A stretch of 64,000 nucleotides of DNA from Thunnus maccoyii (Eukaryota > Chordata > Actinopteri > Scombriformes > Scombridae), in assembly GCF_910596095.1 (NCBI RefSeq), contig NC_056535.1, positions 8,039,501-8,103,500 of the forward strand. The letters are read 5' to 3'. The position numbers were made by a program, and so were the translations under genes. Of this stretch, positions 1 through 64,000 are shown one piece after another (the stretch's first letter is position 1; each line of letters begins with the position of its first letter). Below the pieces are notes generated by a model. The model saw only the letters and a program-made list of their open reading frames with translations, searched no databases and had not been told where the DNA came from.

Positions 1-1500
1 TATGGTGCTGATTATCTCTTAATACACAGTTTAGCGACATGCCGCATAATATCACCAGTGCAATGCCAGTACTTAAATAAGGACCGTAAGTAAGGTGAGC
101 TGGAGTAGAAACACTGAGACTAAAAACGGTAACGGTAGTAACGTTAGCTTCCGTTAGCTGTAGCGTTCCTTCATGGTTACTATAACGTTACACATTTACT
201 CCTCTGGGTTGAGAGCTGTGTATCACCACCACTCTACAAATGTTTGCTGTTAGGCAGGGCCGACAAAATACATGCACACACCTTTAGAGTAATATTCCTC
301 AGATGCTCGGCACTCCAGTCACTACACACATCACTTCCATTTACAAGGTAGGGCTAACGTTGCTAACTACGAATCGAGGCTACACCAAAGATGCAAATCC
401 GCCTGACTCCGCCTACAGACATTAAACACCCATAGATCCTGTTCATTGATAGATGTTAACAGACGCTACACGTTGACGAACTGCGGAAGTAGTTAATAAC
501 ATAATAACATGATACATTTTGTCAGAAGGGAAAGGTAAAAAGAGAATTAGTAGACTGCATAGTAATATTAGAGTATGGAAGTGAAGGCGTAAAGGGGTGA
601 TTCCTCTGTTCCCGCCTCATCTTTCTCCTTTAACTGTGCTGCATTCACGGGTTATTAGAAAGACATGTAAGCGCACCTAACCGCTGGGAGTGCGGTGTTT
701 CTCCTGAATCCTGGGTTGCCTGGACTGCTTGGTTGTCAGTGCGTCACATTATAAGACGCACAGCATGGAAACTACCATGAAAATGAATGTCATATGATAT
801 AGTTTCCCTCTCCATGTTTATACTAAATGTCTATTTCGAGGCTCCATCATATGCATGCCCAATTGCATTAAGCAGCTTGTACTATAATCAGCAGGCATAT
901 GAACGTTTCTTATTCAAATGATGTATGGTAAATGTTTTACAAAAAAGAAAAAAGAGGTGTTAATAATGCAAAACCTTATTTGTCTTACTTCACAAGACCG
1001 GTTGAGGGCATTTTGTGCCATTGCCTGAGTCCTTTAAATATTATCCTATAAAACCTAGGCTAACCTTATTAAGACTTTAGAAAAATAATACTGGAGAATC
1101 AAATATGAAACAAACTGTTTTCATGCTATCAATGGCATCTTCATGGTGGAGAAGGATGGACCACTGAAGTTGTAATACTCATAAATCAAAGGCATAAAGT
1201 GTAGAAAGGCCAACAGAAATGATGAAATAAATGCAAGTTAAAGGTTTTTATTTAGGGCGTTCATACCAAAAACAGCAGTTTTCAATCAGCAGTAATTCAT
1301 CTAACCGCAGTCAGGAAAAATATATATCCATTTACCACTTTGAGTGAATTATCATACAAAGATTTAAAATAATTATTTAGTTACAAAATCAGTTCACATC
1401 AAAATGGTAGTAACCGATCTACAAGTTAAAACCCTCACACTCATGTCTCTTGTTATGTACAGTGATCTACAGATCTGAGGACAGATGCAGACTAGGTTGA
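1..1500. other. Left-edge intergenic DNA and cxxc1 3' UTR
   Basis: No coding exon can be supported here. The part next to position 1500 should be the 3' untranslated region of the minus-strand cxxc1 gene: a minus-strand AATAAA (plus-strand tttatt at 1247-1252) lies about 250 bp past the stop codon. Positions 110-180 are rich in the GTTAGC/ACGTTA words often seen around teleost promoters, so the first exon of another gene could lie off the left edge. That is inference only. Confidence 0.5.
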
Positions 1501-4500
1501 CTACCTATCCTTGTTGCTACGGAGATCAGTCGTCAAAGGGTCGTGCTGAATAGTCTGGTGCAACATCAGAGCAAGCAGACCGGCTCTGTTGGTCATAGCA
1601 GTCCTGACATTACGCTCCTGTTCAAAGAGCTCGTCCAATTTGTACCACTGTAGGGAAGAAGAAAAACAGGTTAATGAAGAAGAAGAGGTCTACTGAATGT
1701 ACAACTACATCTGACTGGATGGATGCAAATATCATCAAATGTAGGATTTTCTTTGACATTTCCAAAAGAAAAGCTGCAGAATTCCCAATAAATACCAGAA
1801 GTTACGTCTCTTTACACCAAATCCACAATCAACTTACCACCCTGACTCGCTCCAGGTCTACCTCAGCCCTCCTGAGCTTTTCCCAGTTGTAATGTTTGTT
1901 GCATTTCCTTTTAGAGACTCTGCAGTACTCTCCTGTCAGCTCAAACACATTCTTCACCAGAGGACATCCACACACCTCATCCACTGGGATCTGGACACCG
2001 GAGGAGAAAAAAAAAAAAAAAAAAACATGAAAGATCGCAGACTCCACATAAACACTGCTTTATCCTTCACAGGTTTTCACAGTTTTTAGTGATTGATAGA
2101 AATTGTACTGCAAGTTTTATAACTGGCTGACCTTAGGATCTCTGGAATGTTCTGGACACAAAACCTGAAGCCTCTTACAGTAAGTCTTGCTTTGGGGATT
2201 GTACACATCACAGAAGAGTCTGGTTGCTCTGTGGAGGGAAAAAAAAAAGAATCAGTAAAGTGACTTCACTGAGAAAAACTCTATACAATTTGAGATATCT
2301 TTTTCTTACCCCTCAATTCTTGTAGGGTACATGGAACCAAAGGAGGTCTGACTCTCATACTGTTCAGATATGAAGATTAAGGATAGAAATGTTACAAGTA
2401 GGCCATGTGCTTTTGTTTATGTTTACATCTCATGCTTGGAAGAAAAAAAAAACCCTAATGGAAATAATCACCTTTGCGTAACATCTCTCCATATGTCTCA
2501 GAGCCACTTTTGGATTGATGGGATGACTACAAGACACACAGAAAATCTGCAGGTCCGTGTCCTCGCTATCACCTTCATTCACCTGATAACATAAGCCAAA
2601 GCATTTCATTGACAAGAACAAGGAGTGTAACTGAATGAACAAGCAGGCAGATCGCTGCCGACTCACCTCCTCGTCCTGCTGCACCGCCTGCTGCTTGGCC
2701 TTGGCGATGATGCCCTCCAGTTCGTGGAAGCGGCGCTCCATCTCGGTGAGGCGCAGCCGGGCGTTCTGCTGGTCCCGGCGGATGCGCTCCAGCTGCTTCT
2801 TGCCGTGCTCCTCGGCGATGCAGGGACTCTGCTGCCACTGCTGGATGCGCTGAGGGAGAATCTCATAGATCCGGCTGCGGATCGACATGGAAACAGATTA
2901 ACGCATTTCAAAGTAAAAAAAAAAAAAAAAACATAGAACATGAACATAATCAGATTTGCACTTCAACTGTAAATTAGTTTGTGCAGTGGGAAAGTATCAG
3001 AAACACTATTCAGACCATGAGACACTACATTAAGGATGACAGAGGCAGAAGCAGGAGAATAAACAGCCATACTTGAACCTGAACCTGAATACATTTTTAA
3101 AACCACAATCTGATCAGATTCATCATAAATTCCCAACAAAAGCCAACGTAATAATCCCAATAAATCAGACAACAAATAAACAATCAAAAAACTGCAAAAA
3201 ACTGGTCTGAGCCATTTTACCAGATATTTCTTTGTGTTCATTTAAACCTTCTAACACTAGGTGGAGCAATAGTACTCATTTGAATAGGAACAAGTGCTAG
3301 AGGCAGTAGAAGCAAACAGTATTTGACCATGCCCTTCACTTTACCCTCCTCAGACAACTCCAGTGAGCAGCAAATCAAATGAACTGAATGTATTTAAATT
3401 CACTTTAGGCTTTGTTTGTTCTAAGCAGGTTTCTGAAATACTGTATCTGTCCCTGTGGCAGAACTGGTGTTCCTGGCATGAAAGGTGAAAGTGAGAGTTC
3501 TTACTTGGCAGCTAACTTCATGCCACATTCCTCAGAGCAGTATTTGGAGTTGGGTCTTGCTGCCTCTACACAGCTTGGCCCCAGACACTGATGCTGCCCT
3601 CCGTTATCCCGGATATCCCCCTTCTCGCTGTGTCTGTTTTTGTCCTTGTGCTTCTGCTTCTGCTTGTGGCGCCGCGACTCTTTCTGCACAGATTTTTTTT
3701 TTTGGAATAAAAAAGGTAGCAGAACAAATGTTACCACCATTTATTAACACCTGGCAGTACATTTCATGAGGAAACAGAAATCTTACCTTCTTGTCAAACT
3801 TCTTTTCTCGTCTCTTGACGTGCTTCACCTTCACCGCTTTCTTACGCATGACGGGACTGAAAGGCGGTTCATCATCATCATCACTACCCCATGCCTGGGT
3901 GAAAAGAGAGCAAAGAACTGCTAAACATACATCTACTGACACATGGATGACATCTGTTTGAGTGCATCTACAAATGAGCAGGTTTATGTGAACAAATACG
4001 GCGTGAACTGTTGTGCTACCATGTTGTGGTTGAGTCCTGCTGCCTTGTACTGCTGGTAGAGATCTGCCTCACTGTCATAGTCCTCAGAGTACCGTCGGCG
4101 CCTGTGGTAGGAGTTCTCCCTCCTTTCCCGCAAAGAGAATTCCTCATCCTTCACACGCAGCATTTTCTGTACAAAACAAGAGGCAACAAGTTGCACATTT
4201 CCGGAGTAGCCACAAGGGACTGCACAAGTACATCAGAGATGAGGGAGTGCTAATCACTTCAGGGATTGAAAAAAGATGGATCTTTTAAGTTTCTAATATA
4301 AAAACAACTTTATAGTTTTGAAATGGCACCATGCAAGATTTATGAATGTGGCTTTATTACTATTATTAGGGGTCCAATCAGTGAAGCTCGCTGCTACAGC
4401 CCTATTGTTCTTGTTCTCATTATACTTCTTTCTTTCTTTTTCTCTACTAAAAGTGTTTGTGCAGCAAAAACCGTAAGACCAAAAAAAACTGGCAGGTGGG

Positions 4501-7112
4501 TTGTAAACTCTACCCACTACTCAGGCACATAAAATGACACTCATTGTCCTCAAGGTGGCGCTGTACCAATCAAGTTTACATTTTCACAATTATATCAAAA
4601 ACTGCCTGGCCTAGAGTCAAAATTCTTTCATCATTGTAGCCTCTCAAGTCATCTGCATCTGGTCTTCTGCTCTAAAAATGTCAAATTTTGCGATTTTTCA
4701 CAAGTGCTTGGAATGATTGCTGCTTGCGGCTATATTTATTTATTCATACATTCATTTATTCATTTATTAATTATTACTACATAAGATCATTTTCAGTAAA
4801 GGGTCACTGTATAAGCTTGCGTTTTTCACAATGCAAAAATTCTAACTGTACAGCATAAGTCTGCACACTTGGACCAATTAATAGAAAATAGCATCAGGAA
4901 TACTCGTCTTGTTCAGGCCCTCTTATTTAGATTTTCAAACATACGACATCTGTAGACGTTGCCCAATCCAGACTTTTTAATACTCTGCTACACTCTGATG
5001 TCACAATCTAATTTAAAAACAAGACAAAGATAAAGTCACTTACCCTTGCTCGAACTTCACATTGCCTAAATCTGCACTTCTGTCTTATTTTGTTGGGGCC
5101 CCCAAACTTCTTCATGTCTTTGCAGAAGTCACACTGGGCGCAGTCCTCAGTTCTTCTGCAGGGCTCACATTCCCCACACATACGGACAGAACGCTTTACC
5201 TGAAAAAATAAAATAATGGACAATAACAGCCATTACATCCCATGAAACCTTGTGTTTGACATCCTGCATGTTCACCTCATGGTTAAAAAATGAGTCAATG
5301 TTGCTATGACAGCAAGCTTTTTGTGTTATTTTAGTTTTCAATATAAGATGAGGTTTTCACTTTAAAACGTATGTGCAAAATGATCAAGAGAGACAAACTA
5401 AAGCTGTTTTCTCATATGAACTCCAGACAATGTCAAGAGAATCAGGTCCAGACATTGTCCAGAGCTGCCCTTTCACACATGTAGCACACAACAGGAGATT
5501 ATACGTGTCAGACATGTTCTCACCATCATCAACACGCCCAATCGCTTGCTGTGAATTCTCCGGAGAATATTCACACATAAGCTCAATCGGACATTACAAA
5601 GACTTTGTACCATGGAGCTGGCAGGGTAAAGTCCATTTAATGTCCGGTCTGACTGATTCAGACATTTGCGTTCTCACATACAGCTCCTCCAGGTAACGTC
5701 AGGATAACTTTAGGGTTGCAGTGCATGTGTGAAAGGGGCTTAAGATATTTATATGCAACTTACTTTTGATCCACGCCGCCTTTCACTCTTATAGTCCGGA
5801 GTACTTGGGGTGCTGTACTGTTTTTCACCTCTGTCAGAGTCAGCCTCCTTCTCCCGGTTTTTCTTTTCTTTTCTATACTTTATTTCCAACAAGGGGTTTT
5901 TATCTGGTGACAAGAAGAATAAAACAATTATGTCCTGGTTTATTTGACTGGTTTCATGATATATGTAATGCTAAGCATGGCACTCTTAAATGCTGTGATA
6001 AGAGAATAATTCATCATCACCTCTACATCTCATGCAGTACCATTCCCGGATTGCCTTCGCCATCTTCTCAGTGATGTTAATACAGTGCCCGTGGAACCAC
6101 TCATTGCAGTTATCACAGCCACTATCAGTGGGAGAAACATATTGTATGAGCATGGTTGCATCCCTACCCAGTAACTGACTGACTGAAACAGCACCGCTGA
6201 TTGTGTGACCTTACATCATGAAGCAGTTGATGTCTGGTTTCCGGCAGATACAGTAAAGAGGAGCGTTCTCCCCCTCCATACTACTGGTTTCAGGCCCTGG
6301 TATAGGGTCAATGTCTGACATTTCACTGTCCTGAAAAACACAGTAAAACATGCATCACAAACTACATCACTACATATGGCATTACACCAAGCACCAATAA
6401 TAACTGACTGCCGAGCTGCAGGACATTTTTCTCAATTCCAAAGGTGAGCAAAAGGCTTCAGGTGTGCTTTTAATGTTTTTGCTTCTGAAGTAACAGAGCA
6501 GAGTAGCTCTGGCTCATTAATTTCTCCTACGTTGGTCATTATTTTGCATTTTCCCACCATACAGGCCCATTAGTGTTTAATGACTATTCTTCTCTCTGTG
6601 TTAAAGACATCCTTACAGTCAAGAAGAAATAGCCGTCTCATGTTATTCATCTATAAAGCTCTACTGTTGAAGCTTCCAAACTACTTCACATCTCTTCTCT
6701 CATTTGAATCAAGTAATTACACCTTGTAATTGCACCTTTGTAAATAGGATGAACTACAAACTGCCCTCAAACTTGAGTCTTTCACTCCTCTTGGAGATTT
6801 TAAAGCTTTATTATCTTAAGTTATTAGGATTCTTGAAACTGTTTTTATCAAATCCTTGTTTATAGTGTAGTTGTGTTGATGCTGTTTGCTCACTGTGTCT
6901 TTGTCTCATGAATGTTTCTTGTTCTCATGTCTCTCTTGGAAAAGAGATCTTAATCTCAATGACACAGCCTGATTGAATGAAGATTAAATAAAATAAAATA
7001 AAGTAATTATGCTGTAGCACTCTCCCAAACTAATATATTATAAAAGAGGACATTCGTCTCACTGTCATTATATCCAATGTCTCTCTCTCTCTCTTCATAC
7101 CTGCTCCTTCAT
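1501..7112 (-). CDS. cxxc1: CXXC-type zinc finger protein 1 (CFP1)
   Basis: CFP1 is the DNA-reading subunit of the SET1/COMPASS H3K4 methyltransferase; it binds unmethylated CpG and H3K4me3 in the nucleus. Coding exons, 5' to 3': 7112-7101, 6330-6215, 6121-6021, 5903-5764, 5199-5044, 4166-4020, 3894-3787, 3683-3505, 2874-2667, 2582-2472, 2359-2310, 2228-2132, 1990-1838, 1647-1501. All phases agree and give about 574 residues, against roughly 656 in human. A PHD finger lies at about residues 31-78 (YCICRKPDINCF onward), the CXXC domain at about 126-172 (CGECEPC, then KKFGGPNKIRQKC), an acidic patch near 228-234, then a basic stretch and a coiled coil. The Cys-rich SET1-interaction region fills the C-terminus (EVCGCPLV). 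The start is uncertain: the codon at 7112-7110 is the first ATG in the most 5' exon that stays in phase, and that exon is open to its acceptor at 7136. The gene could instead start at 7640 through a GC donor. There are one or two teleost paralogues and I cannot say which this is. Confidence 0.95.
4340..4720. repeat. Possible dispersed repeat in a cxxc1 intron
   Basis: The long intron between the CXXC exon and the next exon contains a stretch beginning with attattaggggtccaatca. It resembles the ends of non-autonomous DNA repeats common in fish introns. I could not find matching terminal repeats, so the boundaries are approximate and the class is unassigned. Confidence 0.3.
6590..7015 (+). repeat. 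Decayed LINE 3' fragment in a cxxc1 intron
   Basis: Read on the plus strand, this stretch gives fragments such as FIYKALLLKLPNYFTSLL and LKLESFTPLGDFKALL, typical of the C-terminal end of L2-type fish LINE reverse transcriptase ORFs. It ends in a tail with 'gatcttaatctcaatgacac' and an AAATAAAATAAA run, the usual 3' end of such elements. Stops interrupt the frame, so it is dead. It lies antisense to cxxc1, between its first two coding exons. Confidence 0.5.
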
Positions 7113-7136
7113 TTCTTGGAGAATATGTTGATCATT

Positions 7137-8395
7137 CTGCAGTATAAAGTAGGCGTGTAGTACGTTTGTGATGCTATCACGCTGATTTAATAACTAGCGA
7201 CGTTAGTTAAGGTCGTTACTTCTAGCTTGAAATTTCAATGAAAGTGCTTTGATATGTAGACAATGAAATGTAGATATTATTGAAAAAATATGAAGAGTTG
7301 GTAAGCCAACTTAAGTTAGCAGTTCAAGGCAAACAGCTAACCCAGCTACTTTGTTTACACACAAAACTGTGTCATGACTAACGTTTCCCAGCTAGCCATC
7401 TTTTCTGTGTTACATAACTTACTCACACAATTGTCAAATCAAATTTACACTTATATCATTCAGTATTTACAGGACTTCTGTTTAAACGACATGCGTTGGA
7501 TCACAACAGTTTAGAGGAAGACATGCTCCTGTCGGGTATAACTTAGGCCGTGTTTTCACCGACCGACTTCAAGTAGCTTAACGCTATTAAGCCAAATCGT
7601 AAGTTTGACAAAAAAATTCAAGTTTTTTTTATACTTGCCATTATGTGAGATCTGTACAGCCTGTGGTTGTTCTGCAAATATAGTTGAAAGGCAACAAACG
7701 TCACATTGGACAACGAACCTATTAGCCAGCTAAGCTAAGTAAACGGATTCGTCTCCGCGGACATAACATCGCTTAAAAGCGGCCGGACTCGTTACTACTC
7801 GGAAAATAGTCATTGGTCGGTTTTCTTCTTCTCTGGTGGAAAATTAACATCCAATGTTGCAACATCGCCACCCGTTGGATTTGTTACGAATGGCGCGGGT
7901 TTTTTTTTAGCACACGGTTCAACATACTGTAAATCAGAGTGACATATTATAACCTTGGCCTGAAATGATGAACTTATTCTCACAGTCTCATGTAGAGCAA
8001 TATGTAAACTTCAACTACAATAAACATAATAATATTGTTTAATTAAAAGCTATGTTAATATTTGCTAAGATATTCAGTTTACTATCATGTGTACACGTTA
8101 CAGAAAAGCCTCAAATCCTCACATTTGAGAAGCTACAACCAGCAAATGTCATTTTTGCTTAACAAATGACTAAAACAGTTATTCGATTATCAAAAATAGT
8201 TACAAATTAATTTTCTATCGATTGAATAATTGATTAATCGACTGTTTGTGGCAGCTTTACTCACATTTAAAGTCAGTAGATGTACACAAACACCTGTCTA
8301 TCTTAATAAGCAATATTAATACAACCATTCTTGTTCTTGCGTTTAATGGACATGCACTCTGACTCATTCTCACACACACACAACCACACAAACAC

Positions 8396-8429
<34 letters not shown>

Positions 8430-9404
8430 TCATACTCAAACCCAGAGGAAATCATGCAGAGACAGGAGAGAGATCCTTTGTGATGCAGCTACAGCACCAC
8501 TGCTGACAGCTGACAGGTCATTGTGAGGAATGTACTTAAAGAGGATGCGTCTGGTTTGTTTGATTGAAGCTTCACACTTGATCGTCTACTTCTAGAATAT
8601 TTCATGAAAAGTAAGTAAAATTTGTTTCTTACAATACTCTAAACCTACAGAGAGCAATAAGAAGAGATAAACAGCAGGATTTCTGCATATTACAGTAATG
8701 AATCTCATAAAATGTCTCCTAAATGCATGCTGTTGCTGTTGATTACAATGAATAATTATGATTTATTTTCAACACCGTTATCCACTTTGACTGATTACTG
8801 ATTACCTATAATTACCTACATACAAATACTTTTGAAATTTGCCAAAATATTTCAAATAGGTGAAATCAATGTGTTTTCACCTGCATATGTGAATAAAAAC
8901 TCTCAACCTTTCACATAAGGTAAAGTACTTGAGGTACTACATGAAATATTAACAAATAGTGAAATCCAGATCACTTACATTCCCATATAGCTGTCAGGAT
9001 ATCCCTGTGCCACCTTTCATCTATATCATAAACATTTCAAAAATGGATTTTAATAATACATTAACTTTGCTGTAGATGTAATTTTCCAAGATGACTCATC
9101 ACTAACAGCTCAGCTACAGCGAAACCTCAGCTACAGATCTGACTCTGGGTTTGTGGTATCTACACAGAATTATGAAGTTTAATGTTATATTTTTATACTA
9201 CAATACTTGTAAGTGGATTATTCCAGTTTAACAAAAGTAGCAAGTTTACAGCAAACACATTCTCTTCTGATGAATTTATTTCTTATAATTTGCACTCAGA
9301 TTGATAGGACTCCTCCTTCGTTTTGGCCTCCTTTGCAGCCCTAGTTGATTGTCTTTCTTTTTTTTTTTCCCCAAGAGACTGAATGACATATTTAAGTGGA
9401 TGCC
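7137..9404. other. cxxc1 5' region and intergenic DNA
   Basis: No coding sequence is supported. The cxxc1 promoter and non-coding first exon probably lie near 7700-7860, where CpG-bearing sequence (ccgcggacataacatcgctt, gcggccggact) interrupts AT-rich DNA. A CA microsatellite follows at 8370-8430. A plausible non-coding first exon of the downstream MDFI-type gene ends at a GTAAGT donor near 8610 (catgaaaagtaagt), but nothing in the sequence proves that it is spliced. Confidence 0.35.
8370..8430. repeat. (CA)n microsatellite
   Basis: An imperfect run of CA dinucleotides with several AAC interruptions. Reading frames across it encode only Cys/Val or His/Thr low-complexity peptide and are not genes. 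Confidence 0.95.
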
Positions 9405-10480
9405 ATGATGGATGCCAAATTCAATTCCACAGTTAAGAATGAAAAGATGGATGATGAACACGGCAACCAATCAAAGCTCCAGGACTCACTGATCACTGCT
9501 TCAGAGTCATCCATTGTGCCTGACAACACCACTGCTGATCAAACAGGTATATCCACATTTTAACTGTAAGTGATGGATTGGAAACTTTGACTTTGTTATA
9601 TAATAAAATCATTGTGATTTATATAGACCACCTTGTTTGTTGTCTCACAGGATCTCTGGCTGAAGTCTCTAGTTTAGAGCAGATCTCCACTGAGGACACT
9701 GAATTATCTTCACATGACTTTCCTGAGAACACATTCCCAAATAAAACAATAGGTACTTTAGCCTATTAACTCGACTTTAATGGCTATTTCCTTGCAAAAC
9801 ATTTTTCATGAGGATGTTATTTGTTTATTTGTGTGTCCGATGCAGGGGTCCCCACTGAATCCAATTTGCATAATAAGCCAAAGGGCAAAGAGACCCGAGC
9901 AGTATCCATCTGTGGCCCATGTTCTGTGAAGAAAGACCAGCCACAGCCTCTATGTGCCCTGCTGCCACCTTCCATGGAGGCTTGCACCGTCTATGAAGTG
10001 AGTCAGTCATTCACATCTATCAGCAGGAGTCAAGAGAGGCTCAAAACCACTACGGTCCGCAGTGAGCCAACACATGGAGACGGTAAGGACACCACATTGT
10101 GTTGCTAATAACACTGTTGCTTATCTCTTGAAGCTTTTTCCTTCAACTGAAGCTTTCTTCTCTTTTCTTGCTCACTACCTTCCCCTCCATGAGACCTCTG
10201 TGCTTCAATCCTTTTGGCCTGCCTGTTCTGCCACCCACTGGACTGTTTATTGGCTACGGTGAGAGGCTGTAATGCATGTGTTTGGTCTCTGTGCTCATCA
10301 CTGTGCGGCTGCGAGTCCAACGCCCTGCAGCCTCTCCTGGACGTCACCCACCACTGTGACTTCTGCAGGTGTCTGGGTGTCCGCTGCTGCCTGTGTGACT
10401 GTCCCATCTGTGATATCTGCCTCCAGGCTACAGAGTGCCTGGACCTGGCAATGGAAATCTCTCAAATGCTGTACCACTAA
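9405..10480 (+). CDS. MyoD family inhibitor domain protein
   Basis: Members of the I-mfa/MDFI family bind transcription factors or, for MDFIC, Piezo channels through a Cys-rich C-terminal domain. Exons are 9405-9546, 9651-9752, 9846-10082 and 10194-10480. Phases agree and give 255 residues ending LAMEISQMLYH. The start is the first ATG after an in-frame stop at 9393. Residues 1-160 are polar, unconserved and Ser/Thr-rich. The last exon encodes the family domain, with about 19 cysteines in 95 residues (LLACLFC, then DFCRCLGVRCCLCDCPIC). The final exon's acceptor (AG at 10192-10193) was chosen because it alone keeps phase and restores the conserved DLCASILLACLFC block. The gene lies tail to tail with tfe3. 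It may be an MDFI-family member linked to TFE3 that mammals lack, so I give no symbol. Confidence 0.85.
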
Positions 10481-12386
10481 CATCTGGCTGCAAGCAAATA
10501 ATCACATTCAAACATGAACCTGTGGGAATCATTTATTTATTACAATCTTCTGAAAGCCAACTTGTAAGGACAAGACACAAATGTTACCTGTAGCACGTAG
10601 AGGATTAACAGTCCATGTTAGCACTCAAATATATGTAGGGGTAAGACATGGTTAATATCGTGGAGAGCAGTTGAGTATGAGCAGAAAAAGCTGACCACTG
10701 GTAATTAATCTTATGGGACTAAGAACAACACAATTTGCAGCACTGAGCTATGGAGTGGAGCTGCTTTTAGCTCAAAAACAGGAGAGACACCTTAAATCAG
10801 CGACTTTTCCCTCACTGAAAGGTAAACACTAATCAGTGTCACTCAAGACTGTGAACTAAAAAAAAAATTTTAAAAAAAAAGATGTTTTTTGGCTGCATCA
10901 ATTGATTTGTTTTTGTGTTACCACGGCTCAAATATAGTTTAAAATTCAAGCATATCACTAACTTTGAAAAGACATGTTGAAGGAAACCAAAAAGCAATTC
11001 TCAAATACAGTACGTCAGTGTAAAAAAAAAAAACAACACACAAATATGCAGGTACTTTTTCAAACACACATTCATTAACTGTACATAAGGTTGCATCAAG
11101 CATCTGACAAATTAAATGCCTTTCTAAAGTTTGTGGCTATTTCATAGAATAATAAATGTGTTGCAGATTTCACACTGCAAACAGTTATACCTTATTATTA
11201 CAAACATGAGGATAGTGGTTGCTGTAAAAGAAGGTCAAAGCCTTCTGAATTCATTCTACAATGAGCAATAATGTATTGTTAGTTCTAATCAATTTTGATC
11301 GTCAGGAAAAACAAAAAAGCCACAATCTTGGTGGAACATGCTAACCGTAAAATCACTCAGTGATCACCAAGGTTAATGAAGACAATCACTGACAACACGT
11401 ATATTAGTCAGGAAAAACTACTTATCAAAGGATTATTCAGGTATCAAAAAAATATGTGATGAACTACAGTACTATTGTAAAAGGATAAAATTGTTCTGCA
11501 TTTCTCATAGTGACTCAGTGAATATATTCAAAAAATAAAATGTTGATTTGTAATTTGTAGCTACTCTGGAAGAAGTCCTGCTTTGGCTACCTAGCTGCAG
11601 CAGCAAGTGATTTTCCACTGCTCTTAAGGTTTATTACAAATACATGCATCCTGGGCGTTAGCTGTCGACTGTGTGTAATGGTAATAAAACAAGACAAAAG
11701 CTTTCATAAAATGCATAGACTGCCATAAAATAAGGTGCAATAAAATTGCTCAAAATAAAATATTCTTATATACAATATGAAGTAAATATTTCAACAATGT
11801 GCCAATTCACTTTACAAAGATCCCTTCTGTAGCTGCTGGTGAAACAACCCAACAAGAATGAGCATGCGACTGCTATTAACAAACCCTGATTCCAGTCAGT
11901 TGAAAAAAACAAAACAAATATCTTGGCATCTCTCAACCAGTTTGTTATGCCAATGTCATGAAAAAGAAACCTCACAGCTTTCTTTCTTATAAATGAGCAC
12001 ATAATAAATTCAAGCAAACTTTATATCCCTCTTAAATCTCTGAAGAAAATCTTAAAAACTATTTAATGTAATAATTTCTTAATGTCCCTATTATACAATA
12101 TTCCATTTTAATAAGATTGCATTTATAAACCCAGACATAATCATTTGACCAGCTCCAAACAGGAACAATAACAATTAGGTCTGTATGGCAAAGAAAATCA
12201 AGAACTTTCTCCTGATGCAAAGTTGATGTTAGTTTTTTGATCTTAATGTTAGCTATTTTTGCTTTACGAAGTTCAGTTCTACAGTGCTATCAATAGACTC
12301 ACGTTATTTGAAGATAGACTGCACTTCCTGACATTCTCATCCCTACAGACAGTCTCTCTGGCTGCGTGACCTCCACGCAGAGCTTA
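10481..12386. other. Convergent 3' UTR region
   Basis: This 1.9 kb separates the stop codons of the MDFI-type gene (+) and tfe3 (-). There is no supported ORF. Minus-strand poly(A) signals (tttatt) at 10532-10541 would give tfe3 a 3' UTR of about 1.85 kb, reaching nearly to the neighbour's stop codon. Plus-strand AATAAA words also occur, for example near 11149. The sequence is AT-rich with several poly(A) runs. Confidence 0.5.
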
Positions 12387-16481
<4,095 letters not shown>

Positions 16482-17604
16482 GGCTGAGGAGAAAGATCAA
16501 GATCTAGGGATGGAGCTGGAAAACCAACACAGAAAAAAGGAGCGTTATAGATGGGTAATACCAGTATTTTAAAGTCTGTAGTTATTAGAGTCTATCATGC
16601 AAACTATAATACATGGTATTAGAAATTCTTACACTACCCTATCCTTAAAATCAGTCACTACAGTATTCTAGTGATTTACAGGCAAATCCAGATGTTACTT
16701 CCATCAGCAGATTTTCAATGGAAATTTTTCACTGGGTTAAACATATTTCAGAAAATAAGACCTGCAGTAATCAAATCTCCACAAAGCCACACACTTTTTA
16801 CTATTTTTGAACAACACATGCAGTAACTAAACTAAAAACAAATCATATACTGGGACCTGGATCAGGATTAATGTCCTGAAAAATGATCAGTGGATGGAGA
16901 AATCTAAAACTATGCAGCCTCACCATTCACAGCTGACATATTGATGGATATTAATGGGTGTAATTTATGTCATAATGAGGTATGAAACTTCTTCAGTGAA
17001 CAACAGGCTCTTATTTTCACCGTAAATTGACTGGCTCACTTCAGGCTTTAGAATTACAATCTATAACGCTATGCGGTTATCTGACTGCGAGACCTCTGAG
17101 AGCCTGATACAATAACATGTCACAGATCAACTGCTCAACATCAGCTCAGCATTTTAAAATAGTCTTCCTAAAGCACCTCTTCCTTTATTTAACTTACCGC
17201 TACCTAGCTACTGTCCTCTTGTGGGTGTTATCGCCAACAGGGATGGTTCAACCTGTTGCCCTGAACGCTGCTAACAAATATGAAGCTGACTCTACAAAGC
17301 AGCTGGTTTCATGTAGAAACACTAACAAAACCAGCTGCCCACAACATGCTGCTTACCCTCTTTTAACTGAAACAGCAACACATCTGATCATTCAAAGTCA
17401 AAGTATTCCCATTTCTCACAGATTACTGGTCAGATTTTCCTGCCTTAAAAGAACACGCAGCAGAACTGAACACAGGTGGATGTCCAGTAAAGTGCAAGTT
17501 CATTATTTAGTGCGTAAAGCTTTGTTAATATTGTGTAACCGTAAAGCTAGATAGGCAAGAGACCAGTAATTCACCATTTTTGCCAACCATCACAATCACA
17601 GAAT

Positions 17605-18240
17605 TTTGTTCAATGCCACCAATCAACTTCATCAGCTGCTGATTGTCAAGAAATCTTACTTTCTTACCTTCTGTGTCAGTAAGATTGATCACATCGGGGC
17701 CAACATCAATTCTCCCATTTCTACAGTGAACTTCTCTTTTCTCGGTCTAAATTTGTTGAACTGCCTTCAACTGATATCACTGCACGATCTAATGGATACC
17801 GTGTCACCCATTATCTCATCTAGCCCCCTTGACAATATCCCAACAAAACCGATGATAGTGGCCGTTGGTCCTAGCATTCTCCCTTGTAATAAAAGCTCTC
17901 TTTCTTCTGGATGTGTGTAACACCATTTAAGCCATTTAAGATGGCTTGTGTTAAACCACTTCTGATGGCACAAAGGCTAGATTCCAATGATCAAAAAAAA
18001 AAAAAACACTTAACACTTCCAACCAAGTACTAAACTGTCCATCACCTGAAAAATTATTTTAAAAAGTAGTAGAAAAACTTTCAGAGGTAATCAATAACAC
18101 TCATATTTTTGAGTTCCGATCTACTTGCTTCTTTGGGTTTGGAAAATACTTTTTTATTCTATTACAGACTTCCATAATTGTGCATCCTCTTATTTTCTGT
18201 TATTATGAAACGTTTCCTCTGGGAAATTGTGTGGGCTCAT
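17605..18240 (+). repeat. Decayed L2-type LINE fragment in tfe3 5' intron
   Basis: The plus strand reads KIDHIGANINSP, then DNIPTKPMIVAVGPSILP and SSLSSGCV, continuing after a frame change as PFKMACVKPLLMAQRLDSN. This order (a KIDHIR-like block, a D-IPTK..VGPSIL block, then KPLLKK.LD) is that of the N-terminal half of fish L2/Rex-type reverse transcriptases. Frameshifts and stops show it is dead. It lies antisense inside the long non-coding 5' interval of tfe3. Confidence 0.6.
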
Positions 18241-19189
18241 ATAGACCTCTTCAGGATCTAACCATGTGCTGTTATATTATGCACAGCAGTTAATCTGCCA
18301 ATTATGTTTCTCTTTTAAACAACTGATCTTTTGGTTTACAAAATGTCAGAATGAAGTGAAAGGTACTAATCATAATTTTCTAAATCCTAAAACGACAGCA
18401 AATGTCTTGTTTTATTCAACAACCGTTCAAAACCTTAAGTTTCAGTTTACTATCACATAAGACAACGCAACAAATCCTCAGTTTAGAGACTGAAACTAGA
18501 GAATCTTTGGCAATACCAATATCTTTGGCATTTGGCAATACCTGAAATCATCCTCAACTGTGCATGAACGTGGGTCACTACCATGTTTTTTAGACTTTTT
18601 AGTGCAGACTTAAGCACACGGTGACTACTATTATTCTAGTGTGTACATTACTGCAGATGCATACCTGGTTGTCAGTGCTGCCTCTTCCAGTGGGTCAGTT
18701 GTGTAAGAGTAAAGTGACAGTTCTATTATGTCATAAAAAAGGCTGATTTACGTCATGTCAAGTTAATTTCTGGGGTTGTTTTAGGAGCCGTTTAGACAAG
18801 TATCTCAGCTGGTTAGCTATCTTACTCATGTCTGTTTTCGTAATCTCTATTTTGGACGCGCTGTAATGTCGCGTCATGAGTTAGCGGAGCTCACTTGACA
18901 GCTGAGTGTTGCTAACGGGCCCGCATCATCCCGCTAAGTGTACACAACATGTTAAAGCGAATATTTAACCTGTAAACGCTTTACATGTTGACTACCAGTA
19001 GCCAACTAGAGGAAGGTTGGTTATTTTTGTAGAAAGCAGCAGTGTTTCAGAGGTGCCGAACGCCACAGCCACGGTAAAGTAAAAATAGGAAGTTGTAGCT
19101 TAGCTAACGTTAGCTGACCAGTTAGCAACCTTTAATTTCCCAACAAGCTAATGCTACCTGGCTACATTAACTCATAAGAAGTACAAATA

Positions 19190-19400
19190 AAAACGTACCG
19201 TGGCTATAGTTTGTTTAACGTAATCACATCCACAAATCCCTGAAATCCTCCGTTTTCTTTGCCATTTTAAGTCGGTGAGTACACGCTCTTCAACAGTCGC
19301 TAGCCGCGGCTAACTGTGTTTACCTCGGGCCAACGGGCTGACGTCATCCTGGTCACCCGGAACTTGTTGACAGCTGCGAGGTTCAATTACGGTCTACAAG
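19190..19400 (-). promoter_or_regulatory. tfe3: Probable tfe3 promoter and non-coding first exon
   Basis: A splice donor reading CCACG|GTACGT on the minus strand (exon end near 19199) could join to the acceptor before the tfe3 ATG exon near 16515. Just upstream in transcription order lies a palindromic CRE, tgacgtca, at 19339-19346, in CpG-bearing sequence. Together these suggest the start site lies near 19250-19340. This rests on signals only; no transcript evidence is visible. Confidence 0.45.
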
Positions 19401-20333
19401 GCTTTACACATTTTCATTCACAGAAAGTCAGAAAAAACATCACCGGATACGATGATGGGACTCTCTTTGGGGGCTGATTCGTTATAGTGATTTACAGGGT
19501 TAGGGTTACAAAATTCTCGAAAAACTGTTCACTTCTAAATCTTTTGCGGTCACTTTTGTATAATTTCAGTACAAATGCATGATAATTTTTAATTATGTTG
19601 TTTTTTCTGACTTTATATGAATGAAAATGTGCAAATTCACCAGTTTTCTCATTAGAACTAGATAAAATCAAAATATTGTCCAGGTCACAGTTTGGAGGGA
19701 ATAAATAAGCTATTTTGTGTTTACAACTGTTATGCAATTACATATTCTGCATCTTAACACCACAAGTGCTAATGAGTCTCCCACTCACCAAGTTGAATGT
19801 GAAATGCAAAACGCTGGCATATACATTAAGCTATTTCTACTGCTTGTTTTAGAAAAGATGCTGATATGTCTTTCAATTAAGCTCATTATGAATGCTTTCA
19901 ATACTTTTTAGGCACAAGCAATTAGGAAATAACACTTACTACCCAGGAACAAAAATTATGTTACAGTGTAATTACTGTAGCTTAGCTTAGAATTAAATAA
20001 TTAAATGTGATGCATAAAAAGGTCCTATGAGTTTATATTTGATACTAATGGCTCCTGTTGTGAGAACTGAAGTGTCAAGAGCTCTGAAGGTCAATACGTA
20101 ACAAAAGGCATCTGCAATTTGTACTAAAGGCAAAACTTTCAGTGTTTGCACAGGACAGTGACTGAGACAGAGTGTAATCCACCCAGTGAAAAGCCACCAA
20201 AGAAAACAACAGGGTTCCAAGAAGCTTAAGTTCTGTAGGAGGATAGTAATGTTTCTTACATTAAAACAGAAAACTGTAAAAGTGTTCAGTGAAGGAAAAA
20301 CACAAACACATATTCCTTGATTTTTTATTTTAA
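19401..20333. other. Intergenic DNA between tfe3 promoter and gnl3l stop
   Basis: AT-rich, with no supported gene. The right end is the gnl3l 3' UTR: a minus-strand AATAAA lies about 10 bp after the gnl3l stop codon, so this UTR may be very short. Confidence 0.5.
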
Positions 20334-23300
20334 TCAGCTATCTGAAAATGAGAAGTCCATTGCAGATGTCAAGGTGTCCGAGAGTTTGGTGGCAATTTTG
20401 TCTGCAGATGAAAGAAAATGAAGAAAAATGTATCAATTTAATTTGCATAGTTAAATACAGAACAAGTAAAGCAAAAAAGATATTATAAGCCTACCTGTGT
20501 GGGTGTATGTGATCAGTAAACTAAGATTTTAAACTCCAAAGGTTTTAATTAGATTTTAGATTCATATCCAGAACACACCACAGGCAAGATTTTGTTTAGT
20601 ATTTGACTGAGGCTGATATTTATACAAACCAGCTCTTTTCTGTTGCTTCTTCCTCTTCTTGCTGGCAGCAAGGAGTGCTTGGCCCTGCTGTAGAGGATCT
20701 ACATTCAAGATATCCTTCAAATCTGGAGCCCTGGATGCAGCATCACTTTCAGGTAAATCAGTCTTCGACTTCTGAGATTTTATCTCCACTGTCATTGGTC
20801 CAAACTATTTTAAATGAGACAGAACATCAGACATAACGAGAGTTGAATGAACCACATTTTACAAAAGTTAGGGGCTTAACAAGTTATACTTCAGTGAACA
20901 CTGAAGCTGTAAGGACTGAACTGTTTCACACCTCTGGGTCCTTGTCATCCTCCATAGATTCAGTTTCATCTTTAAATTCTGGCTCTTCCACTGACTCTCC
21001 TTCCATTTCCAGGTACGAGAGTGGTTCACCACCACCTTGTGTCATTCCAGTGGTTTCCATGCAGAATCCCATTTGGACATCAGAACAAGATGACTCTGAA
21101 ACACAGCAGAAGCAAATCCAAATTTGAAACTACTACTGCTTCTTTGGGGTCTTTTAACACTTGATTATTACGGTATTATATTTCAGTTGTCCTTCTGTGA
21201 CACAATTATCACATGAAAAAATTGTTCAATGGCCTTTTATTTAGATAAAAACTGCTCCAGTTGTTACTTTAAAGTAACTGAATGAAAACTGTTGACAGTG
21301 AAGTCTGTTCTGGGTAACTGGGACATTGTTCTTACTGCAAGTAAATGAGAAAAATGTTTAGGGGGATTTGGGTGAAATGAGCCTGTTTTCTTTTACCTGC
21401 CAGAACCTCCTGATTTCCTTTTTCAAGCTCGTCCCAGTCAAAAGCTTTTCCCATCTCCGTAACAATCTCAGCGCTGACGTGTGTAGGAAGAGTGTGTGTC
21501 TCTGGAGGGTGCGTGAAGTAGCTGATCCTTCCCCTAAATAATACAACATGCTGAAATTAACACAGTGCTAGTGGTTGATTGTCATTTGTAAAGCTATAAA
21601 AAAATCCTAAATTTTACCCACCCTGTCCAGTCCATTAATACACTCTTAGCTGCTTTGTCAGTGTCGGGCAGTCCTCCCTTCCTTAGTTTGCCTTGACGTC
21701 GAGCAAGCAATGCCAAGAACTCCAGAGCTGTGTGGAAGTCTGGCACTCCGTAGTGCTCCATGATCTGCACATCCAACAGAACTGATGTCATGGCAGTGTG
21801 CGACTTACACAATCTATCAATGTGCAAATGGCTGGAAAGCAAACAACATACCTGTGCCTTGTTGCAGCGTCGAAGGATGGCTTCAACAGGTGGAAGGGGA
21901 TCTACAAGTTGTTCGATTTTCACACAGTTACGAAGAATCATTGCTGCATCAGTCGTTGAAGTTGCCATGACAATGCCGGGGCAATCTAGTAGTTTAATGT
22001 GTTTGTCCAAATGCACCTCTTGAAGGCATCTAAAGTCCGACAAACTCATCATTAAAACAGGTAGGAAACAAGCAGGACTTCACAGTTACAGGATCAACAA
22101 CTTAGTGTATACTTACTTGGTGACACCAGGAGTGGCTCCAACATTACACGCTCGTACGCGTTTCAGACTGTTGATCAAACTGCTCTTTCCCACGTTAGGA
22201 AAACCTACAAAACAGAAGTAGCAAAAAATTATTTCACTTAGACATCTTACGTCATAAACAAGAAAACCTAATGTAGTATGGTTTGTCTTCACAGGAGACA
22301 TTTCAGCTGCGTTTTTTAGTCTGAAGCAACAAATACTTTTCTATTTTAATCAATACAGCTGTCTACACAGGCTGTACTACGGGTCACGCTTAACTTGCAC
22401 TTTATACAAGTAATTTTAAGCTTAAAATCTATTTTCTTCCATTTTACAAACATACCCTGTGTAGACACTGACAGAAGAATGACACTGATGTGCTGCTTTC
22501 ACTACCCAGCCTGTGTTAACACTGTATTACTGGATGTGGTGCTTACCTACAACACCTACGGTGATGGCCGTCTTTATGTCCAGGTTGCGACAGTAGTTGC
22601 CAAGTAGCTTCATCAAGCAGTCTGCACCAATACAAGCACTGCTACTAAGAAGCTCTGTGGTGGCTTGTGTCACTGGTACATTACTGCGTTTCTGCCCACA
22701 GCAGGAGACAGAAAATAATGTTTAGTTTTTATGTGAAATGCATATTTAGCAAAATAATATCATAAATATTAGTATAGAGCTTTAATTATTTGAATCTTAA
22801 TTAGCATTTTCAGATGATAGTTTAACTACATACCAAGTTCTTGGACTGTTGCTGAGTAGATGCTTTGAAAGCCACAGTAGGAAACTCATTACGAAGATAC
22901 TTGATCCACTTTTCCACGATTTCCTTTGACACCAAATCTATAATCAATGTAAGACCATGTAAGTCAAGATATAAAAATATAGACAATTCCCAAAAGACAT
23001 GCTTTCTAAATTTGTATTGCAAAACCTACCGATTTTATTAAGCACTAACACTATCTTCTTGTTCGCTCCACTTTGAATGACTGCCTGCTCCACCTGAGGA
23101 CATCTGCAGCCAAGAGGGTCACGTGCATCCAAAACCTCTAAAATCACATCTGATGCCTCCACTACCTTTAAGAAAATAATAAAAAAGCAAAATGTCCATT
23201 TCCAAAAAATCTAATGTCAAATTACAGTGATAATTCTGTGTGTACAAAACACATCTAAAATCATAATGTTCATCATGTATGAAGCAGCTGCATACCTTTT

Positions 23301-24674
23301 TAAATTCTCTGTAATATGCTTTTCTTGAATTCTCATTTTCAAAGTTGACATGTTTCTCCAAACTCTGCATCTCTGTCTCCTGTGAACACAAACAAGAAAA
23401 AAAGAAATCATTATGATGCACAACATGCAGTGATTCAAAATAGAGTCAGTTTCCCGCAAACAGGCTGACATTTACCCTCTGCTCAAATTCTTTCTGCCGC
23501 TGTAGGATGTCATTCTGAAAGCTTAGCAAATTCCTCCTCTTCATCAGCTCTCGTTCTCTAGAGATTTTCTGCTTTTCTTGGAGGTCCTGAAGCTAATTAG
23601 GAAAAATATGAATCGAGAGATTGGTTAACCCCTCAAAATAAGACGTGTAATAATAATTTGCAGTGCAAACTCAAATCTGAGTGCAGGCAAGAGTTTCCAA
23701 AAGTCACCCTTTGCCTCCTGATTTCTTCTGGTCTTCTGTGGTCCTTGACATGCTGCACAGATGACTGCTCTTTATTCTTTGTCTGCCTTGAAGCATCTCC
23801 CTTTTGTCCATCTTTGGTCTGTAGACAGGAAAACATGCCAAATATTAAAATAATATCTTTTCTTTCAGTTCATTAAAAGACAATCAATGCAAGCAGGGAA
23901 CAGTTGATTTATGTACACATCACGTCTGTGAGGCTTTGAGCCATCAACAACAGTAGTTTTCTGAAAATCTCTTGAGAATCAGACTAATAAGTAAAAACAT
24001 CAGGTAAAATGTAGTGCAACAGATCTGTGTTTTTACCTCATGGTCAGCAGATGTCCAAACGTGAAATTTTCTTTACTAGCCTTATGTTGTGTGTGTGTGT
24101 GCTTAAGTCTTAGATGATATGTCATTGCCATACAGTGTATGTTTGATAGTATCTGATCCATCGACACTGCACAGTAGTTTGGGTTGTTTATAGATTAACA
24201 CAGTGACATTGAAGCTGCTGAATGCTAAATTTACACGTAAGCAGCGTGATTAAGGGAGTTGGGACAGTATATTTTCCACTCCAGTAGTTTATCTGTCTGT
24301 CTGTGCAGTGCACCAGTCAGCAACACTGATACCTAGCTGGAGCTGGAAAGACATCTATCAATAATAACATCACCGTTTTCATATAATAGTTTCTTGAACG
24401 AAAAAGCTGAGCTACCGTACAGTTTAGCGATACATTTGGCAACTGTTGAATATATTTCTGTCACCACAGTAGTGACGACAGAGGAGCACTAAAAGTTAGC
24501 TCGGGTAACATTTGTCGGGCAGCGCTTACCTTCAGTTTTCCTAGAAAGCCGAGACGTTTTGCTCGTTTTTGTTCTGTAAGATACAAGAAACGACACAATT
24601 TAAATCGTTCACGGGTAATTTTAGGTGAAAGTATTAAATCACACAACGAAAAAATACGTACTAGCTTTAGACAT
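20334..24674 (-). CDS. gnl3l: Nucleolar GTPase GNL3-like
   Basis: GNL3L is a nucleolar GTPase of the YlqF/nucleostemin family that supports pre-rRNA processing and cell proliferation. Fifteen exons, 5' to 3': 24674-24662, 24573-24530, 23818-23708, 23592-23476, 23379-23296, 23165-23030, 22937-22834, 22691-22547, 22204-22117, 22029-21852, 21764-21622, 21533-21397, 21095-20932, 20804-20630, 20401-20334. Phases all agree and give 568 residues, near the human length of 582. The N-terminus is lysine/arginine-rich ([15 protein letters not shown]; nucleolar targeting), then a coiled coil to about 120. The GTPase motifs are circularly permuted: G4 NKID at 166-169, G1 GFPNVGKSS at 252-260, G3 DCPG at 296-299. 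An acidic linker precedes a C-terminal block with [32 protein letters not shown] split by an intron, which identifies GNL3L rather than GNL3. The first exon is only 13 bp. Confidence 0.96.
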
Positions 24675-24760
24675 AGCTTCAGTTTTCAACCTCTCAGACT
24701 TCACGTGTGTGGCAAGAGGGTGGACATGCGCACACAGTGACGTCACTCATAACATCCGGG
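24675..24760 (-). promoter_or_regulatory. gnl3l: gnl3l proximal promoter motifs
   Basis: Within 75 bp upstream of the ATG lie an E-box CACGTG (24702-24707), an NRF1-like word acatgcgcac (24724-24733) and a palindromic CRE tgacgtca (24738-24745). MYC-class E-boxes, NRF1 and CRE sites are typical of promoters of ribosome-biogenesis genes, so the placement fits a compact TATA-less promoter. Function is inferred from motif matches alone. Confidence 0.5.
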
Positions 24761-26937
24761 AATATTTCAAAATAAAAGAGTTTGTATTTTGGCTACAACA
24801 ACTGGTTCCCAAATTGGTGTCTGTAAGCGGGACCTCGACTGCACCTGCACATCAAACTGTTTTGATCCCAACCGAATCAAAATTATTTTGCTCACTTTAT
24901 CACAAAATTTCATTATACAAAAATTACAACTTTGGTTTTCTTGTGCTATTCCTAACTAGCTGTACCAATTACTGCAAAATCACTGAGAAGGGTCCAACTG
25001 CAGACCTCCCTCCTGGAGCACCTAGTTCTGTGAGTCGATGGGGTTTGAGCATGAACAGTAGGGCTGTATGACGTACGTAAACTTTCACTTACTTACCTTA
25101 GCATTCCACCGAAATCTGTTTCTCATCAAATTTGATGCGAGAAATAAGCAATCCAGTTGCTGAATCCTCATTCATATTAGATCTACAAGACCTAAATTAA
25201 AAGTTTGTTCCGACTTTCGTAAGGCAGGGGCACTACTGCACTGCCGGTTGCCACTTCTTTCTTGGCCGTGCCTCAAGCTTGTGGGGGATACAGAAGTGAA
25301 GCAGCAATGCCTCAAACGACAATACATGTAAATAACGTTACTCTAATACTACTTTTATGTCATCAAATATTACAATAAAGCTGATAATGTATTCATATTT
25401 GTATTCAGAATAAACACTTTGTTGTTTAATATGCATTTCAATAGATATTTCAATGTGGAGTCGGAGCACCTGTAAATCATAAGAGGAGATTGACCACCAA
25501 GCTCAAGACACTGAAGGAAGTGTGTGAGAAGAAGGTGAGACTCATAATCCAGCAGAACATTAAGCCTCAGGTGCCCCAACTGATCATTTCACTCTGAATA
25601 ATGGGTTCTTGGATTCTAAGTACTTACATTTAGCGTTGGCATTTGGAAGAGAAACTTCTGAAATGCTAATTCATCAAGAGGTTGCCATAAAAACAATAAA
25701 GAGAGGGGAAAGATGTAGATGTAGAGGGAAGAGAATTTGAGTCATACCTTTGTGCCATAAGGTTCACTATAAATGGAAAATTCTCGAAGAGCCATTTCAA
25801 TGAACAATTTATGGCCATTCATGTTCTGTAGGCCCAAAAACGCAGAAGCCTGATGAAGGCTGAAAAAAGTTTTCCAGGCGTTTGCGCCTACTGAGCAAGT
25901 TTCATTGGAAAGAATTGGGTCCTATCTTGGAATACGGTGTCCAATGGTCTTAATACATCCATGAGTTCCACAAATAACACTATGTTTTGAGGTCAAAATG
26001 TGTAAGTGCATGGCATTTACCAAAAGAAAAGTTTGATATAGTGAAAATGGATATGTTGTTTCATAATAAGGGCTTTGATGGCTTGTGACATACACATAGT
26101 TCATTTCTCAATACCTCTAAGAGCTAACTTTGTGTAGTCTGGGTCAGTTTTATTACTGGAACTAGCTGCCATATTTTGGTGGAGGTCCATCTGTCATGTC
26201 AGCTAGTTAGAGCCAACAGATGTCTATCCACATGTGGCTTGTAGAAAACATGTTTTGGATATGTGAGGACATGTGCCACATACAATTTACAAATGACCTT
26301 TCCAGAAAGTTTCTTTCTAAATGCTGAAATGTCCAGCTATCATGTCATTGTTGCAATGTATTTTTTAGCTGCTACCCACCTTTACTGCAGCCCTCTACTT
26401 TATTTCTGATATAATATTAATACTAATAAACTGTTGTGTAAAGACATGCTTTTTGCACCTTCTCACTTAATTATGAATATGTGATGTCTGTCTATATTGG
26501 CATCCTGTATGAAGGATGACTACTTTCCTCACAGCTGATTGGTGAGAAGGTCTTTTTTTTTTTTTACATGTTTTGATCTGTGAGCCTGAAGAAGAACTAC
26601 CCCTGGCAGGTTTGGTCTCTGGCATGAGTTACCATGGCTGCGGAGCTCATTTTGAACATGAGACAGAAAATGTGACACAGAGCGCAAATGCACATCCTAA
26701 GCCACCAAAACTTCTTTGTGAGAAGTGAGCCTGGTCCATCTGTGCCAAGTGTCGCCCACACAAAAAACACTGCATGGAAAGCTTTTTTAGTATACTTTGC
26801 ATTTATTTGCTTTATGTGCTTTTTTTGTGCTTTTTTTTGTATTTGCAAGAAAGCTAGCTAAAGAAAAAAGAGAAAATAAATATTTACTGTACAAGTCATA
26901 ATGGTCTTTTTTCATGCAACATGTAAAACATACAGGT
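24761..26937. other. Intergenic DNA between gnl3l and LWS
   Basis: No gene is supported. The right end is the LWS 3' UTR: a minus-strand AATAAA (tttatt at 26802-26807) lies about 130 bp after the LWS stop codon. A short open frame at about 25443-25596 reads like peptide but has no partner exon. The rest is AT-rich DNA without clear repeats. Confidence 0.4.
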
Positions 26938-29059
<2,122 letters not shown>

Positions 29060-29144
29060 TCTGACCTTCAAAGTCGTCTTTAGTAGCTGGCCTTTCCTGT
29101 CACTCGTAACCTCCTTGGGTGACTGGTACCACACATCTGACCTT

Positions 29145-29190
29145 AGCTTTTATACTTATGCTTCAGAGACCTCCAATAGGATTAGGTCAC
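29145..29190 (-). promoter_or_regulatory. lws: LWS proximal promoter
   Basis: On the minus strand a TATA box, TATAAAAG (29154-29147), lies about 90 bp before the start codon. Just upstream is a CRX/OTX-type site, CCTAATCC (29186-29179), next to an ATTGG (inverted CCAAT) element at 29177-29173. TATA plus a CRX site is the standard photoreceptor promoter layout. The motifs are seen directly; their use is inferred. Confidence 0.65.
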
Positions 29191-32100
29191 AATCAAATTA
29201 CAGTGCAGTATGCTGCGTTGCAGTGACACTCAGCAAGGCAATGGACTTGAACTGTAATAAAACTATGAGCCAATTAGGTTAAGATACAAAATACCAGAAT
29301 AACTGTGTTTGAAAGCGGATTTCCTTCCACCCACTTAAAATGGGGATTATTTGTGAGACCTGTGACTGACATGTTATTGAGAATTTTGAGCCATTTTTTG
29401 CCTTCATTAAGTCCTGCCGTAGTCAATATTGTCTATTTCTTACAACTATAGAAATGTTGAAATTAGTATTATACGCAACATTCAATTTGTTTCTCAAATA
29501 ATCATTTAAGCTCCAAATCAAATGTTTATTATCTCATACTTTTTGATGCGAAGAAACAATTCTACATTAGTACACTTAATATCATGGTCCGATATTGCAT
29601 CCGTTGCATGATATTATGTTCATTTGAGAAATAAAAACAAACCTAACAGTACAGAATTGTGTGTATCAACTATTGCTGTTGCTATTGTGTATAATGTTGT
29701 CTTGACAGGTGCACAGGTGGACCCTGGTGAGCATGAGAGGACAGCCAAGTCGTAAAGCAGCTTAAAAGTAGAGAAACACGTAACATTTCACAGTTGTTCA
29801 CACATGAGGTAAGTAAGACATCTGTAATCCCTCCGGAAAGATAGTTCACCTCAGAACATAGGATTTTTCTACACCGCTTTGATCCTACCACATACGTCAT
29901 AGTCCTCATGGAAGGGCAAAGTGGAGGGGGTAAACTCAGCCTGACGTTGTGGAAAAAGAATCTAATCACTCTAAAGCACAGGCCACATTTGTTTATGGTA
30001 AGAACATGACAGTCAGAGATTTTATATTAAGTTGCAAACAATTTTTCTGAAGGTGTGAGATTACATTAAGGATATCTGACCTCTACATACTTTTCCTAGT
30101 AGTGAATTTCACATATAAATGCTGCGCACAGAATTTTGGCAAAGTGATGCAGGGACATACGTGTCTGGCAAAAGCTCTTCATTTCTGGGTATTCCAAACA
30201 AGATAGTGTGTCTTCGGGGGACAAGAGCAACCGGTGATTAGGGAATGTGTTACTGTCTCTGAGGCTTAATTACTGTCTTTACTTGCTGCTACCCTCTTAA
30301 TTAGCTCAGTCTGCCTTTTGGATATGTCATAATTGCCAGCAAGTGTTGCGTGTAAATGCAAATGCCAACCAGCTGATGTAGCTCATGCAACTGAAGTTGC
30401 ATGGCTGAATTTGAGAGGATTCATTCCAAACATTTTGAATCCATTTTAGAAAAAAAAAGCTCCCTGTAATTCACCAGCTAACATTTTAGAAACATGTGCT
30501 TTTTTTCTCAAAATCAAATTATTATGCAGTCATTGTCATATAGCGATAGCCGTTTCATTCAAGTATACTTCAAACAAAGTGCTTGTTGGATCAACTAACA
30601 GAGTCATAAAACCCCCTTTCTGATGGCAGATTGCTGCTTTCAAAAACTGCAGCTTCCCTCAACACAGAATCCCACAATCATACACATTTTAAGCCTTTAC
30701 TGCCAGGTGTGCGAAGGTGTGTGAAAGTAGGCAACGTTTCTCTTCTCTCTCAGGCACTCTTTTTCATTCCTTACACAACTACTTTTCGTGTGTACAACAG
30801 ATAGCAACATCATGAATGCCCTCAAGGAGAGACTGTCCAAAAGTGTGCCATTATCCCCATTTGTAGAGTTCATTGCGCCAAGGCAACTCAGACATACAAA
30901 AGGAGCGAGGGCATTCAGTCATTAAAAACAGTTTCAAAAACTGCTTTCTAAGTTATTTAAATTTCTCTAGAATTTGACTGTGATGATGGCTGACCTTCCC
31001 TCTCAACATAATATTTAAGGCACAATTATAAAGACCAGTACTCTTTTAGGCTCATGAGACCATGATGTTATACAATACGGAAAGAGTGAAAGATCAACAG
31101 AGTGTGCTGTTGAGGTGCAAATGGAGTCCTGCTAAATTTTTAACATGTTTGTCAGATTTCAGATGGGATTCCAAAATAATTCCATCCTATAAAATTCAAC
31201 CTTTGATAGAAAACAGAACAGTTTTTCTGTCAAAAAAACTGACTGATACAATTGTGTTTTTTTTTCATTCAAGGCTTAAAAAACTGCTTCGAAATAAAAG
31301 CCACAGAGCGATAGAAGTTACACATTTTGTTAGTTGCTTTACAGCAGTGGGACCAGCCACATGTGTAAGTCATAGTATCATCAGCAACAACAACCAGCTC
31401 CAGGATAGACTTCCGGTCCAGTCCGATACACTTCTGGTCCGGTCATTACATCAACAGTATAATAGGTCCTAAAGTGAGGGCTAATAAGATATTGTCTGAT
31501 ATTTTGAATTAAAATTAGTTTTGAAATTAGTATAATTTGATGGTGTCACTCTCTTGCCCTTATCAAATGTCAATGAGCTAATAGTGCACAGTTTGCTATT
31601 TTAGTAGAATGTTTAGGTCAAAACCAAAGGGGTCATGATGAAGTAACTGGTGCTCTGCCAGATGGGTCAGCAGTTGCACTGTTACAACTTTTTCAAACTT
31701 ATTTAGATAAAACATGGGATTAATTGTTTTGTAGTGTAATTCAGTAGCTTCAGTAGCATTATCATTTAAAGTCCAAGTGAAATTTAATTGCCTAACTGCC
31801 TGTTTTTTGACCACTACAGCACACATATCTGCTCTATAAATCACTCGTCCTGTGTTCTCCTCAGAAACCAAAAGTGAGAAATTCATACTTTAAATTCTGT
31901 GATTTCATTATGGTGCCCCATAGTTTAACATTATTTCGATTAAATACTGTGCCACTTAGATAGCTGAAGTACTTATTTTGATACAGCAAATCAAATCTTG
32001 AATAAAGCAATAACATGGCGTTCAATCATAGGCAGAGTAGATGGTCCCACTGAGCCTGATAGCATCTTGCTACACAAGAGCCACAGACTCTCAACAACAA

Positions 32101-33817
32101 CCCACATTAGCTTTCCTGTTAAGTCTCCTGCTTTTCAAGCTTACGAACATGAACACATATCTTGTCCTGCAACTTAGCTCATTGGAGGAGCCACCAAACA
32201 AACACTCCCTGGGGAAACCACACTGCTCACATCAGTTAGAAGACTGGGTGGCTAATTAGCTTCTTAGCTACAACACATTAAACAGCATGTCAACATACCT
32301 GCAAATGTCACTTTGGTCCCGTTAGATGCTGTTAGATGTTTGTTCATTGCTCTTCAAAATCCCTATTGCACTCAGTTGTTCAAATACAAAGTTGAGTAAA
32401 TAGTTGTGTAAAGAACAAAAAAAATCTAACCCTGACTAGCAAATAGGGTACACTTAACTTTATCAAACTAGCATAAGCTAGGGGTAAAGCAAGCTCAAGC
32501 AAAGTTGACATTGTACTTGCAACCTATAAGTGCTGCAGGTCCATAATATATATTCAACTCGGTGGTAGTTATGTAAGTAAGGACGAGGGAGAACCAGAAT
32601 TCATCTTTACACATTTGACACATTGAGCATTCACCAGCAGGTAAAATTTTGTGTTCTGGGCCAGCAGAACTGTTGTCAACCAGATTTCAATTGGCCTAAA
32701 AACAATAGCCGACCTTTCTCACAGGAGACATTTGGACAATTCACAGTGGTAAAAAGCACAGATGTAAATAAAATGAATGAATTTTACTGGTTTGGTTTTA
32801 TAAAAAAAACATTAGATTGTTTGACATGTATTTACTATTTTAAATACCAGTATTTGTTGTATTTTGCGACATTTGGTCCCGAAGGGCATTTAGTGGGGGA
32901 GATCAAAGACAACTTTTGTGGTGAGATTAAAATTAAATGAAATAATGAAATGAAATAAAAGCGTCAATATAAGCAAACTAACTGCAGCAGTGATTTGTAG
33001 CCTTATACTTTTGATAGAGAAATAAAACATACTTGTCACAGTTATGCAGAACATTAAAAAGGTGAGCAAGATCCCATTTTAAATGTTCTGACTGTTGGTT
33101 GAAAGTTTCACTGGATTGAAAGTGAAGAGTATAGACTTTAGGCAATTACTCCAAAACATCATCAAAGGATAAGGCAGGTGATTTTCTATATCTTTCTTAT
33201 TGTCAACAAATCTCATTTACAGAGCCAAGCCAACAATGAACTGATCCTACTTACAAGTGTTGTGTGTATATCCAAATCCTGATATATTGTATTCCTCTGT
33301 GCCATACACATTCGTTGTGCTACAGTTTTATCAAAGAACTTCAGTACAGTCTTGAGGTTGTGATATATAGCACAACAAGGTAACAAAGCACTGTAAACAG
33401 GCATGCGCAGTGGCGTCTGAATTGCTCTCCTGAGACTGAAAGTGTTATTGCTATTATTAGTCTTTGGAGCTGTTTCTAAATAATCTACCATAACCGTAGT
33501 ATTCGGGGCGAAGGTACATGTCACCAAGTGCAACTGTGCGGCCCACTGAGGTGTTTTTAAGTGAGGTCTATGGCACAGACCTTGCCGTAGACCTCAGAGT
33601 TTGGCACAATACTTGTAAAAGTAGAAAATCAGTTCACTGTTTACTTATTGCAGAGTCTGCTATCACTGACAACTTAATGGTCTCCCTCATTAAGTTTTCT
33701 GTTAATATTGTTCACCTGGCCTCGTTATGTGCCTGCTCAGCTGCCTCTCATCAGATGTTAGTCTCTCCAGAAGAAGGTTGCCTCTGCGGTCTGTATTAAA
33801 TGCCCAATACAGTAGAG

Positions 33818-33861
33818 TAGCCCACCAATGGGTTAGGTAACCCTAACCCATTGGTGGGCTA
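33818..33861. repeat. Perfect 18-bp inverted repeat
   Basis: Arms 33818-33835 (tagcccaccaatgggtta) and 33844-33861 (its exact reverse complement) flank an 8-nt spacer, ggtaaccc. The right arm is followed by a second ggtaacc word. This could form a stable hairpin, or be the fused ends of a small palindromic repeat. Confidence 0.9.
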
Positions 33862-34854
33862 GGTAACCTAACTCATCTGAAACTTTTTGTCTTGAATTTT
33901 CATGGTCCCTGTCCCTGGGGCAGGTGTATACACAATGTTCAGTATGTGCACAAAAGCCATGCATGCAAGGTGCATACCATATACTAGGGACCTTTATTGT
34001 CTGTACTCCCAAAAAAATTATCTGTAAAAAAAACAACGAAAAAACATGCATGCACCATTTCCCACACATAAACTGGTATTTTAAAAACAGAGCGTATGGG
34101 GAGATTGTGCTCATTTTCACTTCAAACTAGGTGCACACAATCTAAGTGTGAAATGGTCAAATGGAAATGAGAAAAAAGGTAAGAGATTGAATCTAATTTT
34201 CACAATTAATGTTTTGGTTTGCTAGCCAATTTCACTGAGCTTGCTTGATGTTTTTTCTGTCTGCACACCTGTTTATAATCTGCTAATCATAGGCTCAGGT
34301 AAACTTAGTTGTTTAGATGTCTATTCGATGTTGTGCATTGGGTCCTAGGTCAGTACATCATTGTTACAACCATGTGTTAAAATGACTTAGATGTTTGAGA
34401 GTAAATCATAACTTGCTACTCTCATGCAAATATCGTTTTGTAAAACTAGCTGTAAGTTATTTTAAAAGAGTCTTCATCTGGATCACACTACAGTGAGAGG
34501 GGTTTGAGGCATTGAGGATCTTTTGGCTACTACCTTCTGCTTTCTCATTCAATTCAAGGTTGTTCAAAACAGATATGACTTGCATTGCCTGGTTAAGAGC
34601 CTCAAGAGGCAACTTTACATGATTGAAATATCATGTAATCATAGGTGAAGCAATTCTAACAAGTCCTCCAAATTAAACGACCGCATAGTTCGTTTGACCT
34701 TTCACTTCAGAACAACCCATAGGAGCTTTTTCTAATATGCCGCCTCTATCAGCAGTAATCGGCAGGACAACATAATTTGCCTGTGCTTTTCAAAATCGTT
34801 ACAAATCACTGTTAAAAAACAATGATGTTTTATGGTGTGACAACGCTGTGGTTA

Positions 34855-35345
34855 CGGTCTGTGTGTGATTAGGTTTAGGCACAAAATCACTTGGTTAGGG
34901 TTAGGCAAAGAATATGGTTTGGGTTAAAATGATCACTTGAAATGTGGCATAGGTTAAAGTCATTACTTCCTTTAAGTTAGGCAACCTTCGTCGTCATGGC
35001 AACAGTAAACGCCACAACAATCGTATTTACGGTTTTTAAAAAACTGTCCTGATGGTTGGAAACGTGACACTCGCGGTTGGAAGCGAGAAGCGAATGGCGG
35101 TATTCTGCAGAAAAGTCCACTAAGTCCACTTTTTGCAAGTTAGGTTCTAACCTGCCACCCAACCCACCACCTCTGAATATGGAAATTTGTCACCTTATAT
35201 AGACATCATCAGAAATACACCACTTCCCCAGGTCATAGTTACTACGGCTGCTAGATGGCATCTGTCACTCAAACGTAACTATAGGTCATTTTTGGCGACT
35301 GACATTATCACCTATAGCGTCGTTTTTCTTGGGAGGACAGGCTCA
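34855..35345. repeat. Probable dispersed fish repeat
   Basis: The stretch contains gattaggtttaggcacaaaa, cttggttagggttaggcaaa and ggtttgggttaaaatgatca in order, a wording I recognise as recurring in percomorph intergenic DNA. No coding capacity and no clean terminal repeats were found. The boundaries are estimates. Confidence 0.4.
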
Positions 35346-36169
35346 GCAATTCGCTTACAGCTCAGTGATATATAGAAGTGATATTATATGTCTCTAAGAA
35401 ACAGTAAAATATATTGAAATTTAAGCTACATTTGATGTTATCTCTGTTTATCTTCGTTAAAGTACTGTAGAGTAGCAGTTGTCACAACAGTTTATCCCCT
35501 CTAAGTGTTGACCTTTAAACTGACCCGGTGAAATGCAGGTGAGGATTTCTGGTGTCCCCAACCCACCAGAGCATATTATGCGGACAACTCAGGTTCTTCC
35601 ACAAAACAGATTAACACAGAGTAATTACCTCTGACATGCTCACGCCATAACATTTTAATCTCTCCGGAATGACAGTTCACTTCAGGAGAACACAGAGGTT
35701 ATCCAAAGCTGCTATGGTGGTTTATTTTAATCTGTTGATTCTGTGTTTTTCTCAAATCCACTTCATGAGCAGGTAGCCAGCTTGCAGATTTGACAAGAGC
35801 TACACGTGGGACAAGGACTTTACATCAAGAAGAGGAAGGATCCTGAAACTGAAGAGATCTGTAAACTTTTCTTCCATTTTCCACTATTTCCAAATATGTC
35901 TGTAAGCATATTAATATTAAACTTTGCCGAACTTCCTCTATAGTTATATATTATATTGCTTTAAATAGCTTAACTGCTCCTTTTGATTAAAAACTAAACA
36001 AGAAGTCAAACATGTTAAGTTAACTAATATCTTTGGGAAGAGTATTTTGCTTTCAGTATGTTAATGTAAATTTACACATCATGCAAGAGGTGGGGTTAAT
36101 AGTAGATATTGTTGTTTTTCTAAGCCCTTGTGATTCCTATTTCCATGTGCTCCATATGCATGTCTTATT

Positions 36170-39010
36170 TATATGATGTTTCAGCCATCGGGCCTTCCTC
36201 AAGATCAACAATAATAGTAGGAAACAGGCACTGGCATGTTATGTAGGCCACACCCTTGTAACACAACTGATGGTTATAGACAATCCTGTTCCATCATTAG
36301 GGGGAGAAAAATAATCTAGAGGCCTTCAATGAATCAAAACTCTTAACAGACAGTGACAGGAACTACAGCCAATCAAATCCCTTTAAACAAAGTGACAAGA
36401 ACCATTTTGTCTCATACCACATATAGAGATTTAAATGTTACATTACAATTCTTTGGTTAAGTACTGTATATTCAAAATGTTAAAAAATACATTTATTTTA
36501 AATCAATTTCCAATAGATATACAGAAAAAGTTAAACCTGAGCTCTAGATGAACATCATAAACAACTTAATCTAAATATCCAATGAGTAGAGGTACATTAC
36601 AGAAAACCCTTCAAGTCATAATCTATATTCAATCCATGAGGTGACAGGGAACAGTGGATCCAATACACAGATCCAATACACAGAACAGTGGATCTCAAAC
36701 AGTGGATCCAATAGTGTGCCCTCCTCAAAAATAAAACATTCACCTTACCTCCTCTTGGGGGGGAGGGATACCTTCTCAATACCAATATATTTTAGAGGAG
36801 AAATAGGATGATTAATGATGATTAGTTCTGTTTTTGCATCTAATATTGCTTCTGTGCTCAGCAATGCAAGTTTTTAGTGCTCTATTCGTCTTTCCAACAT
36901 ATGACTTACCCCAAGGGCAAGTGATAAGATAAATGACTGACTTAATGTGATATGAAATAAATCCTTTTACAGGGATCTCTTTACCTGTGTGAGGATGTTT
37001 AAAACTGTTACGACGGTAAGTATACTTACACTGACTACAACAACACAGTGGCGCTTGCCCTCACGGATAGGTGCTAAAGTAGCTTGGGCTGGTATTGATT
37101 GAGGATGAGCTAAATATGTGTGTACCAGGTGGTCTCTCGGGTTTTTACCTCTTTTACATACCATGAAAGGTTGTTCTTTGAATATACCATTGAGTTGAGA
37201 CTCAGATTCAAGTGTATGCAAATGTTTTGTTATTATTCCTTTTATCTGTTCTGTACACTTAGAATATTCTGTAGTAAACATTATATGGTCATTTGATTTC
37301 ACTGTAGGTTTATTTTTTAAGAGATCAGACCTAGATCTGTCTTTTACTTTAGTGGCAGCATCATTTAGGACAGATTTATTGTATCCTCTTTGTTGAAAGT
37401 TGTTTTTCATTCATTCCTGTCAATATCATCAGTTTTCTGGCAAAATCTGTAAAACTGACTAAAAGGGAGCCTATTTTTTAATGGTAAGGGATGATCAGAG
37501 TCTGCCCTTAGTAAAGTATTTCTAGCTGTAGGTTTTCCAAACAGATCTGTACACAAGTAATTTTTCTTTGTAATGATCCATAAATCTAAAAAAAACTGAT
37601 GCATTTGTAGTAATAATCTATAGTAAATGACAGAAATTCAGAACATGAGTTGAGATAAGTAGAAAATGACACTTGCTGGGTCTTGGACTCTTTGAACAAA
37701 CAAAACATATCATCCAAATACCTCTTCCATAAAAATATATTCTCCTTGAAGCCATGATTAGAGTGAATAAACATCTCTTCAAACAAGCCCATATACAAGT
37801 TGGAAAATGAGGGTGAGAAGGAACTACCCATAGGTAGGGGTACCTTTGGGTAGTTCCTTCTCACCCTCATTTTCCAACTTATATATGGGCTTGTTTCTGA
37901 ATATAAAAGGTATCTTGGAACATCCAACAGTTGTGTATTGAAATCAACTTGCCAACTCCAAAAGACTTTGAGGGTTCTTTTAGGGACTTCTGATAGAATT
38001 GTGTTTTGAAAGAAAGTATTCCAGGGGCTCAATACCTCCATCATGCAATATGGATGTACAGATAGCATTCTCACCAAGGTCACTACAGTAAAAAAAAAGT
38101 TCCTCCTCATCTAAGAGAGCGTCAGTGGATTCTATAATGCTTACTATGTGTCCTGTGTCCTTTGTAAAGGAAGCAAGGTTCTCAGCTAATGGTTTGATAA
38201 AATAATCTACAAAGGTAGACAAACTAGAGGTGAGAGAGCCAATACTGGCAACAATGGGTCAGCCTGGAGGATGTTCAAGACTTTTATGTATTTCTGGTAA
38301 TGTATAAAAAGTAGGAATGATAGAGTGTTCAACTTTTAGAAAGTCATATTCTTTTCTAGAGATTTCACCATTCTGCAATAGATTATCAGGGGCTTCATGA
38401 ACAATATTTTTAAAAGACTGAGTTGGTTCCCCTGGAAGTTCATTGTAAAAAATCTCATCAGAAAGTTGTCTTAGACATTCATTAACATAGTCAACTTTAT
38501 TCATGACCACAGTAGCATGCCTTTTGTCTGCTTGTTTAATGATAGTTGATTCATCTGAATCCAAGTCCTTAAAGGCAGCCATCTCTTCTCTGGTTAGATT
38601 TTTTTAAGATATATGACTCTATTTATTTTTTTAAAGTCAACCTCTTGTTCCACTAGTCTACAATATGTCTCAATAGAGGTACTATGGTTAGAAGGAGGTA
38701 CAAACACACTTTTGCCTCTAAACATGTAGGCTACTCTTGTTTCCATTAGGTAATGTAGAACTTGGTGGTTTTCTAGTTGCTCTGAGATGGATCCATTTTG
38801 TTTGAAAAATTCCTTTAGACATATGTTTCCGCAAAACTTGAGCAGGTCTACTTTAACATCAAAGTCTTTGACATGGTTAGTAGGCACAAAAGAGAGTCCT
38901 TTGTTTAATACCAGTATTTTCTGGTACCAATATTTTTTAACAGTTGTACAGTACAGTTCAGCACACATGGCAATGCTGCTGCTGTAAAGGAGGCTCATTA
39001 TGAAGTATGG
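36170..39010 (-). mobile_element. Decayed Penelope-like retroelement
   Basis: On the minus strand, broken frames give a Penelope-like reverse transcriptase followed by a GIY-YIG endonuclease. From 5' to 3': IIKQADKRHATVVMNKVDY (near 38540), LPEIHKS (near 38290), FVDYFIKPLAENLASFTKD (near 38200), PMGSSFSPSFSNLYMG and the catalytic YLDD (37830-37710), and near 36950-36880 VIYLITCPWGKSYVGKT, the GIY-YIG core. The end of the protein (SLPPKRR, YWIHCL, SLSPHGLN) runs to 36597 and an untranslated tail follows to about 36170. Frameshifts, a small tandem duplication at 36655-36715 and an inverted duplication at 37783-37894 make it non-functional. It fills part of the LWS-SWS2 interval. Confidence 0.75.
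37783..37894. repeat. 48-bp inverted duplication inside the Penelope-like element
   Basis: Arms 37783-37830 and 37847-37894 are reverse complements with one mismatch (ataca/atata), separated by 16 bp. The left arm is genuine reverse transcriptase sequence (encoding FSPSFSNLYMGL on the minus strand). The right arm is an inverted copy that replaces the residues normally preceding PMGSS. The reading frame happens to stay open across it. Confidence 0.9.
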
Positions 39011-40844
39011 CGCCATCTGTTGGCCGAATGCTGGACACGTCTACATCTTCTAACCTTTACATACTGTTCAGGGTCAAATCTGACCCAATTTTACATTTGA
39101 GAGCAGTAAAAATACCCTAAACACTTTTTTCTTTAAGCCTGAAATTGTATGACTTCTCCTAATGTGACCCAGGATATACAAAATAGGAAATATTTCAACT
39201 TTTTAAAAAAACATTTTTGTGCAGCTGATACACATTTTTGTAATGTATGACCCATATTTATTCCAAAAAAATTACTAATACTAGGACCATTATATAGTGT
39301 GATTGTAATGGTTGTTTTTTTTCTCCATAAACAAAAAGCATAAAAACTAAAGAATAAGCTGCTTCTGCTTTCTCAAAGCTTCATTAAGGATTAATCACAC
39401 ATTTATCTGTGACTGATAAGGTATTTATGAAGGATTTGTGGTTCAGAAATTTGGTATAGAGGCTAATTATGAGGGTGAAGGGTCAGAATATGAACAGTAT
39501 GTGAGGGTTAATTGACAGTGACATCTGTTATTTTGTATACATTTGAAAGTTATGTTTGATAATTCAGAAGATTTATTTCAGACATGAAAGAATGGAAGAA
39601 CTGCTGGACAATGGAAGCTGTGTCAGATGGAGAAAATTTGAGTTGGACACCACTCTCCTTGTTTATTTATCCTTTAATTAACCACCTAATATTTAAGACA
39701 AATTAAGAAGTAGCCTAGATTTGGACCTGCTACAAGTTCCTACTACAAGTGTTTGCGTGATGCAGCAGAGCCAACAGTGTGTAAATGTTCTAATCAATTA
39801 CCGACTGGCAGTCTTCCAAAAACCTGGTGGTAGTAGCTTTTTCAAATTTCTTAGTGTCAGTACAGTGCCAGTCAAATGTTTGGACACACTGTGTACTGTA
39901 TAACAAGTTTTTGTTTGTTTGTTTGTTTGTTTGTTTTGTATGGGTCTTTTTTGGAGTGTTCTGTTGTGCTCTTGTTGTATACTCTGAAACTGCCATTCTG
40001 TTATTTGTTATAACTGATGTTCTGAAACATATCAAGTTTCAGAATATCCACCCTGAGCTGAAAGAAAATGCTGCTGTTTGGGGTCTTTATTGAGCACTAT
40101 TTAAAAAATGGGGAGTCTAAATGAAGCAGAAATGTGGCTTGGGTCAGTTTGCCAAAAGGGTGTAAGGACCATTTTCTTTCAGTAACTGCCATATTAGTTA
40201 GAGCATGATAGAGCTGAGTGTGTCTCCAGTCTATAACTTTGGCAAGCTTGCAATGTGTCACAAAGACTTTCACTGATCACATAAAGTAACACACTGAATG
40301 TGAGACATTAAATATTTTGTTTATCTGGAAAACACCAACTGCACTGTATGTACTTTACTTTTCCTAAATATATCCCATTAATCTCTACTATCTGATGGGT
40401 GTTGCAGTTTTCATATTGTGAGTAATCATTTCTCAAACTTGTTGGTCACCTGTTAATTTATTCTCTATTAGACAGCAGTTTTTATATACATACATGAAAC
40501 CTCATACAACAAATGCAGCACATCTTTTAAAAGTCATTCACAAAGATGTTTACGGCATTAGAAGTATTTGCTTTCAAATATTTACTCAGTATGGGTTTCT
40601 TGACCTCAGTCCTTAAATATCCGTCTTAACATGTCATTTTTCCTCTCGCTTCAACAGCACACATCTTCAAAAGCAATATTTTCGGACTGAACACCTTTAT
40701 TTTTTTACTGTATTTTTTTTTTTTTTACATTTTTCTTTGCATATAACTTTTCATCTGCACTTGTAAGAATAATATCAGTAAATTTGTGAAATTATTTGTC
40801 CATTCGATGCTATTTACAATTTTCCAGTCATAACCGCAAATGAT
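39011..40844. other. Intergenic DNA downstream of SWS2 (40.8 kb copy)
   Basis: No gene is supported. It includes a (TTTG)n run at about 39908-39937. Just before this, gtgccagtcaaatgtttgga resembles the terminal repeat of a Tc1-like element, but no matching opposite end was found. The right end is the 3' UTR of the adjacent minus-strand SWS2 gene. Confidence 0.4.
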
Positions 40845-43681
40845 CTAAGCAGGTCCAACTTTGGAGACTTCAGTCACTGATTGACTTGTTGATGACTCCT
40901 CATCATCTCCTCCACTCATCCCCAGCATCTTCCGTATACATGAGCGGAACTGAAAGGGAGAAACAACATGAGCACATTTGTTTGCTGTACTTTCTGCATG
41001 TAATTTAATAGCAGCATACATAGTGAAACATGCTGTAACAATATCACTATGACTTTGATTTCTTTGTTGACATAATCCAAAGAATAAAGAATTTAAAATC
41101 TGAGTTTTTAATCAAAGGTGGGTCAAGCCTTTTGTATGCTTTGAAAGTGACCAACAGAGGGCTCTACTGGCCCTGTTACTTTATGTTTGTCAATCAAACA
41201 TTCAGTTCAGCTGAATGAATGCAAAGCTAACCTCATGCCAAGAAATAACAGCTAAATCAGAGTAAACACTTCTGTCTGTGACAATGAACCAACCTGTTTA
41301 TTGAGGAGGATGTAGATGACAGGGTTGTAGACTGTGGAGGCTTTAGAGAGGCAGGAGGGTATGGTCGCCAGTCTCAGGTCAAACGGTTGCCCTCGGTTGT
41401 TGACAACCCAAAGAGCAAAGGAGGCGTAAGGCATCCAGCACACCAGGAAGCCCAGCACCATGACGACCACCATCCTGGTCACCTCCCTCTCTGCTTTCTG
41501 GGTGGAGGCTGACTCAGCCTGGGCCTTCGCTGCCTGTGGAGGGACAGGAGAGGTAGAAAGTCTAGTTTTTTGGGGTTTTTTCAAAAGTACATGCATATAT
41601 AACATTAGATAACCTGAGATATATTGCCTACCGATTTCAGCATGATAAGCAGCTGTGAGTAGCAGAAGACGATGGTAGCGAAAGGGACAGCAAAGCAGAA
41701 GCAGAAGAGGAACATTACATAGGACTCATTGTTAAACTTGTTGTCTGTTGTGTACCAGTCCGGTCCACAGGAGCACTGCATGCCCTCTGGGATATACCTG
41801 GAGAGACAGACAATGAATCAGTATGTGTGTGTACTGTAGGTGCCTGTGCAATCGTTACTCAATTGTGTATAGTCATGTGTCTGCTCTATAATACTGACCT
41901 ACTCCATCCAACCAGAGGAGGAACTGCAGCAAACAAAGCAAAGACCCAAGTCATTGCGCAGCAAGCGATAGCATGGTGAGACTTGAAGGCAAAGTTCCCG
42001 AGTGGCTTGCAGACAACCAGCCACCTTTCAAAAGCAACCACAGCAAGAGACCACAGGCTCACCATACCTAAAACAAGAGAGAAAAGAATTCAACTTAGAC
42101 TGATTAGAGTTCCCCCACTGAGCTGCAACTTATATTATTGTGTTTTTGTAAAACTGGGGTTTAAATATAGCAGCCTGCAGTGCATGCCAATCTTTTTTTC
42201 TTTTGTATTTGTCCCAGATGTATACTTAACCTGTAGTGTCTTTAATGACATAATAAAATTTGCTGGCTTATTTTCAATGAATAAATAAATAGGCTGCACT
42301 GGCATTAAGACAGTTTAAAAGTGTTAAGTGACATTAATATTAATTAATATCATGGAATAAAAAAACATGATAAATGTATTTATCTCAAAGGAAGCATATA
42401 AAAATGAGACTTTTATTTCTGGTGACATCCATAATAAATAATAAAGGATCTGATGCCCATCAGGTTTGGTTTTAGACAAGTTTAGGCAGGAATAGTGTGA
42501 AGTCTTTTACCCAAGGATTTTAGAATAGTCCTCATAAACAGCTGAAGGGTCAACAATTAGACATGAAACAGGCAAAGTTTGCTCATCTTTAAAATTGATA
42601 AAAAATAAAATCTATAATTCAGTTCAGAAACCAACAAGAAAATAACGTTGATAGGATTTATTAGCTAAACCAAAAAGATAAAATTATAACTGCATGGGAC
42701 ATTGGCTGTTTACTAGTTATTTAAGTGGGACAAAGTGTAGTTTCTGTGGAAAAGATTTAAAACCACAATAATATTTATTTAATAGACTATCAAAGTTAAA
42801 ATAACATGAATTTAGCCAGTGGAGAGCTGTTCCTTCCAATACCTTTGATATAAGAAAACTAGCACTTTAACACTCTTATCTAGCGTACAATTAAACAGAC
42901 ATGCTGTTATCCGTAACAGATTTTCTTGTCATGGGAAGACATGAAAGCTATGTGTTGTTTTGAAGCTGTTTTGTCTGAGATTAAAATCTTAACAATGAGG
43001 TTAGGAGACTATGTGCTGTGCGAAAACAGATCCCAGTTTAGAAGAGGAGGTGTTAGGGCAGAGAGAGCCAGAGCACAAGTATTTCATTGTATTTCATTGT
43101 ATTTTTAATAAACATGACAATAAAGTTGAACTTTAACTTAATTGCAGTTTTAATACAACACATCACAGTAAATATAAGCATAAAATTTGTGTGTGTAAAA
43201 AGTTTTACCTCTATCATACCATACAGTAGATTACTACCAATAAGTTAGTATTGCATTTTCTCTTTACTTAATAGAATACATGTTAATCCTGATGCTCCTT
43301 ACCACCAAGAGTTGCTGTAAATCCTTCAATCTTGCATCCCAGTGGTCCAAGAATCATGTATCTGAAGGCAAAGCAGTAGAAGCAGGTGAAGGAGCCCACG
43401 GAGGAGACGAGGAGGTTTGCCACAGCCAAGTTCACCAAGATGTAGTTCAGGTGAGATCGGAGCTTCTTATATTGAACAGTACACGCAATAGTGATGACAT
43501 TGATGCCTGTGCCAGCTACAAAAAGAAAGAACATAAAGGCTGACATGGCATAAAAGATCCCCATGCTACCTAGGTGATCCTGGGGAACCAGGAACGGGCT
43601 GAGGGATGTGATATTGTTGGTGTCCAAAGGGATAGGGATCCAGAAGTCCTCTGGCAACTCCACAGGACGATTCCCTCTCAT
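40845..43681 (-). CDS. sws2a: SWS2 (blue) cone opsin, copy nearest LWS
   Basis: A short-wavelength-sensitive type 2 cone pigment (retinal-binding GPCR). Five exons, 5' to 3': 43681-43303, 42067-41899, 41797-41632, 41533-41294, 40949-40845. The sizes 379/169/166/240/105 match the standard non-LWS opsin layout; 352 residues, intact. Counterion Glu119 (KIEGF), retinal lysine 302 (CLSKAS), NPVIY in helix 7, and a Ser/Thr-rich tail ending [11 protein letters not shown]. Tuning sites in bovine numbering: Cys94, Cys97, Thr116, Met122, Ala269, Ser292. The start is the ATG in [15 protein letters not shown], matching the sister gene's start. Intron 1 is 1.2 kb, against 111 bp in the sister gene, and holds a probable retroelement tail. 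Exon 4 is identical to that of the 48-kb copy. By position next to LWS it is probably the percomorph SWS2A-beta; that subtype is inferred. Confidence 0.95.
43040..43140 (+). repeat. Probable LINE 3' tail in SWS2 intron 1
   Basis: The sequence ttcattgtatttttaataaa followed by catgacaataaagttgaact matches the end commonly seen on fish LINE/RTE insertions (TTTCATTGTA..TGACAATAAAGTTGAA). It lies antisense in the expanded first intron of the 41-43 kb SWS2 gene. Only the tail is recognisable. Confidence 0.45.
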
Positions 43682-43859
43682 TTTTCTGTGTAAGCGTGTG
43701 TGCGTGTGTGTCAAATAAAAATTCAAAAACTTTTCAAAAAGATATTAAAATTATATTACTGTAGACAACAAATTATTTGCATCTAAACTTAAATTATACT
43801 GAGATTTGATGTTTTTAGTGTCTTCTAATGGAGGTACGTCTCTGTCTGATGGGGAGTTA

Positions 43860-43930
43860 AAGCCGCATTTATAGGAACTTTGAATATTACTTAGGCTCAA
43901 CTTAATTGGCTCAAGGAGAGGATTTAAAGC
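43860..43930 (-). promoter_or_regulatory. sws2a: SWS2 (40.8 kb copy) proximal promoter
   Basis: On the minus strand TATAAAT (43873-43867) lies about 190 bp before the ATG. Upstream of it are AGCCAATTAAG (a homeobox-type ATTA core) and AAATCC (CRX-like) near 43925. The spacing matches the TATA box of the sister gene, about 200 bp before its ATG. Confidence 0.5.
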
Positions 43931-44744
43931 TTTGGTTTACACACGGTGAGTAAACAGACTTGTGTATGTGTATGTGCACACACATCATGTACTCCAATAA
44001 CAAGATGCGCTACCTTTGAGCTAATATAGAGATAAGTATCTCAATACCAGAGCTGGCAAGGATGATCTGATTTCCCAAGATAAAGAGCCCTGTGTTTGTG
44101 CACCACATAATCTCATCCTCAGTGATGTTCAGGAGGTCAGTTGCATGCATTTGGCCCTCAGTAATCTGGGTTGTTCTTGTTCACCTCAAGCTTTGCTATG
44201 TCTCTTGGCACAATGCCAACATTTTCAAAGCGCTACCCTGTTTGCTTCAGAGATATTCTGGCCTATTAGAGGAGATCCCCCTTCACTCTAAAATATATTT
44301 TGTTTATTGTTGTTTCAGTTGGATTATTGAGTTCCCTGTGCAAACTTAAACACTAGAAGACATTTTTCACATTAATCTTCTGAAAGTAGAAAGTTTCTCT
44401 GTGCTCACCTTAAGGAGTTGAAGGAGTGTACCTATAAGCATGATTTTGTGAACTAGTTAAACCAGTCATGGTATACAACTTACACAAGTGTGATTTCGAA
44501 TCATGAATTCTCCAGTGCACATATATACTGAGAATGGACTTTTCAATGAAGAAGGAGATGTCTTGTGTCCAGCAGTTGAACATTTAAACTACAGATATTT
44601 GCATTTTCATAGATTCAGGATTTTTCAATGGAGAGGAAGGAGTAGATGTAATTTTAAGATATTTTAACGGGGTAACTGAACATTTTTGTGGAAAAAACAT
44701 AGCAGACATGAATTATTATCCTTAGCAGAGTATTTTTAGATGTC
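43931..44744. other. Intergenic DNA between SWS2 promoter and LINE
   Basis: No gene or clear repeat was recognised. It contains the upstream region of the 40.8-43.7 kb SWS2 gene up to the 3' end of the L2 element. Confidence 0.4.
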
Positions 44745-47130
44745 AAGTCAAGTTCATTTATATAGCACATTTAAAAACAACCAAAGAGTTGACCAAAGTG
44801 CTGTACAAATTACAGTGAAAGGCACAACAGTAGAGAATGAAATACAGTGACATCAGTAGTAAAAGGCACAAATAACAACAATGAAAAGCAATGATAAAAT
44901 ACATGGCAATATCAAAATATATGTATAAATGTAAAACAGAGAAGAATAAAAATCATTTATAAATAAGTGAAAGATTGTAAAAATACTAAAATGATTAAGA
45001 GCAACCAAAGGCTATTGAAAACATGTAAGTCTTGAGTTTTGCCTTTAAAGTGTCAATGGAGGGGGAACACTTGATCGAAAACGGGAGACAATTCCAAAGC
45101 TTTGGTGCAGCTACCACAAAGGCATGATCTTCCTTACCCACTAGCCTCGATTGTGGAACAGTTAAAAACAATTGTTCTGAGGATCTAAGAGGCCTAGAGT
45201 TGGAGTAGGGGCAGAGAAGTTCTGAGACGTACAGAGGAGCCAACCTATGTATGACTTTAAAAAAAAAAAATAAAAGAACCTTGAATTCAGTTCTGTATTT
45301 GACAGGTAGCCAGTGCAGGGATACTAGTACTGGTGTAATGCTGTCTCTCTTTCTGGTACCAGTTAGGAGTGTCACTGCAGTGTTCTGCACCAGCTGCAGG
45401 CGAGACAAAAATGACTGGCCAACACCCAGGTGCAGTGAGTTACAGTAGTCCAGCCATGAGGAAGTAACGCAGTGGGAATGGTCTTCATGTCGTTGAAAGA
45501 TAGGATGGACTTTAGCTTGGCAATGTTCCCCAGCTGAAAGTAGCAACCTTTTACTACAGAGTTGATCTGATTATCAAATTTTAATACCAAGTCCAAGATG
45601 ACACAAAGATGTCTGGCATGGGCATGAAGATTCAATGTCAGTGGTCCTAAGTGTCTTACTATATCCCCTGTGGTGTTGGGGGGACCAAAAACAATCACTT
45701 CTGTCTTGCTATCATTTAACTGGAGACGTTTTTTTTGCCATCCAGCATTTCATATCCTGGAGGCAATTGTGGATGGATATAACAGAGCTGGCATACCTTA
45801 TATTTAATGGAAGGTATATTTAAGTGTTATTGATGTGACAGTGAAAGGGGACATTGTGATTGCAGAAGCCTAAAGGGAGCATATGGAAAGCAAACAAAAT
45901 GGGCCCTAAAATGGAACCTTGAGGTAGTCTAAAAGTGATTGGGGCAGTAGAGGAGGAGAGGCCCCCAATCTTAACAGAAAAAGTCCTGTATATTAAGTAG
46001 GAGGCAAACCACAGGATGGCAGGGCCGTGGATGCCAATCTGGTCCTCGAGACGGTTTAATAGAATATAATGATCAACCGTATCAAAAGCCGTGCTAAGGT
46101 TTAAAAGAATTAAAATGGCACATTTACCACAGTCTAAAGATAACAGTGAGTCATCTGAGACTCTGAGAAGAGCAGATTCTGTGTTGTGACAAGCCCTGAA
46201 GTTTGATTTTCTCCATGATGTTGTTTTTGTCTAAAAAAGACAGAAGCTGTGTGTAGACAATTTTCTCCAGTACTTTGGACAAAAATGGGAGCTTGGAGAT
46301 GGGACAGAAATGCTTTAGTTCTGAATTGTTAAGGTTAGGCTTTTTAATAAGGGGTTGAATTATTGCAAAGCAGAACAGGACCATTCCATTTGCAAGACTG
46401 CTATTTATAATAAGAGAAATTGTGGGACCTACAGTGTCCAATATTTCCTTTAAAAATATGTAGGAACAATCTCCAGGGGGCAGGTGGTGGACTTGTGTTA
46501 GAGACTGCAAGCAGACACCAGAAAGAGATCATAGGCAGGTCGTATGTGATCAATTTTTGTTGAGAAAAAGTTTAAAAAGTCATCACAAATGGCTGTGGTC
46601 AGCACAGGACAGGTAGTAGCGACAGGGTTGAGGACTGAATTAATTGTGTGGAATAGAACTTTGGGACTGTGGGAATTTCTGGAGATAATGATGGCAAAAT
46701 ATTTTGCTATTGCAGCTTTGACAGATTGCTGATAATTTGCCAGACAACCTTTCAGTATCTCAAATGAAACATGAAGCCTATCTCTTTTGCATCTACAATC
46801 TGCCTTTCTACAAAGTTGCCTGAGAGCACTGCTGTTATTGTTCAACTGAGTTTTGGCTCTGGGTTTTCTGACTTTCAAAGGGGCAACAGAGTCCAAGATG
46901 TCTCCACAGATTGAATTAAACTTTGTGATCAGTTGGTGTGTGTTTAGCTGAAGGGGTTGGGCCTTAATACTGCTGAATAGAGAGGAGGCTATGTAGGCAT
47001 CTGAGAAATTACTGGTTGTAGATGGCTTTAAAACATGTCTGAAAGGGACCTTTAAAATGTGCGTAATGTGACTGTCTGACATGGTGAAAGTAGAACAAAA
47101 AGGTTTACAGTATATCCCAGAAATCAAATA
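44745..47130 (-). mobile_element. Dead L2-clade LINE between the two SWS2 genes
   Basis: Minus-strand broken frames run in LINE order: KVRKPRAKTQ (near 46860), the KIDHIRP block (near 46550), ILDTVGPTISLIINSSLA (46440), PISKLPFLSKVLEKIVYTQL (46290), NLSTAFDTVDH (reverse transcriptase motif A, near 46090), GPLTLNLHAHARHLCVILD (45630), then LDYCNSLHLG, TPVLVSLHWLPVKYRTEFK and APKLWNCLPFSIK to about 44995. The 3' UTR ends near 44745 with the GCTATATAAATGAACTTGAC type tail of L2/Maui elements. The 5' endonuclease part is missing (5'-truncated) and frames are interrupted, so it is inactive. It makes up most of the spacer between the opsin paralogues. Confidence 0.8.
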
Positions 47131-47500
47131 ATGTAATGAAGAAACATCTTAAGGAACACTCTTTATGCTTCCTATATACTTACAAAATATGCTGGCAGTG
47201 TTTGCAAAGACCCATTAACTTAGATATTATCTTATCTTGATTAGAATCAGTGGATTGTTTTTCTTTTTGTAGTTTAAAACACTGACTGTAAACTGCAAAC
47301 CAGCTTGTGTAATGGCCCCTTAGTGTTGCAGTGAATCTATGCCTCACAACACAATACCTATGTAAGGAACTATGTCCAAACCAGTGAATGTGTTCTTTTC
47401 CAGTATTGACAATACACAGATACCTTTTACATTTTTCATGTTGCAGAATGATTATTCACTATGTCTTATTTGAATTGCAAATTTATTTGAATTGCAACAT

Positions 47501-47577
<77 letters not shown>

Positions 47578-47664
47578 CTGATATGATAAAATACATACAT
47601 TTATAGTTATTTACAATTGACAACTAGTTAACGACAGAGGAATCAAGAAGTGTTGATGCGCAGT
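47131..47664. other. SWS2 (47.7 kb copy) 3' flank with TA array
   Basis: AT-rich 3' flank of the minus-strand SWS2 gene. Apart from the TA microsatellite at 47503-47575, nothing is recognised. Confidence 0.5.
47503..47575. repeat. (TA)n microsatellite
   Basis: About 70 bp of uninterrupted TA dinucleotides, roughly 90 bp past the stop codon of the SWS2 gene. Such long TA arrays are unstable and hard to assemble, so the length is provisional. Confidence 0.97.
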
Positions 47665-49821
47665 CTAGGCAGGCCCAACTTTGGAGACTTCAGTCACTGA
47701 TTGTGTTGTTGACGTTTCTTCCTCTCCTCCACCCATCCCCAGCATTGTCATCATGCATGAACGGAACTGAAAGAGGACAACCAATAACTGAAATAGTTCA
47801 AATTTACATTGATTCTATGGACAATGTGATGTTGTCTGTATCAATCATCCCAACAACATCTTCATCATCAGACATGAGCAGAACTGAGAAAGAATCCCTT
47901 TGTACTGTAACATTAAAGCCACTGTGTATAGAATTAGAAAATCTCCAACTTTGGTGCTCTTAGTGGAAGCATCAAAAAAGACACTGTAGCTGGCACTCTG
48001 CACCAGTTTTCACTGGCATTGTCTAATTTTTCTACAAAAAGAAACAAATTCAACCAGAAAAGATTTTCTAATCACATAATAACATAATGACTTTAATATA
48101 GTGATTCACAGAGCCAGCAAAGTGATTGAATGACTGGTATATCACAACACTGAACAGACCTGTTTATTGAAGACAACATAAATTACAGGGTAGTAGACTG
48201 CAGAGCCCTTTGAAAGGCAGAAGGGTATGGTCGCCATTCTCAGGTCAAAGGTCAAAGGAAATAGCTTCTAAATCAGAGTAAATACCTCTGTCCATGACAA
48301 TGAACCAACCTGTTTATTGAGGAGGATGTAGATGACAGGGTTGTAGACTGTGGAGGCTTTAGAGAGGCAGGAGGGTATGGTCGCCAGTCTCAGGTCAAAC
48401 GGTTGCCCTCGGTTGTTGACAACCCAAAGAGCAAAGGAGGCGTAAGGCATCCAGCACACCAGGAAGCCCAGCACCATGACGACCACCATCCTGGTCACCT
48501 CCCTCTCTGCTTTCTGGGTGGAGGCTGACTCAGCCTGGGCCTTCGCTGCCTGTGGAGGGAGAGAAGAGATGTGTGTCATGATGAGCAGGATTTTAGTATA
48601 TTTAAAGACTCATTAGTTTTTACCAAGCCATTGGACATGATAATTGATTGTAGGGATTGTATGTGTACAGAGCAAAAAAAAAATAGCAAAGGGTCAACTT
48701 GTTTTCATATACTTTTATATTTAACTTTTTTGTTAAGTCGGTTTGTATGATAGATTTGTCATGATACACTGATTTTAGCTCTGATATGCATTCAAGTAGA
48801 AATCTTGTTCAATCTAGAGAGGACAATTGTAGTGTCACAAGCATGTTTAATGTTTAAGTCTTATTTTGTGATGCTTTTCCTCACAATTTTCAGTGTAATG
48901 AGCAGCTGGGAATAGCAGAAGACAATGGTGGCAAAGGGAACAGCAAAGCAAAATCCAAAAAGGAACATCACGTAGGATTCGTTGTTGTATTTGTTGTTTG
49001 TGGTGTACCAGTCTGGACCGCAGGAGCACTGCAGGCCTTCTGGGATATACCTGGAAAGACAGACAATCCTTAATACTGTAAATTTAGCATCTGTCCCTAC
49101 AAAAATTAATTGCTTTGCAAGGGGAAAGAATGTTAATGTGAGAGTCAGTGTGTAATACTGACCTGCTCCATCCAAACAGTGGGGGAACTGAGGCAATCAG
49201 TGCAAACACCCAAGTGAACGCACAGCAAGCTAAAGCGTGGTCAGGCTTGAAAACAAAGTTTCCCAGTGGCTTGCAGATGACCAGCCATCTTTCAAAAGCA
49301 ACCACAGCAAGAGACCACAGGCTCACCATACCTGGAACGACACAGGCATTTTAAACCCTTTTTCAAATCATTCCATACTTTAGAGCCACACTGTATTCAT
49401 AAAAGAGTATGTATCATTTCTTAACTACAGGTTACATCTTACCACCAAGTGTAGCCAAAAAACCTTCAATCTTGCATCCCAGTGGTCCAAAGATGAAATA
49501 TCTTACTGCAAAGGAGCAGCAAGCAGTAAAGGAACCCACACCGGACACAAGAAGGTTTGCCATGGCCAAGTTCACAAGGATGTAGTTGAGGTGAGACCGA
49601 AGCTTCTTGTATTGGATGGTGCATGCAATGGTGAGGATGTTGATGGCAGTGCCAACCACAAATATGAAGAACATGAATCCTGCCATGCTATAGAAGGTGC
49701 CCGTGCCCCCTAAGTGGTCCTGAGGAACCAGGAAGGGGCTGAGTGATGTGATGTTGTTGGTGTCCAGAGCGACAGGTATCCAGAAGTCTTCTGGCAGTTC
49801 CGTACCACGATTTACCCTCAT
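47665..49821 (-). CDS. sws2a: SWS2 (blue) cone opsin, middle copy
   Basis: A second intact SWS2 cone pigment. Five exons, 5' to 3': 49821-49443, 49331-49163, 49050-48885, 48549-48310, 47766-47665; sizes 379/169/166/240/102; 351 residues. Glu119 counterion (KIEGF), lysine 302, NPVIY and the tail [11 protein letters not shown] are all present. Tuning sites in bovine numbering: Ala94, Ser97, Leu116, Met122, Ala269, Ser292. It therefore differs from the copy nearer LWS at 94, 97 and 116 but not in exon 4. Exon 4 is identical to the other gene's over all 240 bp, and a truncated second exon 4 remains in intron 4 (48161-48250). Exons 1-3 and 5 are clearly diverged between the genes, except for the first 40-50 bases of exon 2. 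By order it is probably percomorph SWS2A-alpha (inferred). Confidence 0.95.
48161..48253 (-). pseudogene. Relic 3' part of SWS2 exon 4 inside intron 4
   Basis: Minus strand, about 90 bp. It aligns codon for codon with the last 30 codons of exon 4, reading [20 protein letters not shown] and on to the NKQ end. The retinal lysine is kept (CLSKGS) and the splice donor CAG|GT is intact. It differs from the functional exon at about 16 of 87 bases, similar to the divergence of the genes' other exons. It lacks the first two-thirds of the exon and any strong acceptor. It has lost Asn of NPxIY (YPVIY) and has Phe at site 292. The break falls in a doubled ggtcaaa word at 48244-48257. It is best read as the gene's original exon 4, displaced by a copied one. 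Confidence 0.9.
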
Positions 49822-50014
49822 TTTGCTCTATTTATATTATTATTGATCAAAAACTACTGTTACACCTGACAAGTGATTTCCTCGGGTACGTTGATACACA
49901 ACCTACGTGTCCCATATACCATATAATGAAAATAAAGAATAAAAGTTTTAAGAACCAGACTTGAATGCTGCAATGTCAGTGTACCTAATGTCTTCCTCAG
50001 TTTCTTGTGGGACA

Positions 50015-50060
50015 TTTACTTTTATAAAGGGCCCCAAATTAGCACTTATCCCCATTAACA
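50015..50060 (-). promoter_or_regulatory. sws2a: SWS2 (47.7 kb copy) proximal promoter
   Basis: On the minus strand TATAAAAG (50026-50019) lies about 200 bp before the ATG at 49821, with GGGGATAAGTGCTAATTTG just upstream (a TAAT homeobox core and a reversed CRX-like word). The position is equivalent to the TATA box of the other SWS2 gene. Confidence 0.5.
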
Positions 50061-50984
50061 AGTTAATTGATTGTATAATTGATTGATTTATTGGAGTTTG
50101 CATTCATTATTGTAATTAATCTATTTTGTTCCCTTATGTCTGTGCTGCCAAACAGATTACAGCACGAATGATTGAAAATGTTTGGCATACAGCTCTGATG
50201 TACGGCTTGTTGAGGTCAAACTCTGCCACTCTTAATAGAAAACAGCTGCAACTTTAATAATACGAGGTGTTGTAATCAGAACCTACAGAATACATTTGAG
50301 AAATATATGTTGATGTTGGCGTTTCTTCCCATACTTATCTAATTGCTACTTAATAGGCCCACGTCCTGCTGTTAATAACCTCATTGTATTTGGCAAGACT
50401 TTCAAGATTTGGCCCTTTGTAGAAACATTACCTATTGACATTTTGATCAAGGAACACACACACACGTGTGTATACCGTACAGCCGCATAGACATGCATGA
50501 AGACTTGTTCTTAACATCAAGACCTGGTTAAACAGGTTAATCCCAATTTCCTAAGGAAGAGCGCAGCAGGTCTTTGCCCGCTAATCTGGTTTCCAATAAC
50601 ATTAAATCTGATAATCTAAGGCCTTGTAGCTCTTTGTAATCCACTCTGCTGGTTTAACTCAAGCTTTGTGTTACCTTTTTGGCATTTTGCCTCCTTTCCT
50701 GAGCTTAAGGAGTGCTTAAGATGTTGAGAACACCGTGTAATGGCAGAAGGCAACAGACCTAATGCAGTGAAGGACATTATACATCAGTATGTCTGAGGAA
50801 GCTGGCTATAGATAATACAGAATTCCAGCAGAGGGCAGAGGATAATTTTGAAATGAATAAATAAAGAAATTGTTGAAATACATACAGACATGAAGATCAA
50901 CATATAAAACAACAATCTTAAAATGGCATTGCTGAGCACCTTGATCTGAACAATTTTTTATTTTTTGCTTTTTTATATTTGCTG
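50061..50984. other. Spacer between SWS2 promoter and SWS2 pseudogene
   Basis: No exons 2-5 of the pseudogene at 51 kb could be recognised here, although this is where they would lie. The sequence is AT-rich and otherwise unassigned. Confidence 0.45.
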
Positions 50985-51154
50985 TGCAAAATGTGTAGTT
51001 GAGGTGGGACCAGAGCTTCTTGTGTTGGACAATGCATGTGATTGAATCATATTGACGGCAGTACCCACAGTAAATATAAAAAACAGGGGCTGACAGACGT
51101 GATGTTGTCTGTATCCAGACTGATGGGGATCCAGAAATCCTCCAGAAGCTCCAT
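50985..51154 (-). pseudogene. SWS2 pseudogene, exon 1 fragment
   Basis: On the minus strand it begins MELLEDFWIPISLDTDNITS, matching the SWS2 N-terminus (ELPEDFWIP.[11 protein letters not shown]). About 22 codons are then missing, and it resumes with FFIFTVGTAVN. After a frameshift it continues CIVQHKKLWSHLNYTF, matching the helix 1-2 region. Everything after that is gone, including exons 2-5. A TATAAAT box (51199-51193) survives about 40 bp upstream. Its place beyond the two SWS2A genes and nearest hcfc1 fits a lost SWS2B; the subtype is inferred from position because too little sequence remains. Confidence 0.85.
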
Positions 51155-51199
51155 AACATCTGTGACAATCCATTACAGAAGACTGGGAGTAAATTTATA

Positions 51200-51992
51200 G
51201 GGTTGTCTGACTGAGCATTTGATTAATTAAATTATTGAATAATTAAGTGCTTGATTTACTCTGCAAAAACATTGTTAAAGGAGATTAAAAAAACACAGGA
51301 AGCAACACCATGTGTACTAACTATCTAGTTCAATGTGTGGGATATAAATATGAATAAAACTATAAAACTGACAGAGGCCAATATGACATTTCAAGATAAT
51401 CTTCTGCTCTTATCTCATCTCTGAGATGCTATTTCAGGTCAAAAGGAATGATACACAGTACACTGAGACATGCTCACACACACAACACACACTGTAGATG
51501 TACTGATATAACCAAATATGCACAAGTAAGTAAACTTGCGTTCAGTCTTTCACAGCCCAAGCTGGTTCAATTGGATCAAATCTAGAGAGGAAGGGCATTG
51601 TTTTTGGAATTAGCTCATCAAGTCATCAGCGCTATTACGACTGCTAATCACATTCAGCCCCTGGGTAACCTGCTTTCTTTTAGTATTAGGATGGATGATC
51701 TCTATCTTCGTTATCGTATCAGGATCAAGAAAGGATTACCCCATGTCGAGCGTAGATCTCAGCACAAAGCAGAGTATTTCCATTTTTCCACATCAGAATC
51801 AGATATTATTGACATTGTTGTGTTTCAGGAAAATAGACAGGCTGTTTGCATCTGCTTAAACTAGGGATGGAAATCTTACCATTAAGGAAGTGAAGCCAAT
51901 ATGTGACCATAAGTGTACACCTCACGTTTTAAAGGATGTGAAGGGTTTTACAGTTTCTATTGAACACAAACCTATCTTACACGCTAACCATA
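51200..51992. other. Intergenic DNA upstream of the SWS2 pseudogene
   Basis: No gene or clear repeat was recognised. It carries short CA runs near 51475-51490. Confidence 0.4.
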
Positions 51993-52387
51993 CACTTTGT
52001 TGCCAGTTTATTAGGTACACCTAGCTAAAAGTAATACAGTCTATTACAGCAGTTCTGCAATAATATCATACCCTTATAGAAGTTATAATGTGCAGCTTTT
52101 GTTGAAATAGTTTTCTAAATATGTTAATTAAACTAATGATCATTTTGGACAATGTTGTTTTTGAATTGACAAATGTTTCTAATCTTTCAGCCACCACATT
52201 TACATCAACTGGACGTAAAACACTTCTCGGTTACAAGTAAAATTCAGCTGCTCCACAGCCTCTGTAAAACAAGTTCAACAAATACTGAACTGTACTGTGT
52301 AACCTTGATGAAGGATTTATTGCATGGCTGTTACAGTAGACTGCATTATTTTTAGCTAGGTGTACCTTATAAACTGGCAACTCAGTG
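51993..52387. mobile_element. Non-autonomous Tc1/mariner-type MITE
   Basis: A 395-bp unit with inverted ends. The left end begins cactttgttgccagtttatt; the right end, reversed, begins cactgagttgccagtttata. Both continue with aggtacacctagctaaaa and a further matching 25-30 bp, so the terminal repeats are about 60 bp. A TA dinucleotide flanks each side (51991-51992 and 52388-52389), the duplication expected of Tc1/mariner insertion. The core has no transposase frame. Confidence 0.85.
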
Positions 52388-52389
52388 TA

Positions 52390-54565
52390 ATATTATATAG
52401 TAAACAACAACTTTTTTTGACCAGTGCAACAAGGAACTTGGCCAATAATAAAAGGTGTGAAAAGTTTTCTTCTATAACATTAGTTACAAAGTTGAAAATA
52501 TAAGTGTAGACAAACTGATAATCTAACAAATGACTCAATATATGTAATTCTGTATATTTGAGTGTATTGTATTAAGTATTATTAGTTGTAATATTATTGT
52601 AGTATGTTATTCAGGAACATGCTGTGACCAGCAAACAGGTTCACATGAGGCCAGTGGAGCCAAAATAGATCAGTAAGGAGAGTAAGACTGAAGCTCTAAC
52701 TTCAGTCTCGGGTTTCGGCAGAATGTGTTTCCTCTTTCGTTGTTATATACAGTCTTGTATATTAATGTAACACTTTCAAATGAAAATGCCAAACAAAACT
52801 CTCAGGCCAAATCAACTGGTTGTTAGCTGCCAACATAAAACTAAAATCTAACAGTCATAGCAGAGATAATGTTGAAAACAAATTAAACGAATTGGAATAA
52901 AATGAAATAAGCGTTTAAAATGAATGTCTATTTCTTTGAGTATGACTGGGAAAATTTGAGTTTATAAAACATTGTATCTTGTTGTTGTTGTTCGTGGGTA
53001 AAAAACATTACCAAAAATATAATTAAACAAAAATAGTTGGTATACAGTTTAGGTAATTATAATACAATACATATCATTGTCAAAGATTCCATTTCTAAAA
53101 CATCTCTCTTCCACTATACGATCTATTCCTGTAGGAACTAAAAGGAAACTTTAAGGGAGCTTTTATATTTCATTACTAATAGTCATAATTAACAATCAAA
53201 ATCAGGCGACCATAAAAAATAGTTGCACATCATTGTTTACATCTTTCAGCTGGTTAATGAGGCTTTACATATGACGCCATCTCAGGGGCGCAAAGCAAAC
53301 AGGATAATTGGCATTTAGAGTAGGAGACTGAGAAAACATTGGGCTTACATGAGCATGTGACTTTGTTCTTTCATCATAAACATTATGTGATACATGCCAC
53401 TGTGATTCTTCTCACAAAATCACAATGCCAGGATGTGCATCCTCCACTTTGACAGCAGTCACCACTCGAAAGGTAAGTGGCTTATAGTTTTGCTGCAAAT
53501 ATGTGCATTTGAAGAAAAAAACATTAATCTTTCATTAATGTTCAAGTGGTGTGTGCAAAGAGACTCTGAATATGACGAGTTATTTGTAATGTTATGACTT
53601 TTGTATAATAATGATTACATTTTTTAGACTTTTTAGACATCAGTCATCTTGTGTGCTTTCATCTTGCGCCTCAGTGTGACAAATCCCTAAAACTATCAGA
53701 CTATATATCAACAAAATCTGATAGATGTGATAGCACAATTTAACCCACATGAAGATGTTCATTAAAAATGTTGACACACTGTGACGCTTATCGTGGGTGA
53801 AAACCCACATACACCTCCTCAAAATCCTCCACCTCCTGCTGCCATAATCCTTGATCCATGTCACGTATGTGGCTTTTACATCATGATCTCTTTAGGCTTT
53901 CAACGTTGAGTTCTTTATTGTTTCTTAAGGCTCTTACCATGTGTAAACCCTTACAGGCAGCTCAGCGCAGTACAGAAGGTCAAGGTGTTTGTCTGAGCTC
54001 CACTGACCTGTTTAAGTCCCTACTTAACATTCCCACTGAACACATATGAGTGTGGACATATTACAGTATGAACTGTATAACTGACTATGTGACCATGAAA
54101 AGGCTTTATGGCATGTAAGAGAGGGTATCAGCATGTACTTGTACTCTTAGTAGCATATACAACAGATGAGCTGCATTATTAAAACAAATGATTGGGGATG
54201 TCTTGCTTTTATGGCCTAAATTGATTTAAGTCATCAGTACCTTCAAAGGAGACATTTGACATCACATCAAATCAGTCATAATGACAATGACAGTGAGTCA
54301 TTTGTTTATAAGCCTTAAAAGGATTTGGGGTTAAATGTTTTAAATGCTCAGATGGTCTATTTTTTTGTTCTAATTGACTAATTGAAGTTCCTGTAACAGA
54401 CTGTCTCTCTGTGAACAGACTCAACTGTGTTTCTTGGTATTTTTCCAGCCATTTATCCAATCAATATCTTAATGACATGCCTAATGAGTCACCAACCTGT
54501 TTGAATGCATTTCCAGGACATCAACTAGACTAGATAAAAGAAGTACCCGCACACTGAATCACAGC
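52390..54565. other. Intergenic DNA, no gene recognised
   Basis: AT-rich DNA. A short ATG-led frame at 53432-53471 followed by a GTAAGT donor looks exon-like but has no partner exon. Nothing else stands out. Confidence 0.4.
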
Positions 54566-55078
54566 TCCCTTTTCTTTATTTGTGATGTTTGGACCAACTA
54601 CAGGTCTTCCTCAGGCAAATACCCACAGGAAAGAAATGGGGCATATATATAGTCCAATGACAAATGACTTCACAATCATCCAATCACATTCACATGTGTC
54701 AAGACACCATCATCATAAGAAGAATAAAAATCAACAACACAAAAGGTCATACAAATATAATAGAAGGTTTTGATGCTAATTGTGTGCAAATTTACAGTCA
54801 ATAAGTCACAAAAATTTACAATGAAAAATAGAAATATCAAACACTCATTTCATATAAATAGTAGTAATAGGGTTGGTGCCATAGCTTAATGACACTCGAG
54901 GGCAACAAGAGTAATTAAAAAACATATGTAGTGTTTCTGATAAAGAATTGACAGAAATAGAGTAAGAGGAATATCAAATGCCATGTATGCATACAGATCC
55001 TAGGAAAAAACAAGACAGGAGAAAAATGACAGGAGAAAACGCATATATATACACACACACACACATACATATATATAC

Positions 55079-55127
<49 letters not shown>

Positions 55128-55180
55128 CACATACATACATATATATATATATATACATATATATGTGTGTGTGTGTGTGT

Positions 55181-55245
<65 letters not shown>

Positions 55246-55263
55246 AGAGAGAGAGAGAGACAG

Positions 55264-55316
<53 letters not shown>

Positions 55317-55710
55317 CTATACTATATGTATTAGAGGCACTGGAAGACATGCACAGTAACCTACAAGAAGGGTTTAATATCAAAGTCCTCATTTAAGCCA
55401 TGAGGTGACAGGATGTTGAGGGAGTAGATCCAATACGTTTCCCGCTGCAAAAGCTTCTTCTTGTGATCACCTCCTCTAGTAGCCCCTAGTAGACTACACA
55501 TCACCTGTTTGTGTTCATAGACGTGAATGCTTAGGGTTTTTGAGGTTTTACCTACATATGAGAGTCTGCATGGGCACCATTAAATATATAGCGTGGTGCA
55601 GCACAAGATCACACCACGTATCTGAATACTACAGTCCATGTGTGGATGGTGGAAAGAGCGGCTCTTGTTGGTGAACACACATTGGCTGCAGCAACCACAT
55701 TAGAGACCCT
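54566..55710 (-). mobile_element. Second Penelope-like element, 3' end only
   Basis: On the minus strand, 55700-55380 encodes a degraded GIY-YIG endonuclease end: CGCSQCVFTNKSRSFHHPHM, CPCRLSYVGKT, then ETYWIYSLNILSPHGLNEDF and DIKPF. The order and wording match the C-terminus of Penelope-like elements. A non-coding tail continues to about 54570, where gtttggaccaactacaggtc and ttcctcaggcaaat parallel the end of the 36-kb element (gtttcagccatcgggccttc). A long compound microsatellite sits inside the tail. The protein differs clearly from the 36-kb copy, so this is another subfamily. Confidence 0.7.
55048..55318. repeat. Compound CA/TG/TA/GA/GATA microsatellite
   Basis: In order: (CA)n to about 55064, (TG)n 55083-55124, mixed TA/CA, (TG)n about 55165-55181, (TA)n about 55184-55242, (GA)n about 55244-55261 and (GATA)n about 55265-55316. 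The open frames across it are low-complexity artefacts. Confidence 0.95.
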
Positions 55711-56880
55711 AACCTAAACCATCAGCTGCACGGCTCAGAAGGAGAAGAGAAACTTGAGAAAATCACAAGTAACTGTTACTGTACAGCATATGGCATGGTG
55801 TCACTGAAATCAATTTTCAAACTTAATTTAAAACCCAGAAATAGATTGATCATGTCTGCAGTTTTGCAACAAACAAACAAATTGCATTTAAGTGAGAGAA
55901 TGACTGATCAGTGGCACTAAAGTTTGTGGTTTCTTCCTTCTAGTTAATAAAATGGAGTAAATAATATAGAACTATGTCACTACATATTTAGCCAACCTAC
56001 ATTTTTGATTTTTTAATACATTTTGGAAATAAAAGTTATTCTCAATATATTAATTAATATACACATACTGTGCCTTTTTTTGGAATATTATTTTATCACT
56101 GATTGATAAATTATTGATAATAGATTGATCAGAACATATTGTATTTGTTATGTTGTAGATATGCATAAAAAAACTGTGTCCACACAAAATCTGTTGGTGT
56201 AATATAAAATAATGCAAATAAATACATTGTGCAAATTAAATTTATGAACATTTTCTTTCCTGGCTATGTGAGGTCAGTGATAATTTTGCACGGTGACTTT
56301 TTCATCATTCAGTCATTATTAATTGTGTCATGTGTTGGCACTTTGGTGCTATTACTGCTTCATACACAAAATAAAACAACCAAATTCAAGTTCAAATGTG
56401 TGCTATTCACTATGACTTTCATATGGAAATGTACATTTTTCATTTGGGGACACAACATGTGTTAATGATGAGAACCAAAATCTTTCTCTTTCTCTTTTTT
56501 GCCCTGTAGGATTCAAACAGCTTGTTCACTAAGCAACAGACCACATACAGAACATAAACAGAACAAGTCTGCCATCTAATGGACTAATATTGTACTGTAA
56601 AAACCAAACAGTTAAACATTTGAATGAGACAGACAGTACTGCATACTGTAAGCATGTTCATTTTATTTGTCATAAGTAGACTACTTTCTCATATTTGTCA
56701 TTGAACCAATAAATAACATAATTTTCAATATGAATAGTAAAATTCAATTTTTTTCCCTTTTTTTAGTGGAAAATCAGGTTCGGTGCTGATTCTGACAGGT
56801 CTTCGGCATGCATAATGTAATAACTAGTAAAGCCTAATCATGGGCACCACATAACACAGTCAAACGTCAACATTTCACAA
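55711..56880. other. Intergenic AT-rich DNA
   Basis: No gene, RNA gene or classified repeat was recognised. Confidence 0.4.
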
Positions 56881-56882
56881 AG

Positions 56883-57394
56883 ATGATGGAAACAAGAATC
56901 AAACCTCAGTCACCTATATTTGTGAGTGCATTAATATTATTTACATATTATTATGTGTGTTTTGTGTTAGCACAAAGAGTTTTGTACAAATGTAGTTACT
57001 CCTCTGCACGTAGGATCTTCACGCACCCAATATTGGTTCAAGTATGCAGGATCACTGGAGTAACGGTAGGCTATGTGGATAGCACTGAGTCCAGCTTTTA
57101 CCTGCAATCTGAAACAAGCCACAGGGCTTTCTCAGTGAGATGTAGTGGTGATGCTGCTCCTGCTAATGTGCAAAATCTATACCCACATCCCCATATTGTA
57201 TAATGTTTTCTTATTTCTCTCTAGCTAAAAGATATTGTGCCTTTGATAATCCCATCCATATTGAAGAAGCAAGTTTTAAAATAAATGGGGAATATGTTGT
57301 ACATTTCATTTTGGGCTACAATGATGAAAAGGATTCCAGCAGAGAGCTGTGGCTGAATATACAGCCTGCTGTTCGGAAGAAGAGGAGATATTGA
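56883..57394 (+). CDS. Unrecognised candidate coding segment
   Basis: Two adjoining open frames on the plus strand, not recognised as any family. The first (56883-57203) has a hydrophobic start (PIFVSALILFTYYYVCFVLA) that could be a signal or membrane segment, then a Ser-rich part. The second is open from a possible acceptor (tctctctag at 57216-57224) to a stop at 57392. It reads AKRYCAFDNPIHIEEASF and later LGYNDEKDSSRELWLNIQ, ending KKRRY, with a composition more like real protein than the neighbouring frames. It could be a terminal exon of a small gene, a decayed transposon piece, or chance. Confidence 0.2.
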
Positions 57395-57399
57395 TGGTA

Positions 57400-57625
57400 A
57401 TATAGTATGGATTGGATGGATGTTGATGGTACTATAGTACCAGTATAGTAATGTATAGTACCAGCATAGTAATGTTTAGTAATGTAATATAATGTATAGT
57501 AGTAGTACAGTAATGTATAGTAATTAGTACCAGTATATTAATGTATAGTAATGCATAATACCAGTATAGTCATGTATAGTAATATATAGTATTGTATAGT
57601 AATGTATAGTAATACAGTACTTTTA
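57400..57625. repeat. AT-rich minisatellite (GTAATGTATA family)
   Basis: Imperfect tandem copies of units built on gtaatgtatagta, many with an accagtata block. Unit length varies from about 10 to 30 bp. It lies just before the CpG-richer 5' region of hcfc1. Confidence 0.9.
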
Positions 57626-57639
57626 TCAGTGGAGGGCGC

Positions 57640-63939
<6,300 letters not shown>

Positions 63940-64000
63940 GTATGAGCAGTTTTGCACAGCATTTTATGACATTTAATATTTGATTAGCTAATGTGTTCAA
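63940..64000 (+). other. hcfc1: hcfc1 intron at window edge
   Basis: The ninth exon ends at a GTATGA donor; the remaining bases are intron. The gene continues to the right. Confidence 0.8.

Follow-up and report, generated by a model that had tools for sequence, protein, structure and literature searches.

The window analysed here is a stretch of 64,000 nucleotides (C3:8039501-8103500 of a 782-Mb assembly in 54 contigs), which carries two intact SWS2 opsin genes, each composed of five exons and both encoded on the minus strand (49821-47665 and 43681-40845). Intron 4 of the first of these genes contains several pieces of opsin sequence lying on the same strand as their host. In the direction of transcription the tail of an exon 4 comes first, followed by the head of an exon 5 and then by a piece of an exon 1, which is the order of the gene array (Table 1).

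Table 1. Features of the two SWS2 genes and of the relics within intron 4 of the host gene
Feature	Position	Strand	Remarks
Broken SWS2 exon 1 (pseudogene)	50995..51158	-	closest relative to the piece at 47820-47842
Host gene (SWS2A) exon 1	49443..49821	-	translation gives A94/S97
Host gene exon 2	49163..49331	-	
Host gene exon 3	48885..49050	-	
Host gene functional exon 4	48310..48549	-	no difference from SWS2B 41294-41533
First 53 bp of intron 4	48257..48309	-	common to the SWS2B gene at 85% (8/53 mismatches)
Extra TTTGACC unit at the junction	48250..48256	-	7-bp direct repeat with the start of the relic
Relic exon 4 tail	48160..48249	-	30 codons without a stop; Asn of NPxxY replaced by Tyr
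Relic donor site	48154..48159	-	GTCTGT behind CAG; scores 5.65 versus 6.07 for the functional donor
Relic intron 4	47884..48159	-	276 bp
Interspersed repeat in the relic intron	47912..48083		edges approximate; parts at 28 other places in the genome
Relic exon 5 head	47843..47883	-	12 residues, then a stop; AG acceptor in register
Exon-1-like piece	47820..47842	-	23 bp; 17-bp word whose only other copy is in the pseudogene exon 1 (51 kb)
Host gene functional exon 5	47665..47766	-	
SWS2B gene (five exons)	40845..43681	-	C94/C97; exon 4 exchange partner; no relic detected in intron 4

HCFC1, GNL3L, TFE3 and LWS were named in the window from their translated frames. As to the SWS2 genes, translation places A94/S97 at the tuning sites of the 49821-47665 gene and C94/C97 at those of the 43681-40845 gene, the sites being numbered after bovine rhodopsin. 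An excerpt of a published account describes C94/C97 as the reported state of SWS2B and A94/S97 as the predicted ancestral state, and gives the percomorph gene order as HCFC1 - SWS2A-beta - SWS2A-alpha - SWS2B - LWS - GNL3L - TFE3 (PMC5686071). On the basis of the tuning residues and the gene order, the host of the relics is therefore taken as SWS2A and its neighbour at 41 kb as SWS2B. The order found in the window fits the percomorph SWS2A-beta/SWS2A-alpha/SWS2B array, with a broken exon 1 at the place expected for SWS2A-beta; it differs in that a single SWS2A is intact, and this gene bears gene fragments in its intron 4.

The exon 1 pseudogene at 51 kb is perhaps a remnant of a lost SWS2A-beta. 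A search of the window revealed no convincing exons 2-5 behind it, and a search of the genome, which returned two exon 4s plus the relic and two intact exon 1s, revealed no intact third SWS2 gene. None of the 29 sequences listed in a search of solved structures with exon 1 was named SWS2, and Rfam gave no match within 47600-49900. Two broken elements also reside in the cluster. A retrotransposon (44995-47148, minus strand) separates SWS2B from SWS2A; five of its frames were searched, and one gave a reverse transcriptase match (PF00078, E 2e-8). The other, a reverse-transcriptase element (36812-38603, minus strand) that we presume to be Penelope-like, lies between LWS and SWS2B; its match to PF00078 (E 8e-5, one of three frames searched) is under the family cut-off. 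Elsewhere, at C3:18841400-18884342, there is an array of five opsin genes, which we take to be RH2-like by similarity; it also includes a sixth match to exon 4, which is partial and contains a TGA (18868048-18868221).

The relic exon 4 tail (48160-48249, minus strand), which an earlier note had described from the letters of this stretch, is real. Its 30 codons contain neither a stop nor an indel, the CAG/GT donor is retained, and so is the lysine at codon 14, which we take to be the retinal-binding one. The tail differs from that of the functional exon 4 at 16 of 90 bases (17.8%), eight of the changes being synonymous and eight not (dS 0.51, dN 0.127). This agrees with the claim, made in the same note, that the divergence of about 18% is like that of the other exons, for which comparison of SWS2A with SWS2B gave dS 0.57 and dN 0.09 in exon 2, and dS 0.52 and dN 0.12 in exon 5. 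The dN/dS of the relic (about 0.25) shows that most of this divergence accrued under constraint, and it is equally compatible with a resident exon.

As a query against the window, the relic matched exon 4 of both SWS2 genes (81.6% identity over 103 bp, E ~1e-22). A DNA search of the 782-Mb assembly at E <= 0.001 gave at least three places, namely the relic and the two functional exons. Within the SWS2B gene at 41 kb the query found just the functional exon 4, a further match of 27 bp near that gene being at chance level (E 1.8), so that no such relic was detected in it. In a tree of 13 exon 4 tails from the same genome (90 bp), the relic and the functional exon were paired with 100/100 support; for this tree, L015 and L016 were left out as duplicates of the functional exon and L028-L030 as distant. 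The relic is identical to the functional exon at 74 of 90 positions, versus 44-57 for 14 other tails. It thus clusters with SWS2 exon 4 and not with other opsins.

With LWS as the lone outgroup, seven of the differences are derived in the relic, four are derived in the functional exon and five cannot be polarised. Since LWS alone was indecisive, other opsins of the same genome were taken as outgroups, and we used nine (L017-L025) of the 14 non-SWS2 tails read. At two of the 16 differing sites the relic retains the state of all nine outgroup tails, the functional exon being derived; at three sites the reverse holds, and 11 were not polarised. Because it is ancestral at two sites, the relic does not stem from recent copying of today's exon 4, and in this respect too the earlier reading of it as old was right. 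The three sites at which the relic is derived include the Asn of what we take to be the NPxxY motif: the relic has YPVIY, and Asn is found in all 14 other opsin tails. Loss of this residue fits what is expected of a dead exon. On this comparison the relic is a separate, old SWS2 lineage that was long constrained before being released.

The exon 4 tail does not stand alone. The earlier note omitted three further components of intron 4: the relic of exon 5 (47843-47883), the exon-1-like piece (47820-47842) and a repeat (approximately 47912-48083). The exon-5 relic reads TTTCTCAG followed by TTCTGCTCATGTCTGATGATGAAGATG, the acceptor/exon boundary lying between the two, and ends in a stop; its acceptor is in register with exon 5 of both SWS2B and SWS2A. 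When exon 5 of SWS2B was used as a query, the relic gave a local score of 21.5 versus 9.9 +/- 1.5 for shuffled sequences, none of 2000 shuffles reaching it, and a single window tile of 681, the one containing the last exon of LWS, scored as high. The corresponding score with SWS2A exon 5 was 18.5, which was reached by none of 2000 shuffles (maximum 17.0) and by none of 681 tiles (both tile counts exclude the regions of the two functional exon 5s). In the opposite direction, with the exon-5 relic as the query, the exon 5s of both genes ranked first (E 5.75e-4 and 0.004). The intron therefore holds not only the end of an exon 4 but, in the correct order and on the same strand, the next exon with its acceptor.

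The exon-1-like piece alone gave a match of E 0.03 only in a search of the window. Its 17-mer at 47826-47842 occurs in exactly two copies in 782 Mb, the other being at 51099-51115, within the broken exon 1; both are on the minus strand of the opsin cluster, and the reversed control sequence gave 0 copies. The repeat in the relic intron is roughly 170 bp long, carries ATTAGAAAATCT-like words in inverted orientation, one at 47933 and the other at 48059, and has parts matched at 28 other places with 73-93% identity. Once this element is subtracted, the relic intron measures roughly 100-106 bp. SWS2A intron 4 minus all of the pieces and the 7-bp repeat amounts to 53 + 53 = 106 bp, and introns 2 and 3 of SWS2B and 1 and 2 of SWS2A are 98-112 bp long. 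The remaining three introns are of 335 bp (SWS2A intron 3), 344 bp (SWS2B intron 4) and 1235 bp; the agreement in size is therefore just a hint, and the two former values mean that an ancestral intron 4 of 106 bp is not assured.

A second feature of the locus concerns the functional exon 4. Between SWS2A and SWS2B this exon shows no difference in 240 positions (0 of 58.7 synonymous sites), and the identical run extends over 266 bp, that is, exon 4 plus 11 and 15 bp around it. Exons 1-3 together give dS 1.02 and dN 0.11. Synonymous divergence of exon 4 is thus far under that of the rest of the gene pair, and the contrast with a dS of about 1.0 in exons 1-3 leads us to conclude, in line with the earlier note, that exon 4 was copied between the genes. 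The piece of shared intron of about 50 bp to which that note referred was also found; it comprises the 53 bp behind the exon and is 85% alike, the other three 3' exon flanks being 26-42% alike over 53 bp and the 5' flanks of exons 2-5 36-60% alike over 50 bp (the highest value being that of exon 3). The flank and the exon are nevertheless unequal in divergence (8/53 versus 0/240 mismatches, Fisher P = 7e-7; P = 0.0019 against about 59 synonymous sites). This requires at least two exchanges, unless mutation or constraint differs greatly between the two stretches. A further round of homogenisation of exon 4, later than the last sharing of the flank, is therefore probable, though less so if mutation is uneven or synonymous sites are strongly constrained.

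These observations bear directly on the model put forward in the earlier note, according to which a single tract from SWS2B, comprising exon 4 and some 53 bp of intron, came to its end within the resident SWS2A exon 4 through microhomology, leaving a 30-codon stump. Several observations speak for this model: the relic lies outside the converted block, is SWS2 in kind and is as divergent as other SWS2A/SWS2B exons, the shared piece of intron reaches right to it, and the join is marked by a small repeat (the ggtcaaa word, TTTGACC on the coding strand). A single event is hardly enough, however, to account for an exon with 0/240 and a flank with 8/53 mismatches, and on this point (P = 0.0019) the proposed single import tract is not supported. 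Nor does the model explain the exon-5 relic and the exon-1 piece; a lone resident stump does not predict them, because the resident exon 5 should be the working one. The idea is thus supported in part, as regards a copied exon 4 and an old SWS2 relic. We therefore consider the model in its original form to be rather improbable.

The exon-5 relic could be reconciled with a resident origin if replacement had occurred on two sides. Donor pieces would have replaced the first two thirds of the resident exon 4 and the end of the resident exon 5, with the replacing ends out of register, and a resident island, beginning midway through exon 4 and ending midway through exon 5, would have come to lie within the new intron 4. 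The relics of exons 4 and 5 do follow each other in the expected sequence, the intron that separates them is of ordinary size when the repeat is disregarded, and the 53 bp ahead of the functional exon 5, acceptor tract included, are slightly alike in SWS2A and SWS2B (11 of 500 shuffles as high). This slight likeness may be that of the acceptor tract itself. The 50 bp ahead of exon 5 are 46% alike, the 200 bp past the stop codons show no likeness between the genes (436 of 500 shuffles as high), and exon 5 has a dS of 0.52, so that the functional exon 5 bears no sign of recent exchange. The exon-1 piece also stays unexplained. Replacement on two sides is, in our judgement, unlikely.

A third gene would be unnecessary if part of SWS2A had been tandemly duplicated within the gene and the full copy then converted from SWS2B, and conversion would naturally halt where homology halts. 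In its simple form such a duplication puts the head of exon 5 ahead of the tail of exon 4, whereas here exon 4 is followed by the exon 4 tail, then by the exon 5 head and last by exon 5; extra deletions are thus required, and we regard such an origin as distinctly improbable. An assembly artefact, in which mis-joined reads gave rise to the identity of the exon 4s or to the extra pieces, is scarcely credible in an assembly of 782 Mb in 54 contigs, since a mis-join would not create a relic with 18% divergence or an intron bearing a repeat.

The explanation that we favour, as a probable though far from certain one, is that SWS2A intron 4 harbours a dead fragment from the 3' part of a further SWS2 copy, which was captured or left by collapse, and that ordinary gene conversion acted over exon 4. 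All of the pieces would be accounted for in this way, because a fragment of this kind could bring together a 30-codon exon 4 end, a short intron 4, some 40 bp from the start of exon 5 and a 23-bp piece of exon 1. It may have been lodged in the intron by an old non-allelic rearrangement within the tandem SWS2 array, either by capture at a break in an intron 4 of ~106 bp or by a deletion that collapsed neighbouring copies, and the repeat element would have invaded its short intron 4 later. Since no intact third SWS2 gene was found, the source copy is an assumption. Separately, and more than once, gene conversion with SWS2B would have overwritten the functional exon 4 together with the first 53 bp of the intron; under the favoured explanation SWS2B is a candidate donor, and the similarity stops at the start of the fragment, where homology would end. 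The pieces with their order and strand, the identical exon 4s and the two levels of divergence are observations, while the route of rearrangement, the source copy, the direction of conversion and the lack of use are inferred.

Possible uses of the relics in splicing were also considered. The donor sites were scored with a weight matrix, and of the 68 GTs scored in the introns of the gene, five reach 5.65: the four working donors and the relic donor. If exon 4 ran on as far as the relic donor, a stop would be met after 13 codons, 108 nt short of the next junction. Relic exons of 105-108 nt demand an intron of 42-45 bp ahead of them, or the loss of exon 4, and those of 79 or 38 nt shift the frame. 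A mini-exon of 48 nt (48160-48207) is in frame, has an intron of 102 bp and 14/17 pyrimidines ahead of it and would add 16 residues; its use is judged unlikely because the AAAG acceptor is without the usual C and the insert would repeat what is presumably the end of a helix. The acceptor of the exon-5 relic, if used, would give a truncated opsin of 330 residues with a 12-residue tail, and its pyrimidine tract is weaker (9/17 versus 13/17). A coding role of the relic is thus unlikely, judged from its reading frames and splice signals, and the fragment is most likely removed with the intron by splicing.

The history of fish cone opsins is hard to read, since gene conversion erases the sequence that it overwrites. 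Here, next to the converted exon, part of an SWS2 exon 4 and exon 5 has survived unconverted, and the inserted repeat can help in dating. If the fragment is shared by relatives, the rearrangement could be dated, donor and recipient could be separated and the later rewritings of exon 4 could be counted. Should replacement on two sides prove true after all, a single gene would hold a before-and-after record of conversion between paralogues. Opsin relics in introns also carry a risk of being miscalled as exons.

Decayed gene fragments and templated insertions are known at the joins of rearrangements. The locus described here may resemble them in that pieces of nearby paralogues are strung on one strand, although this is a likeness only and does not identify the mechanism. 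In literature searches outside Cortesi et al. 2015, reportedly the main paper on SWS2 conversion, none of the titles and abstract openings listed describes a relic exon beside a converted opsin exon. We consider the locus to be a record of ordinary but untidy swapping and rearrangement between tandem genes. Local conversion with the same signature has been described in tandem cone opsins of anabantoid fishes, in which sliding-window Ks falls to zero between lws paralogues; unlike the case of SWS2A intron 4, relic exons are not mentioned in the excerpt of that account (PMC11291592). Local conversion between SWS2A and SWS2B, including this part of the gene, has been reported as well, and an excerpt of that report places a region of low dS around bp 700-800 and ascribes it to the shorthorn sculpin lineage (PMC5388470). 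Exon 4 of the present genes corresponds to CDS 715-954, and as in that case a short coding stretch is homogenised and the rest diverged. In contrast to what that excerpt describes, the identical block found here coincides with exon 4 plus 11 and 15 bp, and relics of opsin exons directly adjoin it.
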